A stretch of DNA of 64,000 nucleotides from Acidimicrobiia bacterium. GTDB lineage: Bacteria; Acidobacteriota; Terriglobia; Bryobacterales; Bryobacteraceae. Below the pieces are notes generated by a model. That model worked only from the letters and a program-made list of their open reading frames with translations, searched no databases and was not told the DNA's origin. The stretch spans positions 26,484 to 90,483 of the forward strand of contig VFZE01000022.1 in the NCBI GenBank assembly GCA_016871315.1, read 5' to 3'. The first letter of the stretch is position 1. Every line of letters begins with the position of its first letter. Both the position numbers and the translations under genes were made by a program. This document shows, piece by piece, positions 1-64,000 of the stretch.

Positions 1-309
1 CTCGGGCAGTTCCACCAGCCGCCGGAACCCAGGTTCGGCCGAGGCCAGCGTGATTGTGTTCCGGCTCGCGTCGATCAGGATCTCCACCGCGCCCTGCCGC
101 CGCTCCGCCCGGTTCACCGCCACGTTCAGCGCCGATGCCACCGAATCGGCCGCCGAGCTGAGCCGCAGCGAATCCAGTCCCGAAGTCACCGCCGGAAACG
201 TCAAAGCCACCATCAGGCTGAGCAGCATCATCACAATCATCATTTCGATGAGCGTGACGCCTCGCCTCGCGCGCCGCTTACCGGCTTTTCCAGCTGACCA
301 CATCGGCAT
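1..309 (-). CDS. GspH-like minor pseudopilin, type II secretion (partial, C-terminus outside window)
   Basis: The 103 visible residues begin with a short basic leader and the type IV pilin signature RRGVTLIEMM, followed by a hydrophobic helix (IVMMLLSLMVALTF). The Gly before VTLIE is the expected prepilin peptidase site and Glu is at mature position +5. The later segment AADSVASALNVAVNRAERR fits the helix of GspH/GspI minor pseudopilins, which cap the periplasmic pseudopilus that pushes substrates through the secretin. The start overlaps the end of gspG by about 30 bases; an ATG two codons downstream is an equal alternative. It is the last visible gene of the sigma factor/type II secretion operon. 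The exact minor pseudopilin type (H, I or J) cannot be decided from half a protein. Confidence 0.8.
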   Translation of the reverse strand, partial: MPMWSAGKAGKRRARRGVTLIEMMIVMMLLSLMVALTFPAVTSGLDSLRLSSAADSVASALNVAVNRAERRQGAVEILIDASRNTITLASAEPGFRRLVELPE

Positions 310-721
310 TGTTTCCGTCGCCGCCCGGCTGGCCGTCGCCGCCCAGCGACACGATTTCCGGCTCATCGCCCTGTTCGCTCGGATACTTGTAGAGATACGG
401 ATTGCCCCACGGGTCCATCGGGATCTCCTGCGGCAGATACGGCCCCTGCCACATGTTCACGTTCTGCGGCCGCGTGCGCAACGCGTTGAGACCCATCTCC
501 GTCGTCGGGTATTGACCCGTGTCCAGCTTGTAGGCGCCCAGCGCCGTCATAAAACCGTTGATCTGCGTCCGCGCCGCCGTCACGCGCGCCGCATCGGCGC
601 GGCCGATCATGCGCGGAATCACCAGCGCTGAAAACAGCGCAATGATGGTCACCACCACCATCATCTCGATCAGCGTGATGCCGGCCCGGCGCCGGCCATT
701 TCTGCGGTTCCAATTCTTCAT
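278..721 (-). CDS. gspG: Type II secretion major pseudopilin GspG
   Basis: A 147-residue pseudopilin, normal length for GspG. It has a basic leader, the processing site RRRAG|ITLIEMM with Glu at +5, and a hydrophobic helix that doubles as polymerisation spine. The GspG hallmarks follow: a QYPTTEMGLNAL segment, and DPWGNPYLYKYPS with a C-terminal Asp/Gly-rich loop of the calcium-binding type. GspG is the main subunit of the periplasmic pseudopilus. The ATG at 721 is chosen because GGAGG sits five bases upstream; an in-frame GTG at 733 overlaps the gspF stop but has no comparable site. It lies between gspF and the gspH-like gene. Confidence 0.95.
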   Translation of the reverse strand: MKNWNRRNGRRRAGITLIEMMVVVTIIALFSALVIPRMIGRADAARVTAARTQINGFMTALGAYKLDTGQYPTTEMGLNALRTRPQNVNMWQGPYLPQEIPMDPWGNPYLYKYPSEQGDEPEIVSLGGDGQPGGDGNNADVVSWKSR

Positions 722-732
722 CTTTCCCTCCA

Positions 733-1950
733 CTACATCGCCACCTCGTTGATGGAGGTGATCGCCAGCAGCATGCTCAATATCAATGTCCCCACCATCA
801 ACCCCAGCACCAGAATAATCAGCGGCTCAAATAGCGACGTGAACCGCTTGATCGCGTTCTTCGTGTCCGTCTCGTAAATCTCCGCCATCCGCGCGAACAT
901 CTGGTCAATCCGCCCTGTCTCCTCCCCAACGCTCAGCAGATGCGACGCCAGCGGCGGAAACTCGCCCGTCTTCTTCATCGGCCCGGCGATGCCTTCACCC
1001 CGCTTTACCCCTTGCGATACCGCCTCCAACGATCCGGCGATCTTGCGGTTGTTCAGAATGCCGCGCGAAATGTGAATCGATTGCACCAGCGGCACGCTGT
1101 TGGCCACCAGCGTCGACATTGCCCGTGCAAAGCGCGCCGTTTCCGCCTTCCGCAACGCATCGCCCAGGATCGGGATGCGCAGCCGGTAGCCGTCCCACCA
1201 CAAGCGCCCCGCCGCGGTCCGGATGTGCGCCTGGAACGCCGCCACCCCCGCCACCGTTGCCAATACGCCGATCCAGGCATACTGGCGCACCAGTGCGCTC
1301 ATCTCCAGCATGATCTGCGTCGGCAGCGGCATCTTCAGGTTCGAGCCTTCAAACACGCTCGCAAAACGCGGTACCACGAAATACATCAGCACCAGTATCG
1401 AACCAATGCCCACCAGCGTCAGCAGCGCCGGATATACCATCGAACCGATGATGTAGTTGCGCAGCTCATCGCGCGTCCGCTCAAACTCAGCCAGCCGCTC
1501 AAACACCGCCGCCAGCGATCCGGACGCCTCGCCCGCGCGCACCATGTTCACATACAGTTCGGAGAAATGATCCGGATGCGTGGCCAAGCTGTCTGCCAGA
1601 GACTTGCCGCCCTTCAGCACGCGCAGCACATCCTGCACCACCAGCCGGAAAGCCACCTGCTCACTCAGCTCGGAAGTGATCGCCAGCGCGCGGTCCAGCG
1701 GCACACCACTGTTCAGGAGCGTCGACATCTCCTGCGTGAAAAACAGCACGCCGCGCCTCTTGCCCCCGCCAAAGGAAGGAAGCTTCAGCTCAAACGCGCC
1801 CTTTTTCGGCTCCAGCCCGACGTAGACCGGCGTCAGTCCTTGCTTGCGCAGCTCCGACGCTACAAAGCGTTCCGTTTCCGCCGCAATCGTGCCCGTGCGC
1901 AGCTTGCCGTCGGTGGTGACGGCGCGGAAATGGAAACTGGTTACCGGCAT
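733..1950 (-). CDS. gspF: Type II secretion inner-membrane platform protein GspF
   Basis: A 405-residue protein with the family's duplicated T2SF domain, about residues 70-190 and 270-395. Both repeats show the conserved pattern: FFTQEMSTLLNSGVPL with VRAGEASGSL in the first, and FARAMSTLVANSVPLV with LSVGEETGRI in the second. Hydrophobic segments lie near 168-192, 222-240 and 374-398. GspF forms the cytoplasmic membrane platform that couples the GspE ATPase to pseudopilus assembly. It starts three bases after the gspE stop and ends just before gspG, so translation is probably coupled. A PilC-like pilus role is possible in principle, but the adjacent GspG-type pilin favours type II secretion. 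Confidence 0.95.
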   Translation of the reverse strand: MPVTSFHFRAVTTDGKLRTGTIAAETERFVASELRKQGLTPVYVGLEPKKGAFELKLPSFGGGKRRGVLFFTQEMSTLLNSGVPLDRALAITSELSEQVAFRLVVQDVLRVLKGGKSLADSLATHPDHFSELYVNMVRAGEASGSLAAVFERLAEFERTRDELRNYIIGSMVYPALLTLVGIGSILVLMYFVVPRFASVFEGSNLKMPLPTQIMLEMSALVRQYAWIGVLATVAGVAAFQAHIRTAAGRLWWDGYRLRIPILGDALRKAETARFARAMSTLVANSVPLVQSIHISRGILNNRKIAGSLEAVSQGVKRGEGIAGPMKKTGEFPPLASHLLSVGEETGRIDQMFARMAEIYETDTKNAIKRFTSLFEPLIILVLGLMVGTLILSMLLAITSINEVAM

Positions 1951-1953
1951 CGG

Positions 1954-3588
1954 TTAGAACTCCTGCGTCACACGCATCACTTCTTCGGCGGTCGTGACGC
2001 CGGCCGCGGCCTTCGCCCAGCCATCCTCGCGCAGCGTCGACATCCCGTTGCGCCGCGCTGCCTCCGTCAGCACGCTGGCATCCTCGTTGCGCATGATCAG
2101 CCGGCGCAGTTCCTCGTTCAGCTGCATCATCTCGAAGATTCCCACCCGGCCGATATAACCCGTGCCCCAGCAATTCTGACAGCCCGCGCCGCGCCACACC
2201 GGAACGCTATCCCCGGTGGGCGTCAGCCGCTCCCCCGCCGGAGCCTTGCAATTGGCGCAGATCACGCGCACCAGCCGCTGCGCCAGCACCGCAACCAGCG
2301 AAGAGGTAATCAGGTAGTTCTCCACGCCCATATCGGTCAGCCGCGTAATGGCGCTCGGAGCGTCATTAGTGTGCAGTGTTGAGAACACCAGGTGCCCGGT
2401 AAGCGCCGCGCGAATCGCGATGTCGGCCGTCTCCCGGTCGCGGATTTCGCCCACCATGATCACGTCCGGGTCCTGACGCACAATGTGCCGCAACCCGGAA
2501 GCGAACGTCAGCCCGATCTGCGGGTTCACGTGGATCTGGTTGATCCCGTCCATCTGGTATTCCACGGGATCTTCAATCGTGATGATCTTCCGATCCGTCA
2601 GATTGATCCGCTTCAGCGCCGAATAGAGCGTCGTCGATTTGCCGCTCCCCGTCGGCCCGGTCACAAGAAAAATCCCGTGCGGCAGCGCGGTGAAATGCTC
2701 CATCATCGCGAGCATTTGCGGCGTGAAACCGAGGATCTTCAGGTCATAGAAGTCGCCCGCCGAGCGGTCGAGAAGACGCATCACCACGCTCTCCCCGTAC
2801 AGCGTCGGCAACGTCGATACGCGCAGGTCCACTTCCCGCCCCAGCGTGCGGATCTTGATGCGTCCGTCCTGCGGCAACCTCCGCTCGGCGATGTTCAGCT
2901 TCGCCATCAGCTTTACGCGTGAAATAATGGCCGCCTTCAGCTCCCGCGGCGGAGCATCCTGCGGGTGCAGCACGCCATCTATCCGGAAGCGGATGCGGAA
3001 CTCCTTCTCAAACGGTTCGATGTGAATATCGCTGGCGCGCTTCTCCACCGCCGCGCCGATCATCGCGTTCACCAGCCGGATCACGGGAGCCTCGCTCGCC
3101 ATGTCGCGCAGATGCTCCAGATCCTCGGCCGCCTCCGCCGTCTCCTCGAAGCCCGCCGTATCGGCCTTCTGCAAGCCGTAGTAGCGGTCCACAGCATCCA
3201 GAATCTCCTGCTCCGCCGCCAGCGCCGGCTGCACCTTCAAGCCCGTCACATGGCGCACCGCGGCGATCGTTTCAAAGTCCAGTGGATCGGCCATCGCCAG
3301 CATCAGCGTCGAATCGTCGAACCCGGCCGGAATGCACCGGAACTGCCGCAGAAAACGCGAGCTCAGCCGCTCGGTCTCCGGCGTCACCGCCGGCGGACCC
3401 TCCAGCGTCAGCACGCGCAGCGAAAGCTGATCCGAGAGCGCCGCCAGTACATCCTTCTGCGAAACAAATCCCAAATCGACAAGGATCTTGCCGATCTTGT
3501 CCCCGCGCTCCTTTTGAATCTCCAGCGCCTGTTCCAGCTCCTCCGGAGCAAGCAGACGCCGCTCCATCAGCATCTCACCCAGCCGCAT
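1954..3588 (-). CDS. gspE: Type II secretion ATPase GspE
   Basis: A 544-residue hexameric secretion ATPase. Residues 1-140 are the T2SSE N-domain that contacts the membrane platform. The catalytic domain carries Walker A GPTGSGKSTT at 311-320, an Asp box IITIEDPVEYQ near 335, Walker B PDVIMVGEIRDRE near 374-386 and the His box STLHTNDAPSAI near 403. Two zinc-binding pairs, CANC at 444-447 and CQNC at 470-473, form the tetracysteine motif of GspE/PilB enzymes. It powers pseudopilus assembly from the cytoplasm. It starts two bases after the upstream unknown gene and is followed by gspF with a three-base gap. Confidence 0.95.
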   Translation of the reverse strand: MRLGEMLMERRLLAPEELEQALEIQKERGDKIGKILVDLGFVSQKDVLAALSDQLSLRVLTLEGPPAVTPETERLSSRFLRQFRCIPAGFDDSTLMLAMADPLDFETIAAVRHVTGLKVQPALAAEQEILDAVDRYYGLQKADTAGFEETAEAAEDLEHLRDMASEAPVIRLVNAMIGAAVEKRASDIHIEPFEKEFRIRFRIDGVLHPQDAPPRELKAAIISRVKLMAKLNIAERRLPQDGRIKIRTLGREVDLRVSTLPTLYGESVVMRLLDRSAGDFYDLKILGFTPQMLAMMEHFTALPHGIFLVTGPTGSGKSTTLYSALKRINLTDRKIITIEDPVEYQMDGINQIHVNPQIGLTFASGLRHIVRQDPDVIMVGEIRDRETADIAIRAALTGHLVFSTLHTNDAPSAITRLTDMGVENYLITSSLVAVLAQRLVRVICANCKAPAGERLTPTGDSVPVWRGAGCQNCWGTGYIGRVGIFEMMQLNEELRRLIMRNEDASVLTEAARRNGMSTLREDGWAKAAAGVTTAEEVMRVTQEF

Positions 3589-3590
3589 CG

Positions 3591-4133
3591 CTAGTAGACC
3601 ATTTCCTGAATCGAGGCGTTCAATCCGTTCGCATCCAGCCGCCCCGCTTCGAAATCAATCAGCGCCTTGCGCTTGGCCTGCAGCACCAACTGGCCCGGCA
3701 ACCCGCTCGAGTTCTCCCAGGAAAAATAGAACAGTGACACGCCCACGACAATCTGCTGCTCCGGCGGAACCGTCTTCAGCGCCGTCGCCGACGTGACCAA
3801 CATGTCCCGCATCACCTGCCGGATCTGCGGCAGCCGCCCCAGCTTCTTCTGCCTCAGCTTTTCGATCTCCACCGGCGTCAGCTTCGGCCGGAACGGCGTG
3901 ATTGCCGGGCCCGTCACCAGGTTCACCTCCGCCGTAAACACCGCGCCGTAATTCTCCAGATACACCCCGCGCGTCGAACCCAGCAGCATGAACGGATCAT
4001 CCACGTTGAATGCCTCGATGCGCTGGTCAAAGCCGCGCTCCAGATGCGCCAGCGTCGAGCGCCCCACCCGCGGCGCCGACGCCAGGCATAGCAGCGCGCC
4101 CATCAGCAATGTCGAAACCCTTCGCCCGATCAT
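3591..4133 (-). CDS. Conserved-looking secreted protein of unknown function, between anti-sigma factor and gspE
   Basis: A 180-residue protein with an N-terminal signal-like hydrophobic stretch (LLMGALLCLASAP), then a soluble domain with mixed helices and strands (GVYLENYGAVFTAEV, ATALKTVPPEQQIVVGVSLF). No catalytic motif or known family was recognised. The start codon overlaps the anti-sigma stop in an ATGA, and the stop lies two bases from gspE, so it is firmly inside the operon. Its position suggests an envelope protein sensed by, or working with, the sigma/anti-sigma pair, or an accessory secretion factor. That role is inference from context only. Confidence 0.8.
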   Translation of the reverse strand: MIGRRVSTLLMGALLCLASAPRVGRSTLAHLERGFDQRIEAFNVDDPFMLLGSTRGVYLENYGAVFTAEVNLVTGPAITPFRPKLTPVEIEKLRQKKLGRLPQIRQVMRDMLVTSATALKTVPPEQQIVVGVSLFYFSWENSSGLPGQLVLQAKRKALIDFEAGRLDANGLNASIQEMVY

Positions 4134-4723
4134 TGCGCCACTCTCGATTCCGCGCTCGCCACGTACAACACGTTCATCCGCTTGCGCAGCACCTCAAACG
4201 TCTCCTGCACCGACAGCATCTCCGCCCGATGCTCCAGCCGCAGCCTCTGCTCCGCCGCCGCCACCAGTTCCGCTGCCTTCTTCTGCTGCTCAGCCTCGGT
4301 CCGCGCCACCGCCTGCCGCACCGCCGTGTCCAGACGCTTGGACAACTCGGCGTCCACAATGCTCTCCACCTGCGCCGCGCTCAACCCCGCGCCCGCCGGA
4401 GTAACCGGAGCCTCCGTCCGCACAAAGGCATGCACCAGAATCGCGCAGCTCAAAAGCGCCGCCGACGCGAACCCAAGCCGCGGTCCCGATTGCCAGAAAC
4501 GCTCGTACCAGCGCGGCTCAAAGACTTTGTCCGAGACAAAGCCGATCCGCCGCGGCGGCTCTTCCTCGCGCAACGTCAGTAGCGCGGAGCGTGTCAGCCC
4601 CAGCCGCTCCGTCTCCCGGCGGCAGTCGGCGCAGCCCGCCAAGTGGGTTTCTACTTCACGGCGCTCGGCCGAAGCCGCCTCGCCGAGCGAATATGCTTTC
4701 AAGTCAAAAGAGGAGCAATTCAT
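4130..4723 (-). CDS. Zinc-binding transmembrane anti-sigma factor
   Basis: A 197-residue protein. The N-terminus carries the ZAS zinc motif, THLAGCADCRRE (His-x3-Cys-x2-Cys) with an upstream Cys at residue 3, as in anti-sigma factors that hold ECF sigma factors inactive. A single hydrophobic segment (GFASAALLSCAILVHAFV) is followed by a long helical, probably coiled-coil region rich in Glu, Arg, Ala and Gln, facing the periplasm if topology is standard. The start is set at 4723 because this ATG overlaps the sigma factor stop (ATGA); the open frame upstream is antisense-like and unsupported. Immediate coupling to the ECF sigma gene makes that protein the likely partner. Confidence 0.88.
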   Translation of the reverse strand: MNCSSFDLKAYSLGEAASAERREVETHLAGCADCRRETERLGLTRSALLTLREEEPPRRIGFVSDKVFEPRWYERFWQSGPRLGFASAALLSCAILVHAFVRTEAPVTPAGAGLSAAQVESIVDAELSKRLDTAVRQAVARTEAEQQKKAAELVAAAEQRLRLEHRAEMLSVQETFEVLRKRMNVLYVASAESRVAQ

Positions 4724-5268
4724 TGGGCACCTCGCAATTGGACCGGAGCGAGTGTATCCTTCAACAAGTCGAGCGCCGTGTACAAGCGCGACTTGATGGT
4801 CGATACCGGGCAATCCAGGATCTCGGCCATCTCATCGAACTTGAACCCCTGGTAGATCTTCAGCACAACCGCCTCCCGCTGCTCCGGGCTGAGCCGCTCC
4901 AGCGCCGCCGCCACCGCAAGCGATGTCTCCACCGGCAACAAATGCGGGCCGGAGGGCGGAGAAGCTGTTTCTTTAAGCTCCTCGCCGTCCGGCCGCTGGC
5001 GCCGCAATAAGGAAAAGGATTCATTGTGCGCAATCCGGAACAGCCAGGGGGCAAACCGGCCCGGGTCGTCCAGCTTGCCGAGGTTCTGGTACGCCTTCAA
5101 AAACACCTCCTGGCTCAGGTCCATCGCGTCTTCCCGGTTGCGAACCAGCCGGAGGATGTAATTGAACACACGACGATCCCATCGCGACACCAAGGTGTTA
5201 TAGGCGTCCACGTCACCCCGGCGGGCTTTACCCACCAGGTCCCGGTCCTCGACCTCACGAAAGATCAA
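4720..5268 (-). CDS. ECF-family RNA polymerase sigma factor
   Basis: A 182-residue sigma-70 family protein of ECF size. Region 2 is visible as NYILRLVRNREDAMDLSQE followed by PWLFRIAHN (the DNA-melting region). Region 4 follows as LSPEQREAVVLKIYQGF, with the helix-turn-helix DEMAEILDCPVSTIKSRL. There is no region 3 and no C-terminal extension. The start is a TTG with GGAG eight bases upstream. It leads the operon with the anti-sigma factor and type II secretion genes and would be expected to autoregulate it. No reliable ECF promoter could be picked out of the short region upstream (5269-5355). Confidence 0.93.
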   Translation of the reverse strand: MIFREVEDRDLVGKARRGDVDAYNTLVSRWDRRVFNYILRLVRNREDAMDLSQEVFLKAYQNLGKLDDPGRFAPWLFRIAHNESFSLLRRQRPDGEELKETASPPSGPHLLPVETSLAVAAALERLSPEQREAVVLKIYQGFKFDEMAEILDCPVSTIKSRLYTALDLLKDTLAPVQLRGAQ

Positions 5269-5355
5269 GTACCAAACTCCGTTCCAATCCTAGAGACGCC
5301 GTCCGTCGAGGAAAAGTCGAACAAGGTTCTATAAAAGTGTATCGGAAAAGCTCGC

Positions 5356-5954
5356 TCAGCGGATCTCGATGGGCGACACCTGCACCGTAACCGGCTGATA
5401 AGAGGAGTTGATCCTCTCCAGAACCGCCGGATGGGATGACGTCTCCGCCAGTCCCCATGTAAACCGGTTCGGCACCGCGTCCAGGTGTTTTTCGCTGGAA
5501 CGGTGCTGACGGCCGAATCCAAAAACCGTCATCTCCCCGTTCATCTGCCAGAATGGATCCGGCGCCTCGTCGTCCTGATGGTGCACCAGGTACAGCACGC
5601 GCCTCAGATCCGCCGTGCCGAAGTAGATCCATTCCGGCCCAGGCATGTCCCCCGTCCAGCTTTCGGTGATCGGCTTTTGCTCGCCGGATGCGGTAACCAG
5701 GTAATCCTTCTCCAGATCCAGTCTTCCGCCCGGCACAGCCGCAGCGAGCGTGGGTGGAAGGTCCCTTCCAAACCCGCCGCCCGCAGCATCTCCGTGAAAT
5801 TCAGACGTACCTCGGCCGGCTTATCGATGCGCGCATATTGACCGGAATTAAAACTCAGCCGCACACGATATTGCCAGCCCCGCTTCAGCCAACTGTTCTC
5901 GGCTTCCGCCGCTGGAATGGCCACCACCCAAAGCGCCAACACCACTCTTTTCAT
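5356..5954 (-). pseudogene. Secreted protein of unknown family, frameshifted
   Basis: The first 72 codons from 5954 encode a signal peptide (VVLALWVVAIPAAEA) and a beta-rich stretch (YRVRLSFNSGQYARIDKP, VRLNFTEMLRAAG) ending at SLRL. The natural continuation, PGGRLDLEKDYLVTASGE through to the stop at 5356, is in a different reading frame beginning at about 5736. Read together the two parts give one plausible domain of about 195 residues, with DLRRVLYLVHHQ and RINSSYQPVTVQVSP. A single-base change near 5737 would restore the frame, so this is either a recent pseudogene or a sequencing error. No family was recognised. Confidence 0.7.
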
Positions 5955-6014
5955 AACACCCCGTCGGAAAACTACCAAACAGTATATTTAAAACCGGCCA
6001 GAATGCAATCCGCT

Positions 6015-7049
6015 TCACCCTTGGGGCAGGATCAGAACCTTCACCGCCTTCCGGTCCATGCACAGATCAAACCCGCGCTTCCACTCTACAAGCGGCAGCC
6101 GTGTCGAAATGAGTTCGTGCAGCCGCACCCGGCCCTGATGAAGAATCCGCATCATCCGCTCATACGTCTGCGCGCTATAGGCAACCGAACCGCGCACCTC
6201 CAGCATCTTGTAGAACACCGCGTCCAGTTGCACGTTCACCGGCCTGCCGCAGATGCCCACTTGCGTGTACCGCCCCATCGGCCGAAGCATCTCCAGGCAG
6301 TTGTTCACAGACCCCGGATGCCCCGCGCATTCAAACGCCACATCCACGCCGGCGCCGCCCGTAAGCTCGCGCAGCTTCTCCTTCCAGTCCGCCTCGCTCA
6401 CATTCAGGACCGCCGCCGCACCCATCCGCGACGCCGCCTGCAACCGCTCTTCATCTTCCGCCGGGCCGGCAACAACGGTCTCGATCCCCGCAGCCACCAG
6501 CAGCTTCAGGCACATCAGCCCGATCGGACCTGGACCCGACACCAGCGCCACGTCGCCCAGTTGCAACCGTGTCACTTCCGTCACCGCCTGCACCGTGGCC
6601 GCGAACGGCTCGCACAGCGCCGCCTCTTCCAGTGTCCAGCATGGCGGGATCGTGTAGCACTGATCCTCGCGCACCACCACGTAACGCGCGAAAGCGCCGT
6701 TAACCCCATGCCCCATCCCTCGCCGTGACGGACAGAAAATAAAGCTGCCCTGCCTGCACCAGGTGCACTTGCCGCAATGCACCGCCGAGGCCGGCAGCAC
6801 CGTCACCTGGTCCCCCACCTTCCTCGTCGTCACTCCCGCACCCATTTCCACCACCGTGCCCGCGAACTCATGCCCCAGAATCACCGGCGGAAAATTCCGG
6901 AACGTGTCATGCATCACGTGTAGATCCGTGCCGCAAACCCCGCACGCCGCGATCTCCAGCTTCACCTGCCCCGGCCCGCAGCGTGGTTCCTCCATCTCCC
7001 GCAACTCGACGTTGCCTTCGCCCTTTTGATACTTCACCAGTGCCAGCAT
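6015..7049 (-). CDS. Zinc-dependent medium-chain alcohol/polyol/threonine dehydrogenase
   Basis: A 344-residue medium-chain dehydrogenase. The catalytic zinc site begins with CGVCGTDLHVMHD, followed by ILGHEFAGTVVEMG. The structural zinc lobe has four Cys in CGKCTWCRQGSFIFC. The Rossmann nucleotide-binding motif is ALVSGPGPIGLMCLKLL, followed by a GGAGVDVAFECAG segment. These enzymes oxidise alcohols, polyols or L-threonine with NAD(P). The substrate cannot be assigned from motifs alone; sorbitol or threonine dehydrogenase-like is the nearest fit. The start at 7049 (MLALVKYQK) is chosen because conserved homology begins there; the frame stays open upstream only through the neighbouring decayed gene. 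Confidence 0.92.
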   Translation of the reverse strand: MLALVKYQKGEGNVELREMEEPRCGPGQVKLEIAACGVCGTDLHVMHDTFRNFPPVILGHEFAGTVVEMGAGVTTRKVGDQVTVLPASAVHCGKCTWCRQGSFIFCPSRRGMGHGVNGAFARYVVVREDQCYTIPPCWTLEEAALCEPFAATVQAVTEVTRLQLGDVALVSGPGPIGLMCLKLLVAAGIETVVAGPAEDEERLQAASRMGAAAVLNVSEADWKEKLRELTGGAGVDVAFECAGHPGSVNNCLEMLRPMGRYTQVGICGRPVNVQLDAVFYKMLEVRGSVAYSAQTYERMMRILHQGRVRLHELISTRLPLVEWKRGFDLCMDRKAVKVLILPQG

Positions 7050-7090
7050 GAGATCCCGTAGAGTACGCCAACGGGCGGGCGGGAGGCAAG

Positions 7091-8299
7091 CTAGAAGGTG
7101 AACGCAAGGATCGCGTCCAGTTGGTTTCGGCGCACATCGTTGGGCGCTGACTGCCCGTACCGCCACTTCGTGGCCCCCCAATGCGAGAAGCGGAATCCAG
7201 GCTCTAAGCCGGCTCCTCTCCAGTTCCGCCGTATACCTGCCCCTGCCGTTAGCCCGCTGGTGCCCAGGGATCCTCCAAGATCCTGCGGTAGCCGGAACGA
7301 GGGACCGGCCTCCACGTAGGGCTGCCATCTCCCCGTTCCGTGCTTGTACCGCAGCAGCAACGGAAACTGCCATAACACGGCACTCTTGTGAGTCCCGGAA
7401 ACCGTTACCCGCCGAAGCTCCCCATCCGGCAAAACGAGTTCGTAAAACCCCGCTGACCGAAACCGGAGCGGCCGGTAGCCGGCTTCCACGATCAAGCCGA
7501 TTTGATCCGAAAGCGTGAACGCCACTCGCGGTCCCCATACCGGCGTCCTCAGGTACACAGTGGAAAAACTCGAGGGCGCGGTTCCACAAAGCCGTGCCAG
7601 CTTTGTTCGCGCACCGGGCGAATCAGCAGGAAGCCTCCCACTATGCCGGGTTGAACCCGTCCGCCCAGCGGCTGCCGGTCACTCACCCCATCCCTGCTGA
7701 TGGCCACCAGCGCTTCCAGTTGATCCTGTTTCGATGGGTGCGTCCACCACGGGTCCGCCGCCCATCTCGTGTACCGGAACGTTGGCGCGACTCGAAAGCC
7801 CAACTGCTTCCAGTCCAGCCCGGCCCCTGCCGTCAGACCCGTGTGCGAAGGATTGGTATTGCGATTGCCCGTGGTGCGGAACGATGGACCAGCTTCAAGA
7901 AAAGGTCTTGCGCCCCCTCGACCGGCAAACCGGTACTTTGCCAGCACGGGGAACTGCCATGTGATTTGTTGGGCCCACTCCTTCCACCCGCAGCCGCCGG
8001 TAGATCGCATTGGTCTCGAGTGAAAGCCGGTCGCCGAACTGCCAGGCCAGCGTCGGTCCGCCAATCGCCGATCGAGAATCAGATCGGCGTGTATAGGGAG
8101 GAATGATGATTGCGGTTCGGTCGGGCAACTCGACCCGTGCGCCCGGAATGGCGAACGAAGAGTAATCGGCCGTGATGCCGGTGCCGGCGATCACTCCAAA
8201 CCGGACATGTTGAGCCTCAACGCGGCCCACGCACGCCAAGAGAATCCCGCACATCCCCAACGCGGCTGCTCCGCTCGTGCCCGCCCGTGATCCCATCAA
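7091..8299 (-). pseudogene. Tandem outer-membrane beta-barrel domains, broken by frameshifts
   Basis: Reading leftward from 8299, a signal peptide (LGMCGILLACVGRVEAQ) opens a barrel domain ending near LEALVAIS. A second similar domain runs on to 7091, ending DAILAFTF with terminal Phe as in outer-membrane proteins. The two copies align clearly: QFPVLAKYRF, FLEAGPSFR and GLTAGAG match QFPLLLRYKH, YVEAGPSFR and GLTAGAG. The frame shifts near 7985, between RRLRVEG and WAQQITW, and near 7558, between EPRPRVF and VYLRTPVW. The first copy has no stop before the second, so the two may once have been a single protein or adjacent paralogs. Confidence 0.75.
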
Positions 8300-8440
8300 C
8301 CCTGCTGACGCGCTCTCCTCGTTTATGGTTTCTTACGCTCCAGATCCGTGCTGATATTCGTAATCAGCCCCGGGCATTCACGTAATCTAGCGGCGCGGCG
8401 CGGCGCAGCGCAGCCGGCCGCCGCAGCGGTAAACTGAGAC

Positions 8441-11017
8441 TTGTCTCGTAGTTGGTTTTTTCTCACATTCACCCTCTTTGCCGCCGCCGATGCGATGGCG
8501 CAATCGGCGCCTCCTGCGGCCCCGGCCAAGCCGATGGCTGCTCCTCCGCGTCCGCGTATGCAAGCCTCCGCGATGCGCAACGAAAACGTGGTGGTGAACC
8601 CGATCGACAACAACGCCATCAAGGAAGTGAATGTGCGGCTCGGGGCGACGGTGACGCTGGTGACCGAACTGCGTCCGGAAACGGGATATTTCGCGACAGA
8701 GTTCGGCCGGCCGGCCGGGCAGCTGCTGTTGCTCGGTCCGGCGGTGCGTCCGCCCTCCTGGCACGGAGATTTTTTCTACTGGCACCAGAACAGCGTGATG
8801 AACGCGCGCACCTTTTTTCAAGTGGGCCAGGTGCTGCCGTCGCGGAGGAATCAGCACGGGGGCCGGGTGACGGGCGAGTTGGGGCCTCGCACAGGACTGA
8901 CGGCGAATTACTCCCAGCGCGATGTGCGCGGGATGGTCAACGGGAACGTGCTCGTGCCGCTGGAATCCGAGAGAACGCCGCTGACGCGGGATCCGCAGTT
9001 GAGGCCGCTGGTGGAGCGTTTCTTGAGCGCGTATCCGAAGCAGCTGCCGAACCGGCCGGACTTTGACGCACGGGCGCTGAACACGAATGCGCCCCAGCGC
9101 ATTGACGATCTGGACGGGAACCTGCGGCTCGATCACGACCTGGGTTCGCGGGGGAAGCTTCACCTGCTCTATGTGAACGGGCGGGCTCGGACGGACGCGT
9201 TTCAGCTGGTGGCGGGACAGAATCCCGATTCGGCGATCCATAGCCACCGCGCGCAGGCCACGTGGAAGTTCGCAGCATCGCCGGGGACCGATGTGGCGAT
9301 GGGAGGAAACTTTACCAGAACGGCATCGAACCTGTTGCCGGAGCCGAACGCAGTGGGCGTGCGTGTGCGGGTCGGTTACCAGATTGAAGAGCTGGGTCCG
9401 GAGAGCGAGTTTCCGGTGATGCGGGCGCAGAACCTGTACCGCTACGGCGCCGATGTAGCGCACCGCGTGGCGGACCGGCATGAGTTCCGGCTGGGCGGCG
9501 AGATCACCCGGTTCCAGCTCAACGGCATCGAGACCAGCAATCTCCGCGGGCAGTTCAACTTCACGAACAACTTTGGGCGCACGGCGATTGAGAATCTGCG
9601 GCTGGGAACACCGGCGTTTTTCGAGGCCACCACGGGAGAGATGGCGCGCGGATTCCGGACGTGGGGAGGAAGCCTGTACGCGGCGGACCGCTGGAGGATC
9701 ACGACGGCGCTGCAACTGCACTATGGGGTGCGGTACGGCTTTGCAACAGCGCCGTCGGAGGTGAACGGACTGCACGAGACCCCGTATGCCTGCGACTGCA
9801 ACAATTTCAGCCCGCGGCTCTCGCTGGCATGGCAAATGGGCACGGGATGGATACTGCGGACCGGCTACACGGTTTCGTTCGGGGAGATCCAGCCGGTGAC
9901 GTTCCAGCAGATGCGCTTCAACCTGCCGCACACGCGGATGGTCCAGGTGCAGAATCCGGACCTGTTGAATCCGCTCAGCGGCGGCGGGAACCTCGACAGG
10001 AGCGCGCCGACGATCCTTTCGCCCGACCTCGTGGCGCCGTACGTGCACCAGTACAACCTCAACGTGGAGCGGAAGTTGAGCGGCGGGATGCTGTTGCGCG
10101 TGGCCTATATCGGCGACCGCAGCTTGAAGCTGATGAACTCCTTCATCCAGAACCGGGCCGAGCCCGTACCGGGAGTGCCGTTGACGCTCGACACCGTGGA
10201 CCAGCGGAGACCGGATGCGCGCTACTTTGATACACGCAGTATTCTGAACGGCGGCATGGGCCACTTCAACGCGGGCCAGGCGACCGTGGATTTGCCCTAT
10301 TATCGCGGACTGCGTTTGTCGGCCAGCTACACGTTCAGCAAGGCGATCGACGACGGGTCCGATTACACCTCGACGGCGGCCAACCGTGACCTGATGCGGG
10401 CGCGGAGCCAGTGGCAGTATGAATCGTTTGGGGACAAGCGAAGCCTCTCGGCATTTGATTCGCCGCACTCGCTGCTGACCAGCTTCAGTTACGATTTGCC
10501 GGCGCTGGCGGGCCGTTCGAAGTGGGCGCGGAGACTGGCCGGTGGCTGGCAGCTGGCGGGCGTTACGCTGGTCAAATCGGGGACGCCGCTGACTCTGTTT
10601 GTGGGGTCGGATGCGCCGGGGTTCGGGAACGTCGATGGAGGACCAAGCGACCGGCCGAACATCGTGGACGCGAGTATTCTGGGAGCGACGATCTCCCACC
10701 CCGACCTCGCGCCACAGATTCTGCGGCGCGACCGGTTTGCCTATATTGTGCCTGGGGAGCGGCGAGGGTCGTTGGGGAGGAACAGTTTCCGCAAGGCACG
10801 GATCTCGAATTTCAATGCCGCCGTTACCAAGCAATGGCAGTGGGCGGCCAGCGGGCGTGAGTGGACGACGCAGCTGCGCGCCGAGACGTACAACCTGACC
10901 AACACGCCGCAGTTTGATGAGCCGCAGCGCAACCTGAGCTCGCCTGCATTCGGCAAGATCACGAATACCTTAAATGATGGCCGCGTATTTCAGATCGGAG
11001 TGAGGTTAACTCTTTGA
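8441..11017 (+). CDS. Oar-like TonB-dependent receptor lacking the N-terminal regulatory domain
   Basis: An 858-residue outer-membrane receptor of the Oar-like type abundant in acidobacteria. A signal peptide (FFLTFTLFAAADAMAQ) leads into a region with part of the plug and then repeated beta-barrel strands: GTAYW-like segments are absent, but RFQLNGIETSNLRGQFNF, YAADRWRITTALQLHYGVRY, RLSASYTFSKAIDDGSDY and the C-terminal FQIGVRLTL are typical. The usual carboxypeptidase-regulatory domain seen at the start of the receptor at 41484 is missing. An in-frame stop lies two codons before the TTG start, so the protein cannot extend further. It may be a natural short form or an N-terminally trimmed gene. 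Likely cargo is unknown (oligosaccharide or peptide import is the usual guess). Confidence 0.82.
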   Translation: MSRSWFFLTFTLFAAADAMAQSAPPAAPAKPMAAPPRPRMQASAMRNENVVVNPIDNNAIKEVNVRLGATVTLVTELRPETGYFATEFGRPAGQLLLLGPAVRPPSWHGDFFYWHQNSVMNARTFFQVGQVLPSRRNQHGGRVTGELGPRTGLTANYSQRDVRGMVNGNVLVPLESERTPLTRDPQLRPLVERFLSAYPKQLPNRPDFDARALNTNAPQRIDDLDGNLRLDHDLGSRGKLHLLYVNGRARTDAFQLVAGQNPDSAIHSHRAQATWKFAASPGTDVAMGGNFTRTASNLLPEPNAVGVRVRVGYQIEELGPESEFPVMRAQNLYRYGADVAHRVADRHEFRLGGEITRFQLNGIETSNLRGQFNFTNNFGRTAIENLRLGTPAFFEATTGEMARGFRTWGGSLYAADRWRITTALQLHYGVRYGFATAPSEVNGLHETPYACDCNNFSPRLSLAWQMGTGWILRTGYTVSFGEIQPVTFQQMRFNLPHTRMVQVQNPDLLNPLSGGGNLDRSAPTILSPDLVAPYVHQYNLNVERKLSGGMLLRVAYIGDRSLKLMNSFIQNRAEPVPGVPLTLDTVDQRRPDARYFDTRSILNGGMGHFNAGQATVDLPYYRGLRLSASYTFSKAIDDGSDYTSTAANRDLMRARSQWQYESFGDKRSLSAFDSPHSLLTSFSYDLPALAGRSKWARRLAGGWQLAGVTLVKSGTPLTLFVGSDAPGFGNVDGGPSDRPNIVDASILGATISHPDLAPQILRRDRFAYIVPGERRGSLGRNSFRKARISNFNAAVTKQWQWAASGREWTTQLRAETYNLTNTPQFDEPQRNLSSPAFGKITNTLNDGRVFQIGVRLTL

Positions 11018-11062
11018 GGGATAGCTGGAGTTTCCACTATATATTCCTTCTAGTTTTCGGTA

Positions 11063-11068
11063 TATAAT
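11063..11068 (+). promoter_or_regulatory. Putative -10 element of the PP2C gene
   Basis: A perfect TATAAT lies 12 bases before the phosphatase start codon, in an AT-rich patch that stands out in this GC-rich window. No good -35 hexamer is present at 16-18 bases, so this is a partial call. If used, the transcript would have a very short leader; GGAG lies only three bases from the ATG. Confidence 0.4.
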
Positions 11069-11080
11069 TCGCTGGAGTCC

Positions 11081-11839
11081 ATGATCGAGGCTGCTGGCAA
11101 CTCGGACCCAGGTTGCGTCCGGAAGAATAACGAGGACAAGCTATTTATCAATCAGGCGCTCGGCTTGTACGTCCTGGCTGATGGCATGGGCGGAGCCCAG
11201 GCGGGGGAGACGGCGGCGCAAATTGCCATCGATGCGGTGGTAGATTATGTCCGGGGGACCGAGCAACGTTCCTCGGAAACGCTGGTGCAGGCATTCGAGC
11301 TGGCCAACCAGAAGGTGCGCGAGGAGGCAGCCACCGCGCCGCACTTGAACGGGATGGGGACAACTCTGGTTGCCGTGCTGGAGTGCGGCAATGAACTGGC
11401 GATAGCCAGCGTGGGGGACAGCCGCGCATACCTGGTGGAAGGCAATGCCATGAAGGCGATCACGCAGGATCAGACGTGGGCCAACGAGGTGGGCAGAAGG
11501 CTGGGATTGAACGATCAGCAGCTGAAGACACATCCGATGCGGCATGTGCTGACGATGGCCATCGGCGTGGATGCGCCCCTGCGGGTGCACTCCTATAAGG
11601 TGGCGCCGGGACCCGACGTGCAGATCCTGCTGTGCAGCGATGGGCTGCATGGGGTGGTAAACAAGGAGACGATCGGTGAGCAGCTGAACGCCACCGCGAG
11701 CTTGGAAGATAAGTGCTGCGCGCTGATCGAGTTGGCCAGGCAGGCGGGCGGGCCGGATAACATCACTGCGGTACTGCTGCACCACAGCGGCTCCAATAAC
11801 TCCTATCCGCAGGCGAAGAATACCTACCCCGGTCAATAA
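11081..11839 (+). CDS. PP2C-family serine/threonine protein phosphatase
   Basis: A 252-residue PPM/PP2C phosphatase, the normal size for bacterial Stp1/PrpC enzymes. The metal-binding motifs are in order: GCVRKNNEDK near the N-terminus, LYVLADGMGGAQAGE, ASVGDSRAYLV, LLCSDGLHGVV and GGPDNITAVLL. It dephosphorylates Ser/Thr residues using two Mn or Mg ions in the cytoplasm. No kinase gene is adjacent; the only kinase in the window (26648) is broken. Three genes for secreted proteins follow on the same strand after 65 bases, possibly as a separate transcription unit. Confidence 0.95.
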   Translation: MIEAAGNSDPGCVRKNNEDKLFINQALGLYVLADGMGGAQAGETAAQIAIDAVVDYVRGTEQRSSETLVQAFELANQKVREEAATAPHLNGMGTTLVAVLECGNELAIASVGDSRAYLVEGNAMKAITQDQTWANEVGRRLGLNDQQLKTHPMRHVLTMAIGVDAPLRVHSYKVAPGPDVQILLCSDGLHGVVNKETIGEQLNATASLEDKCCALIELARQAGGPDNITAVLLHHSGSNNSYPQAKNTYPGQ

Positions 11840-11904
11840 AGGTGGGAGATTTCCCCCCCTCACCGCACTATACTCTTCGAGGCTAATGGGGCCCGTCAGT
11901 CGGG

Positions 11905-12513
11905 ATGCGCATGAGGCTGTTAGCAGCGGCGCCGCTGGCACTGGTTGTGTCGGCGCCGGTCGCGAGTGGTGAAATCGCGAGCCTGCAAATCAAGATCATT
12001 CAGGGAGAGGATACGGTGCATAGCGCCGGACGGCGGGGGCGGCGTCCGATCCGCGTAGAAGTACAGGAGCCGACAGGCAAGCCGGTGGAGGGAGCGGTGG
12101 TGAGCTTCAGTCTGCCCGAGGAACACGGCAGCCAGTTCGCGAACGGGATGAAGACGGAGATTGTGACGACGGGCGCCGACGGGCGGGCGTCAGTGTGGGG
12201 CATGGAATGGGGCAAGGAACCCGGACCGGTGCGTATACGGATCACGGCTTCGAAAGGCGAGGCGCGGGCGGGCGGCATCCTGGTCCAGACATTGGCGGAA
12301 GAGGCTCCGGCGGTGGAAGCTGCGGCGGAACGGCCGGTGAAAATCGCTAAGCCCGGCAGCCGCTGGACGCTGATCGCGGTGGTGGCGGCGGGGGCGGCGG
12401 CCGGGGCGCTAAGCGCGGGTCTGACGAAAAAGGGCGCGGCGGCAGCCGGGCCCGCGGCGGCGGCGCCGGCCCTGCAGATCGGCCCTCCGGCGATTTCGGT
12501 GACCAGGCCATGA
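11905..12513 (+). CDS. Secreted Ig-like domain protein with C-terminal membrane segment
   Basis: A 202-residue protein with a signal peptide (AAAPLALVVSAPVASG), then a beta-sandwich-like domain. The pattern PIRVEVQEPTGKPVEGAVVSF, followed by VTTGADGRASVWGMEW and GPVRIRITASKGEA, is that of carboxypeptidase-regulatory or bacterial Ig-like modules. A Gly/Ala-rich hydrophobic stretch near residues 150-170 is probably a membrane anchor, followed by an Ala/Pro-rich tail. Function is unknown. Its stop overlaps the next start (ATGA), making it the first of three coupled genes for exported proteins. An alternative ATG lies two codons in. Confidence 0.75.
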   Translation: MRMRLLAAAPLALVVSAPVASGEIASLQIKIIQGEDTVHSAGRRGRRPIRVEVQEPTGKPVEGAVVSFSLPEEHGSQFANGMKTEIVTTGADGRASVWGMEWGKEPGPVRIRITASKGEARAGGILVQTLAEEAPAVEAAAERPVKIAKPGSRWTLIAVVAAGAAAGALSAGLTKKGAAAAGPAAAAPALQIGPPAISVTRP

Positions 12514-13280
12514 GGATTATGATTCCGGCAAGAGCGGCGATTCTGTTCTTCTGCGCGGCTCATCTGCCGCTGATGGCGCAACGGATGGGCGTGCCCCGGC
12601 TGGGGTGCGTGGTGAGCGCCGGCGGTGCGGTGCGGATGGTCTACGGGCTGCGCGCGAATTTTATCCTGGGCGAAGCGGCACAAATAGAAGCGGTGTCGGC
12701 GGCCTGTTCGGAAACCAACGCGGTGGTGAAGACAACGGATGCCTTGGTGGTGTTGGATGCCGAGGGCCGCGAACGCCACCGGTTTCTGGCGGAGGCCGGC
12801 GCCGCTCTTGTGTCCTTCCGGGATGACGGTGACGTGGGACATGTCTATCTCACCGCAACGCGCGAGTTGTTGCGGTGGGAGAACGAGGAATGGGTGAAGG
12901 CGGATCTTCCGCATGCGGGAGAGATTCTCTCGATTGGGGAGCGGGACGGCGCCGTCGTGGCGGTGGAGCGCCGGGGCGAGGAGCTGTGGCTGGTGGAGAG
13001 CCGCGCGGACGGACGGTACCAGGTTCTGTCGCGGTTTGTGTCGGAAGCGTTGTTCGCCGTGCTGCTGCCCGACGGCTCCCTGGTGCTGGCGGCGGGCGAG
13101 AAGCTGGTGCATCGAAAGCCGGATGGGAGCCAAACGGAGATCGAGGTTCCCGCGGCGGTGACACGGCTGTCGGTGATCGGCGGGAAGTGGGTGCAGGTGG
13201 AGACCGGAGTGCAGCGCATGGCGGTGCGGGTGGAGGGCGGTCAGGCCGAGGCCTACTATCTACCTGGGGAAGCGCGATGA
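12510..13280 (+). CDS. Secreted protein, probably beta-propeller-like, function unknown
   Basis: A 256-residue protein with a signal peptide (AAILFFCAAHLPLMAQ). The rest is a run of short beta-strand units with turn motifs: DALVVLDAEGRERHRF, LLRWENEEWVKADLP, LWLVESRADGRYQVLS, AVLLPDGSLVLAAGEK, LVHRKPDGSQTEIEV. This resembles WD40/YVTN-type propeller blades, though too few blades are seen for a complete propeller. No catalytic residues stand out. It is joined to both neighbours by four-base ATGA overlaps, so the three proteins are probably made together. Confidence 0.7.
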   Translation: MRIMIPARAAILFFCAAHLPLMAQRMGVPRLGCVVSAGGAVRMVYGLRANFILGEAAQIEAVSAACSETNAVVKTTDALVVLDAEGRERHRFLAEAGAALVSFRDDGDVGHVYLTATRELLRWENEEWVKADLPHAGEILSIGERDGAVVAVERRGEELWLVESRADGRYQVLSRFVSEALFAVLLPDGSLVLAAGEKLVHRKPDGSQTEIEVPAAVTRLSVIGGKWVQVETGVQRMAVRVEGGQAEAYYLPGEAR

Positions 13281-14629
13281 AGCGTCTTGCGGTACTGGCG
13301 CTTTTGTGCGCCGGGTGCGTGCAGGCGCAGTTTTCCATCGCGACGATCAGCGGGAACGGCGAGGAACGGGCAATCGTGGGGATCGTCGAAACGGAGAAGG
13401 TGCAGGCGGGCGGGTTTCAGGATATCCGCGTGCGGCTGCGTAACACCGGGGAGGCGACGGCGGCACTGTCGCGGCTGCGGATAACCGGGGTGGGGTTTTC
13501 TCTATTGGGGCAGCCGCCGTTGCCGCACTTGGTGGCGCCGGGGCTGAACGTGGATTTCCGCGTCAGGTTCCTGCCGGCGCAGTTTGGGATCTATAGCGGA
13601 ACGCTCGAGGTGAACGAAACGGTCGTGCTGTTTCGTGGGGTAAGCCCGCAAGGGATTACCGTGCTGGTGGAGCAAAGGGGGCGTCTGGAGACGGCGACAG
13701 AGACGGTGCCTGTGGTGGCGGGGCGCGTGGAAGTAGGCAAGTCGGCCGGGCTGCGTCTGGTCGTGCGGAATGACGCGGCGGGTCCTCTGGTTGTGGGTGC
13801 CCTCACCGTGCAGGGTGAGGCATTTTCGCTGTATCCCGCTCCGGCGCTTCCATTGCCGGTGGAGCCGGGACGGTCAGCGGAGTTTGAGCTGCGGTTCGCT
13901 CCGCTGCGGGTGGGAGTGGCGCAGGGAACTCTATTGGTGGATACGCTGAGGATCGCGCTGGAAGGCTTCGCGATTGCGCCGCCGTTTCCCGCGGCGATCC
14001 TGTCGCTGGAGCCCGCGCTTGCGAGTGGCCGCCAAGGCCGGATCGCGCTGCGGCTGGACGCGCCGCCGCTGGTATCGGCCGCCGGAACGCTGACTTTGGA
14101 GTTCCGGTCAGCAGTCACCGTGGGCGGGGACGATCCGGCAATCGTGTTTTTGAACGGAGCGTCGCGAAGCGTCGCCGTGGCGGTGAGGCAAGGCGAGACG
14201 AACCTGGGCGAGTGGATGTTTCAGACGGGCTCGACGGCGGGAGAGATCCGCTTCCGCTTGCAATTGGGCGACCAGCGATGGGAGGCCGCGGCGGCGATCG
14301 CGCCGGCGATGGTGGCCGTGGATGCGGTGCGGGGAGTAAGAACGGCGACGGGTGTGCAAGTGGATATTACCGGGTTTGATAATTCGCGGACCGCTTCCAC
14401 ACTGGGATTCCGGTTCTTTGACCGCCAGGGGAATGCGCTGGGCGGAGATGTGTTGCGGGCCGATGCGGCGTCCGGCTTTCAGAGCCACTTCCGGACGGCG
14501 AACGTCGGTGGGCTGTTTCTGTTGCGGGCTGTGTTTCCCGTAGGGGGCGATACGGCCCTGATCGGGGCAGTGGAGGTGGAGATCGATAACGCACAAGGCA
14601 GGACAAGGGCGTCGCGGGCCAGTTTTTAG
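13277..14629 (+). CDS. Secreted choice-of-anchor D (HYDIN-like) multi-domain protein
   Basis: A 450-residue exported protein. A signal peptide (LAVLALLCAGCVQAQ) is followed by at least two Ig-like repeats of the choice-of-anchor D/ASPM-SPD-2-HYDIN kind: DIRVRLRNTGEATAALSRL with PGLNVDFRVRFLPAQFGIY, then GLRLVVRNDAAGPLVVGAL with GRSAEFELRFAPLRVGVAQ. A C-terminal module ends FRTANVGGLFLLRAVFP. The start at 13277 overlaps the previous stop; an earlier in-frame start would bury the signal peptide. It completes the three-gene exported set. The coding stretch 14474-14513 is duplicated 1.3 kb downstream. Possible roles are adhesion or scaffolding on the cell surface. Confidence 0.82.
   Translation: MKRLAVLALLCAGCVQAQFSIATISGNGEERAIVGIVETEKVQAGGFQDIRVRLRNTGEATAALSRLRITGVGFSLLGQPPLPHLVAPGLNVDFRVRFLPAQFGIYSGTLEVNETVVLFRGVSPQGITVLVEQRGRLETATETVPVVAGRVEVGKSAGLRLVVRNDAAGPLVVGALTVQGEAFSLYPAPALPLPVEPGRSAEFELRFAPLRVGVAQGTLLVDTLRIALEGFAIAPPFPAAILSLEPALASGRQGRIALRLDAPPLVSAAGTLTLEFRSAVTVGGDDPAIVFLNGASRSVAVAVRQGETNLGEWMFQTGSTAGEIRFRLQLGDQRWEAAAAIAPAMVAVDAVRGVRTATGVQVDITGFDNSRTASTLGFRFFDRQGNALGGDVLRADAASGFQSHFRTANVGGLFLLRAVFPVGGDTALIGAVEVEIDNAQGRTRASRASF
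14474..14513 (+). repeat. 40-bp direct repeat, source copy
   Basis: These 40 bases lie in frame inside the exported HYDIN-like gene (encoding GFQSHFRTANVGG) and recur without mismatch at 15796-15835. The protein context here is natural, so this is taken as the original copy. Confidence 0.9.
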
Positions 14630-14630
14630 G

Positions 14631-14808
14631 CGGGTCGCTTGGGAGTTGGACGCGGCAGGCTACACGACGTTCTCGCAAGCATGGGATTTTGAGCCCGGGC
14701 AGAATTTCATCCTGAAAATGCGGGACGCCGCCGTCGCGGGTGCGGCCTTTCGAGGCGGCGGCCGCCATCTGCAGTGAGCCGGGGAACCTGCCGCTGGTGC
14801 TGGAGCAT
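14631..14808 (+). pseudogene. N-terminal half of a TIR domain fused to an NB-ARC fragment
   Basis: Directly after the upstream stop codon, frame 14631 encodes VAWELDAAGYTTFSQAWDF, then EPGQNFILKMRDAAVAGA. This is the first half of a bacterial TIR domain (usual form: WQLEAAGYxxxxQAWDFxPGxNFxLEM). The expected first 20-25 residues of the TIR domain are absent. At the position where family members usually carry Glu (NFxLEM) this copy has Lys. At about 14745 the similarity stops and 14754-14808 is, in another frame, a piece of NB-ARC (AAICSEPGNLPLVLEH). The matching C-terminal TIR half begins at 15836. A decayed defence-type gene. Confidence 0.8.
14754..14808 (+). repeat. 55-bp direct repeat, displaced copy from NB-ARC coding sequence
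   Basis: Matches 16626-16680 at 51 of 55 positions by eye. The downstream copy lies in a full NB-ARC context, so this upstream one is the displaced or eroded copy. It sits exactly at the left junction where the TIR similarity breaks off. Confidence 0.85.
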
Positions 14809-14853
14809 ACCGCGCCGACGCATCCAATCATGCGACCCTTCGCCTGTACGCAT

Positions 14854-14872
14854 GGTATAAGTGTTATATACC
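14854..14872. promoter_or_regulatory. Inverted repeat, candidate BrnA operator and promoter
   Basis: The arms GGTATA and TATACC are perfect and separated by 7 bases, ending three bases before the brnT start. The site contains a TATAAG -10-like hexamer. BrnA-type ribbon-helix-helix antitoxins repress their own operons by binding such palindromes, so this is the likely operator. No ribosome binding site is visible, and brnT may be translated from a very short leader. Confidence 0.5.
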
Positions 14873-14875
14873 TCC

Positions 14876-15145
14876 ATGCGCTATTCTTTCGATGAACGAA
14901 AGAGCCGTTTGGTTAAACGCCTGCATGGAGTCAGTCTCGAGGAGGCTCTCGAGATCTTCGATCAGGTTCACCTGATCGACCGGAAGAATGATGATCCCTT
15001 GCCGTTTCGCGCCATCGGCTGGTGCCGCGGGCAACTCTGTTCGGTGATCTACGAGGTCAGAAGTGATGGGAAGGGGGAACTCCACCATCTGATCACCGCC
15101 TGGAAATCGACTACGGAGCAAATCGCCTATGCCGAAAACACGTAA
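14876..15145 (+). CDS. brnT: BrnT-family type II toxin (ribonuclease)
   Basis: An 89-residue protein of normal BrnT length. The N-terminus YSFDERKSRLVKRLHGVSL, followed by EEALEIFDQ, is the family's D-x2-K-x(n)-K/R-HGVS-x(2)-EA-x(3)-F-D pattern. The middle FRAIGWCRGQLCSVIYEV fits the RELE-like fold, and the C-terminus ITAWKSTTEQIAY fits the R/K-rich catalytic end. BrnT is an mRNA-cleaving toxin neutralised by the downstream BrnA. The gene overlaps brnA by 17 bases. The ATG at 14876 is used; a GTG five codons upstream falls inside the inverted repeat. The pair looks intact amid broken genes. Confidence 0.82.
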   Translation: MRYSFDERKSRLVKRLHGVSLEEALEIFDQVHLIDRKNDDPLPFRAIGWCRGQLCSVIYEVRSDGKGELHHLITAWKSTTEQIAYAENT

Positions 15146-15386
15146 GCCCCGCAAAACGCCGGATGAGATCGCAGCCATGGCCAGACGCGGAGAAGACGTG
15201 TCGCAATTCTTCTCCAATAAGTTCACCGTCGTGCGGCCGATCAGGCGTGTCAATGTTGACCTCACCGAAGGCATGCTGCGGGAACTGGATGCCCGCGCGG
15301 CGCGGCTCAACATCAGCAGGCAGGCTGTCATCAAGACCCTGCTCGCTCAGGCCATCGAGCAATCGTCCGGCAAGAGCGCGAGCTGA
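15129..15386 (+). CDS. brnA: BrnA-like ribbon-helix-helix antitoxin
   Basis: An 85-residue protein with a basic N-terminal tail, then RRVNVDLTEGMLRELDARAA and RLNISRQAVIKTLLAQAIE. This is the beta-strand/two-helix ribbon-helix-helix fold of BrnA/CopG antitoxins. The N-terminal segment (residues 15-35, SQFFSNKF) would wrap BrnT and the C-terminal fold would bind the operator. It overlaps brnT by 17 bases, so the pair is co-translated. Order toxin-antitoxin is normal for brnTA. Confidence 0.82.
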   Translation: MPKTRKPRKTPDEIAAMARRGEDVSQFFSNKFTVVRPIRRVNVDLTEGMLRELDARAARLNISRQAVIKTLLAQAIEQSSGKSAS

Positions 15387-15511
15387 GATCCCTGAATACC
15401 GCGGATGCCATCAGGGATCTGTTCTCCGGCTGGACCCCCACCGAAGAAGCAGACCCCACAACTTCCGGCCTGGTCCAGCAGCAGGCGTGGTTCGCCAAGC
15501 TCCGGAAATGA
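15362..15511 (+). pseudogene. C-terminal tail of a small protein upstream of an AbiEii-like toxin
   Basis: Frame 15362 encodes IVRQERELRSLNTADAIRDL, then FSGWTPTEEADPTTSGLVQQ and QAWFAKLRK before a stop, with no start codon of its own. The stop overlaps the next ATG (ATGA), the arrangement of coupled antitoxin-toxin genes. The peptide looks like a genuine C-terminus rather than random sequence, but the front of the gene has been lost to, or overlaps, brnA. No family was recognised with certainty. Confidence 0.5.
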
Positions 15512-15752
15512 CCCCATCCTCCAGGCCGCGGCGGAGATCCAGCACTTCTTCGATCAACCGCTTTGGAGCCACTGCATCATCGGCGGCGTAGCGCTTCTCT
15601 ATTGGGGCGAGCCACGCCTCACCCGTGACGTCGATATTACCCTGCTGGCCGGATACGGAAGAGAAGATGAGTTTATCCTGCCCGTCCTGGATGGGCCTTT
15701 TCGTTCCAGGGCGGAACGCATCGGCCTCTGTGCCAAATCGAAGAGCAGTTGA
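15508..15752 (+). pseudogene. AbiEii-like nucleotidyltransferase toxin fragment
   Basis: The stretch ILQAAAEIQHFFDQPLWSH, then CIIGGVALLYWGEPRLTRDVDITLL, contains the GG-x(n)-DxD active-site pattern of MNT/AbiEii nucleotidyltransferases. These modify tRNA or other targets in toxin-antitoxin and abortive-infection systems. The natural ATG at 15508 is one base out of frame with this sequence, so the start is frameshifted. Similarity ends at about VLDGPFRSRAE, after only the first quarter to third of a usual AbiEii protein, and the frame then stops at 15752. It is a truncated, non-functional copy. Confidence 0.7.
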
Positions 15753-15795
15753 AGCCGCGGAGGCCAAGCAGCAGCCTGAGATCCTTACGGCCGCG

Positions 15796-15835
15796 GGCTT
15801 TCAGAGCCACTTCCGGACGGCGAACGTCGGTGGGC
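15796..15835 (+). repeat. 40-bp direct repeat, displaced copy of HYDIN-like gene sequence
   Basis: Identical over 40 bases to 14474-14513. It is placed immediately before the point (15836) where the C-terminal TIR half begins, and has no coding role here. It marks the right junction of the inserted cassette. Confidence 0.9.
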
Positions 15836-17058
15836 ACGATTGCGGTGATGTCCCCGGATTATCTGGAGTCGCGCTTCGCGGCCGATGAATGGTCGGCGGC
15901 GTTCGCGGGCGATACGCTGCTGCCTGTGCGGGTGCGCCCCTTCAAGGATAAGCTCTTGGGCGTCAGGGTCTATATTGACTTGGTTGATCAGGATGCGGCT
16001 GCGGCGCGGGCGGCGTTGCTGGAAGGAGTAAAGCAAGGCCGGCGGAAGCCCGCGTCGGCCCCGTCGTTTCCGGGCAACAAACGAGCGCAGCCCCCTCAAT
16101 TTCCCGGTTCGCTACCGGAGCTCTGGCGCGTTCTTCACAGGCAGGGAAGAGCTGCTAAAGGCGCTCTACCGTTCCTTGCGCAGCGGGCAGCCCGCCGCGG
16201 TGACGCAGGCGATTGCGGGCTTGGGCGGGGTGGGGAAAACGACCCTGGCGGCCGAGTATTGCTACCGTCATGCCGGCGAGTACGGCTGCGTCTGGTGGGT
16301 TCGGGCCGAGCAGAGCGCGACGCTCGTGGAGGATCTGGCGCTGCTGGCCGAGCGGCTGGGCGTGGCGGAAAAGAATGAGCAGGACCGCACGGCCGCGGCG
16401 CGCCGCGCGCTCGAATGGCTGCACGCGAATCGCGAGTGGCTGGTTGTCTTCGACAATGCGGGGCCTCCGGCGGAGTGCGCGGATTGGATGCCACGCTCGG
16501 GCTCGGGCCACGTCATTATCACATCGCGCGACCCAGGCGGCGGCCCGGACGGTGGAGGTGGCGGTGCTGGAGCCGTTGGAGGCCGTCCGGTTTTTGCAGG
16601 AGCGCACGGGGAAACAGGAGCCGTTGGCGGCCGCCGCCATCTGCAGGGAGCTGGGGAACCTGCCGCTGGCGCTGGAGCATGCGGCGGCCTATGTGTTGGA
16701 TGCGGTGATTGGACTCGCCGTCTACCTGGAGCGGCTGCGCACACGCGGGAAAAAGCTCCGCGGGCCGGTGGCCTCGAGCGTGGGGCTGTCGATTGATCGG
16801 TTGACCAAGGAGTCGAGCGGCCTGCTGGAGAGGCTTGCATTTCTGGCGCCGGAAGACATACCGCGCGACGTGTTCGGGGAGGAGGACGATGAAGCCTTCG
16901 CCGGGTTGCGGCGGCATTCACTCATTAGCACAGGGGCCGATGCGTTCCGCGTTCACCGGTTGGTGCAGGCGGTGGTTCGGGATGGGCTTGCTGAGCGGAG
17001 GGCTGGGCAGGCGGAAGAGGTTGTCAAATGGATGAACCGGGTGTTTCCGTTCGTGCGG
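15836..17058 (+). pseudogene. TIR C-terminal half plus NB-ARC (STAND) ATPase, frameshifted and truncated
   Basis: Three reading frames each encode part of one TIR/NB-ARC protein. From 15836: TIAVMSPDYLESRFAADEW and LLPVRVRPF, then VYIDLVDQDAAAARAALL, the second half of a TIR domain. From about 16132, another frame: FFTGREELLKALYRSL, Walker A GLGGVGKTT at 16218, Walker B WLVVFDNAG at 16437 and the sensor ITSRD. From about 16550, a third frame: FLQERTG, GNLPLALEHAAAYVLD (GLPL-like), GLSIDRLTKES and FRVHRLVQAVVRDGLAE (winged-helix region). The expected C-terminal TPR repeats are missing after WMNRVFPF. TIR-STAND proteins are anti-phage or signalling NTPases; this one is dead as read. Confidence 0.85.
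16626..16680 (+). repeat. 55-bp direct repeat, source copy in NB-ARC sequence
   Basis: Encodes the AAICRELGNLPLALEH stretch in its natural NB-ARC context. A 51/55 match occurs at 14754-14808. Confidence 0.85.
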
Positions 17059-17393
17059 GACAAGAATGAGATCGCGGCCATGGCCAACCGCACGGCTTCA
17101 TCCAGTTCCTCCAGTAGCGCGTGCCTCTCGCGGTAGGCAGAATGGCCGCCTGGCCCATGGCCTCCGCCACGGCCCAGCAACAGCGCACTCTCGCGTTTGT
17201 TGATGATGCCTCAGAGGGCGGCTTCGATCAACTCATGGTAGGGCAGGCAAGCGGGCGTGCTTACCGCCTTTCCCGCCCGTGACGGCGCTGGGTCCAGCCG
17301 AACTGGCCCAGCGCGATCACTTGTTTTTGCTTTTCTTTGCCCAACACCGCTCACCGGCCAGAGCGTATTGCTCCGCCGAACTTCATCGAGAGA
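17059..17393. other. Decayed segment without an intact gene
   Basis: No complete gene is visible here. The left part follows the breakpoint of the NB-ARC gene. On the minus strand a helix-like peptide (YRERHALLEELDEAVRLAM) can be read around 17085-17140 but was not recognised. The right part contains a short IS21-like transposase remnant, listed separately. Confidence 0.5.
17261..17347 (-). mobile_element. Remnant of an IS21-type transposase (IstA N-terminus)
   Basis: Twenty-nine codons from a GTG at 17347 read LGKEKQKQVIALGQFGWTQR, then RHGRERR and stop. The start of IS21-family IstA proteins typically has (K)QQVLALGRLGWSLRRIERETG, a helix-turn-helix region. Only this start survives, and the frame is broken before the second helix. 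It suggests that an insertion sequence took part in the rearrangement of this region. The match is short, hence the modest confidence. Confidence 0.4.
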
Positions 17394-17711
17394 TCAATTC
17401 TCGAACACCAGCTTCGTCGCCGTCCCCCCGATCCGGATCTCTCTCACCTTGTACTTGCCGTCTCCGTTCAAATACCGGATCGAGGTCGAGTTGAACTTGG
17501 AATCCGCCGTTTCCACCTTCACCGTCGCTTCCACTTCGTTCTTTCCGTTGCTGATCACAACCTTGTTGTCCTCGACGGTCAGCATGTAATCACCCGCCTT
17601 CAACTCCGATCCCGCAACCACCGAATCCTGATACAGCTTCAACCGGTGTGACTGGGCGGCAGTGGCGATTGCCAGCGCGGCAAACGCAAATAGAGTAAGC
17701 AGTTTTTTCAT
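17394..17711 (-). CDS. Small secreted protein of unknown function
   Basis: A 105-residue protein with a clear signal peptide (LLTLFAFAALAIATAAQ) and a small beta-rich domain: SVVAGSELKAGDYMLTVED, KVVISNGKNEVEATVKVET, IRYLNGDGKYKVREIRIGG. The pattern suggests a compact beta-barrel or sandwich of the kind common in acidobacterial secreted proteins. The start has AAGGAG five bases upstream. No catalytic residues or partner are evident. It lies downstream of miaA with a 156-base gap that includes a hairpin, so it probably has its own promoter. Confidence 0.8.
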   Translation of the reverse strand: MKKLLTLFAFAALAIATAAQSHRLKLYQDSVVAGSELKAGDYMLTVEDNKVVISNGKNEVEATVKVETADSKFNSTSIRYLNGDGKYKVREIRIGGTATKLVFEN

Positions 17712-17766
17712 GGTTTCTCCTTAACGCTCCTTGGCTTTGTTCGCGCGGCATCGCCAGCTGGCACAC

Positions 17767-17786
17767 GGGCCGCCGGTTAGCGGCCC
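17767..17786. terminator. GC-rich hairpin between miaA and the small secreted gene
   Basis: Perfect 7-bp arms GGGCCGC and GCGGCCC around a 6-base loop. It lies downstream of miaA on the minus strand and upstream of the next gene. There is no T-run, so it is either a weak terminator or a leader hairpin. Confidence 0.35.
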
Positions 17787-17867
17787 CCGGAACTCAGTGG
17801 CTTGTCACTGCCGCACATTTCTATATACGAACCACGCCCCATAATGTTCCGCCGGATTTTGTGAAGT

Positions 17868-18809
17868 TTACTGCTTTACCCCTAAAAAGCGTTCCGCTTT
17901 TCCCTCCGCTTTCCGCTGCACTGCCTCCTCCTCTCCAAATCCCTCCAGCCACTCAAACTCCTCATCCCGCCGGAACCACGTCCATTGCCTCTTCGCGTAT
18001 CGCCTCGTCTGCTTCGCCGTTTCCGCAACCGCCTCCTCCACGTTCAGCTCCCCGCGAATCACTCCCATCGCCTGCAGGTATCCCAGCGACTGCAGCGGCT
18101 TGCACTCCTCTCCATATCCCTTCTCCAGAATCGCCCGCGTCTCCTCCACCAACCCCCGCTCGAACATCCGCGCCGCCCGCTCCTCCAGCCGCAGGTACAG
18201 CTTCTCCCGCTCCGGATTCAGGCCCAGCTTCAGCACCCGGTATCCGCTCAGTCTCTCACGCCCCTCACGCAGCTGCTCCGTCATCGGCCTCCCTCCCACC
18301 AGCGTCACCTCCATCGCGCGGATCAGCTTCTGCACGTCGTTCGCGTGGATACGCATTGCCGCTTCCGGGTCCAGCCGCCCCAGGATACGGTGCAGCGAGC
18401 CCGGCCGCTTCCTCTCCCTCTCGGCCAGCCTCTCCCGCAGCCCTTCGTCCCTCGCTGGTCCCTCGAACAGCCCCTCCAGCAGCGCACTCAGATAGAATCC
18501 CGTGCCCCCTACCACCACCGGCAGCCTCCCGCGCCCGCTGATCTCCTCCAGCGCCGCCCGCGCCTGCCTTGCATAGTCGCCCGCCGTGTACTCCTCATCC
18601 GGCTCCGCCACGTCCAATAGATGATGCCGGACTACTGCTCTCTCCCCCTCGCTCACCTTCGCCGAACCGATATTAAAATACCGGTAAACCTGCACCGAAT
18701 CGCACCCGATGATCTCCCCGCCCAGCCGCCGCGCCAGCGCCATCGCCAGCTCGCTTTTGCCCGAACCGGTCGGCCCGGCCACAACCACCACCGGCGCCTC
18801 CGGCCTCAT
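17868..18809 (-). CDS. miaA: tRNA dimethylallyltransferase
   Basis: A 313-residue enzyme of normal length that transfers a dimethylallyl group to A37 of tRNAs reading UNN codons. Diagnostic motifs are the P-loop VVVAGPTGSGKSELA at residue 8, GCDSVQVYRYFNIGSAK (the DSxQVY substrate loop), the HHLLDV motif with the following YTAGDYARQA, and VVVGGTGFYLSALLEG. The C-terminal tRNA-binding part has AKQTRRYAKRQWTWFR. It stands alone and is divergent from the TPR gene at 18936. The start at 18809 coincides with the first Met before the P-loop. Confidence 0.97.
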   Translation of the reverse strand: MRPEAPVVVVAGPTGSGKSELAMALARRLGGEIIGCDSVQVYRYFNIGSAKVSEGERAVVRHHLLDVAEPDEEYTAGDYARQARAALEEISGRGRLPVVVGGTGFYLSALLEGLFEGPARDEGLRERLAERERKRPGSLHRILGRLDPEAAMRIHANDVQKLIRAMEVTLVGGRPMTEQLREGRERLSGYRVLKLGLNPEREKLYLRLEERAARMFERGLVEETRAILEKGYGEECKPLQSLGYLQAMGVIRGELNVEEAVAETAKQTRRYAKRQWTWFRRDEEFEWLEGFGEEEAVQRKAEGKAERFLGVKQ

Positions 18810-18935
18810 GCCGCGTCCGGAAACTGCCGATTATCCAGCAGGTTTCTGCCGGAGTTGCCGGCCATTGACGATATACTGTAGGGGGAGGGGCTTGCCCCGG
18901 CAACACCTTTCAGGAAGGCCGTCGAATTCAGCCAC

Positions 18936-20993
18936 ATGAATCTTAAAGCTATTCTACGCGCGATCGGGGGCGTCGCTTTTGTCCTCCTCCCTGTCTTCGC
19001 TCAACAGGCGCCCAAGCCGAAACCGGCTGTCCCGCCGGCCGTTGACAAAGCCGCCGCCTATTATCACTTTGCCATGGGCCACCTCCATGGCGAGTTGGCC
19101 GGCCAGTACGGCGCCCGCAGCGCTCATGTCAGCCAGGCCATCGATCATTACCGCCAAGCCATGAAGGCCGACCCCGGCGCCACCTTCATCGCTGAGGAAC
19201 TCGCTGACCTCTACATCCAGTCCAACCGCCTCCGCGAAGGCGTCAATGACGCCGAAGCCGCGCTCCGCGACAATCCGGACGATCTCAACTCCCGCCGCAT
19301 CCTCGGCCGCATCTACACTCGCCTCATCGGCGATACCGAGCGTGGCCGCGTCAATGAGGAGATGCTTCGCCGCGCCATTGAGCAATTTTCCAAGATCACC
19401 GAGAAAATGCCTTCCGACGTCAACTCGTGGCTCGTCCTCGGACGCCTCCACCGCGTCGCCCAGCAATCGCCGGAAGCGCAGAAGGCTTTTTCCAAGGCTC
19501 TCGAGGTCGAGCCCGACAACGAGGAGGCGCTCACCGGCCTCGCCCTCGTCTACTCAGGCCTCGGTGACAACAAAAAGGCCGCCGAGTTGCTCAAGCTCGT
19601 CGCCGACAAGAGCCCCAATCTGCGCACTCTCATGTCTCTCGCCAGCTCTTATGAGCAGATGCGCGACTATGCCCTCGCCTCGGAAACTCTCCGCCGCGCG
19701 CTTTCCATGTCCCCCGACAACTCCGACATCAAGCGCGCCCTCGCCCAGAACCTCATGCTCGCGGAAAAGTATGAGGACTCCATCACCCTCTTCAAGGAGC
19801 TCGTCGCCGAGGAGCCCAAGGACGTTCTCTCTCATCTTCGACTCTCCCAGATCTACCGCCAGCTCAATCGCTATGAGGAAGCCCGCCAGGCGAGCGACGA
19901 AGCCAAAAAGCTGGAGCCCACAAGCCTCGAGGTCCTCTACAACGAGGTCGGCCTTCTCGAATCGGATGGTAAAACCTCCGAAGCCATCGCCGCCATGAAG
20001 GCGATGCTCGATTCCACCTCCAAGCGCAACTACACCGACGCCGAAAAGAACAACCGCGCACTCCTGCTGGAGCGCCTCGGCCTCTTGTACCGCAACAACG
20101 AGCAGTTCAAGGAAGCCGTGGAAATGTTCCAACAGCTTGGCGCTCTTGATTCCGCGCTCGGCGCGCGCTCCGCCGCCCAAATCGTCGATACCCACCGCCA
20201 GGCCAAGGCTTTTGCCAAGGCCGTCGAGGAAGCCGATATCGCCCTCAAGAAATCTCCCGCTGACCGCATGATCCGCATGGTCCGCGCCTCCGCCCTCGCC
20301 GAACTCGGGCGTATCGATGAAGCTGTCGCCGACATCCGCAAACTCCTGGACGGCAACTCTGACCGTGAAACCTGGCTCACGGTCGCCCAGCTCTACGAAA
20401 AGGCCAAGAACTACTCCGAAATGGCCAAGGCCGTCGACGCCGCGGAAAAGCTCTCCGTCACCGATGAAGACAAGGAAGGCATCTACTTCATGCGCGGCGC
20501 CATGTACGAAAAAATGAAGCGCATCGAGGATTCCGAAAAGGAATTCCGCAAGGTCCTCGCCCTCAATCCCGATTCCGCCTCCGCCCTCAACTATCTCGGC
20601 TACATGCTGGCTGACCGCAATGTCCGCCTCCAGGAAGCACTCGACATGATCAAGAAGGCCGTCGATATGGAGCCCCACAACGGCGCCTACCTCGACAGCC
20701 TCGGCTGGGTCTACTTCCGCCTCGACCGCCTCGAGGAAGCCGAAGACTATCTCCGCCGCGCCCTCAACCGCGCCGGCAAGGACCCCACCATTCACGACCA
20801 CCTTGGCGACGTCTACATGAAGAAGGGCAACCTCAAGGACGCCATCTCGCAATGGGAATCCGCCGTCGCCCTCTGGGGCGCCAGCTCTCCCTCCGAGCAC
20901 GACCCCAACGAAGTCGCCAAGATCCGCAAGAAACTCGAATCCGCCCGCGTCCGCCTCGCCAAGGAACAAGCCGCCGGCCAGCGCCAACCCTAA
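18936..20993 (+). CDS. Secreted or periplasmic TPR-repeat protein
   Basis: A 685-residue protein with a signal-like N-terminus (GGVAFVLLPVFAQQAP), followed by about 15 tetratricopeptide repeats filling the chain. Clear units include AIDHYRQAMKADPGATFIAE, QKAFSKALEVEPDNEEALTG, EKEFRKVLALNPDSASALNY, LDMIKKAVDMEPHNGAYLDS and AEDYLRRALNRAGKDPTIHD. The end is basic and Gln/Arg rich. TPR solenoids are scaffolds for protein complexes; nothing in the sequence fixes the partner. The combination of signal peptide and long TPR array resembles assembly factors of the BamD/LapB or PEP-CTERM/secretion type. It is a single gene between miaA and the transporter. Confidence 0.85.
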   Translation: MNLKAILRAIGGVAFVLLPVFAQQAPKPKPAVPPAVDKAAAYYHFAMGHLHGELAGQYGARSAHVSQAIDHYRQAMKADPGATFIAEELADLYIQSNRLREGVNDAEAALRDNPDDLNSRRILGRIYTRLIGDTERGRVNEEMLRRAIEQFSKITEKMPSDVNSWLVLGRLHRVAQQSPEAQKAFSKALEVEPDNEEALTGLALVYSGLGDNKKAAELLKLVADKSPNLRTLMSLASSYEQMRDYALASETLRRALSMSPDNSDIKRALAQNLMLAEKYEDSITLFKELVAEEPKDVLSHLRLSQIYRQLNRYEEARQASDEAKKLEPTSLEVLYNEVGLLESDGKTSEAIAAMKAMLDSTSKRNYTDAEKNNRALLLERLGLLYRNNEQFKEAVEMFQQLGALDSALGARSAAQIVDTHRQAKAFAKAVEEADIALKKSPADRMIRMVRASALAELGRIDEAVADIRKLLDGNSDRETWLTVAQLYEKAKNYSEMAKAVDAAEKLSVTDEDKEGIYFMRGAMYEKMKRIEDSEKEFRKVLALNPDSASALNYLGYMLADRNVRLQEALDMIKKAVDMEPHNGAYLDSLGWVYFRLDRLEEAEDYLRRALNRAGKDPTIHDHLGDVYMKKGNLKDAISQWESAVALWGASSPSEHDPNEVAKIRKKLESARVRLAKEQAAGQRQP

Positions 20994-21091
20994 CCTGGCC
21001 CCTCTCTCGTAGCGGCGCCGCCGGGCTGACTTCGGCATGGAGCCGGTCATCGGCTGTGCCAAATCGCAAGGGTCATCCGCTCACCGCACGG

Positions 21092-21097
21092 TATAAT
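21092..21097 (+). promoter_or_regulatory. Putative -10 element of the DASS transporter gene
   Basis: A perfect TATAAT preceded by G, 59 bases before the chosen start codon. No convincing -35 hexamer at normal spacing. Position and AT-richness support a promoter, but on one element only. Confidence 0.35.
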
Positions 21098-21156
21098 TGC
21101 CATTCTTCGTGCCTGCACATCTAAGCCCGATAGGCAAACCTCCCCACTCCACTGTC

Positions 21157-22557
21157 ATGGCCCGCATCGCGCGCGGCATGCTGGTGCTCATCGCGATTTA
21201 TCTGGCCGTCGTCTACCTCATCCCCAAACCCGACGTGGTGAAGCCGGAGGGGTGGCGGCTGCTCGGTATTTTCGTAGCCACGGTCGCGGGCCTCATCCTC
21301 CAGCCGATCGCCGGCGGCGCCTTGGTTCTGCTCGCGGTGACGTTGGCCGCCGTGATAGGCGGTCTCACGATTCAGCAATCGCTCGGCGGGTTCGGCGATC
21401 CCACCGTTTGGCTGGTGATGGCCGCCTTCTTCATTTCCCGCGCGCTGATCAACACAGGGCTTGCGCGCCGCATCGCGCTGTTCTTCGTGCGCCATTTCGG
21501 CAAGACTTCGCTGGGCGTCTCTTACTCACTCGCCGCCTCCGACATGGTGCTGGCCTCGATCATTCCTTCCAATGGTGCACGCTCCGGCGGCGTGATCCTG
21601 CCCATTCTGCGCTCCATCTCCGAACTCTACGGTTCCACGCCCGACAAGGCCCACCTGCTCGGCGGTTATCTCTTCAGCGCCGTCTATCAAGGCATCTGCA
21701 TCACCGCAGCCATGTTCTTCACCGGCCAGGCCAGCAATCCTCTCGCCGCCCAGATTGCCACCGAGGCCGGCTACACCATCACCTGGTCAAGCTGGTTTCT
21801 GGCGGGTATCGTGCCTGGTCTCTGCTCGCTCGCCGTCGGGCCGCTGCTGATGATGAAAATGAATCCGCCGGAGATCCGCCGCACACCGGAGGCAAGTGAA
21901 TTCGCTTCCAGCGAGCTGCGCAAAATGGGGCCGCTCAGCTTCCAAGAAAAGATCCTCTCCGTGGTCTTCATCAGCGTGTGCGGACTCTGGGTCACCAGCG
22001 GCGTGCACGGAATCGACATCACCGTCACCGCGCTACTCGGCAGTGGCGCGTTGCTGCTCACCGGCGTGCTCACATGGGAAGACGTCAAGAGCGAGCGCGC
22101 CGCGTGGGACATCTTCATCTGGTACGGCGGCCTGCTGCGGCTGGGCCGCGCGTTGAACGACACGGGCGTAACAGCGGAGTTCGCCAAAGGTGTGGCCAAC
22201 ATGTTCGGCGGGGCGACGTGGGTGGTGCTGTTCGTGCTCGCGCTGCTGATCTACTTCTACGCGCACTACGGGTTCGCCAGCATCACCGCGCACATCCTCG
22301 CCATGTACCCGCCGTTTCTGGCGGTGTTGGTAGCGTCGGGTGCGCCCATCGGCCTGGTCGCCTTCGCGTTCGCCTGCTTCACGAACCTCGCCGCAGGCCT
22401 AACGCATTACGGCACTACGCCGTCACCGATGTTCTACGCGCACGACTATCTGCCGATGGCGAAATGGTGGAAGCTCGGCTTTGCCATGTCGCTCGTGAAT
22501 CTTGCCATCTGGTCCACTATCGGATTCGCCTGGTGGAAGCTGATTGGTATCTGGTAG
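21157..22557 (+). CDS. DASS (SLC13/CitT-type) anion:sodium symporter
   Basis: A 466-residue membrane protein with 11-13 hydrophobic segments. It matches the divalent anion:sodium symporter family that carries dicarboxylates such as malate, 2-oxoglutarate or succinate. Recognisable features are the duplicated helical-hairpin/loop regions: SLAASDMVLASIIPSNGARS in the first half (the SN(T/G) substrate motif), and the matching THYGTTPSPMFYAHDY with the preceding FTNLAAGL in the second. The internal ATG at 21157 is used because the preceding 20 residues are proline-rich and lack membrane character. It has no obvious functional partner among its neighbours. Sodium and substrate specificity are not fixed by the sequence. 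Confidence 0.9.
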   Translation: MARIARGMLVLIAIYLAVVYLIPKPDVVKPEGWRLLGIFVATVAGLILQPIAGGALVLLAVTLAAVIGGLTIQQSLGGFGDPTVWLVMAAFFISRALINTGLARRIALFFVRHFGKTSLGVSYSLAASDMVLASIIPSNGARSGGVILPILRSISELYGSTPDKAHLLGGYLFSAVYQGICITAAMFFTGQASNPLAAQIATEAGYTITWSSWFLAGIVPGLCSLAVGPLLMMKMNPPEIRRTPEASEFASSELRKMGPLSFQEKILSVVFISVCGLWVTSGVHGIDITVTALLGSGALLLTGVLTWEDVKSERAAWDIFIWYGGLLRLGRALNDTGVTAEFAKGVANMFGGATWVVLFVLALLIYFYAHYGFASITAHILAMYPPFLAVLVASGAPIGLVAFAFACFTNLAAGLTHYGTTPSPMFYAHDYLPMAKWWKLGFAMSLVNLAIWSTIGFAWWKLIGIW

Positions 22558-22564
22558 CACGTGG

Positions 22565-25411
22565 CTACTCGACAACGACAAGCAGCGGGTCGCTGGACTG
22601 TTCGCCCGCGGTGAGAATCACCTCCGCCGGCCCCACGGCGGCACGGTCCGATACTCGCGCATTGATTTGAAACAGCCCGGCAACCTGACCCGGCGCCGCA
22701 CCGCCAAAAACGATCTCGGCCGGGAATCCGCCGATCGTCATCGAGACTGGGAGGACGGGGCTTGGGAGAGGAGCCGTTGCCAGCGCGCCCTCCAAGGAAG
22801 CGGGCGTAGTCGCGCCGAGGCCGGTTGCAAAGAACACCGCAATCGAGCCTCGCGCCAAGGAACCCGGCGTTCCCGCGAACAACGCCGGCGCCGACGCCGA
22901 CACCGGAATCGCCACTTCGTTCGTTGATCGCCCGTTGAACTCCATTCGAAGGCGCGCCGTGGAACCAACGGAGAACGGCAGAATCGCCGCCACCATGTCG
23001 CTGCGCGTGAACAGTACAGGCGCGGGAGTTCCATCCACAAGGACTCGCGTTCCCGCAAGCTCACGCGTCACCGCCGTTTGATCGGCAGTGAGTTGCGCTG
23101 TTACCAGTTGCGGTGGGCCGACTCCTCCAACGAACACAGTCACAATCTGCCCGGGCGATAACGCCCCTCCCAGGAAACTGGCCGCATCCACTACACCAAA
23201 CGCGCGCAGTGATGGCGGTTCCGGACGGAAATGCACCACCGGCACGTCGTGATCGGAGAAGCGCTCCGCTCGCGAATCGTCTCCGAACAGATCCACGGGA
23301 AAATCGGCGTTGACGTGCGCCACCTGGAAACGGGTGATGCGGCGGTGCATGGCGTCGCTGACAAGCACGTGATCTAGCGTCTGGGCGTTGCCGTCCTGGA
23401 GAAACGTGAATCCCTGATCCCGCGGCACGAGCGTGGTGAGGTTTCTCAGCCTGCCGGCGCCAATGATGCCCATCACGTCTACGTAGCCGTCGGGGAAGGG
23501 AAAAGCGTTGCAGTCGCACAGGACAACCAAAGGCTCCTCGACAGCACCGGCCAGGCGCGCGATCGCTTCCGCCTGCGCCTGCCGCTTCGCCTGCACCTCA
23601 GGCGTCTCAATGCCGATGAGCGAGCGCGGATGCAGATTCATCGCCGTGAAGCGGAAGCTCCCGATCGAGGCCCGCAGCACCAGCGGCGGACGGTCATGCA
23701 GAATCTGCGTCGCGCCGGAGGGTGTCCGGTACGTCGCGCTCTTTTCTTCCTGCGTCACGGATACGGGCGTGATCCGCGCCGTGTTTACCAGGAACCCGAC
23801 GTCGATCCCGCCCGGATCGTTGCCCTCTTCCAGAAACGCGCGGTAGCTTGGGCCCAGTCTTGCCGCCAGCGCTTGAAGGGTCGGCAGATTCTCCACCTCC
23901 TGCACCGCGATCAGATCGGGCAGCCGCAGCGTGTCGCGAATGGCCAGCGCGATCTTTCGCAGGCGCCGCTCGAATGCTTCCGGTGTCAAAACCGGATCCG
24001 CCGTCGAGGGGTCATCCGCCGTGTCAAACAGCCGGCGCAGATTGATCGATGCCGCGGAGAACTCCTCCGGCTCCGGCGCCAGCACCGCTGCCGCGCGGTT
24101 GCCGCCTTCCACTGTCATGCCGGCTTCAGCAAGAATGGTGTAGGTTCGGAAGCCGTAGTCCAACGGTCCCCTCACACTGCGTACCCTGGCCCCGGCCTGC
24201 ACACGCAGACGCAGCCCGCTTGCATCGATGCGCAGCCGTTCCGGGTTTCCATCGAACCGGATCCCCGGCTCCCGATGCGGCCGCGCGGCGCCCTCCAGCA
24301 CAGCGAAGAATATGCCGTTGGTCGAGCCTCTCGCGTTGGCTTCATCGATCGCTCCTCCCGTGGGCGCAATCACGCGCAATACGCCGGCCTCGACGCGCAT
24401 CCCCTCATACCGCTCCAGAAGATCAGGGCCGCCTCCTGGGGCCAGATGCTCCGTGGTGAGCAAGATGGGCGGAGGTAGCGCGTGACCAGTCGAAATCAAC
24501 TCAACCGCGGGAGAGGTGATCTCGGTCAAGGTGGGTGATTCCGGATCAGCGGCCGGACGGAATCCCGTCACCATCCCCGTCACCCGCACCAGATTCCCGA
24601 CCTCGGCCTCGGCGGGCGGCGCAGAACTGGTGAAGATGAGGAGCCCTTCGGAGGTCTCCTGATCTCCATCGTCATCCGCCGGAGCGCTTTGAATGTAGAA
24701 GCCGTTACTGCGTCGCGCCGTCACGATCCCAGTCGTCTCTACACGCTGGCCAACCAGCGGCGAAGTATTGCCGCGGCCCTGAATCCGGCTGATCGTCGTC
24801 GGAATGGCCGCCGGCGGCGCCTCCAAGCAGTTCACCAGCGGACTTGCGCTGTTACGAGGGATTGGCGAGCCGACATCGAAGTCCGCGCCGTTGTTGCTTG
24901 TATCGGTGCAGCCGCGGTTGCGCCGCAAGGCGGCGGTTGTGTTCGTCAGCGCCCTTACGGGAGTACCGCGGAAAAAATCGGCCGTGCCGTAGCCGACCAG
25001 GTCGGCAATCGCGGCCGAGGAGGGCGAGTTGCCTTCCAGCGGCGTAGCGTTGCGCACCAGCGCCACCTTGGCGCTGGTGGCGCTCATCGCGATTTCTCCC
25101 GAGGCGTCCGGCGAGGGCAGATCCTGCGTTCCGCCCGTTCCCGCAGCCTGCCGCACCAGGTAATAGCGGCCCGGGGAGATCACGCCCGATAGTGCCGTCA
25201 CCTGCCAGTTGCTCCCCGCAGCCGCGGCATACTGCACGGACCACCCGTTTACATTTACCGAAGCACTGCCCCGATTGAACAGCTCGATGAAATCGTTGCG
25301 CAGGGTCGCTCCCGCGTTCCCTCCTCCGCCGTAGATCTGGCTGATCACCACATCGGAGTTTTGGGGAAACAGGGACGGCGCCAGCAGCAACAGCAGCCCG
25401 TGAATCTTCAT
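22565..25411 (-). CDS. Secreted lamin-tail/endonuclease-exonuclease-phosphatase protein
   Basis: A 948-residue exported protein. After the signal peptide comes a lamin-tail domain (VVISQIYGGGGNAGATLRND, FIELFNRGSASVNVNGWSVQ). Next is an OB-fold segment around 210-310 (GRGNTSPLVGQRVETTGIVT). The EEP nuclease domain at about 440-740 shows DLIAVQEVENLPTLQ, NLHPRSLIG, LCDCNAFPFPDGY and the C-terminal RFSDHDVPVV (SDHxP-like). The last about 200 residues are a beta-sandwich typical of Solibacter-type secreted proteins. The layout matches extracellular nucleases of the ExeM/NucH type, which degrade external DNA for phosphate or biofilm turnover. In the first EEP motif the metal Glu follows Gln (QEVE) as expected. 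It is convergent with the transporter, seven bases away. Confidence 0.88.
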   Translation of the reverse strand: MKIHGLLLLLAPSLFPQNSDVVISQIYGGGGNAGATLRNDFIELFNRGSASVNVNGWSVQYAAAAGSNWQVTALSGVISPGRYYLVRQAAGTGGTQDLPSPDASGEIAMSATSAKVALVRNATPLEGNSPSSAAIADLVGYGTADFFRGTPVRALTNTTAALRRNRGCTDTSNNGADFDVGSPIPRNSASPLVNCLEAPPAAIPTTISRIQGRGNTSPLVGQRVETTGIVTARRSNGFYIQSAPADDDGDQETSEGLLIFTSSAPPAEAEVGNLVRVTGMVTGFRPAADPESPTLTEITSPAVELISTGHALPPPILLTTEHLAPGGGPDLLERYEGMRVEAGVLRVIAPTGGAIDEANARGSTNGIFFAVLEGAARPHREPGIRFDGNPERLRIDASGLRLRVQAGARVRSVRGPLDYGFRTYTILAEAGMTVEGGNRAAAVLAPEPEEFSAASINLRRLFDTADDPSTADPVLTPEAFERRLRKIALAIRDTLRLPDLIAVQEVENLPTLQALAARLGPSYRAFLEEGNDPGGIDVGFLVNTARITPVSVTQEEKSATYRTPSGATQILHDRPPLVLRASIGSFRFTAMNLHPRSLIGIETPEVQAKRQAQAEAIARLAGAVEEPLVVLCDCNAFPFPDGYVDVMGIIGAGRLRNLTTLVPRDQGFTFLQDGNAQTLDHVLVSDAMHRRITRFQVAHVNADFPVDLFGDDSRAERFSDHDVPVVHFRPEPPSLRAFGVVDAASFLGGALSPGQIVTVFVGGVGPPQLVTAQLTADQTAVTRELAGTRVLVDGTPAPVLFTRSDMVAAILPFSVGSTARLRMEFNGRSTNEVAIPVSASAPALFAGTPGSLARGSIAVFFATGLGATTPASLEGALATAPLPSPVLPVSMTIGGFPAEIVFGGAAPGQVAGLFQINARVSDRAAVGPAEVILTAGEQSSDPLLVVVE

Positions 25412-25423
25412 CCAGGACTCAGT

Positions 25424-26596
25424 TTAGTCCTTGTACGGGTCGAACTCATCGGCGCCGGCCATGGCCACGCCGATCGGTTTCAGCGTGTGCAGCACCTTCA
25501 CGGAAGGCGAGTGCTCCTCCAGCACCTTCGGCAGGCGCTTGTAGCAGTGCGGCGACTCATCGGCGCCCGCGCCGCGCAGCTCCACGCCTTCCCTCCTCAC
25601 CCAATCGTGCATCATCTTGATAGTCACCTTGCCTTGCCGCAGCACGCGCCCCTTGCGGTCCAGCTTCCCCTTCGCCTCCATGCGGCCCATCACGCGCCCG
25701 GCGCCATGGATCGTCGAATACAGCGAGTGGGCCGATTCCTTACTCTCGACACCTTCGAGAATCACCGAGATGTCGCCCATGCTGCCGCCGACGAAACCCT
25801 TCTGCCCGGGAAAAGCCGGCGTCGCGCCTTTGCGCACCACCCACAAGTCACGCCCCTGATGCCGTTCGCGCCAGGCGAAGTTGTGGTGGTTGTGCACTTC
25901 TTCGAGAATCCGCGCTCCCAGGATCTTCGCCACGCGGTTGCAGACCCAATCGCGGCCGCCGTATGCGTACATTCCCGCCAGCTTCATGCACTCCAGATAC
26001 TCCGCGCCCAAGTTGCTCTTCACGGGAATCACGCACGGATCCACATCCATGCCGTCTTTGGCTCCGGCGGCGCGTAGGAACCAGGTCGCCGTCTTGTGAC
26101 CCAGTCCGCGGCTGCCGAAGTGCACGCCGATCCAGACGCGGTCCTTCTCATCCACGAACAGATCCACATAATGATTGCCTGAGCCCACGGTACCGAGCTG
26201 TTCCCGCGCCAGCTTCTTCAAGTCGCGAACGGCTTCCATCTTCCAGGCATCTTCATAGAACAGCTCGTGGTCGACCTTTTCCTGGTTCTTCATGCCGATG
26301 CCGAAACTGATGCTGCTCCAGACATCGTCCATGATGGTCTTGATCCGCCTCCGCACCTCCCCGGCATCGGCATCGGTCAGCACCGCCTTGTTGCCGCAGG
26401 CGATGTCGTAGCCCACGCCGGACGGACTGATGCAGTCTTCGTAAGCAACCACGCCGCCGATGGGAACGGCGTAGCCTTTGTGATGGTCCGCCATCAAGGC
26501 GACCTGGTCGGCGGTTCGCGCACAGTTGCGGATCTGCCGCAGCGAACTCTCATCGACGGGATCGCCCCAGACGGGTATGCCGTCGATCCACTGCAT
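25424..26596 (-). CDS. rtcB: RNA-splicing ligase RtcB
   Basis: A 390-residue RtcB-family RNA ligase, which joins 2',3'-cyclic phosphate and 5'-OH ends using GTP and Mn. Visible metal and guanylation residues: the Asp/Cys motif GVGYDIACGNKAVL, GSGNHYVDLFV, IGVHFGSRGLG, VHNHHNFAWRE, GFVGGSMGD and the guanylated-His region STIHGAGRVMGR near the C-terminus. It belongs to the shorter bacterial RtcB branch. The start at 26596 (MQWIDGIPVWG) is chosen as the first Met before the conserved domain; sequence upstream is antisense to the kinase pseudogene. It is divergent from that pseudogene, and no RtcA or archease gene is adjacent. Likely role: RNA repair under stress. Confidence 0.93.
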   Translation of the reverse strand: MQWIDGIPVWGDPVDESSLRQIRNCARTADQVALMADHHKGYAVPIGGVVAYEDCISPSGVGYDIACGNKAVLTDADAGEVRRRIKTIMDDVWSSISFGIGMKNQEKVDHELFYEDAWKMEAVRDLKKLAREQLGTVGSGNHYVDLFVDEKDRVWIGVHFGSRGLGHKTATWFLRAAGAKDGMDVDPCVIPVKSNLGAEYLECMKLAGMYAYGGRDWVCNRVAKILGARILEEVHNHHNFAWRERHQGRDLWVVRKGATPAFPGQKGFVGGSMGDISVILEGVESKESAHSLYSTIHGAGRVMGRMEAKGKLDRKGRVLRQGKVTIKMMHDWVRREGVELRGAGADESPHCYKRLPKVLEEHSPSVKVLHTLKPIGVAMAGADEFDPYKD

Positions 26597-26647
26597 GAGG
26601 GGTGTCCTTATTTTCAGGATACCGTTCCCGCGATAAGATAATCCCGT

Positions 26648-27920
26648 TTGCCTACCACCTTCAGCGCGGGACAGACCCTTGGCCCCTACGAAGTCCTTTC
26701 CCAGCTTGGCGCGGGAGGAATGGGTAAAGTCTATAAAGCCCGCGACAAAAGGTTGGACCGTTTTGTCGCCATCAAGATTCTGCCGGAGCATGTCGCCAAG
26801 CGGGAAGACCTGCGCCAGCGCTTTGAGCGCGAAGCTCGCGCCGTGGCCTCCCTGAATCATCCCCACCTCTGCGTGCTCTACGACATTGGCAGCCAGGACG
26901 GCACCGAGTACATGGTGATGGAATGCCTGGAAGGCGAGACGCTAGCTGCACGCCTCGCCAAGGGCGCCCTCCCGCTGGATCAAGCACTCCGGTTCGCTGT
27001 CCAGATCGCCGATGCCCTCGACTGCGCCCACCGCGCCGGGGTCACCCACCGTGACATCAAGCCCAACAACATCGTGCTGACACGGGACGGGGTAAAGCTG
27101 CTCGACTTCGGTTTGGCCAAGTCCGGGTCGGCCAAGCCCGGCCCCTCCGATGCCACTCTCACGCAGGCGCTCACCGCGGAGGGCACCGTGCTTGGAACAC
27201 CTCAGTACATGGCGCCGAGCAATTCGAAGGCAGGGAGGCCGACGCGCGCTGCGACATCTGGGCCTTCGGTGCGGTCCTCTACGAGATCGCCACGGGCCAA
27301 AAAGCGTTCCTTTCTATCTCACCCAAGGCGGAATCTGCCGAAAACCAGCCGATGGCTCCGGCGAGGAGGAACTGCTCTACAAGGCCAGCGCTTCTACAGA
27401 TTTTGTTAACACCGTCTCTCCGGATGGAAAGTTCCTGCTGATTGGATTTAGCGACATCATGATATTGCCGCTGGCCGGAGACCGGAAACCGGAGCCCTAT
27501 CTGCAAACCAAGTACACGGAGATGAAACCGGCATTCTCCCCAGACGGCCGTTGGGTGGCCTATGAGTCCAACGAATCGGGCCGCTACGAGATCTATGTCC
27601 AGGGATTTCCGGACAAGCGTGGCAAATGGCTGATCTCCGCTAGCGGGGGGCGGCAGGCCGCCTGGAGACGGGATGGAAAGGAGTTGTATTGGGTCAGACC
27701 GGACGGCACTTTGATGGCCGCCTCGATGAAATTGCTGAAGGCGGGAGTCAGGGCTGGCCAACCCCAAACCCTCTTCCGGATCAGTAATTGGGATGGCGCT
27801 CTTACCGCTTATCAGACTGATGGAAACGGCCGCCGCTTCCTTGTTTACGAGCCGGAAGCCGGACAGCGCGAGTTGCCGATGGTGGTTGTGCAGAACTGGG
27901 CGGCGCGGCTGGGAAAGTAA
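26648..27920 (+). pseudogene. Serine/threonine kinase with WD40-like propeller, central deletion plus frameshift
   Basis: From the TTG start the kinase reads normally through the P-loop LGAGGMGKVYKARD, VAIKIL, HRDIKPNNIVL, DFGLAK and GTPQYMAP. A one-base loss near 27216 then puts the expected EQFEGREADARCDIWAFG into another frame. That frame continues to YEIATGQKAF and breaks. From about 27310, in a third frame, the C-terminal propeller of such receptor kinases appears: KPADGSGEEELLYK, SPDGKFLLIG, FSPDGRWVAYESNESG, PMVVVQNW. The rest of the kinase C-lobe, the membrane segment and the first blades (more than 400 residues in typical relatives) are missing. Confidence 0.82.
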
Positions 27921-27923
27921 CGG

Positions 27924-29183
27924 CTACGGCCGGTTCAGATACTTCTTATACAGCTGCGTGTGTTTGTTATCGAGGTTCACCTCGCGGCCCTTGATGAACA
28001 TCTGTCGGATCTGGGTCGTTGTCTCGAGCGGATCGCCGTCAGTGAGGATCAAGTCGGCCCATTTGCCTTTTTCGATCGAGCCGAGCTTGTCCTCGACGCC
28101 CCAGATGCGTGCGGCGTTGATGGTCACCGCCTTCAGCGCTTCTTCCCTCGGCAGGCCGAAAGCGACCGCCGATGCCACCTGGTAGGGCAGATTACGGACG
28201 GCGGAGGAATCAAAGGTCCCGAAGGCGAAGGTGATACCTGCTTTGAACAGCTCGCTTGGCAACGTGAACTGACTGTCGTAGGCATCATCCTCTTCGAGCG
28301 GTGAGGCATGGGTGCCCGGCAGGATCACCGGGATAGCCTTCGCCTTGATGTCAGCCAGCGCTTGGCCCGGCTCGCGCACCTGCGCCAGCACGATGCGGAT
28401 GTTCTCCTTGGCGGCGAACTCCACGGCGTCCTTGATGGCGCGCTCGCGAACAGCGGTCATCATCACGGGTGTCTTGCGCTCCAGCACGGGAATCATCGCT
28501 TCGAATTTCAGGTCGATCTTGAAGCCCTTCGGCGCAGCCGCCTTTGCTTTCTGATAGCGGCGTGACTCCTCCAGAAACTGGCTGAGCTTCTGCACCTGCT
28601 CTTCATACCGCCGGCGCGTCTCGGCAAACGAGGTCTGCTGCCCTTGGCCTCCTCCGAACCGGCGTCCGCCTCCGCCGCTCATCAGCGGAAAACGCAAGTG
28701 CAACGCAACGGCCGGCGAAACCGCCATCTCCTCCCATGTCCAGCCGTCCATGTGAATCAGCGCCATCTGGCCGCCGATTACGCCGCCGCCGGGCTGCGTG
28801 ATCACGCTGGTGATGCCGTTGGAGCGCGCCACCGGAATATGTTCGCTGGCCGGATTGATGGCGACGATGGTGCGCAGCTGCGGATTGAAATCGCCAAGCT
28901 CGGTGGCATCCTGCGTCTCGCGGACCGAACTGATCTCGGTCAACCCGACCACGGTCGCCGAATCGATCATGCCGGGATAAAGATGCAGGCCCTTGGCCTC
29001 CACCAGCTTGGCCCCCTTCGGCGCCACAACTTTCGCGCCGATCTCGGCAATCACGCCATCCTTGATCACCACGGAGCCGGTCAGCTGCGGCCCCGTGATG
29101 GGATGAATGGTGGCGTTGCGGATCACCACGTCCTGAGCCAGCAGCCCGCAGGCGGCGATCAGTAAGGAGAGGAAAAGGTTCAT
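27924..29183 (-). CDS. Secreted amidohydrolase-like protein lacking the HxH metal motif
   Basis: A 419-residue exported protein (signal peptide LSLLIAACGLLAQ) with the imidazolonepropionase/adenine-deaminase-type amidohydrolase scaffold. The N-terminal composite beta-sandwich is DVVIRNATIHPITG; the C-terminal part has AVTINAARIWGVEDKLGSIE and GKWADLILTDGDPL. After the strand LYPGMID, active family members carry His-x-His; here the residues are Ser-Ala-Thr. The usual later active-site Asp also lies in a changed context (GTFDSSAVRN). It may be a non-catalytic subunit. It is third in a three-gene operon and overlaps its upstream paralog by four bases (ATGA). Confidence 0.85.
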   Translation of the reverse strand: MNLFLSLLIAACGLLAQDVVIRNATIHPITGPQLTGSVVIKDGVIAEIGAKVVAPKGAKLVEAKGLHLYPGMIDSATVVGLTEISSVRETQDATELGDFNPQLRTIVAINPASEHIPVARSNGITSVITQPGGGVIGGQMALIHMDGWTWEEMAVSPAVALHLRFPLMSGGGGRRFGGGQGQQTSFAETRRRYEEQVQKLSQFLEESRRYQKAKAAAPKGFKIDLKFEAMIPVLERKTPVMMTAVRERAIKDAVEFAAKENIRIVLAQVREPGQALADIKAKAIPVILPGTHASPLEEDDAYDSQFTLPSELFKAGITFAFGTFDSSAVRNLPYQVASAVAFGLPREEALKAVTINAARIWGVEDKLGSIEKGKWADLILTDGDPLETTTQIRQMFIKGREVNLDNKHTQLYKKYLNRP

Positions 29184-30514
29184 GCGGGCCTCCTGGCCGC
29201 CGGCTTGGCCGGCGCGGTTTTCTTCTGCTGCTGGCGCTGCTGCTCGGTCAGCGCCTTGCGCCGCGCCTCTTTTTCCGCGCGGTCACTCAGGTCCTTGTCG
29301 CGGTCGAAATACATCGCGCCGTCGATGAACACCTTTTGCACCTTGGCGTAGTTGGAAAGCGGATGCTTGTCGTAGATTACGAGGTCTGCATCCTTGCCGG
29401 CTTCGATTGAGCCGACGCGATTGTCCACCATTAGCTGTTTGGCCGGATTGATGGTCACCATCGCCAGCGCTTCATCCTCCGACAGTCCGCCATACTTGAT
29501 CGCCTTCGCTGCTTCCGTGTTCAGGCGGCGCATCAGCTCCGCCGAATCGGAGTTCAGCGACACCAGCACGCCCTTCTTGTGCATGATGGCGGCGTTGAAG
29601 GGAATCGCGTCGTAGGCTTCCACTTTGTAGGCCCACCAATCGCTGAAGGTCGAGGCCCCGGCGCCATGCGCGGCGATCTCCTTGGCCACCTTGTAGCCTT
29701 CCAGCACGTGCTGGAGTGTGCGGATCTTGAAGCCGTGATCGTCGGCCACACGAAGTAGCATCAGAATCTCATCGGCGCGGTAGCAATGTGCGTGGACCAG
29801 GCGTTTGCCCTCCAACACCTCCACCAGCGGCTCCAGCTTCAGATCACGGCGCGGCGGAAGCGTATTGCCGCCCTTTGCCCGGTGGTCGTTCCATTCAGCC
29901 TGGTAAATCTTCGCATCGGTGAAGGCTTGCCGGATTACGTCCTCGACGCCCATGCGTGTGGCCGGATAGCGCGGTACCGCGCCCGGCTGCAGATTGTCGG
30001 CATCGCCGCGGCGCTTCGGATTCTCTCCCAGCGCGAACTTGATGCCCGGCTTTGCTCCTTCAAACAACAGCCCGGCAGTGTCCTTGCCCCAGCGCATTTT
30101 GATCACGGAGCATTTCCCGCCGATCGAATTGGCGCTTCCGTGCAGAATGTTGGCTGTCGTGACGCCTCCGGCCAGCGCCCGATAGATCGATACCTCCTCC
30201 GAGTTCAGCACATCCTCAATCCCCACCATCGAGGAGACCGACACGCTGCCTTCGTTAATCGATTCAGCAGCAATGTGCGAATGGCAGTCGACGATGCCGG
30301 GAATCACGTATTGTCCGCCGGCGTCGACAACCTGCACGCCCGGCGGCGCCAGGATCTTCTCGGCGACCTCCACGATCTTGCCGTCGCGAATCAGGATCGA
30401 GCCGTCCAGCCGCCCCTTGGTCACGGTGATGATCTTGCCGTTCTGAATCAGAACATCGGCGCCGAATGCGGCGAGGGGAGCCAGTAGGACCGCCCATCGA
30501 AGTGCTTTTTTCAT
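29180..30514 (-). CDS. Secreted amidohydrolase with intact metal site
   Basis: A 444-residue exported amidohydrolase (signal MKKALRWAVLLAPLAAFG). It keeps the binuclear metal residues: HSH in VIPGIVDCHSHIAAES, LVHAHCYRADE, TLQHVLEGYKVA and the final Asp in VSLNSDSAELM. The remainder follows the prolidase/imidazolonepropionase branch (VTINPAKQLMVDNRVGSIEA, GKDADLVIYDKHPL). The likely reaction is hydrolysis of a C-N bond in small peptides or cyclic amides in the periplasm; the substrate is not predictable. The C-terminus is Lys/Gln/Ala rich. It is the middle gene of three and the only one with a complete active site. Confidence 0.88.
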   Translation of the reverse strand: MKKALRWAVLLAPLAAFGADVLIQNGKIITVTKGRLDGSILIRDGKIVEVAEKILAPPGVQVVDAGGQYVIPGIVDCHSHIAAESINEGSVSVSSMVGIEDVLNSEEVSIYRALAGGVTTANILHGSANSIGGKCSVIKMRWGKDTAGLLFEGAKPGIKFALGENPKRRGDADNLQPGAVPRYPATRMGVEDVIRQAFTDAKIYQAEWNDHRAKGGNTLPPRRDLKLEPLVEVLEGKRLVHAHCYRADEILMLLRVADDHGFKIRTLQHVLEGYKVAKEIAAHGAGASTFSDWWAYKVEAYDAIPFNAAIMHKKGVLVSLNSDSAELMRRLNTEAAKAIKYGGLSEDEALAMVTINPAKQLMVDNRVGSIEAGKDADLVIYDKHPLSNYAKVQKVFIDGAMYFDRDKDLSDRAEKEARRKALTEQQRQQQKKTAPAKPAARRPA

Positions 30515-31893
30515 TGGATTGCCTCCGTACGGGAAGAAGTTGGCGGCGTAGATTCCGGCGCCGGATCGTACTTCACACCATCGATCAAGACAAACTTGAC
30601 CTTCGTGCTTTCATCAAACAGACTGCCGCCGGTGATCACCAGGTTGGCGATCTTGCCCGGCTCAATACTCCCGATCCGGTCCCCGACGCCGTAGATCTCC
30701 GCGGCGGCGAGCGTCAGCGCGCGCAGCGCCTGTTCCTCGCTCAGCCCGGCGGTGATCGCTTTCCGCACGGCGGCGCGCACATCGGCGGGCCGCTCCAGCC
30801 CGCCGGAGTAGAACGCGAAGGCTACGCCGGCCTTGGCCAGAGCCGCCGGACTGCCCGGGGCTTTTTCGCGAAGCTCGAGCGTGCGCAGGGAATCGCGACG
30901 CTCCGGATCGGACTCACGCGGCCGCTCCGGCCAGCGAAGATCGATGAGAATCGGCGTGGATGTCTTCTTCAGCAAATCGGCGGCGCGATAGGATTCATGG
31001 CCGCCATAAAGCACCGCTTTGCGCTTCAGTTCGGCGGCGAAACGGATCATGCGATCGATCTCGACGGCGCGCGTGGCGGGAAGCAGCATTCTCGGCGATT
31101 CAAGCACTCCTTCCAGCGCCCGGTCATAAGCGGGCCGCCGCGAACCGCGCGGGTTGGCCTGATAAGCCTTCAGAGCCGCCTGGTAGTGGTCCGCGTCGAG
31201 GTAGACCTGGCGGATGTAGGCAATCACGCCCATCAGTGAACCGGGAAAGCTGGAAAAACTGCGCACCGTCAGCGAATGATACTGACCCGCCGGCGCGGCT
31301 ACCACCATCTGCCCGGGCTTGTCACCCGCCAGATTGATTACGGCTCCTTGCCCCGCGAAAATACCCGAGGCTGGATACGTCACAGAGGTCGTGAAACCGG
31401 CGCTGCGTGCGGCGGCAATCGAGCGATCGGTGGCGCGAACAAGATCCTGTGCACGCACCCAGCTGGAATTCGAAGGCCGGTCCTCCGGACCGCGTGCGGG
31501 CGGCGCCGCGGGAGCTGGTCCGAGGATCGGCACAGGCCCCGGAGAGGGATCGGCTAGTGGCGACGGCGCATCCAAGGACGGCGTACGTCCGCCGGCGCCG
31601 GCGGCGCCGCTTGGCGCGCCGGGGATGCCCCAGCGGCTCAGCGCGTCGATCAATCCAGGATAAACGGTCAGCGAGTTGCCGTCGATCACCCACGCGTCTG
31701 CGGGGATCGCGACATTGGCTCCGACGGCTTCAATCAGCCCGTCGCGCACCAGGACGGTCCCGCCCTGGATCGGCGGTCCTGTTGCGGTGTGGATCCGCGT
31801 GTTCCGGATCGCGATCACCCCGGGAACTTCCGCCTGGGAAATGCCGGTAAGGCAGCCCACGGCGGCAAGGTAAAACAGAATAGTGTTTCTCAT
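30511..31893 (-). CDS. Secreted amidohydrolase-like protein lacking the HxH metal motif
   Basis: A 460-residue exported member of the same family (signal ILFYLAAVGCLTGISQAE). The scaffold is visible: GVIAIRNTRIHTATG, AVGANVAIPADAW, VYPGLIDA, LTLAAAEIYGVGDRIGSIEP and GKIANLVITGGSLF. The HxH site after the PGLID strand is replaced by LSRWG, and a Gly/Pro/Ala-rich insertion follows near residues 90-140. The start at 31893 places the signal peptide first; an upstream in-frame GTG is not supported. It leads the three-gene operon, overlapping the next gene by four bases. Probably a structural or substrate-binding partner of the active paralog, by inference. Confidence 0.83.
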   Translation of the reverse strand: MRNTILFYLAAVGCLTGISQAEVPGVIAIRNTRIHTATGPPIQGGTVLVRDGLIEAVGANVAIPADAWVIDGNSLTVYPGLIDALSRWGIPGAPSGAAGAGGRTPSLDAPSPLADPSPGPVPILGPAPAAPPARGPEDRPSNSSWVRAQDLVRATDRSIAAARSAGFTTSVTYPASGIFAGQGAVINLAGDKPGQMVVAAPAGQYHSLTVRSFSSFPGSLMGVIAYIRQVYLDADHYQAALKAYQANPRGSRRPAYDRALEGVLESPRMLLPATRAVEIDRMIRFAAELKRKAVLYGGHESYRAADLLKKTSTPILIDLRWPERPRESDPERRDSLRTLELREKAPGSPAALAKAGVAFAFYSGGLERPADVRAAVRKAITAGLSEEQALRALTLAAAEIYGVGDRIGSIEPGKIANLVITGGSLFDESTKVKFVLIDGVKYDPAPESTPPTSSRTEAIQ

Positions 31894-31927
31894 GGCGCAC
31901 TCGCTATTATAGGTATTCCAAACCAAA

Positions 31928-32974
31928 ATGGCAGGTCAGAAGCAGATCCTCTACCGCGACGCGGGAGTCAATATTGATGAAGGCGAACGGGCGGTGGAGC
32001 GGATCAAGAAGCTTGCCCGCGGCACATTCAACCCCAACGTACTGACGGGCATCGGAAGTTTCGGCGCCGCCTATCATCTGAAAGGCTGGAAGCAGCCGGT
32101 GCTGATCAGCTCCGCCGACGGCGTGGGAACCAAGCTCAAGGTGGCCTTTGCCACTGGCAGGCACGGCACCATCGGCGAAGACCTGGTCAACCACTGCGTC
32201 AACGACATCGCCGTGCAAGGCGCCGAGCCGCTCTTCTTTCTCGATTACTTCGCCACCGGTAAGCTCTCGGCGGGCGTCACCGCGGAAGTGGTCTCCGGAC
32301 TGGCCCGCGGTTGCCGCCGCAACGGCTGCGCGCTGATCGGCGGAGAAACCGCGGAGATGCCCGGCCTCTACGCCGACGGCGAGTATGACCTGGCCGGCTT
32401 CATCGTCGGCGCCGTGGAGCGCGGCCAATTGCTGACCGGCCAGCGCATCCGTAGAGGCGACGTGCTGCTAGGGCTGCCGTCGAGCGGTTTGCACACCAAC
32501 GGCTACTCGCTGGCTCGCAAGCTGCTCTTCGACGTGGCCGGTTACAAGGTCTCCACCAAGGTCAAAGAACTGCGCTGTACGGTGGGGGAAGAGCTACTGA
32601 AGGTGCACCGCAGCTACTTGAAGCCGCTGCGCGCGCTGCGCAAGGCTCGCCTGCTCAAAGGCGCCGCGCACATCACCGGAGGCGGCATCTCCGACAACAC
32701 GCCGCGCATGCTTCCGAAGGGCCTGGGCGCCGAAATACACAGCATCACGTGGAAGACCCCTCCGGTCTTCCAACTTTTGCGCGAGATCGGGCAGGTGCCG
32801 GACGATGACTGGCGCCGGACATTCAATTTGGGTATCGGCATGATTTTGGCCGTCGGCGAGCAGGACGTAGCCGCCACGGAGCGCATCCTTCGCAAGCTCA
32901 AGGAGCGCTGCTGGCGAATCGGCCGCGTGGTGCGGCTCGCGAGCGATGCCTCGCCGAGGGTGGCCTACCTGTGA
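31928..32974 (+). CDS. purM: Phosphoribosylformylglycinamidine cyclo-ligase
   Basis: A 348-residue AIR synthetase, normal length, catalysing ring closure of FGAM to AIR with ATP in purine biosynthesis. Conserved stretches: YRDAGVNIDEGERAV at the N-terminus, SADGVGTKLKVA, HCVNDIAVQGAEPLFFLDYF, ALIGGETAEMPGLY, GLPSSGLHTNGYSLAR and AHITGGGISDN. Its stop overlaps the purN start (GTGA), the usual purMN arrangement. It is divergent from the amidohydrolase operon with only 34 bases between, in which TATTAT at 31905 could be a -10 box. Confidence 0.97.
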   Translation: MAGQKQILYRDAGVNIDEGERAVERIKKLARGTFNPNVLTGIGSFGAAYHLKGWKQPVLISSADGVGTKLKVAFATGRHGTIGEDLVNHCVNDIAVQGAEPLFFLDYFATGKLSAGVTAEVVSGLARGCRRNGCALIGGETAEMPGLYADGEYDLAGFIVGAVERGQLLTGQRIRRGDVLLGLPSSGLHTNGYSLARKLLFDVAGYKVSTKVKELRCTVGEELLKVHRSYLKPLRALRKARLLKGAAHITGGGISDNTPRMLPKGLGAEIHSITWKTPPVFQLLREIGQVPDDDWRRTFNLGIGMILAVGEQDVAATERILRKLKERCWRIGRVVRLASDASPRVAYL

Positions 32975-33573
32975 AGCGGCTCGGAATTCTCTTATCCGGC
33001 CGCGGCTCCAACTTTGAGGCGATCGCTCGATCGATTGAGGAGGGAAGGCTGAACGCGGAGATCGCGGTGGTGATCTCGAACCGCGCCGAAGCGCCTGGTA
33101 TCGAGATTGCCCTGGCGCGAGGCCTGAAGGCGGTTCACATTTCCTCGAAGGGCCTGGACCGCGAAGCCTATGATGCTCAACTGGTGAAGGAGCTGAAGGA
33201 GAATCACGTAGAGCTTGTCTGCCTCGCCGGATACATGCGGATGCTCAGCGCGTCGTTCGTGCGTGAGTTTCCGATGCGCATCCTCAATATCCACCCTTCA
33301 CTACTGCCCGCTTTTCCCGGACTCGATGCGCAGCACCAGGCCTTTGAGTACGGCGTCAAGATCTCCGGCTGCACGGTGCACTTCGTGGATGAACAGCTTG
33401 ATCACGGGCCCATCGTTCTTCAGGCACATGTCCCGGTGCTCGCGACCGACGATAGCGATACGTTGGCCGCGCGGATTCTGAAAGAGGAGCACCGCATCTA
33501 CTCTGAGGCCGTGGCGATTGTTCTCAACGGCAGGTATAGAGTGGAAGGGCGTCGCGTCATTGAGGAGGTGTAA
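32971..33573 (+). CDS. purN: Phosphoribosylglycinamide formyltransferase
   Basis: A 200-residue GAR transformylase that moves a formyl group from 10-formyl-THF to GAR. Motifs: LGILLSGRGSNFEAI at the N-terminus, VISNRAEAPGIEIA, CLAGYMRMLS, and the catalytic region RILNIHPSLLPAFPG (Asn and His) with the later VHFVDEQLDHGPIVLQ (Asp). The GTG start overlaps the purM stop, so the pair is translationally coupled. Together with purM it supplies two consecutive parts of purine synthesis; the other pur genes are elsewhere. Confidence 0.97.
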   Translation: MKRLGILLSGRGSNFEAIARSIEEGRLNAEIAVVISNRAEAPGIEIALARGLKAVHISSKGLDREAYDAQLVKELKENHVELVCLAGYMRMLSASFVREFPMRILNIHPSLLPAFPGLDAQHQAFEYGVKISGCTVHFVDEQLDHGPIVLQAHVPVLATDDSDTLAARILKEEHRIYSEAVAIVLNGRYRVEGRRVIEEV

Positions 33574-33574
33574 C

Positions 33575-34747
33575 GTGCACCGCCGAGAATTCCTCGTCGC
33601 CGCATCGGCGGCATCCGTGCTGGGAGCCAGCCGAAAGATCCGCGCTGGCATCATCGGCAGCGGCGGCCGCGGCCGTCTGCTCACGGCCGAGTTCAAAGAG
33701 ATCGGCGTCGACATGGCGGCCGTCGCCGACGTCTACGAGCCCAATCTCGCCGCCGGGTTGAAGACCGCATCCACCGGCGCGGAAGGCTATTCGAACTACA
33801 AGAAGCTGCTCGAAGACAAGACGCTGGACGCGGTGATCGTCGCCACGCCCGATCATTGGCATGCGCAGATGACGATCGACGCAGTGGAGGCGGGCAAGGA
33901 TGTCTACCTCGAAAAGCCGCTGGCGCACACCATTGCCGACGGCTTCCGCATCATCGAGGCCGTGCGCCGCACGCGCCGCGTGGTGCAAGTGGGCACGCAG
34001 CGCCGCAGCTTCGACCTGTTTCAGGAAGCCAAGCAGGTGATGGATTCCGGACAGGTTGGCGACGTGCGGCTGGTCAACTCCTGGTGGTACAACTACACGG
34101 GCTCGGTTCGCACGCGGCCGCTGGAGGGCAAGCTCGATTGGGAGCAGTGGCTTGGTCCCGCGCCTAAGCGAGCCTTGGATCCGGCGCGGTTCCGCAACTG
34201 GTATTGGTATTGGGACTATTCAGGCGGTCTGCTGGTGGGACAGGCGGCGCATGTGGTCGACGCCATCCATTGGATGATGAACTCCTCCTATCCGCTGGCG
34301 GTGACCTGCACCGGCGGCCGCGCGAATGTGGAAGGCGTGGAGGTGCCGGAAACGGCCTCGATGAGCATCGAATACCCGGAGAATTACTTGGGCGTCTTCA
34401 CGCTGGGCTACAAGGCGATGCCGTACAACGGCTACAACGATCAGTGTAAGCAGTTCCACGGCTCCAAGGCGCGCTTTGACGTGGGGCGCGAGTGGTGGGC
34501 CCTCTATCCGCAGTCGAACGACCTCGAGATGAAGCCGAGCTTGGAGAAGAAGCGGCCCGGCAGCTTCGCCTCCGCCACCCGCATGCACATCCGGAACTTT
34601 CTGGACTGCATCGAGTCGCGCAAGGATCCCAACGCCACGGTCGAGATGGGGCAGGCAACCAACATCGTGCTCTGCATGGCGATGGACAGCATGCGCACGG
34701 GCAGGCGGCTGAAATGGAACCAGGCGGCGCGGCGCGTCGAGTCTTGA
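33575..34747 (+). CDS. Secreted Gfo/Idh/MocA-family oxidoreductase
   Basis: A 390-residue NAD(P)-dependent oxidoreductase. The N-terminus HRREFLVAASAASVLG resembles a twin-arginine export signal, which would fit export with bound cofactor. The Rossmann motif is RAGIIGSGGRGRLL; the family's EKP motif appears as VYLEKPLAHT after VATPDHWHA. The C-terminal domain has GGLLVGQAAHVVDAIHWMM. These proteins act on sugars or inositols. The GTG start at 33575 is preferred: it sits one base after the purN stop with GAGGAGG eight bases upstream. Upstream codons would lie inside purN. Confidence 0.9.
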   Translation: MHRREFLVAASAASVLGASRKIRAGIIGSGGRGRLLTAEFKEIGVDMAAVADVYEPNLAAGLKTASTGAEGYSNYKKLLEDKTLDAVIVATPDHWHAQMTIDAVEAGKDVYLEKPLAHTIADGFRIIEAVRRTRRVVQVGTQRRSFDLFQEAKQVMDSGQVGDVRLVNSWWYNYTGSVRTRPLEGKLDWEQWLGPAPKRALDPARFRNWYWYWDYSGGLLVGQAAHVVDAIHWMMNSSYPLAVTCTGGRANVEGVEVPETASMSIEYPENYLGVFTLGYKAMPYNGYNDQCKQFHGSKARFDVGREWWALYPQSNDLEMKPSLEKKRPGSFASATRMHIRNFLDCIESRKDPNATVEMGQATNIVLCMAMDSMRTGRRLKWNQAARRVES

Positions 34748-34777
34748 ATCTGGGACAATGGGCAGCGGAATTCCTTT

Positions 34778-35077
34778 ATGCAGCAGCCCATCGGACAACC
34801 GACCAAGATCCAACTGGCCCACACCGAAGACTACCGCGAAGCCTACGCCAACAGCGTGCAGGTGCGCGTCAACCTGTGGGATTTTTTTCTGATGTTCGGC
34901 ATCATCAACCAGACGGCCCAGGACTCGGTGGAAATCCGCAACTTCCAGGGCGTCTACTTGAGCCCGCAGCAGGCCAAAGCGCTGGCCAATTTGCTGAACC
35001 AGAACATCTCGCAGTATGAGTCAGCCTTCGGAGAGATCCAGCTGGAGCCGAAGCCGGGAGCGCAGGTGGTTCAATAA
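34778..35077 (+). CDS. DUF3467-like small protein
   Basis: A 99-residue cytoplasmic protein with the pattern of DUF3467: REAYANSVQVRVNLWDFFLM, FGIINQ, VEIRNFQGVYLSPQQAKALA, NLLNQNISQYESAFGEI. These small proteins often lie near purine or stress genes and have no assigned function. The stop lies 20 bases before the start of the membrane glycosyltransferase. No signal peptide or membrane segment. Confidence 0.8.
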   Translation: MQQPIGQPTKIQLAHTEDYREAYANSVQVRVNLWDFFLMFGIINQTAQDSVEIRNFQGVYLSPQQAKALANLLNQNISQYESAFGEIQLEPKPGAQVVQ

Positions 35078-35097
35078 GAGCGCACATCGTTTTCCTG

Positions 35098-36534
35098 GTG
35101 GCGTTCGCGTGTTTCGCCTTCCTGGCGCACGCGCCTTTTCTTAATCTGCCGTTCTTCTGGGACGAGCTTGGTTACTTTGTTCCCGCCGCGCTGGACCTAC
35201 TGAAGCAGGGCCGGCTGGTGCCGGTGTCGACGGAGGCCAACGCGCATCCACCGCTGGTGATGATCTACTTGGCGGCGGTTTGGAAGCTGGCCGGCTATTC
35301 GATCACAGCCACGCGCGTGGCGATGCTAACGCTGGCCTCGCTTTCCTTGTTGGCGATCTTCATGCTCGCCATCGAACTATGCAAGCAGGTGAAGGGCTCG
35401 CCCGCCTTCCCAGCGATCCTGTTCGTGATGGCATCGCCGCTGATCTACACGCAGTCGATGATGGCGCAGCTCGATATGCCCGCGATGGGACTCACCGCCG
35501 CGACGCTGCTGCTGTTCCTGCGTGCGAACTACCGCGCCGCGGCGGCAGCCGCCACGATGCTGGTGCTGACCAAGGAGACCGGAATCGCCGTGCCGATTGC
35601 GATGGCACTGTGGCTGACAAAGGAGCGTAACCGGGCCGCGTTGTGGTTTCTGTTACCGTGCGCGGTGCTGGCCGGGTGGTTCGCCATCGTCTGGCAGGCC
35701 ACCGGACATCCTTTCGGCAGCGCCAAGTTCACCGGATATAACCTCACCTATCCGCTGCATCCTTTCCGGTTGGGCGTGAGCCTGGCAAAAAAGCTGTACA
35801 CGCTATTCGTGGCTGACTTCCACTGGTTGGGTACGGCGGCCATCGTGGCCGCTTGGCGCGGCTTCACGGACCGGGGATGGAAAGTGGCCGCGGCTATCGG
35901 CGCCGCGCAGACGCTGTTGGTTGTCGCGCTGGGCGGGGCCCAGCTGGAACGGTACCTGCTGCCCGTGCTGCCGCTGTTCTATATTGCTGCCGCCACGGCA
36001 TGGTCGCAGCGCGGATTCCTGGTGAAGACCGCGGGGGTTACGGTGATGTCATGCGGTTTATTGGCCGGCTTCTGGTGGAACCCGCCCTATCCCTACCCTT
36101 ACGAAAACAATCTCGCGATGACGACTTTCGTCGAGCTGCACCAGGCCGCCGCCGAGTTTCTGGAACGCGACTATCCACGCCAGAAGGTGGTGACCGCGTG
36201 GCCGTTGAGCGACGCGCTGCGCCGGCCCGAGTTCGGTTACGTCAACCGGAAGCGCGATATCGTGGAACTGCCCGATTTTCAGCCCTCCCGTTTCCACGGA
36301 ATCGAAAACGTCCAGCTGCTGGTGCTGTACTCGCGCGACTGGCGCCGCGTGCCGCTGCTGGAGAACTGGTGGGCGGACTACTTCAGCTATGCGCCCGCCA
36401 TCTCGAGCGAGGAATGCCAGCGAAGATATGGCCTGATACCGGTGGCGCGCTGGGAGGCGCACGGACAGTGGATCGAGATCCTTGCCCGCGAACCCGCTAA
36501 TCGTTCCCCGCGGCCGCGGCGGTTTCCAGTTTGA
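35098..36534 (+). CDS. GT39/ArnT-like membrane glycosyltransferase
   Basis: A 478-residue integral membrane protein with about 10-12 hydrophobic segments. The first loop contains FFWDELGYFVPAALDLLKQG, the acidic WDE motif of GT-C fold (GT39/PMT/ArnT) enzymes, followed by ANAHPPLVMIYLAAVWKLAG. These enzymes move a sugar from a polyprenyl-phosphate carrier to proteins, lipids or glycans on the outer face of the inner membrane. The C-terminal soluble part ends in an Arg/Pro-rich tail. The start is a GTG; no ATG is available upstream of the first membrane segment. The 3' end overlaps the converging MFS remnant by about 38 bases. Confidence 0.85.
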   Translation: MAFACFAFLAHAPFLNLPFFWDELGYFVPAALDLLKQGRLVPVSTEANAHPPLVMIYLAAVWKLAGYSITATRVAMLTLASLSLLAIFMLAIELCKQVKGSPAFPAILFVMASPLIYTQSMMAQLDMPAMGLTAATLLLFLRANYRAAAAAATMLVLTKETGIAVPIAMALWLTKERNRAALWFLLPCAVLAGWFAIVWQATGHPFGSAKFTGYNLTYPLHPFRLGVSLAKKLYTLFVADFHWLGTAAIVAAWRGFTDRGWKVAAAIGAAQTLLVVALGGAQLERYLLPVLPLFYIAAATAWSQRGFLVKTAGVTVMSCGLLAGFWWNPPYPYPYENNLAMTTFVELHQAAAEFLERDYPRQKVVTAWPLSDALRRPEFGYVNRKRDIVELPDFQPSRFHGIENVQLLVLYSRDWRRVPLLENWWADYFSYAPAISSEECQRRYGLIPVARWEAHGQWIEILAREPANRSPRPRRFPV

Positions 36535-36873
36535 CCGCCTGGTAGCCGCCACGCGACTTGTCGTAGAAGAACAGAATGCCGAAGACCACCGTCAGCACAA
36601 CAGGCAGAATCGCCACGTAGCAGAAGGCCGCCGCCGCGCCAAAGGAGTCATACCAGCTGCCCATCACCGGCAGGATAAGAGCCACCGACAGATTGCCCGT
36701 GCCGCCAATGATGGCCAGCCGCAGCGCGCCGCCTTTGAGGAATCGCTCCGCCGTGACGCCCAGCATCAGCGGCCAGAAGTAAGTCTTGCCGGTGCCATCC
36801 CGCGGATGGAGGACACCATCGAGGTGGTGACGAGTGCAATGCAACTGGCGATGAAAAGTTTGCGAGGGTTCAT
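36497..36873 (-). pseudogene. MFS transporter with the middle deleted
   Basis: From the ATG at 36873 the first residues, MNPRKLFIASCIALVTTSMV, look like the first membrane helix of a major facilitator. The frame then stops after about 35 codons. In a neighbouring frame, from about 36797, the C-terminal end of an MFS protein follows: KTYFWPLMLGVTAERFLKGG, GTGNLSVALILPVMGSWYD and GILFFYDKSRGGY. A complete MFS protein has about 400 residues; here about 125 remain, so about 280 central residues are missing along with a frame change. The deletion resembles that in the kinase pseudogene at 26648. Confidence 0.75.
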
Positions 36874-36929
36874 GACCGATTCATGCTCCAGATGAAATCG
36901 AATCGGACAGTGTATCAGGACAGGATGTC

Positions 36930-36942
36930 CCCCTTTAAGGGG
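36930..36942 (-). terminator. Small hairpin after the NtrX-like gene
   Basis: CCCCTT and AAGGGG arms with a single central base, four bases past the stop codon of the response regulator gene. There is no T-run, so termination here is a weak inference. Confidence 0.3.
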
Positions 36943-36946
36943 CCCG

Positions 36947-38314
36947 TTACCCCTCCTTCGGCAGGATCCCCAGCGACTTCATCTTCCGGTACAGATTGCT
37001 CCGCTCCATCCCCAGCAGCTCGGCGGCGCGCGTGACATTGCCCCGCGTCTCCTCCAGCTTCTTCAGAATGTAGTCCCGCTCGGCCGCCTCGCGAAACTCG
37101 TGCAGGCTCGCGAAATGGTCGATCACCGGCTCCACCGACAACCGCCGCGTCATGGTCAGCGGGATGTGCCGCGCGTCGATCCGCACCTGCGGGTTCATGA
37201 TCACGATCCGCTCCATCAGGTTCCGCAACTCGCGCACGTTGCCCGGCCAGGGGTGCTGCTTCAGCAGCTCGTAGGCCCCGTCGGTCAGCTCCTTCTGCTT
37301 GCGCCCGTAAGCCCCGGTGAACTCCGACAGGAAATGATCGGCCAGCAGCGGAATATCCTCGACGCGCTCCCGCAACGGCGGCACGTAGAAGGGAATCACG
37401 TTCAGCCGGTAGAACAGGTCCTCGCGGAAATTACCGCGCTCGATCTCCTCTTCCAGGTTCTTGTTGGTCGCCGCGATGACGCGCACATCCACGCGGATCA
37501 CCTCGTGCGCCCCCACCGGCTCAAACCGCTGCTCCTCCAGCGCCCGCAGCACCTTGGCCTGCGTCTTCAAACTCATATCGCCCACTTCATCCAGAAACAG
37601 CGTCCCGCCGTCGGCCTTCTGAAACTTCCCCGTCTTATCGTCGCTTGCCCCGGTGAACGATCCCTTCCGGTGCCCGAACAGCTCGCTTTCGATCAGCTCC
37701 TCCGGAATCGCCGCGCAATTCACTTCCACGAACGGTTCCTCGGCCCGTGTGCTCAGCGCGTGGATCGCATGCGCCACCAGCTCCTTGCCCACGCCCGATT
37801 CGCCATAGATCAACACGCGGCCATTGGTGCCCGCCATCAGCGACAACTGCTGCCGCAGCGCCTTCATCGGTACGCTGTCGCCGATGATCCGGTGCCGCCG
37901 CCCCGCCGAATCTTTCAAACTCCGGATCTCGTTCTCCAGCCGCCGGTGCTCAATGGCGTTCTTCACCACAACAACCACCTTCTGAATCGTCAGCGGCTTT
38001 TCCAGAAAATCAAACGCGCCCAGCTTGGTCGCTTTCACCGCCGTTTCAATCGAGCCGTGCCCGGAAATCACAACCACCGCCGGCCGGTCGGTGGCCGGAA
38101 TCTCCTCAATCCGCGCCAGCGTCTCCAGCCCGTCCATGCCCGGCAGCCAGATGTCGAGCAGCACTACTTCGTACGGATGCCGCCCCAACGCCTCCATGCA
38201 CTGCTCGCCCGATTCCACCGATTCGGTCTGGAACCCTTCATCCTCCAGCACGCCGCACAACGACTGGCGGATGCCCGGCTCATCGTCGGCCACCAACACC
38301 CGCGCCCGCTTCAT
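36947..38314 (-). CDS. NtrX/NtrC-family sigma-54 response regulator
   Basis: A 455-residue regulator with three domains. The receiver at 1-120 has VLVADDEPGIRQSL, the phospho-acceptor in VVLLDIWLPGMDG and KPLTIQK. The AAA+ domain has Walker A YGESGVGKE, the sigma-54 loop FGHRKGSFTGA (Ser in place of the first Ala of GAFTGA), Walker B GGTLFLDEVGDM and the arginine-finger region. A Fis-type helix-turn-helix at the end is GNVTRAAELLGMERSNLYRK. It activates sigma-54 promoters after phosphorylation. It overlaps the kinase gene by four bases (ATGA), so the pair forms an operon. The residue order and partner layout match NtrX of the NtrYX system. Confidence 0.93.
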   Translation of the reverse strand: MKRARVLVADDEPGIRQSLCGVLEDEGFQTESVESGEQCMEALGRHPYEVVLLDIWLPGMDGLETLARIEEIPATDRPAVVVISGHGSIETAVKATKLGAFDFLEKPLTIQKVVVVVKNAIEHRRLENEIRSLKDSAGRRHRIIGDSVPMKALRQQLSLMAGTNGRVLIYGESGVGKELVAHAIHALSTRAEEPFVEVNCAAIPEELIESELFGHRKGSFTGASDDKTGKFQKADGGTLFLDEVGDMSLKTQAKVLRALEEQRFEPVGAHEVIRVDVRVIAATNKNLEEEIERGNFREDLFYRLNVIPFYVPPLRERVEDIPLLADHFLSEFTGAYGRKQKELTDGAYELLKQHPWPGNVRELRNLMERIVIMNPQVRIDARHIPLTMTRRLSVEPVIDHFASLHEFREAAERDYILKKLEETRGNVTRAAELLGMERSNLYRKMKSLGILPKEG

Positions 38315-40395
38315 ACCGCCCGCGCCTCGCTTTCCACCACCTGCGGCGCCGGGATCTCGACAACAAACCGTGAACCCGACGGCGGGTTCTCCTCGACTCG
38401 AATCTGCGCGCCATGATCGCTCAAGATATGGTGCACAATCGCCAGCCCCAGCCCGGTGCCGCGCTCCTTCGTTGAAAAGTACGGCAAGAACAGCCGGTCG
38501 CGATCCTCGGCCGAGATGCCCGCCCCCGTATCCGCCACCACCAGCTCCACCGTGTCCTGCCCGGCCAGCTGCGTCGAAATCGACAACTGCCGCAGCGCCG
38601 ATTCCCGCATCGCCTCGGCCGCGTTGTCCACCAGGTTCACCACCACCCGCTTGAACTGCTCGCGGTCAATCGAAACCGGCGGCAGCGCCGCCGACAGGCT
38701 CTTCCGGATCTCAATGCCGTCCAGCCGCCCATTGAACACCTGCAGCGCATTCTCGACAACTTCGTTCAAGTCGCACAGCGCCGGCTGTGCCGCCGGAAAT
38801 CGCGCGAATTGCGAGAACTCATCCACCAGCGTCTTCACCGATTGCACTTCACCGGAAATCGTCAGCGAACACTCGCGCAGGATTCGCAGCACCTCCGCCG
38901 GCAGCTGATGCACTTCCTCGCCCGCACGCAGACGGTCAATCTGCCGCGCGATCCTCTCCGAACTCAGCGCAATAGGAGTGAGAGGATTCTTCAGCTCATG
39001 CGCGATGCGGCGCGCCACCTCGTGCCAGGCCGCCGCCTTCTGCGCGCGCAGCAGCTCGGAGGTGTCCTCGATCACCAGCACCCAGCCCGAACTGTGCCGC
39101 CCCGTCAGCGCCGCCACGGTGATCGCCAGGTGCAGCGTGTGCCGGTCCTGCTCCATCTCCATCTGGGTCGAGGCCAGTCCCATGCGCCGCGCCCGGTTCA
39201 GCAGGTAGTGAATCTCCCGCGCATGCTCTTCCGGAAACAGATCCTCCAGCACCGCCGCGCGCCCCAGTTGCTCGGCCGGAAACATCTGCGCCAGCGCCCC
39301 GTTGACTCGCTGTATCCCCCGCTCGGCGGACAGCGAGATCACGCCGGTGGGAATCGATTCCAAGATCGCTTCGGTGAACTGGTGCCGCCGCTCCAGCTCC
39401 TTCTCGTTGAACTCCAGTTCCTGGCTCATTTCGTTGAACGCACGAACCAGCGTCCCCAGTTCATCCACCGCCGCCGCCTTGATCCGGTGCGCCAGGTTGC
39501 CGCGCCGCAGCTCTCCCGCCGCCTCCAATAGCGAGGCAATCGGCTCGCTGATCTGACGGCTCAAGAACAGCGCGATCCACGTTGCCACGAACAGAATGAA
39601 CAGGCTGATCAGCAGCAGCAGCCCGATGTAGGTCCAGCGGAACTCCTTGCGTGCCCGCGACAGAATCTGATACTCACGCACCTCGCGATCAATCAGCTCC
39701 TGCTTGGCCGCCAGGTCCAGCGGCGGAAACGCCTTCACGTGCAGTTTCGCCTTCTCCATCGGCACAACGGCGGTCTGGGCGCGCCGCCGCGTGGTTTCTT
39801 CTGATGCCTCGGCGCAGATCTTCAACCTCGTCCCGTCGTCGCGCTCCAGCCACGCCTCGGAGATCCGTTGCTCCCGGCACAGCTTGCCGGGAAACCCTGG
39901 CGGAATCACCCCGGTTGCCAGGTACACGCCGACATCGGGCGATTGCGACAGCCACAGCGCCTGCGCACGGGCGCGCAGCGCGGTCTCCCGGTCGAAACTC
40001 TGGCTCACCTCCGACAGGTTGTGCAGCACGCTTTCCACCGGACGCGAAAACCACTTGTTGATGTTGTGATTCAGAACCGAAATCGAGAACAGCACCAGGA
40101 AGATCACAGGCATGAAGCTCAGCGCCAGCGCCCCGATCACCAGCTTCGTCCGCAGCCGCGACCCTTCCTTCTTCTTCTGGCGCTCAATGTACAGCTTCAC
40201 GCCCGTGCGGAACAGCATGAACCCCACCGTCATGGTGAGGATAAAGATGAGAGTCGAAATCGCCCACAGCAGGAAGGTCTGCTCCGCGCTCGGCGCGCCG
40301 ACAATCGCCACCGAAAACGACCCCTGCCACACCAGCAGTGTCGTCAGAAACGCCAACAGCAGGATGGCCGAACCGTAGATGAGACGCTTTTTCAT
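38311..40395 (-). CDS. NtrY-like membrane sensor histidine kinase
   Basis: A 694-residue kinase. Two N-terminal membrane helices plus a third (SLFILFVATWIALFLS, near residue 260) flank an extracytoplasmic sensor region. HAMP follows, then a PAS-type segment (SIPTGVISLSAERGIQRVN). The HisKA H-box is EVARRIAHELKNPLTPI; the ATPase domain has NLVDNAAEAM, VVADTGAGIS and GTGLGLAIVHHIL. The layout (several membrane helices, HAMP, PAS, HisKA, HATPase) matches NtrY, the partner of NtrX. The signal sensed is unknown. A TATAAT on the minus strand at 40421-40426 could serve its promoter but lies against the PilZ terminator. Confidence 0.93.
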   Translation of the reverse strand: MKKRLIYGSAILLLAFLTTLLVWQGSFSVAIVGAPSAEQTFLLWAISTLIFILTMTVGFMLFRTGVKLYIERQKKKEGSRLRTKLVIGALALSFMPVIFLVLFSISVLNHNINKWFSRPVESVLHNLSEVSQSFDRETALRARAQALWLSQSPDVGVYLATGVIPPGFPGKLCREQRISEAWLERDDGTRLKICAEASEETTRRRAQTAVVPMEKAKLHVKAFPPLDLAAKQELIDREVREYQILSRARKEFRWTYIGLLLLISLFILFVATWIALFLSRQISEPIASLLEAAGELRRGNLAHRIKAAAVDELGTLVRAFNEMSQELEFNEKELERRHQFTEAILESIPTGVISLSAERGIQRVNGALAQMFPAEQLGRAAVLEDLFPEEHAREIHYLLNRARRMGLASTQMEMEQDRHTLHLAITVAALTGRHSSGWVLVIEDTSELLRAQKAAAWHEVARRIAHELKNPLTPIALSSERIARQIDRLRAGEEVHQLPAEVLRILRECSLTISGEVQSVKTLVDEFSQFARFPAAQPALCDLNEVVENALQVFNGRLDGIEIRKSLSAALPPVSIDREQFKRVVVNLVDNAAEAMRESALRQLSISTQLAGQDTVELVVADTGAGISAEDRDRLFLPYFSTKERGTGLGLAIVHHILSDHGAQIRVEENPPSGSRFVVEIPAPQVVESEARAV

Positions 40396-40429
40396 CGCGG
40401 GAAGCGCAGGCTCTTCCCCGATTATAAAG

Positions 40430-40463
40430 AGGATTCCAGCGCCACGGCGGGCGCTGGAATCCT
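40430..40463 (-). terminator. Intrinsic terminator downstream of the PilZ gene
   Basis: Perfect 14-bp inverted repeat (AGGATTCCAGCGCC with its complement) around a 6-base loop, followed on the minus strand by a T-rich TCTTTAT. It lies 8 bases past the PilZ stop, and would separate PilZ from ntrY transcription. Confidence 0.75.
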
Positions 40464-40470
40464 ACGCAGT

Positions 40471-40836
40471 CTAGTGGGAGGTAGACAAACCCTGAGAGCC
40501 TTGTGTGCGGAACTCGTAATGCTGAATCTCCATCGCCGCCTTGTTGCCGTCAAATCGCACCACGCGGCCACGCGCCACAAGCTTCAGCGGGCACGTATTG
40601 TTCAATTGCGCCGGCCAGCTCACCGCCAGCTCCACGCTCCTGCCGGGCAGCAGGACATGCTCGGTGGTAAACAATATCCCCGAGCTGCTCATGTTAATCG
40701 TCTCACCGCCGCCTGCCTCCTGGTTGCTCTTCTTGTTGAGAACCCGGTAGCGGACTTCGCGCTCAATCGGGAAACGGCTCGATCCTCTTCTGTCGTTGCT
40801 GTCAGATGAAGCCTTCATTACTCTATGAGTTTCCAC
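40471..40836 (-). CDS. PilZ-domain protein (c-di-GMP receptor type)
   Basis: A 121-residue single-domain protein. The c-di-GMP binding signature is present: an RxxxR-like arginine pair in DRRGSSRFPIEREVRYRVL, and the N-x-S-x-x-G motif in TINMSSSGILF. The rest is beta-barrel-like (SVELAVSWPAQL, KLVARGRVVRF, KAAMEIQHYEF). Such stand-alone PilZ proteins relay c-di-GMP levels to motility, secretion or exopolysaccharide machinery. It precedes the ntrYX pair on the same strand but is separated by a strong hairpin. Confidence 0.88.
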   Translation of the reverse strand: METHRVMKASSDSNDRRGSSRFPIEREVRYRVLNKKSNQEAGGGETINMSSSGILFTTEHVLLPGRSVELAVSWPAQLNNTCPLKLVARGRVVRFDGNKAAMEIQHYEFRTQGSQGLSTSH

Positions 40837-40881
40837 GATGCGAGCGTATGACTCAATAGGACCATGATTGGAAATTGATCT

Positions 40882-40953
40882 GGTACTGGGGGCGGCCGAG
40901 TACCGTACTTATCGACTACGTACTAGGACTATTCCAAGGTATTATTCCTAGTA
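40882..40953 (+). promoter_or_regulatory. Cluster of inverted repeats covering the RidA start codon
   Basis: Two palindromes lie in the leader of the RidA-like gene. GGTACT (40882-40887) pairs with AGTACC (40899-40904). TACTAGGA (40921-40928) pairs perfectly with TCCTAGTA (40946-40953), whose last base is the A of the start codon. The ribosome site AAGG at 40937 lies in the loop of the second. They could be operator sites or an RNA hairpin controlling initiation. Confidence 0.45.
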
Positions 40954-41390
40954 TGCCAAAAGTGATAAGAATCGCCCTCGCTCTGCTCGCCTTCTCCGCG
41001 CTGGCCGCCACAGCAGCCGAGAAGAAGTTGATTCATCCCAAGGAGTTCCCCAAGGGACGCCCCTTTAGCCCCGGAATCCTTGTCGACGGTACTTTATATG
41101 TAGCTGGTCAGGTCGGAGCCGATCTCAAAACCGGCACCATCTCCGAGGACTTTGAAGCCGAGGTCCGCCAGACGCTGGACAACATCGGGGTCATCCTGAA
41201 GGAAGCCGGCTACAGCTTCGAAGACGTCGTCTCCTCCAACGTCTACCTCACCGACATGGAGTTGTTCCAGCGGATGAACGCGGTCTACATCACCTATTTC
41301 AAGGAACCGCGCCCGGTACGCACGACCGTCGGGGTGGCCAAGCTGGTCGGGAAGGCGCGGATCGAGATCACGGTGATCGCCAAAAAGTAG
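40953..41390 (+). CDS. Exported RidA/YjgF-like enamine deaminase
   Basis: A 145-residue protein: a signal peptide (ALALLAFSALAATAAEK) followed by a complete RidA domain. Conserved features are FSPGILVDGTLYVAGQVG, the Thr-rich DFEAEVRQTLDNI, VVSSNVYLTDM and the C-terminal PRPVRTTVGVAKL with the substrate-binding Arg. Classical RidA proteins are cytoplasmic and hydrolyse reactive enamines or imines; this one is predicted to be periplasmic or surface-bound. The start at 40953 places the signal peptide first; an earlier in-frame start would pass through the palindrome cluster. Its stop codon lies in a 12-bp tandem repeat. Confidence 0.87.
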   Translation: MPKVIRIALALLAFSALAATAAEKKLIHPKEFPKGRPFSPGILVDGTLYVAGQVGADLKTGTISEDFEAEVRQTLDNIGVILKEAGYSFEDVVSSNVYLTDMELFQRMNAVYITYFKEPRPVRTTVGVAKLVGKARIEITVIAKK

Positions 41391-41414
41391 GCCAAAAAGT
41401 AGGCCAAAAAGTAG
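41379..41414 (+). repeat. Three tandem 12-bp copies including the RidA stop codon
   Basis: GCCAAAAAGTAG is present three times without mismatch. The first copy encodes the last three residues and the stop of the RidA-like gene. It looks like slipped-strand duplication and gives triple in-frame stops, just before the promoter of the receptor gene. Confidence 0.9.
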
Positions 41415-41417
41415 GCA

Positions 41418-41446
41418 TTGACAGGCTGCGGAAAAAGCAGTAGTAT
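41418..41446 (+). promoter_or_regulatory. Sigma-70-type promoter of the Oar-like receptor gene
   Basis: A consensus TTGACA at 41418-41423, a 17-base spacer and TAGTAT at 41441-41446. Transcription would start near 41453, about 30 bases before the GTG start. GGGAGG lies a few bases before that start. This is the best-formed promoter seen in the window. Confidence 0.65.
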
Positions 41447-41483
41447 CGGTCTAATTTATCGTTAACTACTGGGAGGTAGTTTC

Positions 41484-44400
41484 GTGAATTCCAGACCTGC
41501 TCGCCTGCTTGCTTTCGCCGTCCTGGCCGCCTCGGCCGTGCTGGCGCAAACCACTGACTCGGTCCTGGTCGGCATCATCTCCGACGCCTCCGGCGGCGCT
41601 GTCCCCGGAGCCGCCGTCGTTGCCACCAACACCGCAACAGGCCTCACTCGCGAGGTCGTCTCCAATTCCACCGGGGCATACCGCATCGGGCCGCTCACCC
41701 CCGGAACCTATGACGTCCGCACTTCCATGTCCGGCTTCAAGAGCCAGGTGCAAACCGGCATTGTGCTCCAGACCGGCGCCGTGCTCAAGATCGACGTCAC
41801 GCTTGAAGTCGGCGACGTGGCCGAACGCATTGAGGTCTCCGCCGCCGCGCCCATGCTCAAGACCCAGGAAACCTCCGTCGGCGGCGTCATCACTACCTCG
41901 CAGCTCGAACGAATCCCCGTAAACGGCCGCAACTACACGCGACTGCTCATCCTGATGCCGGGCACAAGCGACATTCAGCGCAGTCAGGGACGCGGCGGCC
42001 TCTCCGGAGCGCAGATGGTCTCCGTCAACGGCCAGCGCACGCAGGACAACAACTACACTCTCGACGGCATCGACAACAACATGATGTTCATGAACTCCCC
42101 CGGCGGCTCTCCGCCCATGGACGCCATCCAGGAGTTCCGCGTCGCCACCGGCAACTCCGCCGAATTCGGACGTTCCGCCGGCGCCAACGTGAATCTCGCC
42201 ATCAAGTCCGGCACGCGCGACTTGCACGGCACCGCCTATTGGTACGTGCGCAACGACACCTTCGACGCCAATGAGTTCTTCGCCAACCGCCAAGGGCGCG
42301 GTATCGTGCCTTTCCGGCAGAATCAGTATGGCCTCGCCTTCGGAGGCCCGGTCAGCATCCCGAAAATCTATAACGGCCGTGAAAAGACCTTCTGGTTCGC
42401 CAACTGGGAGGGATTCCGCTGGCGCCGCGGGCAGACCGCGCAGGCCACCGTCCCCATCGCCGAAATGCGCGCCGGCGACTTCTCCAGCCACCCCAACAAT
42501 ATCTATGACCCGTTGACCGGCGCTCTGGACCCGCAGGGCCGCATCATCCGGCAGCCGTTCGCCGGCAAGCGGATTCCATCCTCCAGGATCAGCCCGGGAA
42601 CACGCTACCTGATCGATAAGCTGCTTCCACTACCCAATCGCCCCGGCATCAACAACAATCTGCTGGCCACGCAGGGCCAGAGCAATGACCGCGACATGTT
42701 CATCGCGCGCATCGATCACACCTTCTCCCAGAAAGACGTCGTGTTCTTCCGCATGCTGGAGCAGCGCGTCGATCAGCGCATCCCCAACGTCAGCGGCCTC
42801 TACACCTCGCAGAACCGCTACGACGTCAGCAACTACGGTTTCGGCTGGAACCATATCTTCAGTCCGACCACCGTGCTGGAGGTGAAGTACGGCTTCAACC
42901 ACCCCGATAACCCCGGCTGCCCGAACTTCACCGACGGCCTCACTCGCGCCGGCATCCTGAAAGAGGCAGGTGTTTCCGTCTTCGACATGGAGGCGCTCTG
43001 CGACACACGCGCCACCTTCACTCCCCAGGGATTCATGGGAGCCGGCGGCGGCGGCGGCGAAACCATTCTTGACCGCAACCACAGTTTCGAAGGCAAGCTG
43101 TCGAAGGTCATGGGCCGGCATTCCTTCCGGATGGGCGGCACTTTCACCCGCCGCGCCATGGATGCTCAGTATTCCAATCCCACGAACGGGAACACCGATT
43201 TCTGGACGTCTCTCACCGCGTCTGACAACGACGCCCGCGCCGGACACTCCGTCGCCACCATGCTGCTCGGTTACCCCAGCTACCTCCGCCGCGGCTTCTC
43301 CATCCCCCGCCTGTTCGCACGCCAGCCACACTTTGAGGCCTTCTTCCAGGACGACTGGCGCATCACGGACCGGCTGACTCTGAACGTCGGTCTGCGCTGG
43401 GAATCCGGCATCCGCCCCTGGGATGTCAACGACGCGCTCGGCAACCTGATGGTGACGCGCGACGCCGGCGGCTACAAGGCGGAGCTGATGTGGGCCGGCA
43501 TCAACCCGCTGCCCAACCCGGCAACGGGCCAGGTGAATTCGCCTCCCAAGACGCTCGGTTACGGGCGCAGCCTGATGCGCAACGACATGAACAACTTCGC
43601 TCCTCGCCTCGGTATCGCCTACCAGGCCACGCGCAAGACCGTCGTCCGCGCCGGCGCCGGAGTCTTCTACAACTCCACCTTCATGCAGGAGATCAACGAC
43701 CTGCGCAAGTTCTGGCCCTACCTGCCCCAGCAGGAGATCAGCTTCAATCGCGGTACCATCCCCGATTTCAAGATCACCGATCAGGGCCCCGGCTTCGGCA
43801 GCACGCAAGCCATCGGCGGCTGGCCGCAGAATCCGGAGAACCGCTCGCCTTATTCGCAGCAGTGGAACCTGTTTGTGCAGCATCAGGCGATGAAGGACAT
43901 GACCGTCGAGGTCGGCTACGTCGGCTCCTCCAACCGCAAGCAGATCGGCTATCACGGCTGGAACAACGCGGTACGCCCCGGACCAGGTCCGGTGGACCCG
44001 CGCCGTCTGCTGGCCGCATCCGGCTTCACCGGCAACATGGATGGCGGCTCCAACAAGTTCAACTCCGAATACAACGCCCTCCAGCTCAGCCTCAACAAGC
44101 GCTTCTCCAACGGCATGCAGCTCATCTCCAACTACACCTGGGGAAGATGCATGGATGACCAGTCCTCGCTCGCCGAAGGCAAGTATCAGGACTTCCTCAA
44201 CACACGCGCCGATTGGTCCCGCTGCAGCTACGACATCACCCAGGCCTTCAAGCTCGGCTACGTGTATGACCTCCCCTTCGGCCGCGGACGCCGTTTCGGA
44301 ACTGCATGGAATCGCGTGCTGGACGCGGCGCTGGGCGGCTGGGCGGTCGAAGGCATCGTGCAGTGGCAGACCGGAACCGTCTCCAACGTCCGCACCGGCC

Positions 44401-44783
44401 AGGATCGCGCCAACGTCGGCAACACGCGCGAGCGTCCCAACGTGCTCCGCAGTCCGAACCTCGACAAGGGCCAGCGCACCGTCGACCGCTGGTTTGACAC
44501 TTCCGCCTTCGTGCTTCCGGAGCCGTTCACCTGGGGCAACGCCGGCGCCTACCTGGTGGATGACGACGGCCGCCGCGTCTTCGATGTCTCGATCGCCAAG
44601 CGCTTCCGTCTCAGCGAGGGCCACTCGCTGGAGCTCCGCGGCGAGTTCTTCAACTTCCCCAACCATCCCAACTTCGGCGCGCCGGGTTCGGGAGGCTACA
44701 TCATCAACACGCCTGGTTTCGGCGTGATCAACTCCGCCACCGCCCCACGGCAGATTCAGTTCGCGCTGCGCTACGCGTTTTAG
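41484..44783 (+). CDS. Oar-like TonB-dependent outer-membrane receptor, full length
   Basis: A 1099-residue receptor. A signal peptide (LLAFAVLAASAVLAQ) is followed by a carboxypeptidase-regulatory-like domain at about 25-110 (GIISDASGGAVPGAAVVATN, STGAYRIGPLTPGTYDVRTS). The plug follows at about 120-230 (QLERIPVNGRNYTRLLILMP, GQRTQDNNYTLDGIDNN), then a 22-strand-type barrel ending with ATAPRQIQFALRYAF and a terminal Phe. Such proteins import large substrates, probably oligosaccharides or peptides, using TonB energy. The GTG start has GGGAGG eight bases upstream and a consensus promoter. It precedes the CRTAC1 gene on the same strand. A second, shorter relative is at 8441. Confidence 0.93.
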   Translation: MNSRPARLLAFAVLAASAVLAQTTDSVLVGIISDASGGAVPGAAVVATNTATGLTREVVSNSTGAYRIGPLTPGTYDVRTSMSGFKSQVQTGIVLQTGAVLKIDVTLEVGDVAERIEVSAAAPMLKTQETSVGGVITTSQLERIPVNGRNYTRLLILMPGTSDIQRSQGRGGLSGAQMVSVNGQRTQDNNYTLDGIDNNMMFMNSPGGSPPMDAIQEFRVATGNSAEFGRSAGANVNLAIKSGTRDLHGTAYWYVRNDTFDANEFFANRQGRGIVPFRQNQYGLAFGGPVSIPKIYNGREKTFWFANWEGFRWRRGQTAQATVPIAEMRAGDFSSHPNNIYDPLTGALDPQGRIIRQPFAGKRIPSSRISPGTRYLIDKLLPLPNRPGINNNLLATQGQSNDRDMFIARIDHTFSQKDVVFFRMLEQRVDQRIPNVSGLYTSQNRYDVSNYGFGWNHIFSPTTVLEVKYGFNHPDNPGCPNFTDGLTRAGILKEAGVSVFDMEALCDTRATFTPQGFMGAGGGGGETILDRNHSFEGKLSKVMGRHSFRMGGTFTRRAMDAQYSNPTNGNTDFWTSLTASDNDARAGHSVATMLLGYPSYLRRGFSIPRLFARQPHFEAFFQDDWRITDRLTLNVGLRWESGIRPWDVNDALGNLMVTRDAGGYKAELMWAGINPLPNPATGQVNSPPKTLGYGRSLMRNDMNNFAPRLGIAYQATRKTVVRAGAGVFYNSTFMQEINDLRKFWPYLPQQEISFNRGTIPDFKITDQGPGFGSTQAIGGWPQNPENRSPYSQQWNLFVQHQAMKDMTVEVGYVGSSNRKQIGYHGWNNAVRPGPGPVDPRRLLAASGFTGNMDGGSNKFNSEYNALQLSLNKRFSNGMQLISNYTWGRCMDDQSSLAEGKYQDFLNTRADWSRCSYDITQAFKLGYVYDLPFGRGRRFGTAWNRVLDAALGGWAVEGIVQWQTGTVSNVRTGQDRANVGNTRERPNVLRSPNLDKGQRTVDRWFDTSAFVLPEPFTWGNAGAYLVDDDGRRVFDVSIAKRFRLSEGHSLELRGEFFNFPNHPNFGAPGSGGYIINTPGFGVINSATAPRQIQFALRYAF

Positions 44784-44803
44784 GTTGCAGCGCGTTTTAG
44801 GTT
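44774..44803 (+). repeat. 13-bp direct repeat spanning the receptor stop codon
   Basis: CGCGTTTTAGGTT occurs at 44774-44786 and 44791-44803. The first copy carries the last residues and the stop codon of the receptor. This resembles the stop-codon repeat at 41379 of the preceding gene. Confidence 0.75.
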
Positions 44804-44814
44804 AAGGTGGAGCG

Positions 44815-46521
44815 GTGCGAGCCTTCGTTCCGCTCCTCGCCTTACTCTGCCAGCCGGCGCACGCTCAGGGAGTGGCCAGTGGCAACCTCCCAGCCGCACC
44901 CAAGCCAAAGCTCTCCGGACGCCCCTTTCCCGCCACCTTCACCGACGTAGCTGCCTCCGCAGGCCTCACGATGAAGTTCGTCCTGGGCCGTGCCGGAACC
45001 AAGAAATACATCGTCGAGGCCAACGGCTCCGGCGCCGCTTTTCTCGACTATGACGCCGATGGGCTGCTCGATATCTTCCTCGTCAACGGCAGCCGCTTTG
45101 AGCCATTCCCCAAAGGCCAGGAACCCATCAGCCGTCTTTACCGTAACGCTGGCGGCGGCAAATTCATCGACGTCACCGCGCAAACCGGCGCCGGGCGCAG
45201 CGGCTGGGGTAACGGCGTTTGCGCCGGCGACTTTGACGCAGACGGGCATACCGATCTCTATGTCACCTATTGGGGCGCCAACTCGCTCTATCGCAACAAG
45301 GCCGGAGCGGGCTTTGAGGATGTCGCTCCACGCGCCGGCGTTACCGGCCCGCCCGCGGAATGGAGCACCGGCTGCACCTTTCTCGACTATGATCGCGATG
45401 GACTGCTGGACCTGGCCGTTTCCAGCTACGCCGGCTTTGACGTGAAAAAGGTTCCGCTGCCCGGCGCGCAACCCTGGTGCCTATTCAAGGAGACCCCGGT
45501 GTTTTGCGGCCCGCGCGGCCTCCCGCACGGCCGCATCACTCTCTACCGCAACGTCGGCAAGGGCGCCTTTGAAGATGTCAGCTCGAAAACCGGCATCGCG
45601 GACGCGACTCCCTGCTACGGTTTCACGATGATTGCCGCCGATCTCAACACCGACGGATGGACCGACCTATACGTCGCATGCGATTCCACGCCGAGCCTCT
45701 ACTTCCGCAATCAAAAGGACGGCACCTTTCGCGAGCTGGCCACCGAAGCAGGACTCGCCTATAGCGAGCACGGCGCTGAGCAGGCCGGCATGGGCCTGGC
45801 CATTGGCGACTACGACAACGACGGCTGGCTCGACGCCACAAAAACCAACTTCATCCGCGACTATCCCAACCTCTACCGCAACCTCGGCAAGGGCATTTTT
45901 GAGGACCTGGTGCTGCGCGCCGGACTCGCCGTCAATCCGCAATACGTTCTGTGGGGCACGGGGCTGGAGGATTTCGATAACGACGGCTGGAAGGACCTGT
46001 TTCAAGTGGGCGGACACGTCTACCCGGAGATCGAGCGCAAATACCCGGGCGAAGCCTACGCGAATCCGCGCTTGGTCTACCGCAACCTGGGCGGGGGCAA
46101 ATTCGAAGATGTCTCCTCCCTGGCCGGGCCGGGAGTGGCCGCCAGGCATTCCAGCCGCGGCGCGGCGTTCGGCGATTTCGATAATGACGGCGATATCGAT
46201 GTGCTGATCATGAACATGGACCAGCCGCCGTCGCTGTTGCGCAATGATCTGTCGAGCCGCAACCACTGGCTCAAGCTCCAGCTGCTCGGCTCCGCCACCG
46301 GCGCCACCGTCACCGTGGAGGCCGCCGGCCGCAAGCAGAGCGCCGCCTTGCTGAGCCAGTCGAGCTTTCTGTCCGTCAACGACCCGAGGCTCCATTTCGG
46401 GCTGGGGCAGGCGGAGAAGGCGGACAGGATCACGGTGCGATGGCCTTCCGGCAGGGTGGAGGAGTTCGGCCCCTTCGCGGCCGATGCGCTGGTTCCGCTG
46501 CGGGAAGGTACCGGAAAATGA
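44815..46521 (+). CDS. Secreted CRTAC1-like FG-GAP/ASPIC-UnbV protein
   Basis: A 568-residue exported protein (signal AFVPLLALLCQPAHA). The chain is a beta-propeller of FG-GAP/VCBS repeats with calcium loops: FLDYDADGLLDIFLVN, GDFDADGHTDLYVTYW, FLDYDRDGLLDLAVSS, AADLNTDGWTDLYVA, IGDYDNDGWLDATK, LEDFDNDGWKDLFQ, GDFDNDGDIDVLIMN. It ends in an ASPIC/UnbV domain (NHWLKLQLLGSATGATVTVE, DRITVRWPSGRVEEF). These proteins are typical of acidobacteria and planctomycetes and are often next to TPR proteins. The start is a GTG; the stop overlaps the following TPR gene (ATGA). Role unknown; extracellular binding is likely. Confidence 0.92.
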   Translation: MRAFVPLLALLCQPAHAQGVASGNLPAAPKPKLSGRPFPATFTDVAASAGLTMKFVLGRAGTKKYIVEANGSGAAFLDYDADGLLDIFLVNGSRFEPFPKGQEPISRLYRNAGGGKFIDVTAQTGAGRSGWGNGVCAGDFDADGHTDLYVTYWGANSLYRNKAGAGFEDVAPRAGVTGPPAEWSTGCTFLDYDRDGLLDLAVSSYAGFDVKKVPLPGAQPWCLFKETPVFCGPRGLPHGRITLYRNVGKGAFEDVSSKTGIADATPCYGFTMIAADLNTDGWTDLYVACDSTPSLYFRNQKDGTFRELATEAGLAYSEHGAEQAGMGLAIGDYDNDGWLDATKTNFIRDYPNLYRNLGKGIFEDLVLRAGLAVNPQYVLWGTGLEDFDNDGWKDLFQVGGHVYPEIERKYPGEAYANPRLVYRNLGGGKFEDVSSLAGPGVAARHSSRGAAFGDFDNDGDIDVLIMNMDQPPSLLRNDLSSRNHWLKLQLLGSATGATVTVEAAGRKQSAALLSQSSFLSVNDPRLHFGLGQAEKADRITVRWPSGRVEEFGPFAADALVPLREGTGK

Positions 46522-47537
46522 TCCTGCTGGCCTCATTGTTCTTGCTGGCCCAGGCGCCCGATCCGGATGCGCTGTCTGAACGCGCCACCGGACTGGCCAG
46601 GCAGAACCGTCCCCAAGAGGCCGAGAAGCTCTGGCTGGCTGCTTTGAAGATCGCGCCCGGCCACTTTGCGGCCTCCTTGAATCTCGGCTTCCTTTATCAC
46701 TCCCGCGGCGATTACGCGGAAGCCGAGCCCATGCTCGCCCGCGCCGTCCGTTCGCAGCCCAACGATTTCAACGCGCGCTACCTGTACGGAGCCGCGCTCC
46801 AGGCTCTGGGCCGCTCCGATGACGCGCTGCGGCAATGGCGCCAGGCGATCTCCATCCGCCCCGATCACGCAAAGCTGCTGCAGATCATGGCCGTGGAATA
46901 CGGCAAGGGCCGTTATTTCCGCGAATCCGCCGCCGCCGCCGCGCGCGCACTGGAGCTGCAGCCGGACGACTCCAGCCTGTACCTGGTCGCCATCAAGGCC
47001 CATCAGGATGCCGCTGATCATCCCGCCGCGCTGCGCATCGCGGAAGCGATGGTGAAGCGCTTCCCCTCCATGGCCCGCGCCCAGTTTGAATACGGCTACG
47101 AGCTGCATCGCGCCGCGCGTCCCGATGAGGCTCTGCCGCACTTGAAGAAGGCGATGGAGCTCGACCCGTCTTATGAAGAGCCGTTCTTCTTCTACGGCGA
47201 AATCATGGTGAAGGAGGGCCGCTGGGAGGAGGCGATCCCGGCGCTGCGCAGGACCATCGCGATCCGGCGCGACTACATCGCCGCCTGGGTGATGCTGGCC
47301 CGCGCCCTCATCGGACATGGCCGGCTGGAACTGGCCAAGACAGAGCTGCTGAAGGCGATCGAGGCCGACCCCAAACATCCTCAACCGCATCTGCTGCTGT
47401 CGCAGCTCTACTTCCGGTTGGGCGAGGAGACTCTGGCGGCAAAAGAAAAGGATCTCTCCCTGAAACTGCGCCGCGAGAACCCGGAAGCCCTGGAATCGCG
47501 CCAGGGCCGCCCATTTCCCGCGGCGGTGAAGCCCTGA
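46518..47537 (+). CDS. TPR-repeat protein paired with the CRTAC1-like protein
   Basis: A 339-residue protein with a short hydrophobic N-terminus (ILLASLFLLAQAP) that is probably a signal. About nine TPR units follow (AEKLWLAALKIAPGHFAASL, AEPMLARAVRSQPNDFNARY, DALRQWRQAISIRPDHAKLL, ALPHLKKAMELDPSYEEPFF, AKTELLKAIEADPKHPQPHL). The start overlaps the CRTAC1 stop, so the two are co-translated. The CRTAC1-plus-TPR pairing recurs in acidobacterial genomes, which suggests an exported complex. The C-terminus is Arg/Pro rich. Confidence 0.88.
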   Translation: MILLASLFLLAQAPDPDALSERATGLARQNRPQEAEKLWLAALKIAPGHFAASLNLGFLYHSRGDYAEAEPMLARAVRSQPNDFNARYLYGAALQALGRSDDALRQWRQAISIRPDHAKLLQIMAVEYGKGRYFRESAAAAARALELQPDDSSLYLVAIKAHQDAADHPAALRIAEAMVKRFPSMARAQFEYGYELHRAARPDEALPHLKKAMELDPSYEEPFFFYGEIMVKEGRWEEAIPALRRTIAIRRDYIAAWVMLARALIGHGRLELAKTELLKAIEADPKHPQPHLLLSQLYFRLGEETLAAKEKDLSLKLRRENPEALESRQGRPFPAAVKP

Positions 47538-47572
47538 TTCCGCCCTCTTGCCGCGGCTCGGTCTGCCTCGGA

Positions 47573-49030
47573 TCAACTCCCCAGCCAGAGCCTGACCTTC
47601 GGCCATTGTTGGGCGAACGCCATCGAGGAGATCCAGAAATAAAAGGCGGCGCAGGCGAGCAGCCCCGCGCATTGCAGGATGCCCGGGCGGAGCGGCTTCG
47701 GCAGCAGGGACAGCAGCACCCAGAGCGTATGCAGCGCGGTGAAGCCGAGGGCGAAGTTCCACAGAACCGTCGTCGCGATGGCCAGCACAAGCGGGTTCGG
47801 AGTGAGCCTGAGCACGATCAGACCCCAAACGCAGTAGAGGGCGAGAATAGTGTAGTAGACGTACTTCACCTGGTTGCCCTCCATTTTCTGCATGCGCTTG
47901 GAGCCGATCCACAGAATGTCGGTCCAGCGGCGGGCGATGTTGTCGAGTTGGGAAACCTGCGTCGGAGCCATCACCAGGAAGCCGCACAACAGCGTGAGGA
48001 ACCAGAAGATCTGGCCGTGGCGCGCGGCAATGGCTTCCGCCGTCATCGCGGCGGCGGCGTTGCCGTCGACGTGGGAGATGCCGCGGATGAATTCGTAGCT
48101 GAACATGGCGGGCAACGCCATGCCGAGGATGCAACCGGGGGCCCAAAGCAGCAGTTGATCCTTGTGAATGATGCGGAGCCATCGCTTCCAACGGGCCAGC
48201 GATCCCTCATCGAGCGAGAAGGCCTTGCCGGTGTGAGAAAGCTTGATGGCGCGGCCGCCAACCATGCTCGGAATCGCGCCGACGGTTCCGCCCATGCCCC
48301 AGCCCTTGTCGCGTGCATAGTTGGAGAAGGCGCTGTTGGTCAGGCCTCCGGCGCCGGCAACGGCGGAGAACGCCGCAAGCGTCGCCCAGTTGAATTCGCC
48401 TTCCGGCAGCTGGCCGAATTTCAAAAAGCCCAACCAGATTTCGCGCCACGTATCCCAACTGGCGAAGAAGAGCGCGACAAAGCTCAAGAAGCTGAGTATC
48501 AGCGCTAGCTTGGTGATCATCACCTTTTCCAGCGCGTTGTAGATCTTGCCGCCAAAGATAAGCGGGATGAAGGCGGCGAGGAAGATTCCATAGCCAAGCG
48601 TGCGGACCAGATCGCCGTCGGCGGAGGTGGGCAGCCGGCCGAGAATCGTTGCCGCAAGCGGCACCGCGGCATTAGAGCTCAAGTAGGGCCAGATGGCGCC
48701 GATCTCAAACATCAGATAGAAGCAGGTCCAGAAGGTGGGGCCTGGGAACGTGCGGAAGAAGCCGACAAAGATCGTCTCGCCGCAATAGAGCGTGTAGCGC
48801 ATCACCGACAAGTTGTAGGCAACTTGCAGCAGAATCGACGCCGTGGCCAGCCACAGCACGCCGCCGCCGTACTGCGCCGTGACCACCGGGCCGAACAGCC
48901 ATTCGCCGCCGCCGATGTTGGCGCCTACCATGACCAGGCCCGGCCCAATCAGGGCGGCGATGCGGCGGCGCGTGGTGGGCGGCGTATCCGGGAGCGGCTC
49001 GGTTTGCCAATCGGGGAAGCGAATGGGCAT
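47573..49030 (-). CDS. Nramp-related membrane transporter without the DPGN metal motif
   Basis: A 485-residue membrane protein with 11-12 helices (first: ALIGPGLVMVGANIGGGEWL). The general layout matches Nramp-family proteins of acidobacteria, but the DPGN motif of helix 1, which binds metal in MntH/Nramp, is replaced by GANIGGGEW. The helix-6 Met-Pro-His motif is also not evident. It may carry a different substrate or be uncoupled from metal transport. Positions of the cytoplasmic loop GGRAIKLSHTGKAFSLDEGS are unusual for the family. It is convergent with the TPR gene and divergent from the acyl-CoA synthetase. Confidence 0.8.
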   Translation of the reverse strand: MPIRFPDWQTEPLPDTPPTTRRRIAALIGPGLVMVGANIGGGEWLFGPVVTAQYGGGVLWLATASILLQVAYNLSVMRYTLYCGETIFVGFFRTFPGPTFWTCFYLMFEIGAIWPYLSSNAAVPLAATILGRLPTSADGDLVRTLGYGIFLAAFIPLIFGGKIYNALEKVMITKLALILSFLSFVALFFASWDTWREIWLGFLKFGQLPEGEFNWATLAAFSAVAGAGGLTNSAFSNYARDKGWGMGGTVGAIPSMVGGRAIKLSHTGKAFSLDEGSLARWKRWLRIIHKDQLLLWAPGCILGMALPAMFSYEFIRGISHVDGNAAAAMTAEAIAARHGQIFWFLTLLCGFLVMAPTQVSQLDNIARRWTDILWIGSKRMQKMEGNQVKYVYYTILALYCVWGLIVLRLTPNPLVLAIATTVLWNFALGFTALHTLWVLLSLLPKPLRPGILQCAGLLACAAFYFWISSMAFAQQWPKVRLWLGS

Positions 49031-49072
49031 GAGGGCTTATGGTATCACCGGTTTGCTGTAGAATCTCCAAAC

Positions 49073-50620
49073 ATGAAAGCTGCATTGACGCCCTTGTCGT
49101 TGCTCCAGCGCTCGGTGTTTGTGTATCCGGACAAGATCGCCTCCGTCGATGGAGACCGCAGGTATACCTACCGGCAGTTCGACGAGCGTGTCAGAAGGCT
49201 GGCCGCGGCGTTGCGGGACAGGGGCGTCGGCCCCGGAGATCGGGTCGCGGTGCTCGCGCTGAATTCGCAAGCGGCGCTGGAGCCGCACTTCGGTGTGCCG
49301 ATCCTCGGCGCGATTCTGGTGATGCTCAATACGCGGCTAAAGTCTGGCGAGCTGTCCTGGATCATCAATCACGCTGAGGCTAAGGTGCTGATCGCGCAGC
49401 CGGAGCTGTGGGAAGCCCTTAAGGCGGAACAGATGCCCGGCCTGAAGCACGTCGAGCCCGATTATGAAGCGCTGCTGGCCTCCGCCGCCGGTCCGTTGCA
49501 AGATGTCGCTTCGCCGGACGAGGATCACCACATCTCGATCAACTACACAAGCGGGACCACCGGATTCCCCAAAGGCGTCGTGTTCACGCACCGCGGGGCC
49601 TGGATCAACGCGGTGGGTGAAATGGTGGAACTCGGGCTGGCCGAGGATTCCGTGTATTTGTGGACGCTGCCGATGTTCCACTGCAACGGATGGTGCTTTC
49701 CTTGGGCCATTACCGGCGCGGGCGGCCGCCATGTCTGCCTGCCGAAGGTGGAGCCGGAGCGGATTGTCGAATTGATCGAAAAAGAAGGAGTGACGCACAT
49801 GTGCGGCGCGCCTGTGGTGGTGAACACGTTGGCGCAGTACTGCGCGCGGAACGGTGTCGTCTTCAAGAAACCAGTGAAGCTGATGACGGCCGCGGCGCCG
49901 CCCTCGCCCGCGGTCTTACGCGCCGCTTCCGAGGTAGGGCTCGAGATGCATCACGCCTATGGACTCACGGAGACCTACGGACCCTACACCATTTGTGCGT
50001 GGCGCAAGGAATGGAACACACTTCCCCTGGAGCAGCAGGCAGCGAAGAAGGCGCGGCAGGGAGTGGCGTACATCATCAACGGGCGCGATCTGCGCGTGGT
50101 GGATGAGGAGATGAACGACGTGCCGGCCGACGGCAAGACGCCGGGCGAGGTGGTGATGCGCGGCAACAACGTGATGGAGGGCTACTACAAAAACGAAGAA
50201 GCCACGGCCGAGGCGTTCCGCGGCGGCTGGTTTCACTCTGGCGACGTGGCCGTAATGCACCCGGACGGCTATATCGAAATTCGCGACCGCAAGAAGGACA
50301 TCATGATCTCCGGCGGCGAGAACATTTCGAGCGTCGAAGTGGAGAAGACCCTCTATGAACATCCGGCGGTGATGGAGGCGGCCGTCGTTGGCATTCCCGA
50401 CGAGAAATGGGGCGAAGTGCCAAAAGCCTTTGTAGGATTGAAGGAGGGGGCTTCGGCCGGCGAGCAGGAGATTATCGACTTCTGCCGCTCGCGCCTGGCG
50501 CACTTCAAGTGCCCGAAGAGCGTGGAGTTCGGGGCGCTGCCGAAGACGGCGACCGGCAAGGTCCGCAAGAACGTTTTGCGCGCCGATGCCTGGGCCGGGC
50601 GGGAGAAGGGAGTGAACTGA
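49073..50620 (+). CDS. Medium-chain acyl-CoA synthetase (AMP-binding family)
   Basis: A 515-residue adenylate-forming enzyme. It carries NYTSGTTGFPKGVVFTHRG (P-loop), MHHAYGLTETYGPY, GGWFHSGDVAVMHPDGY, DRKKDIMISGGENISSVEVE and the C-terminal catalytic Lys in LPKTATGKVRKN. It activates a fatty or aryl acid to the acyl-CoA via an acyl-AMP. The neighbouring enoyl-CoA hydratase, one base after its stop, suggests a shared beta-oxidation or related pathway. The MKAALTPLS start is chosen because the family begins near there; the longer upstream frame lies across the divergent transporter's promoter region. Confidence 0.93.
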   Translation: MKAALTPLSLLQRSVFVYPDKIASVDGDRRYTYRQFDERVRRLAAALRDRGVGPGDRVAVLALNSQAALEPHFGVPILGAILVMLNTRLKSGELSWIINHAEAKVLIAQPELWEALKAEQMPGLKHVEPDYEALLASAAGPLQDVASPDEDHHISINYTSGTTGFPKGVVFTHRGAWINAVGEMVELGLAEDSVYLWTLPMFHCNGWCFPWAITGAGGRHVCLPKVEPERIVELIEKEGVTHMCGAPVVVNTLAQYCARNGVVFKKPVKLMTAAAPPSPAVLRAASEVGLEMHHAYGLTETYGPYTICAWRKEWNTLPLEQQAAKKARQGVAYIINGRDLRVVDEEMNDVPADGKTPGEVVMRGNNVMEGYYKNEEATAEAFRGGWFHSGDVAVMHPDGYIEIRDRKKDIMISGGENISSVEVEKTLYEHPAVMEAAVVGIPDEKWGEVPKAFVGLKEGASAGEQEIIDFCRSRLAHFKCPKSVEFGALPKTATGKVRKNVLRADAWAGREKGVN

Positions 50621-50621
50621 T

Positions 50622-51392
50622 ATGGCGATCCTGGAGGTGATAAAGGAAGGCACAACGGCGATTGTCACGTTGAACCGGGCGGAGCGCCGCAACGCGCTTT
50701 CGCTGGAGCTGATGAGGGAGCTGATCCGGACCCTGGATTGCATTGGGCGCGAGCAAGAGACTCGCGCGGTGGTCCTGGCGGCGGCAGGCAAGGTGTACTG
50801 CTCAGGACACGACCTGAGCGAAATGGTCGGCCAGACGATCAACGGCTATCGTGAGCTGTTCGATGTCTGCACCCAACTCATGGAGAAGATCCAGGCCATC
50901 CGCCAGCCGGTCATCGCCGAGGTGCAGGGAGTGGCGACGGCAGCGGGCTGCCAGCTGGTGGCCACCTGCGACTTGGCAGTGGCAAGCGAAGAGGCGCGCT
51001 TCGCTACGCCGGGCGTGAAGATCGGCCTCTTCTGCACAACCCCCATGGTGGCGCTGACGCGCGCCGTGGGACGCAAGCGCGCCATGGAGATGCTCCTGAC
51101 CGGGCGCATGGTGGATGCCCGGACAGCCGGCGAATGGGGACTGGTGAATCGCGTGGTCCCCGCCGGCGAGCTGCGCGCCGCGTCGTTGGAGCTGGCACGG
51201 CAAGTGGGGGAAGCCAGCAGCTTCACCGTCGCACTCGGCAAACAGGCCTTCTATTCGCAGATCGATCTCGACCAGCCAAAAGCGTACGCCTATGCAAAAG
51301 AAGTGATGTCGATGAACGCGCTGGCGATGGATGCGCAGGAAGGGATCACCGCTTTCCTCGAAAAGAGAGCAGCCTGCTGGCAGGGCCGTTAG
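50622..51392 (+). CDS. Enoyl-CoA hydratase/isomerase family protein
   Basis: A 256-residue crotonase-fold protein. The oxyanion-hole motifs are AVVLAAAGKVYCSGHDLSE and QGVATAAGCQLVATCDLAVA, followed by FATPGVKIGLFCTTPM and MLLTGRMVDARTAGEWGLVN. The residue commonly Glu in hydratases is not clear in the second motif (GLFC-type), so isomerase or another crotonase activity is possible. It follows the acyl-CoA synthetase with one base between, indicating co-expression for acyl-CoA metabolism. The start ATG has GTGAACTGAT context; no other start is better. Confidence 0.92.
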   Translation: MAILEVIKEGTTAIVTLNRAERRNALSLELMRELIRTLDCIGREQETRAVVLAAAGKVYCSGHDLSEMVGQTINGYRELFDVCTQLMEKIQAIRQPVIAEVQGVATAAGCQLVATCDLAVASEEARFATPGVKIGLFCTTPMVALTRAVGRKRAMEMLLTGRMVDARTAGEWGLVNRVVPAGELRAASLELARQVGEASSFTVALGKQAFYSQIDLDQPKAYAYAKEVMSMNALAMDAQEGITAFLEKRAACWQGR

Positions 51393-51438
51393 CGCGGCCG
51401 GGCGCGCATATCCGCCGCGCTACAATAATGAATTCCCC

Positions 51439-52722
51439 ATGCAGTATCGTGTCTCCCCTGCCACCTGCCTGCGCGGCTCCCTGCGCCTTCCCGGCGACAA
51501 GTCCATCTCCCACCGCTACGCCATCATCGCATCCGTAGCCGAAGGCATCTCGCGCCTCGATCACTACTCCACTGGCGCGGATTGCCAGTCCACTCTCGGC
51601 GCTGTCGAAGCCCTCGGCGCCAAAGTCGAGCGCAACGGAACCTCCGTCTCCATTCACGGCAGCGGACTCGACGGCCTCCGCCAACCTGCCGCCATGCTCG
51701 ACGCCGGCAACTCCGGCTCCACCATCCGGATGCTGAGCGGCATCCTCGCCGGCCAGTCATTTGAATCCTCCATCGGCGGCGACGAATCGCTCTCGCGCCG
51801 CCCCATGGACCGCATCATGAAGCCGCTCGCCGCGATGGGTGCAACGATTGAAGCCACCGATGGCCGCTTCCCGCCCCTCACCATCCGCGGCGGCAAACTC
51901 AACCCCATCCGTTACGAACCGCCCATGGCCAGCGCGCAGGTGAAGACCTGCGTCCTGTTCGCCGGCCTTCTCGCCGAAGGCACAACCAGCGTCGTCGAAA
52001 AAGTCCAAACTCGCGACCACACCGAAGTCGCCCTGCGCGAATTCGGCGCGGAAATCAACATCGAAAGCGGCGTCATCTCCATTCAAGGCCGCCCCAGACT
52101 GAAGGCGCGCGACCTCGAGGTTCCTGGCGATCTCTCCTCCGCCGCCTTCTTCCTCGCCGCAGCCACCATGCTCCCGGGCAGCGAACTCACGCTGGAAGGC
52201 GTCGGCCTCAGTCCCTCGCGAACCGCCCTGCTCGATTGGCTCGCCGCCAACGGCGCGCGCATCCGCATGACCAACGTCGAGCAGCGCGCCGGCGAACTCA
52301 CCGGCAACCTCACCGTCACGGGCGCCGGGTTCCAAGGCGGCGTTATCGCCGGTCCGCTCACCGCCGCTTTGATCGATGAAATTCCCGTGCTCGCCGTGCT
52401 CGGCGCCGCCAGCCGGAACGGCCTTACCGTGCGTAACGCCTCCGAACTTCGCGTCAAGGAAACCGACCGCATCGCAACCATCGCCGAGAACTTCACCCGC
52501 ATGGGCGTCGCGATCGACGTTGCCGGGGACGGCTTCTCCGTACCCGGCCTCCAGAAGTTCCGCGCCGCCACACTCGACAGCTTCGGCGATCACCGTATCG
52601 CCATGGCCTGCGCCGTCGCCGCCCTTGCCTCCGATGGCGAATCCATCATCGATAACGCCGAAGCCGCTTCCGTGTCTTTCCCGGAGTTTTACGATACACT
52701 GCGTCAGGTTAGGCAATCCTGA
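51439..52722 (+). CDS. aroA: 3-phosphoshikimate 1-carboxyvinyltransferase (EPSP synthase)
   Basis: A 427-residue shikimate-pathway enzyme joining shikimate-3-phosphate and PEP. Motifs: LRLPGDKSISHRYAI at the N-terminus (Lys binding PEP), LDAGNSGSTIRMLSG (the LxAGNSGT-type loop), SQVK-like ASAQVKTCVLFAGLLAEG, TEVALREFG, and the C-terminal region with RVKETDR and DHRIAMACAVAAL. The start ATG at 51439 is the Met just before the conserved domain. It overlaps the start of the small histidine-kinase-like gene by one base, a curious pairing of a core biosynthetic gene with a signalling ATPase. Confidence 0.96.
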   Translation: MQYRVSPATCLRGSLRLPGDKSISHRYAIIASVAEGISRLDHYSTGADCQSTLGAVEALGAKVERNGTSVSIHGSGLDGLRQPAAMLDAGNSGSTIRMLSGILAGQSFESSIGGDESLSRRPMDRIMKPLAAMGATIEATDGRFPPLTIRGGKLNPIRYEPPMASAQVKTCVLFAGLLAEGTTSVVEKVQTRDHTEVALREFGAEINIESGVISIQGRPRLKARDLEVPGDLSSAAFFLAAATMLPGSELTLEGVGLSPSRTALLDWLAANGARIRMTNVEQRAGELTGNLTVTGAGFQGGVIAGPLTAALIDEIPVLAVLGAASRNGLTVRNASELRVKETDRIATIAENFTRMGVAIDVAGDGFSVPGLQKFRAATLDSFGDHRIAMACAVAALASDGESIIDNAEAASVSFPEFYDTLRQVRQS

Positions 52723-53357
52723 TGTCAACGCAGTCGCCCGCGGACCTCACGCTGGAGGGCTTGGTCCACGATCTCAACAACGTTTTTGAAACCATCCAGG
52801 AAGCCGCTGACCTGCTCGCCAAGGACGCCAAACACGCGCGCCTGGCCGCCGCCCTCCGCCGCGGCGTCAGCCGCGGCACTCGCATCCTCGGCAGTTATCT
52901 GGAATACTCGCAGGAGTTGCTGGACTTCGAGCTAATTCTGGACACCGCCACCGAATTCGCCCACGATTTCCTCCGCGCCGTCAAAGGTCCCCGCATCGAG
53001 TTCATTCGCAAGCTCGAACCCGGCCTGCGGCTCCGCGGCAATCCCGCCGCCTGGGAACGCGTTCTCGTCAATCTCATTCTCAACGCCGCGCAAGCCATGG
53101 AGTCCGACGGCACCGTCGAGATCACCGCCACGCGCACCGCCGCCTCCATCGAAATCACCATCACCGATGACGGCCCCGGCATCTCGCCCAAGGTACTCCC
53201 GCAGATTTTCGAGCCCCGCTTCTCCACCCGCGCCAAACGCTCCGGCCTCGGCCTCCACATCGTCAAAACCATCGTCGAAAACAACGGCGGATCCGTCACC
53301 GCCGCTAATGGCCACTCCGGCCGCGGCGCCGTCTTCCACATCCAACTGCCGCAGTAG
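52722..53357 (+). CDS. Small histidine-kinase-like ATPase
   Basis: A 211-residue cytoplasmic protein. An H-box-like LVHDLNNVFETIQEA is at the N-terminus, and a HATPase_c domain carries the N box NLILNAAQAMES, G1 TDDGPGISPK, F box EPRFSTRAKRSGLGL and G2 GLHIVKTIVENNGG. There is no sensor, membrane segment or receiver. It could act as a minimal kinase using an external sensor, or as an anti-sigma-type ATPase. It overlaps the aroA stop by one base, so it is co-expressed with shikimate synthesis; the functional link is unknown. Confidence 0.85.
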   Translation: MSTQSPADLTLEGLVHDLNNVFETIQEAADLLAKDAKHARLAAALRRGVSRGTRILGSYLEYSQELLDFELILDTATEFAHDFLRAVKGPRIEFIRKLEPGLRLRGNPAAWERVLVNLILNAAQAMESDGTVEITATRTAASIEITITDDGPGISPKVLPQIFEPRFSTRAKRSGLGLHIVKTIVENNGGSVTAANGHSGRGAVFHIQLPQ

Positions 53358-53364
53358 CCGGACC

Positions 53365-54513
53365 CTACTTCCTCGGCCGCCCTCCCGTACCCGAACCCTT
53401 CAACCTCTCCATCTGAAACATCCCCTCCCCCTTCGCCTTCCCCATCACCACCCGAGCCACCATTTCCCCCAGCGCCGGACCCAGCTTGAACCCATGCCCC
53501 GAACCTCCGCCCACCAGCCACGCGTTATCGCACAACGGGTGCCGGTCCACAATCAGGTTCCCATCCTCGCTCATCTCGTACTGGCATATCCGGGACTCCA
53601 CCAGCGGCGCATCTTGCAAAGCCGGAAACCGGAATCCCAGATACTCCCGTATCGACGCCAACCCCTTTTCACTTACCTGCCGGTCGCCGTTCGTCGGATC
53701 AAACGCTTCCCCCGGCGTATCCTCGGCGATCTTGAATCCCCGCCCCTCATTCCCCGGAATCCCGTAAAAACGCACCGGACTGTTATCCACCCACGTCGGC
53801 AGATGCTCAGGCTCGAACCTCTTGTCCCCCGCCGGATTCCCGAAAAAGAAAATCTCCTGCCGCGTCGCCCTTATCCGGTCCCCGATCACGTCCGGAAACA
53901 TCCGCCCCAGCCACGGCCCCGCCGCGAACACATAATGATCCGCCTTCAGCACTTGCCCGTCCGCCAGCCGGACCCCATCCATCGCCCGCCGCGCAATCGT
54001 ACCCGGCGCCGCCGACTGCTGAACGTACGACCCATTCTCCGCCTGAAACCCCCGCACCACGGTCTGACAGGCCCGCCGAGCCAGCAGATACCCCGCATCC
54101 AACTCATGTATCGCCCACGGCAACCCTTCGAAATTCACCTGCGGAAATCGCCGCTTCAGCTCTTTCTGATCCAGTTCTTCAAACCGCAGCCCCGCCGTCC
54201 GCAACTGCTTCACCGACGCCCGCTCCCACGCGTCATCAGCAGCGGCCATCCACAACGCGCCGTTGGCATGCAGCAACTGCCTGCCCCACCGCCGTTCATT
54301 CTCCCGCCACAGTGGCAGCGACCTTGCCACCATCTGCGTATAAACCCCGTTCTCCCCATACGAGCCACGAATTACCCGCGTCTCCCCGCCCGACGATGCC
54401 CTCGAGTTCCCCGCTCCCCACGCATCTACAAGCGTCACCTTCCATCCGGCGCGCAACATGTGCAGCGCCGTCCACCCACCAAAGGCTCCCGCTCCAATCA
54501 CCAAGGCATGCAT
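53365..54513 (-). CDS. FAD-dependent DAO-family oxidoreductase
   Basis: A 382-residue flavoprotein of the D-amino acid oxidase/sarcosine oxidase family. The FAD-binding motif is HALVIGAGAFGGWTALHMLR, followed by WGAGNSRASSGGETRVIRGS as in MSOX/solA-type enzymes. The middle region VFAAGPWLGRMFPDVIG and the C-terminal DRHPLCDNAWLVGGGSGHGFKLGPALG, containing the second FAD loop, are typical. It oxidises a secondary or primary amine (sarcosine-, N-methyl-amino acid- or proline-like). Stand-alone gene, converging on the kinase-like gene. Confidence 0.92.
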   Translation of the reverse strand: MHALVIGAGAFGGWTALHMLRAGWKVTLVDAWGAGNSRASSGGETRVIRGSYGENGVYTQMVARSLPLWRENERRWGRQLLHANGALWMAAADDAWERASVKQLRTAGLRFEELDQKELKRRFPQVNFEGLPWAIHELDAGYLLARRACQTVVRGFQAENGSYVQQSAAPGTIARRAMDGVRLADGQVLKADHYVFAAGPWLGRMFPDVIGDRIRATRQEIFFFGNPAGDKRFEPEHLPTWVDNSPVRFYGIPGNEGRGFKIAEDTPGEAFDPTNGDRQVSEKGLASIREYLGFRFPALQDAPLVESRICQYEMSEDGNLIVDRHPLCDNAWLVGGGSGHGFKLGPALGEMVARVVMGKAKGEGMFQMERLKGSGTGGRPRK

Positions 54514-54730
54514 AGATGTATCTTACCCGCGGATGTGGCGTCATCTTTCGGCCCGGCATCAGGTTCGGCTTCGCCCTCGAACCCGGAACCACCGCGCCGC
54601 ACAGGCGGCTCTCAGGCCGCCGAGCACCGGACCAATACCATATGTGGATGAAATCTTCGTAGAACATGGTTCGATGGCGCCCGGCACATCGAATGCCAGT
54701 GCTATCGCGCGGAACAGAAACTGATGCAGA
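54514..54730. other. 217-base intergenic region with a short inverted repeat
   Basis: Between the divergent flavoprotein and hydrolase genes. An inverted repeat GGCGGC (54604-54609) and GCCGCC (54616-54621) around a 6-base loop is the only structure seen. No gene or clear promoter hexamers were recognised. Confidence 0.4.
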
Positions 54731-55660
54731 ATGGATGCTATGTTGCGCGCCACTGTTTTCCTCGCCGCCCTGAGCCTTCTCGGGCAAACTTCGGCACCGA
54801 AGCCGACGCCGGCAATCCAGAACATGCCCTACGGGACGCACCCCAAGCAAAAGATCGACTTCTACAAAGCCGCGTCGGACAGGCCGACGCCGCTGGTGGT
54901 ATTTATCCACGGCGGGGGATGGACGGGCGGGACAAAATCGAACGTCGCCAATCTCGAGAAACTTCTGGGCGCGGGGATTTCGGTGGCGTCAGTGGAGTAC
55001 CGGTTCATCCAGGAGGCGATGGAAATGGGAATTCAGCCGCCGGTGAAGGCGCCGCTCTATGATGCTGGGCGAGCGGTTCAAACATTGCGGGCGAAGGCCG
55101 CCGAACTGAACTTCGACAAGGACCGCGTGGCGTACATGGGTGGTTCGGCCGGGGCGTGCACATCGCTGTGGCTGGCGCTGCATGACGACCTTGCGGATCC
55201 GACCAGTTCGGACCCAATCGCGCGCGAGTCGACCAAGCCCATGTTTATCGCTGTTACAGGAGCGCAGACTTCGCTCGATCCGCTGCAGACCCGCGGCTGG
55301 ATTCCGAACATGGCGTACGCCGGACATGCATTCGGGTTCCGGGCCGAAGGTCGGACTCGTCCCGAGGAGTTTCAACTCGTCATTGAGAATCGCGATCAGG
55401 TGTTGCACTGGGTTCGCGAGTACTCGCCGTACGAACATGCCAGCAAGGGTGATCCGGCCATCTATCTGGACTATCCGAATCAGAAGGAGCCGGTGGAGAA
55501 CGGAATCGCGCAGAAGGATCCGACGCACTCGGCCATCCTCGGGCTGAATATGGCCTGGCGGTTGCAGCAGGTTGGAGTGGAGGTGCATCTGAACTACCCG
55601 GCCAAGCCCGCGGCACAGACGTCGGCGTTGGATTACGTTATTTCGCGATTCGGCAAGTGA
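54731..55660 (+). CDS. Secreted alpha/beta hydrolase (BD-FAE-like esterase)
   Basis: A 309-residue exported hydrolase (signal TVFLAALSLLGQTSA). The oxyanion loop is HGGGWTGGTKSN; the nucleophile elbow is AYMGGSAGACTSLWLAL (Gly-x-Ser-x-Gly); the likely catalytic His is in DPTHSAILGLNM near the C-terminus. This is the pattern of BD-FAE/acetyl-xylan-type esterases that remove acyl groups from plant polysaccharides. Its stop overlaps the GTG just before the next gene, so it is probably in one operon with the following amidohydrolase. An ATG three codons in is an alternative start. Confidence 0.88.
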   Translation: MDAMLRATVFLAALSLLGQTSAPKPTPAIQNMPYGTHPKQKIDFYKAASDRPTPLVVFIHGGGWTGGTKSNVANLEKLLGAGISVASVEYRFIQEAMEMGIQPPVKAPLYDAGRAVQTLRAKAAELNFDKDRVAYMGGSAGACTSLWLALHDDLADPTSSDPIARESTKPMFIAVTGAQTSLDPLQTRGWIPNMAYAGHAFGFRAEGRTRPEEFQLVIENRDQVLHWVREYSPYEHASKGDPAIYLDYPNQKEPVENGIAQKDPTHSAILGLNMAWRLQQVGVEVHLNYPAKPAAQTSALDYVISRFGK

Positions 55661-55671
55661 GGAAATTCCCG

Positions 55672-57390
55672 ATGCTTATCCGTTCCTTCGTTAGTCTCAT
55701 CGTTTGCGCTTGGGCGCTATGGGCGCAGGCGCCGGACCTGATCGTTCACAACGCGAAAGTGGTGACGGTGGATGCGCAATTCCGGATCGCGCAGGCGATT
55801 GCCGTGACGGGCGACCGGCTACTGGCGGTGGGATCGAACACCGAGGTGCTCGCCAGGAAAGGGCCGGACACGCAGCTGATCGACGCCGGTGGCAAGACAA
55901 TTTTGCCGGGACTGATGGACAGCCACGTCCACGCGACAAGCGCGTCGATGTACGAATTCGACCATGAGATCCCGACCATGGAGACAATCGCCGATGTTCT
56001 GCGCTACTTCAAGTCGCGGACAGCGGTGGTGCCCAAAGGGGAATGGATTCGGCTGTCACAGGTATTCATCACGCGGCTGCGCGAGCAGCGCTATCCGACG
56101 CGTGCCGAGCTCGATTCGGTGGCTCCGGATCACCCCGCGATCTTTGCAACCGGACCCGATGCTTCGTTGAACACGATGGCATTGCAACAGTCAGGCATTA
56201 CGAAGGACACACCGCAGCCGCCCGGCCGGCCGGGCAAGATCGAACTGGATCCAACGACCGGCGAGCCGACCGGCATTCTTCGCAGTGCGGCGCAATTCGT
56301 CAAGACTCCTCCGAGAAGTGGAACGGCGGCCCAGGCGGACCGGCTCTTGCGTTTGAAGATGCTGCTCGCGGACTACAACTCCGTTGGCCTGACAAGCGTT
56401 GCGGACCGCGACGCGTCCGACTCGGAGGTGGAGCTGTATCGCACGCTACGCCAGCGTAATGAGCTGACCTGCCGGGTCTTCCTCAACTATCACATCGAGC
56501 CGGCACAGGCTTGGGAAAAAGTGGAGGCGCAGATTTTGAAAGCTGCGAATGATCCGCTGCATAAGCCTGACCCGTGGCTTTGGCTGCGCGGTCTGAAAGC
56601 CTACATGGACGGGGGAATGCTGACCGGCAGCGCCTATATGCGCGAGCCGTGGGGATTGAGCAAGATCTACGGGATTGCGGATCCGAACTATCGTGGGATG
56701 CTGTACATCCAGCCGGATCCTCTGTATCGGGCGGTGCGGCTGGCGCTTCAAAACGACCTGCAATTCACGGCTCACTCGCAAGGCGATGGGGCGGTGCACG
56801 CGCTGATAGCCGCCTATGAGCGGGTGAACAAGGAGTTTTCCGTGCGCGCGCAGAGGCCGTGCATTACCCATTCCAGCTTCATGTCGCCGGAAGCGATCGA
56901 AAAGATGCGCGAGCTGGGCGTGGTGGCCGACATGCAGCCCGCCTGGCTGGAACGCGACGGCGCGACATTGCAGACGCACTTCGGCAATGCCCGTTTGCGG
57001 TATTTCCATCCGTACAAGAGCCTGTTCGAAGCCGGCGTGACGGTGGGCGGCGGGTCGGACCACATGCAGAAAGTCGGCAGCATGCGCGCCATCAACCCGT
57101 ACAATCCGTTCTACGGAATGTGGGTGACCTTGGCGCGCCAGCCGCGGAATGCGCAGAGCGCGCTGCATCCGGAGGAGCGAATCACGCGTGAACAAGCGAT
57201 CCGGCTGTACACGATCAACAACGCGTTCCTCATGTTTTCCGAAAAAGAGAAGGGATCTCTCGAAGCAGGCAAGCTCGCCGATTTTATCGTGCTCCAACAG
57301 GATATTCTTACGTGTCCGCTGGACCAGGTGAAGGGTATCCAGGTGGCGCAGACGTGGGTGGGCGGCAAGAGGGTGTATGAGGCGAAGTGA
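55672..57390 (+). CDS. Secreted amidohydrolase 3 (YtcJ-like)
   Basis: A 572-residue exported enzyme (signal LIRSFVSLIVCAWALWAQ). It has AIAVTGDRLLAVGSNTEVL at the N-terminus and metal ligands in TILPGLMDSHVHATS (HVH). Later pieces are LQFTAHSQGDGAVHALIAAY and CITHSSFMSPEAIE with His residues, then GGGSDHMQKVG with the active-site Asp. The YtcJ-like amidohydrolase 3 family hydrolyses N-acyl or formyl amides. The ATG at 55672 is chosen because AGGAAA lies nine bases before it; a GTG at 55657 overlaps the preceding stop but would add a non-signal prefix. Probably co-expressed with the esterase. Confidence 0.9.
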   Translation: MLIRSFVSLIVCAWALWAQAPDLIVHNAKVVTVDAQFRIAQAIAVTGDRLLAVGSNTEVLARKGPDTQLIDAGGKTILPGLMDSHVHATSASMYEFDHEIPTMETIADVLRYFKSRTAVVPKGEWIRLSQVFITRLREQRYPTRAELDSVAPDHPAIFATGPDASLNTMALQQSGITKDTPQPPGRPGKIELDPTTGEPTGILRSAAQFVKTPPRSGTAAQADRLLRLKMLLADYNSVGLTSVADRDASDSEVELYRTLRQRNELTCRVFLNYHIEPAQAWEKVEAQILKAANDPLHKPDPWLWLRGLKAYMDGGMLTGSAYMREPWGLSKIYGIADPNYRGMLYIQPDPLYRAVRLALQNDLQFTAHSQGDGAVHALIAAYERVNKEFSVRAQRPCITHSSFMSPEAIEKMRELGVVADMQPAWLERDGATLQTHFGNARLRYFHPYKSLFEAGVTVGGGSDHMQKVGSMRAINPYNPFYGMWVTLARQPRNAQSALHPEERITREQAIRLYTINNAFLMFSEKEKGSLEAGKLADFIVLQQDILTCPLDQVKGIQVAQTWVGGKRVYEAK

Positions 57391-57438
57391 GGTTGGCCGT
57401 TTCCCGTGTTCACTCTGAACGCCGACGCCGGATTTCAT

Positions 57439-57882
57439 TTATTCCAGAAGCGCGTCCAAATCAGCCATGTCCTTCGGCCTTCCCGTCGCAAGCTTGTTCT
57501 TACGAAATGCGCGAACGCTTAGAAAGGCCACCGGAACCCCATCCATTTCCCCCAGCACACGATCTGACCAGGCATCATCGAAATCGAGTCCCGAGAGCGA
57601 CGTGAGGAGGTCAATTCTGTAGGGCTCAAAGCCCAGCTGGATGACCGCGCCCGGCGAGAGAAAATCATCCGCGGAGACTCCTGCCGAGCCGAATCCGAAA
57701 GTTTGGAGGACGGTCTCCAGTTTGCGCGAGTTCTCTGGCGTGGATCGAACGAAGAGGTCCAAGTCCTTTGTGTACCGGGGAATTCCGTGTAGGCCGCGCG
57801 CGTGCGCCCCGACGATGAGGTAGTCAACCTTTTGTGAGTTGAGTAATTCTAAGAACTCTTTCCAGTCGGGGTGCAGTGGCAT
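57439..57882 (-). CDS. MNT-type nucleotidyltransferase, probable toxin
   Basis: A 147-residue minimal nucleotidyltransferase. The signature DYLIVGAHARGLHGIPRYTK, followed by DLDLFVRSTP, contains G-x-H/S-A and a DxD-like acidic pair that bind ATP and metal. The C-terminal RKNKLATGRPKDMADLDALL is the family's K-x(3-4)-R-x-KD-x-x-D-x-x-x-L tail. Such proteins (DUF6036/AbiEii-like) act as toxins by nucleotidylating tRNA or, in the MNT-HEPN systems, as antitoxins. The upstream partner overlaps it by 59 bases, the hallmark of a toxin-antitoxin operon. It looks intact, unlike the copy at 15508. Confidence 0.82.
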   Translation of the reverse strand: MPLHPDWKEFLELLNSQKVDYLIVGAHARGLHGIPRYTKDLDLFVRSTPENSRKLETVLQTFGFGSAGVSADDFLSPGAVIQLGFEPYRIDLLTSLSGLDFDDAWSDRVLGEMDGVPVAFLSVRAFRKNKLATGRPKDMADLDALLE

Positions 57883-58021
57883 CGTCCGGTCCGTGTGCGA
57901 GAGCCCGCAGTTGAGAGATGAGTTCGAGCCGCTCCTGCGGCGTCATGGCCCGATAGTGTGCGCGGTCGGCTTCCTCTGCCTGCTGGAAGCTGGAGAATTT
58001 GGTAACAGTGAAGGTTTTCAC
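57824..58021 (-). CDS. Small partner of the nucleotidyltransferase, probable antitoxin
   Basis: A 65-residue protein from a GTG start (MKTFTVTKFSSFQQAEEADR, then AHYRAMTPQERLELISQLRA). The motif (A)D/E-x(4)-YR-x-M-(S/T)-P-x-ER-L is that of small proteins found upstream of MNT-type toxins. It carries a helical C-terminus with several arginines. It overlaps the toxin gene by 59 bases, so expression is coupled. No DNA-binding fold is evident. Confidence 0.75.
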   Translation of the reverse strand: MKTFTVTKFSSFQQAEEADRAHYRAMTPQERLELISQLRALAHGPDDATAPRLERVLRITQLTKG

Positions 58022-58081
58022 CTGCTTCTATTTTACTCGCAGCGGCCATTTCACGTTCGCCTGTGTTACAATCCCCACTCT

Positions 58082-59392
58082 ATGCGGATGTGGCTGTTTC
58101 TCTTGTGTTGCGGCTTGGCCTTCGCCGAAACGAAGGTGCTGGAAAACTTCATCCTCATTGACGGCACCGGACGCAAGCCGGTGATGAATGCCGCCATCGT
58201 GGTCACTGACGGGCGCATCACCTACGTTGGTTCAAAGTCCGGAGCAAAGGCGGCGGCCGGCGCCGAGCGCATCGACCTGACCGGCAAATTCGTCATGCCC
58301 GGCATCATCAATCTGCACGGCCATCTCGGCAACACCCTGGGCCTCGTGCAGGACCCGAAGAACTTCACCCGCGACAATCTGCACGCGCAACTCCGCACCT
58401 ACGCAAGCTACGGCGTCACCGGCGTGGTCAGCATGGGCAGCGACACCGATCTCATCTACACCGTGCGCGCCGAGCAACGCGCCGGACGGCCCTCCACGGC
58501 ACGCGTCTACACCGCCGGACGCGGCTTCACTTCCAAGGCCGGTTATCCCACCGCCGCGCCGGGCATGAAGGGTGTTCCTTATGAAGTGGAAAAGCCCGCG
58601 GATGTGGAGAAGGCCATCGCGGAACTCGCCGCCAAAAAAGTCGATATCGTCAAGATCTGGGTGGACGATCATCTGGGTAAGGATCAGAAGATTTCGATGG
58701 AGCTATGCCAGGCGATCATCGCCGGCGCGCACAAGCACAACATCAAGGTCGGCGCGCACATCTTCTATCTCCAGGACGCCGAGAAGCTGATCGAGATGGG
58801 GCTGGACGGGCTGGCGCACAGCGTTCGCGACAAACCGGTTTCCGACACGCTCATCGCGGCGATGAAGAAGCGCGGCGGCTGGCAGCAGGCCGCAACCCTG
58901 ACGCGCGAGGTATCCACTTTCGTCTACGCCAAGCCGCATCCGTTTCTGAGCGACCCTTTCTTCACACGTTCGGTGGACAAGCAGGTGCTGGACACGCTGA
59001 AAAGCGACGCCTATGTGAAGCGCGCGGCCTCGGACCCCGATCTCGCCCTCTACCCCGGGTTCCTGGAAACCGCCAAGCGCAACCTGAAGAAGCTGGCCGA
59101 CAACGGCGTCAAGATCGGCTTCGGCTCCGACACCGGACCGCCGGCGCGCTTTTCCGGCTTCTTCGAGCACTGGGAGATGGAGCTGATGGTGGAAGCCGGG
59201 CTGGCACCGATGCAGGTGATTCAGGCGGCCACACGGAATGCCGCCGAATACCTGGGCGTGCAAAAGGATCTCGGCACACTCGAGAACGGGAAATGGGCGG
59301 ACCTCATCGTGATGGCGAAGAACCCGCTGGAGAACATCAAGAACACGCGCACCCTGGAAACGGTCTGGATCGCCGGCAATAAAGCGAACTAG
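58082..59392 (+). CDS. Secreted amidohydrolase with intact metal site
   Basis: A 436-residue exported amidohydrolase (signal MWLFLLCCGLAFAE). The metal site begins with HGH in VMPGIINLHGHLGNTL. Further ligands are in IKVGAHIFYLQDAEKL and DGLAHSVRDKPVSD, and the active-site Asp is in KIGFGSDTGPPARFSGF. The rest (TRNAAEYLGVQKDLGTLENG, KWADLIVMAKNPL) is family-typical. Substrate is likely a small amide or peptide in the periplasm. It diverges from the toxin-antitoxin pair; a sugar isomerase-like gene follows after 27 bases and may be co-transcribed. Confidence 0.9.
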   Translation: MRMWLFLLCCGLAFAETKVLENFILIDGTGRKPVMNAAIVVTDGRITYVGSKSGAKAAAGAERIDLTGKFVMPGIINLHGHLGNTLGLVQDPKNFTRDNLHAQLRTYASYGVTGVVSMGSDTDLIYTVRAEQRAGRPSTARVYTAGRGFTSKAGYPTAAPGMKGVPYEVEKPADVEKAIAELAAKKVDIVKIWVDDHLGKDQKISMELCQAIIAGAHKHNIKVGAHIFYLQDAEKLIEMGLDGLAHSVRDKPVSDTLIAAMKKRGGWQQAATLTREVSTFVYAKPHPFLSDPFFTRSVDKQVLDTLKSDAYVKRAASDPDLALYPGFLETAKRNLKKLADNGVKIGFGSDTGPPARFSGFFEHWEMELMVEAGLAPMQVIQAATRNAAEYLGVQKDLGTLENGKWADLIVMAKNPLENIKNTRTLETVWIAGNKAN

Positions 59393-59419
59393 CCCCTAAC
59401 GGGCGGAAAGGAGCCGCAC

Positions 59420-60364
59420 ATGGCAAGCCGCAGGGAGTTTCTGGCGGCGGCGCTGGCTTCGCCGCTTCCGCTCAAGGCAGCCGCGCCGCGCTACCGCGTC
59501 GGCATTACCACTAATACGCGAGGCGGATGGGAGAAGGATGTCTTCGGCTCCTTCCGGGACGCTCACGAGGTCGGTTACCGCAACGTCGAATCCTTCATTC
59601 ACTACTTCCTCGACTTCTACGACAACCCCAAGGAGCTGGCGCACCGCATCGGCGAAATCGGCGTCAGCTTCGTCACCATCTCCAATGGCGCTCCGATGGA
59701 GATGCACTTCGAGGATCCATCCAAACACGAGAAGCTGCTGGCAGACCACCTCCGCCTGGCGCGCTTCATCCGCCACTTCGGCTGCACTCACCTGAAGATC
59801 AATCTCGGCCCGCGACGCCCTGAAGGCACTACTTCTGAAGACCTCGCCCAGATGTCGAAGGTGCTCGACAAGCTCGGCAAGAGCCTCACCGCGGAAGGTA
59901 TCAAGCTCGCCATCCACGCGCACATGTGGTCGCAGTTTGAGAACCGCAAGGAGATCGACTACGTGCTGGGCCATACCGACCCGAAGCATGTCTGGTTCGT
60001 GCTCGACACCGGCCACATCACGATGGCCGGCATTGACCCGGTGGAGCTCGCCCGTACGCTGGGCCATCGCATCGTCGAGTTCCATATGAAGGACACCAAA
60101 CCGGAAACGCGCGGCGGCGCGCGGGGGCGTCTGGACCGGCCCGACATGATGACGGACCCGCCGTTTTTCGAGCTTGGCCATGGCGGCGTGGACTTTCCGG
60201 GAATCAAGACGGAGTTGGACAGAATTGGCTGGAGCGGTTGGCTAACGGTGGAACTGGACAGCTCCCCAGTGAAAGGCCCCAAGGAGAGCTCGCGCATCAG
60301 CCTCGCCTACTTAAAGAAAACATTGGGCTTACCGGGCGAGAGTTTTCAGCGGAGAGCGAACTGA
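59420..60364 (+). CDS. Exported sugar phosphate isomerase/epimerase-like TIM-barrel protein
   Basis: A 314-residue protein. The N-terminus RREFLAAALASPLPLKAAAP has the twin-arginine look, as does the oxidoreductase at 33575. The body is an xylose-isomerase-like TIM barrel: VGYRNVESFIHYFLDFYDNP, FIRHFGCTHLKINLG, GIKLAIHAHMWSQFEN, HVWFVLDTGHITMAG and IVEFHMKDTKPETRGG. These contain metal-binding Glu, His and Asp residues. Such proteins isomerise or epimerise sugars or inositol derivatives. A strong ribosome site (AAAGGAG) precedes the ATG. It is likely in one unit with the upstream amidohydrolase. Confidence 0.87.
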   Translation: MASRREFLAAALASPLPLKAAAPRYRVGITTNTRGGWEKDVFGSFRDAHEVGYRNVESFIHYFLDFYDNPKELAHRIGEIGVSFVTISNGAPMEMHFEDPSKHEKLLADHLRLARFIRHFGCTHLKINLGPRRPEGTTSEDLAQMSKVLDKLGKSLTAEGIKLAIHAHMWSQFENRKEIDYVLGHTDPKHVWFVLDTGHITMAGIDPVELARTLGHRIVEFHMKDTKPETRGGARGRLDRPDMMTDPPFFELGHGGVDFPGIKTELDRIGWSGWLTVELDSSPVKGPKESSRISLAYLKKTLGLPGESFQRRAN

Positions 60365-60453
60365 AGAAAAGTACGGGAAACGCCGATGAGACCATTGAAT
60401 CCAACAGATGGTCTGACGCGTAGAATCGGCAGCAGACACGGAGCTAGCGTGTT

Positions 60454-60502
60454 AACGGCCGGGAGCTGGCAACCAGGAATGCTATCCTGGAAGTGGCCCG
60501 TT
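60454..60502 (+). promoter_or_regulatory. Structured leader hairpin before the small acidic-protein gene
   Basis: An outer stem AACGGCC (60454-60460) pairs with GGCCCGTT (60495-60502) with one bulged base, enclosing a perfect inner stem CCAGGA/TCCTGG (60473-60478, 60485-60490) with a 6-base loop. It is followed at once by the ribosome site AAAGGGG and the TTG start. It matches no riboswitch I know. Confidence 0.45.
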
Positions 60503-60517
60503 GAAAGGGGCTAGAGT

Positions 60518-60820
60518 TTGGACAACAGACTAAAAGAACTCATGCAGGAGCTGGGCAATGCGATCAACGAATCGCTGTCGGATTCCGAACGAATCGCTGC
60601 CGCCATTGCCGAAATCAAAAGCGCCGGCTACGATGTCTTCCTTGTCCTGGAAGCGACGATTGGCTTTAACAAACGCGAAGATGGGGACGAGGAAGGCGAG
60701 ATGGAAGCCGAACAGCAGACCAACATCCGTTTTGAAGGCCCCGGCAAGCTGCGCTGGACCTCGCAGGATCATAAGTTCCTGAAGGCCCTGAAAATCTCCA
60801 CCGAAGAAGACGCCGACTAA
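60518..60820 (+). CDS. Small acidic protein of unknown function
   Basis: A 100-residue soluble protein: MDNRLKELMQELGNAINESL, then ISDSERIAAAIAEIKSAGYD-like helices with VFLVLEATIGF, an acidic linker (EDGDEEGEMEAE) and a C-terminal domain (RFEGPGKLRWTSQDHKFLKA). The start is a TTG with AAAGGGG seven bases upstream. No family was recognised; the pattern suggests a small regulatory or structural protein. The stop overlaps the end of the converging glycosyltransferase gene by four bases. Confidence 0.75.
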   Translation: MDNRLKELMQELGNAINESLSDSERIAAAIAEIKSAGYDVFLVLEATIGFNKREDGDEEGEMEAEQQTNIRFEGPGKLRWTSQDHKFLKALKISTEEDAD

Positions 60821-61851
60821 GCTCCGGTCAACTCCTGGTAAACCTGCCACGTTTTCCGCACCGCTTCTTCCCACCGGAATTGCGCCGCCCGCTGCTTCCC
60901 TTTCGCGATCAGTTCCTCGCGTAGCGGCTCCTCTTCCATCAGCCGCTTCATGGACTGGCGGATCTCATCCACCTCCTCCGGATTCACCAGCAGGGCGGCA
61001 TCCCCGCAAACCTCCCGCAGCGCCGACCGGTTGGAAGCTACCACCGGAACCCCGCGCGCCATCGCGTCCAGCACCGGCATCCCGAAGCCTTCATCAAGTG
61101 ACGGAAAGGCAAACAGGCTTGCCCGCGCATACTGCCGCGCCAGCTCTTGATCATCCACGTAGCCCGTGACTTCGATATCGGCGCGCCGGGGACTCTGCTC
61201 GACACGCCGCAGCGCTTCTTCGGCTCCATAGCCGGAGCTGCCGGCCAACACGAGTTTCCATCCCCCTGGCAGCCCTTCAAAGGCCTCCACTAGGCGAGCC
61301 GTGTTCTTCCGCTTCTGCAAGGCGCCAACGCTGAGCACCACACGCTCCGGCGCCTTATCCGGCGCATTGCGAAGCGTGCGCACTCCGTGCGCCACCACAC
61401 GAATACGCGAGCGCGGAACATGGAGAAGCCCTTCCACCTGTGACGCGGTGAATTCCGAAACCGCGATCACCAGATCCGCGCGCGAGGCCGCCTCGCGAGC
61501 CTGCGCCGCAAAGCGCCGCCGGAAATCGGGGCTGGAATAATCGCCGGTCAGCACGAACAGGTCATGGAAAGTGGCCACCGCGCGCGGCAGCCTCCCGCCG
61601 GGTAGCCTCTGATTCAGGCCGTGAAACAGCGCCGCGCGCGGCGAATGGTTCCGCAGCAATCTCCGCGAACATCCCCGCGGCAGGCTCTCGCGCACCGAAC
61701 GAAGGAACCGGTGCGGGCGGTAACACCAGAGCCAGCGCGCATCGCGGGCCTCCGGCATCGCCGCCAAACCGTACAGGATTTCCCGCGAATAGACTCCCAC
61801 GCCGGAAAGATGATCTCCGACGCTATAGGTGGCATCCAGGGCGAACTTCAT
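60817..61851 (-). CDS. GT4-family glycosyltransferase
   Basis: A 344-residue GT-B glycosyltransferase. The N-terminal domain has MKFALDATYSVGDHLSGVGV, then VYSREILYGL (Gly-rich acceptor loop) and VATFHDLFVLTGDYSSPDF. The C-terminal domain carries VVLSVGALQKRKNTARLVEA, KLVLAGSSGYGAEEALRRVE and ARASLFAFPSLDEGFGMPVL, with the EGFGMP motif binding the sugar nucleotide. It transfers a sugar to a lipid or glycan acceptor. It follows the receiver protein gene by 27 bases on the same strand. Confidence 0.92.
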   Translation of the reverse strand: MKFALDATYSVGDHLSGVGVYSREILYGLAAMPEARDARWLWCYRPHRFLRSVRESLPRGCSRRLLRNHSPRAALFHGLNQRLPGGRLPRAVATFHDLFVLTGDYSSPDFRRRFAAQAREAASRADLVIAVSEFTASQVEGLLHVPRSRIRVVAHGVRTLRNAPDKAPERVVLSVGALQKRKNTARLVEAFEGLPGGWKLVLAGSSGYGAEEALRRVEQSPRRADIEVTGYVDDQELARQYARASLFAFPSLDEGFGMPVLDAMARGVPVVASNRSALREVCGDAALLVNPEEVDEIRQSMKRLMEEEPLREELIAKGKQRAAQFRWEEAVRKTWQVYQELTGA

Positions 61852-61878
61852 TGGACCGGCGCCACGCCGGCCGGTGTC

Positions 61879-62766
61879 TCAGATACTGGCCGCCAGGCGT
61901 GCTTGCGCGTTTTCAACCAGCTTATTCTCGCACAGAGACTCTTCGGCCATATCCAGCAGAGACTCGAAGTCAGCTCGGCTCTGCGCGGAAGCGGCAGCCC
62001 ATCCCATCTGAAGCGCCGCAAGGCCGGAAAACTGCTCGCGCAAGAACGCGGCTTTCCGCTCAAGGCACGCTTCGGCGGAAGCCAGCATCACCGCCGCGAA
62101 GCGGCACTGCCCGATTCTGCCTACCAGGTCCATGGGTTCGAACAAGCCGCGCAGCCTCTCAGAGACCTGGATCAATGCCACGTCATGATCATGACCGCCT
62201 GCCGCCCCTTCCATCTCCATCAGCACGATCATTATCTGCAATTGGTGCTCTTTGGCAAGGCTCCCGTACCGCTCCCCGAACTGATATAGTCCACGCTGAT
62301 TGAGAAGCAACGTTAGATCATCCTGCATGGAGATGCTCTGCTGCGCCACCAGCAGCCGGTTCCTCTCCAGGGCGCACCGGATCGCGTGGGCCAGAGGCGC
62401 GCAATCGATTTCCGATTTCAGCAGATAATCCTGCGCCCCTTCCCGGACCAAACTCACAGCGAGCGATTCATCTTCCTCCGCGCACAGCGCGATCACGGGA
62501 ATCTGCGGAGCCTGCGCATGAATCCGACGAAACGCCGGCAATCCGGGATGGTCCGGCAGCGAGGCGTCCAGCAGAATCAGGTCGAAGGTGCTGAAGGCCA
62601 GGCAGTGCAGCGCCTCCTCGAGCGAAAGCGCGTAGGCGCGCTCCAGCGGCTGCGTCCACCCGCGCGCAAATCGAGTCTCCTCGATTTCCATGAAGGCCTC
62701 CTCCAGCAGTTGCACTTCGGAGGGGTCTTCCTCCAACAACAGGATTCGAATCGGCGTCTCTTTCAT
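61879..62766 (-). CDS. Receiver-domain protein with degenerate GGDEF-like domain
   Basis: A 295-residue protein. The receiver at 1-130 has ILLLEEDPSEVQLLEEAF (acidic pocket), the phospho-acceptor LILLDASLPDHPG and the conserved Lys in YLLKSEID; the Thr/Ser is replaced by Cys-Ala (ALCAEEDE). A second domain at about 150-295 resembles diguanylate cyclase in its start (DLTLLLNQRGLYQFGE), but GGDEF is replaced by GQCRF (in VGRIGQCRFAAVM). It therefore cannot be an active cyclase; it may bind nucleotide or partners. The ribosome site lies inside a hairpin just upstream. Confidence 0.85.
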   Translation of the reverse strand: MKETPIRILLLEEDPSEVQLLEEAFMEIEETRFARGWTQPLERAYALSLEEALHCLAFSTFDLILLDASLPDHPGLPAFRRIHAQAPQIPVIALCAEEDESLAVSLVREGAQDYLLKSEIDCAPLAHAIRCALERNRLLVAQQSISMQDDLTLLLNQRGLYQFGERYGSLAKEHQLQIMIVLMEMEGAAGGHDHDVALIQVSERLRGLFEPMDLVGRIGQCRFAAVMLASAEACLERKAAFLREQFSGLAALQMGWAAASAQSRADFESLLDMAEESLCENKLVENAQARLAASI

Positions 62767-62769
62767 GCT

Positions 62770-62787
62770 CTATCCCCTGAGGGATAG
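62770..62787 (-). promoter_or_regulatory. Hairpin covering the ribosome site of the receiver gene
   Basis: Perfect 7-bp arms CTATCCC and GGGATAG with a 4-base loop, ending three bases before the ATG (minus strand). The AGGGG ribosome site lies in the loop and 3' arm. It also lies downstream of the sigma-54 activator stop, so it could instead mark the end of that transcript; no T-run follows. Confidence 0.4.
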
Positions 62788-62820
62788 TAGAAGAGCCACA
62801 AGGAACATCTCAGAAAAATA

Positions 62821-63843
62821 TCAACAAGCCAGCTGGTACTCTTTGATTTTCCGGTAGAGGGTTGTGCGGCCGATCCCCAGCAAGCTGGCCGCGATCCCGC
62901 GGTCGCCCTTGGTAAACTCCAACGCGTGCACAATCGCCCGGCGCTCCATCTCCATCAACGGAAGAATCGGATGCGGCGCGGCGCTGGTCTCGCTGGCCGG
63001 TGGGATCGGCATGAGCCGGGCAACAGCAGCGAGGGAACCGGCGCCCACGGCGACGCTCATCGCCTGGGATTTCCGCGCCAGCAGGAAATTCTGGATGCTG
63101 GAAGGCAGATCCCCGACGTGCAGTAGCGGTCCCGAATTGATGGCCACCATCTGCTGGATGCAGTTTTCCAGTTCGCGCACGTTGCCTGGCCAATCATAGG
63201 CCACCAGCGCATCCATGACGTCCTGGGTGAGCTTGTGATGTCGGCTGTAGCGCGCCAAAAAATTCTCGATCAGTGCAGGAATGTCCTCTTTCCGCTCACG
63301 CAACGGGGCCAGCCGCAGCGTGACCACGTTCAGCCGGTAATATAGGTCGCGGCGGAAGGCGCCGCGCTCCACTTCTTTCGCCAGATCACGGTTCGTGGCC
63401 GCAATAATCCGGAAGTCTGACCGCCGCGTGGTGAGTGAACCAACCGGCCGGAACTCCTTCTCCTGAAGAACGCGCAGCAGCTTCGCTTGCAGGTCCAGCG
63501 GAAGCTCGCCCACTTCGTCCAGGAATGCCGTCCCCCCGTTGGCCATCTCAATCAGTCCCAGCTTCGCTCCCACCGCTCCAGTAAATGCACCGCGCGCGTG
63601 GCCGAACAGCTCGCTTTCCATCAGAGGGCCAACCAGGCTGGAGCAATCGATGGTGACGAACGGACCATCCGGATTGGCCTGGTGAATGGAACGAGCCACC
63701 ATCTCCTTACCCGTTCCCGTCTCCCCCAGCACAAGTACGGGCCACCGGCCTTGCGCCACCTTATCTATATGCCGCAGCACCTGGCGAGTCCTTGGCGACT
63801 GGCCTACGATCATCGGCGCGACTTCCCTTACATCAGCGATCAT
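62821..63843 (-). CDS. Sigma-54-dependent activator without an N-terminal sensor domain
   Basis: A 340-residue AAA+ activator. The domain begins almost at once: [17 protein letters not shown], Walker [11 protein letters not shown], sigma-54 loop [10 protein letters not shown] (canonical), Walker [13 protein letters not shown], then [16 protein letters not shown] and the Fis-type helix-turn-helix [20 protein letters not shown]. No receiver, GAF or FHA domain precedes the AAA+ module, as in PspF-type proteins. The start at 63843 has AAAGGA eight bases upstream; earlier in-frame starts lack a site. An insertion sequence begins about 40 bases upstream of this start. Confidence 0.92.
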
Positions 63844-63885
63844 CACAGCGGTCCTTTTCAGCGTCACGGATAGTGTTAATAGCAT

Positions 63886-63935
63886 GTGAGTTGTCCGGTG
63901 GAGTTGACACGTGAATTGTCCGCTTCGAACTGACG
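63886..63935 (+). repeat. Imperfect 25-bp direct repeats at the left end of an insertion sequence
   Basis: Two adjacent units, GTGAGTTGTCCG and GTGAATTGTCCG at their starts, with similar TTGAC-containing second halves. Several transposon families have multiple transposase-binding repeats at their ends in this way. The units lie directly before a transposase start, supporting an insertion end here. The outermost base is not defined, since the other end is outside the window. Confidence 0.55.
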
Positions 63936-63947
63936 ACAGAAGGGGTT

Positions 63948-64000
63948 GTGAAGACAATAAACAACCCTTGGCCTGTCAGAGAGATGGAGCGGGTGATGAA
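63948..64000 (+). mobile_element. Transposase, first 17 codons (cut by window edge)
   Basis: From the GTG at 63948 the reading is MKTINNPWPVREMERVM. A ribosome site (AGAAGGGG) lies just upstream. This N-terminus is familiar from helix-turn-helix transposases of the ISNCY/IS481-like kind (INNPWP at the start, followed by a VILRAM-type helix). The family assignment rests on this short match and the adjacent terminal repeats. Confidence 0.6.

Follow-up and report, generated by a model that had tools for sequence, protein, structure and literature searches.

A BrnT/BrnA-like cassette within a broken TIR–NB-ARC gene: possible insertion with long target duplication

How does a predicted toxin–antitoxin cassette come to lie in the middle of a TIR–NB-ARC gene, with a short copy of each flank at the opposite junction? 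This question is raised by a locus in the window (the whole stretch of DNA that was analysed, 64,000 nucleotides), which belongs to a draft genome of 166 contigs from the Bryobacteraceae. A sequence-only reading of the locus had proposed that a single gene was opened by the cassette and that both junctions carry filler DNA.

The interrupted gene and its insert

Profile search found the TIR_2 domain to be opened between columns 15-48 (14628-14759; cut-off 28 bits) and columns 55-120 (15839-16084) (Table 1). The two halves are co-linear with an uninterrupted open frame of a relative (L076), the aligned parts being 18 bp apart, which bears out the proposal that a predicted toxin–antitoxin cassette split a single gene. 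The uninterrupted TIR gene sought in relatives is represented by L076 and by proteins P0002 and P0028, all of which run across the break. The alignment with L076 likewise upholds the complementarity of the halves; the picture of a gene simply opened in the middle had to be amended, as the start of the TIR domain (columns 1-14) is also absent immediately past the stop of the HYDIN-like gene, the NB-ARC (frame of 16176) and DUF7779 (frame of 16552) parts lie in different frames, i.e. there is a frameshift downstream, and two more short local copies occur at breaks. The NB-ARC region and the part that follows it match model NF040586 as fragments (140.5 and 74.6 bits) below its 300-bit cut-off, and the full-length model is not reached. 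The NF040586-type gene is here a relic, not a member, and the TIR–NB-ARC gene is dead.

The insert is composed of a BrnT/BrnA-like pair and the remnants of a second pair. Both genes of the first pair are open, as previously described, and judging by their reading frames the pair may still be working; the predicted BrnT gave no NCBIfam match at E 0.1. The AbiEii-like gene, also correctly described as broken, has an internal deletion with an inverted 23-nt NB-ARC copy at its junction.

Table 1. Coordinates of the features of the locus and the evidence for each of them.
Feature	Position	Strand	Evidence
Upstream flank: HYDIN/ASH-like gene with its natural 3' end	13265..14629	+	ASH PF15780 26.6 bits (cut-off 27); G001 relative aligns through last residue
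Sequence copied at the right junction (40 bp); left end of proposed target	14474..14513	+	Sequence match
TIR fragment, N-terminal part, itself without start	14630..14745	+	TIR_2 columns 15-48, 27.8 bits; L076 alignment
NB-ARC copy, left junction	14754..14814	+	61 nt, 90%
BrnT-like toxin gene, open	14861..15145	+	PF04365 27.3 bits, below cut-off 34.5; 62-66% aa to L077-L080
BrnA-like antitoxin gene, open	15129..15386	+	RHH_1 above cut-off; NF047399 52.1 bits, below cut-off 60; 69-75% aa to L077-L080
C-terminal remnant of the small gene preceding AbiEii-like genes in relatives	15387..15518	+	By eye, against ORFs of L088, L090, L091
Remnant of an AbiEii-like nucleotidyltransferase: ~60 N-terminal aa and a short C-terminal piece, with an internal deletion	15519..15787	+	N-terminal part 15.6 bits, below cut-off 22.5; C-terminal piece by eye, against L088/L090
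Inverted copy of 16928-16950 (NB-ARC), AbiEii deletion junction	15711..15733	-	22/23
Perfect 40-bp copy of 14474-14513, right junction	15796..15835	+	40/40; spanned by P0001
TIR fragment, C-terminal part	15836..16084	+	TIR_2 columns 55-120, 36.1 bits
NB-ARC, first frame	16176..16571	+	PF00931 26.7 bits, above cut-off 23.5
NB-ARC end and DUF7779, other frame; L076 homology stops near 17068	16552..17068	+	PF25000 34.1 bits, above cut-off 27
Sequence copied at the left junction; right end of proposed target	16626..16686	+	Sequence match
21-nt brnA-like copy at NB-ARC 3' break	17066..17086	+	20/21 to 15163-15183; E 4.7e-4 within 3,040-bp region; spanned by P0005
105-aa gene, right flank	17394..17711	-	Adjoins MiaA in most relatives with both genes found
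miaA, right flank	17868..18809	-	Gene-order comparison with relatives

Short copies at the junctions

Both junction copies, the downstream NB-ARC piece on the left (51/55, or 92.7%, over its best 55 nt) and the perfect HYDIN copy on the right, lie where the sequence-only reading had placed them. They are in direct orientation, and the sequence matches confirm the crossed arrangement, in which each junction carries a copy from the opposite flank. The remaining two local copies, one of them inverted, lie at the AbiEii deletion and at the NB-ARC 3' break. When repeats 60-3000 bp apart with a score of at least 17 are counted, the window contains four such pairs, three of them at this locus (scores 40, 39 and 19), and 366 kb of the same genome contain six (top score 30). 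When the 3,040-bp region was Markov-shuffled 1000 times, a score of 17 was reached once and a score of 19 never (0/1000). Counting against rarity, 32 stretches of relatives (421 kb) hold 24 pairs, not all classified, of which 12 score at least 25 and five at least 35. The repeat density at the locus exceeds chance; an exact p-value does not apply to the junction repeats, because the region was chosen for them.

A pair of TIR–NB-ARC genes in tandem, both partly lost by deletion and separated by the cassette, could also leave such a copy on the left without any duplication linked to an insertion, since 90% identity over 61 bp is what a diverged second gene might show. However, the draft genome gives one match per part of the gene searched, and the arrangement that had been named as contrary to a single opened gene, i.e. 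two separate complete TIR genes, was rejected on this ground. Moreover, the halves complement each other almost exactly and the HYDIN copy is left without explanation, and we consider tandem genes very improbable.

The fragmentation of the assembly raises the suspicion of misassembly, for which a check had been recommended. The check was made with proteins from other contigs instead of reads: P0001 (on a contig of 52,451 bp) extends through the inverted patch, the 40-bp copy and the TIR part, in a frame that differs from the window; P0029 (on a contig of 2,603 bp) crosses the left junction with one residue changed; and P0005 (a cluster of six members on four contigs, the longest of 90,513 bp) spans the 3' break. 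Because these sequence variants cross both junctions, misassembly is unlikely, the least probable of the explanations considered here, although the proteins possibly come from the same sample as the window.

The flank blocks of the window are inverted relative to four relatives (G005, G012, G013 and G016). A simple inversion leaving in place the gene that separates the 105-aa gene from TonB was rejected because the best match to this gene is on another contig (42%, with one stop); the change is therefore complex, or the match is a paralogue. Of the window genes tried, only the HYDIN-like gene is shared with the contig of a genus mate (G001). When 61 genomes were searched by DNA with the whole region, 18 matched, and among the best (at most four) candidates per genome the junctions were covered by the window's own only. 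A scan of genome contigs yielded three distant loci. A plasmid source was rejected (one record with a match, to 6% of the query, from Nonomuraea).

Repeats around brnTA pairs in relatives

In one relative of the same family (G225, locus L180) the brnTA pair lies between copies of a 67-bp repeat (92.5% identity), which is the 3' end of the upstream gene, and its congener G208 has no pair and runs uninterrupted through a single copy. Positions 3-1447 (90%) and 2089-2838 (85%) of the G225 query map to positions 739-2169 and 62-809 of G208, with an overlap of 71 bp; the target is 67-71 bp long, in two copies with the pair and in one without it. The downstream copy of G225 continues into the right flank shared with G208. 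We infer that G225 gained the pair rather than that G208 lost it; G208 could also represent a precise loss between the repeats, and no outgroup settled the direction.

Direct repeats spanning the pair, with a score of at least 25 (a threshold set beforehand for the second set), were found at 7/65 relatives' loci and in 15/2244 control windows. The loci were taken from 72 BrnT matches, with G249 and G252 left out. The first set (28 of 30 loci including the window's own; L161 and L163 were too short at one side) gave repeats in 3/27 relatives, including G002, the case that suggested the test, vs. 0/1500 random windows from a scan that ignored orientation (p 4.9e-6). The second set (38 of 40 loci; L204 and L210 were too short) gave 4/38 vs. 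15/744 matched windows (p 0.011), and, counted per locus, no significant difference, with 4/38 brnTA loci vs. 4/37 loci with a control hit (p 0.66), the control loci having been sampled many times each. A 26-bp repeat in G196 (score 23) fell below the threshold and was not counted.

The repeats in relatives are 66 to ~490 bp long. In four of the seven loci (G002, G225, G149 and G022) the distance between the brnA stop and the start of the downstream copy is -4 to 18 bp; in G177 and G257 it is 99 and 126 bp, respectively, and in G205 the repeated pieces start 21 bp past brnA. The BrnT match of G177 holds an internal stop, and in G002 no continuation of the gene was seen past the downstream copy. 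The repeat of G022 is a perfect 133-bp pair with a strong hairpin fold (without shuffle control), at which the upstream gene also ends; it was rejected as a duplicated target on these grounds and kept in the count of 7/65 (strict count 6/65). It may instead represent an attC of the integron type.

Repeats at both ends of the pair would also be left if it had integrated at the 3' end of a gene, or at a site resembling attC, by site-specific recombination or a single crossover. Such integration is consistent with the hairpin-forming repeat of G022 and with the repeats that are 3' ends of upstream genes (G225, G177 and G257). No integrase or transposase family was detected, however, in the pieces of the locus that were scanned, the inserted unit included; the two copies in the window differ in sequence, unlike those of a single att site, and the repeats vary between loci. 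This route is very improbable.

Origin of the window locus and comparison with known systems

Nested duplication with paired deletions, mentioned as a second option in the sequence-only reading, is slightly favoured. Our confidence that the window locus arose by insertion with long target duplication, followed by deletions, is about even. The cassette would insert and duplicate a target reaching from ~14474 to 16686 (over 1.2 kb, by arithmetic from the L076 alignment), and each target copy would then lose its middle, the left one from TIR to NB-ARC and the right one from HYDIN to TIR; the two smaller patches would be repair filler at later deletions. The junctions carry opposite ends of one span, and neither holds a whole target copy. 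The evidence in favour comprises the crossed direct copies at both junctions, the two copies vs. one copy in G225 and G208, and the repeats spanning the cassette in relatives. Against it count the length of the implied target, which exceeds that of the repeats in relatives, the requirement that two deletions end within a few codons in TIR (by our estimate a few per cent by chance) and the extra patches, which need another process. As neither an empty nor an intermediate site corresponding to the insertion in the window came up in searches among the 61 genomes (with the best, at most four, candidates per genome) and in the genus mate, the route of this insertion is one that we infer, and it would be the same as that of G225.

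A close rival is filler produced by end joining or template switching: a break in the TIR part would have been mended by Ku/LigD or by switching of template, with capture of the cassette and addition of nearby short copies at both of its ends and at later deletions. This accounts for the near-exact meeting of the TIR halves and for four local copies at four breaks, one of them inverted. Both Ku and LigD are present, the LigD polymerase domain in an 837-aa frame ~2 kb away, as are, at the joins, short stretches copied from the vicinity. In Streptomyces ambofaciens, three repair scars had inserts, of which those of 42 and 83 bp came from close to the break and that of 30 bp from elsewhere (PMC5869714). 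The flanks of the joins were aligned, and the lost TIR bases prevent the scoring of microhomology or non-templated bases. However, filler does not predict the direct arrangement of left from downstream and right from upstream (~1 in 16 by chance, an estimate), and the downstream copy of G225, which runs into the flank common to G208, is re-copied target and not loose filler. We regard this explanation as possible, at appreciably less than even confidence. Short-patch double illegitimate recombination, of which the literature search found no mention alongside microhomology, was set aside.

To our knowledge, the transposase-free movement of small toxin–antitoxin pairs is little understood. We tentatively propose, with confidence a little short of even, that BrnT/BrnA-like pairs are transposase-free mobile units spreading in this bacterial family via target duplication, and that here a TIR–NB-ARC immune gene was lost to one of these jumps and outlived by the pair. 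If so, target duplication would serve toxin–antitoxin genes in the way that long target duplication serves restriction–modification genes. With the two-copy/one-copy genome pair and the seven candidates among the 65 loci, the route becomes concrete and testable, at loci that can be named. A gene of an immune type may be lost in such a jump, and the remaining scar may look like the product of exotic repair. Insertion of restriction–modification genes with long target duplication was reportedly described by Nobusato et al. in 2000 and Furuta et al. in 2010.

The sequence-only reading knew of no described defence-island rearrangement with such junctions, and this claim of novelty is not supported: insertion of restriction–modification genes with long target duplication is described (PMC3874152, PMC1643837, PMC3031569) and predicts the crossed arrangement. 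One of these papers gives target duplications of the order of 100 bp and mobility often tied to extensive rearrangements (PMC3874152). Target duplication for toxin–antitoxin genes was not found in print in the literature searched. The loci studied here resemble the restriction–modification cases in the addiction-type pair, the direct host repeats of tens to hundreds of bp with no transposase found, the single repeat without a pair in G208 and the nearby rearrangement; they differ in that the pair is a predicted toxin–antitoxin instead of a restriction–modification system, and in that the target copies of the window would be cut to 61 and 40 bp at the junctions. The Ku/LigD scars of S. ambofaciens are similar in insert size (30-83 bp, two of three inserts from near the break) and in the presence of both proteins, whereas they followed an induced cut, and here a cassette lies between two crossed copies (PMC5869714). 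MMBIR/FoSTeS has in common with the locus that more than one piece is copied at breaks, in either orientation, but was proposed for human copy-number change, and microhomology is not established here (PMC2621351). Finally, the NB-ARC and following parts match the model of TIR–NB-ARC–TPR proteins of the FxSxx_TPR type (NF040586), whereas the window holds fragments below the cut-off, in which the TPR part was not found.

The interrupted TIR–NB-ARC gene and its junctions

The two TIR pieces correspond to columns 15-48 and 55-120 of the 122 columns of TIR_2. They are separated by 18 bp when aligned on L076, a stretch of the relative G037 whose single open frame, reaching the contig end, matches the TIR, NB-ARC and DUF7779 pieces in order. 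Two proteins of relatives (P0002 and P0028) are likewise continuous across the TIR break. Judged from these alignments, a single gene is interrupted in its middle, with a predicted loss of approximately 1 to 6 codons. The read-through upholds the sequence-only reading, which had proposed one gene opened in the middle and underestimated its decay: (i) the gene start is absent, TIR homology beginning directly after the HYDIN-like stop, (ii) the pieces behind the right junction are spread over three frames, and (iii) homology to L076 stops near 17068.

The cassette carries a BrnT-like and a BrnA-like frame (brnTA), both open and both scoring below the curated BrnT/BrnA cut-offs. The pair is retained at 62-75% identity in 4 aligned relatives, and its differences, in the two relatives compared, fall on third codon positions about twice as often as on first positions. 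Downstream of the pair come a small-gene tail and an internally deleted AbiEii-like gene. Searches back the N-terminal AbiEii part, and the small-gene tail and the C-terminal AbiEii piece were assigned by eye.

Both junction repeats reported earlier are present, namely a 61-nt NB-ARC copy (90% identity) on the left and a HYDIN-like copy (40/40) on the right. The AbiEii deletion site carries an inverted 23-nt patch (22/23), and the NB-ARC 3' break a 21-nt brnA copy (20/21; E 4.7e-4 within a 3,040-bp region), which is the weaker of the two. A scan for local pairs (score of at least 17, spacing 60-3000 bp) gave 4 pairs in the window, 3 of them at the broken-gene region and two of these scoring 39-40, and 6 pairs with a top score of 30 in 366 kb of the window's own genome; the shuffled broken-gene region reached score 17 in 1 of 1000 shuffles. 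The relatives (421 kb) gave 24 pairs (12 scoring at least 25 and 5 at least 35), 9 of which fall in L085, L086 or L076, spaced at 126 bp or its multiples in what looks like the manner of repeat proteins, and two of which are the brnTA repeat of relative G002.

Proteins of the collection searched, possibly from related samples, cover the rearranged points, which speaks against misassembly. P0001 (52,451-bp contig) runs from the inverted patch through the 40-bp copy into the TIR, with a frame change relative to the window; P0029 (2,603-bp contig) covers the left junction, with one residue changed; and the sequence of P0005, which represents 6 clustered proteins from 4 contigs, covers the 3' break. 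The contigs of P0001 and P0029 are distinct from that of the window.

End joining or template switching, adding both copies as filler at the TIR break, is a possible, if somewhat doubtful, origin. It would account for how closely the TIR halves meet and for the two small patches, the genome encodes Ku and a LigD polymerase domain approximately 2 kb apart, and repair scars of Streptomyces that hold local inserts of 42 and 83 bp offer a precedent (PMC5869714). The crossing of the copies is left without explanation.

Coordinates of features in the window and in other stretches
Feature	Location	Remark
Outer-membrane-protein-like gene	7549-8299, minus strand	weak Pfam match; apparently frameshifted; just upstream of TonB-type gene
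TonB..HYDIN block to MiaA block	8441-18809	tail to tail
Source of right-junction copy	14474-14513	HYDIN-like gene
HYDIN-like stop	14629	
Left-junction copy	14754-14814	
Right-junction copy	15796-15835	
TIR–NB-ARC pieces behind right junction	15836 onward	
Source of left-junction copy	16626-16686	NB-ARC
Source of inverted patch	16928-16950	
Stretch without assigned origin	17087-17390	between NB-ARC break and 105-aa gene
Tandem repeat	41379-41416	12-bp period
Ku and LigD polymerase domain	C48:38295-41237 (L109, L145)	G000, the window's own draft genome
Best match of the missing ~1.2-kb gene	C32:62505-63653 (L146)	G000
Repeated pieces around brnTA of G205	L155 (reverse complement) 230-404, 1166-1330, 1662-2008	
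Repeat pair of G022	L201 5585-5717 and 6546-6678	

Repeats around brnTA in relatives

In G002, an 83-bp copy (89%) of the 3' part of the upstream gene begins 2 bp after brnA, which led to an order-wide search for brnTA loci (257 genomes), yielding 72 BrnT matches in 62 genomes. Internal stops in 11 of the 72 suggest that many BrnT-like toxin genes of the order are decaying. Cassette-spanning direct repeats with a score of at least 25 were found at 3 of 27 testable loci of a first set (G205, G225 and G002, the case that prompted the test) versus none of 1500 random windows. In a second set, with the score threshold fixed in advance, they occurred at 4 of 38 loci (G177, G022, G257 and G149) versus 15 of 744 windows drawn from those loci (per-window p = 0.011) and, counted per locus, versus 4 of 37 (p = 0.66). 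Of the brnTA loci in the second set, none had an inverted repeat of that score, versus 2 of the 744 control windows.

The brnTA pair of G205 lies inside a gene, assigned by eye as helicase-like, that is duplicated in part and has several pieces repeated, another multi-piece scar. In G022, perfect 133-bp repeats with a strong hairpin fold stand directly behind one gene or gene pair and again behind the next, which is brnTA; they may represent an attC-like hairpin or integron-type cassette site.

For G225, a search for an empty site covered 23 genomes from the same genus. In G208, one match takes in the left flank up to and including the target (query 3-1447, 90%), and another begins with the target and takes in the right flank (query 2089-2838, 85%); on the G208 sequence they share 71 bp, which are the target. 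Thus, a single target in G208 corresponds to the two that enclose the brnTA unit (approximately 640 bp) of G225. We infer a gain of the pair in G225 and not its loss from G208 between repeats; whichever the direction, the arrangement in G225 is target–pair–target. Filler at a break gives no account of this contiguous right flank.

Gene order around the broken gene

Three relatives (G005, G012 and G013) carry, in sequence, TPR, MiaA, 105-aa gene, a gene of approximately 1.2 kb, TonB-type gene, PP2C, one of two small genes and the HYDIN-like gene, with every gene except TPR on the same strand; G016 shares this order, although its TonB-type gene found no match. In these four, the matches to the HYDIN-like gene are 27-32% identical. 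In the window, the TonB-to-HYDIN block faces the block of the 105-aa gene and MiaA, with the broken gene in between, and this arrangement likely reflects an inversion breakpoint there. The inversion would not be a clean one, since the missing gene finds its best match (42%, one internal TAG) on another contig. None of the other relatives examined showed the two blocks on a single stretch, apart from G010, in which PP2C occurs together with MiaA and the 105-aa gene.

Comparison with target duplication of restriction–modification genes

The sequence-only reading was right in its observation and half right in interpreting it; its claim that no such signature had been described is not borne out. 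For restriction–modification genes, three papers describe long target duplications, which vary in length around a scale of 100 bp and frequently accompany broader rearrangement (PMC3874152, PMC1643837, PMC3031569). In such an insertion the target's right end would come to lie at the left edge and its left end at the right edge; the window shows a like crossing, with NB-ARC at the left edge and the HYDIN-like gene at the right. The stretch from approximately 14474 to 16686 would have been doubled around the cassette, each copy afterwards losing its middle. Such a long target duplication followed by deletions is the likeliest origin, at about even odds; its weak point is that both losses must end at nearly the same place in the TIR, no more than a few codons apart. 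Target duplication and filler may also be one process, in which a strand leaves the chromosome, copies the cassette and returns behind its departure point. A narrow literature search found no publication stating a duplicated target around a toxin–antitoxin pair. Relative to the restriction–modification cases, the new elements are a predicted toxin–antitoxin pair with a duplicated target on its two sides and a relative with a single target and no pair.
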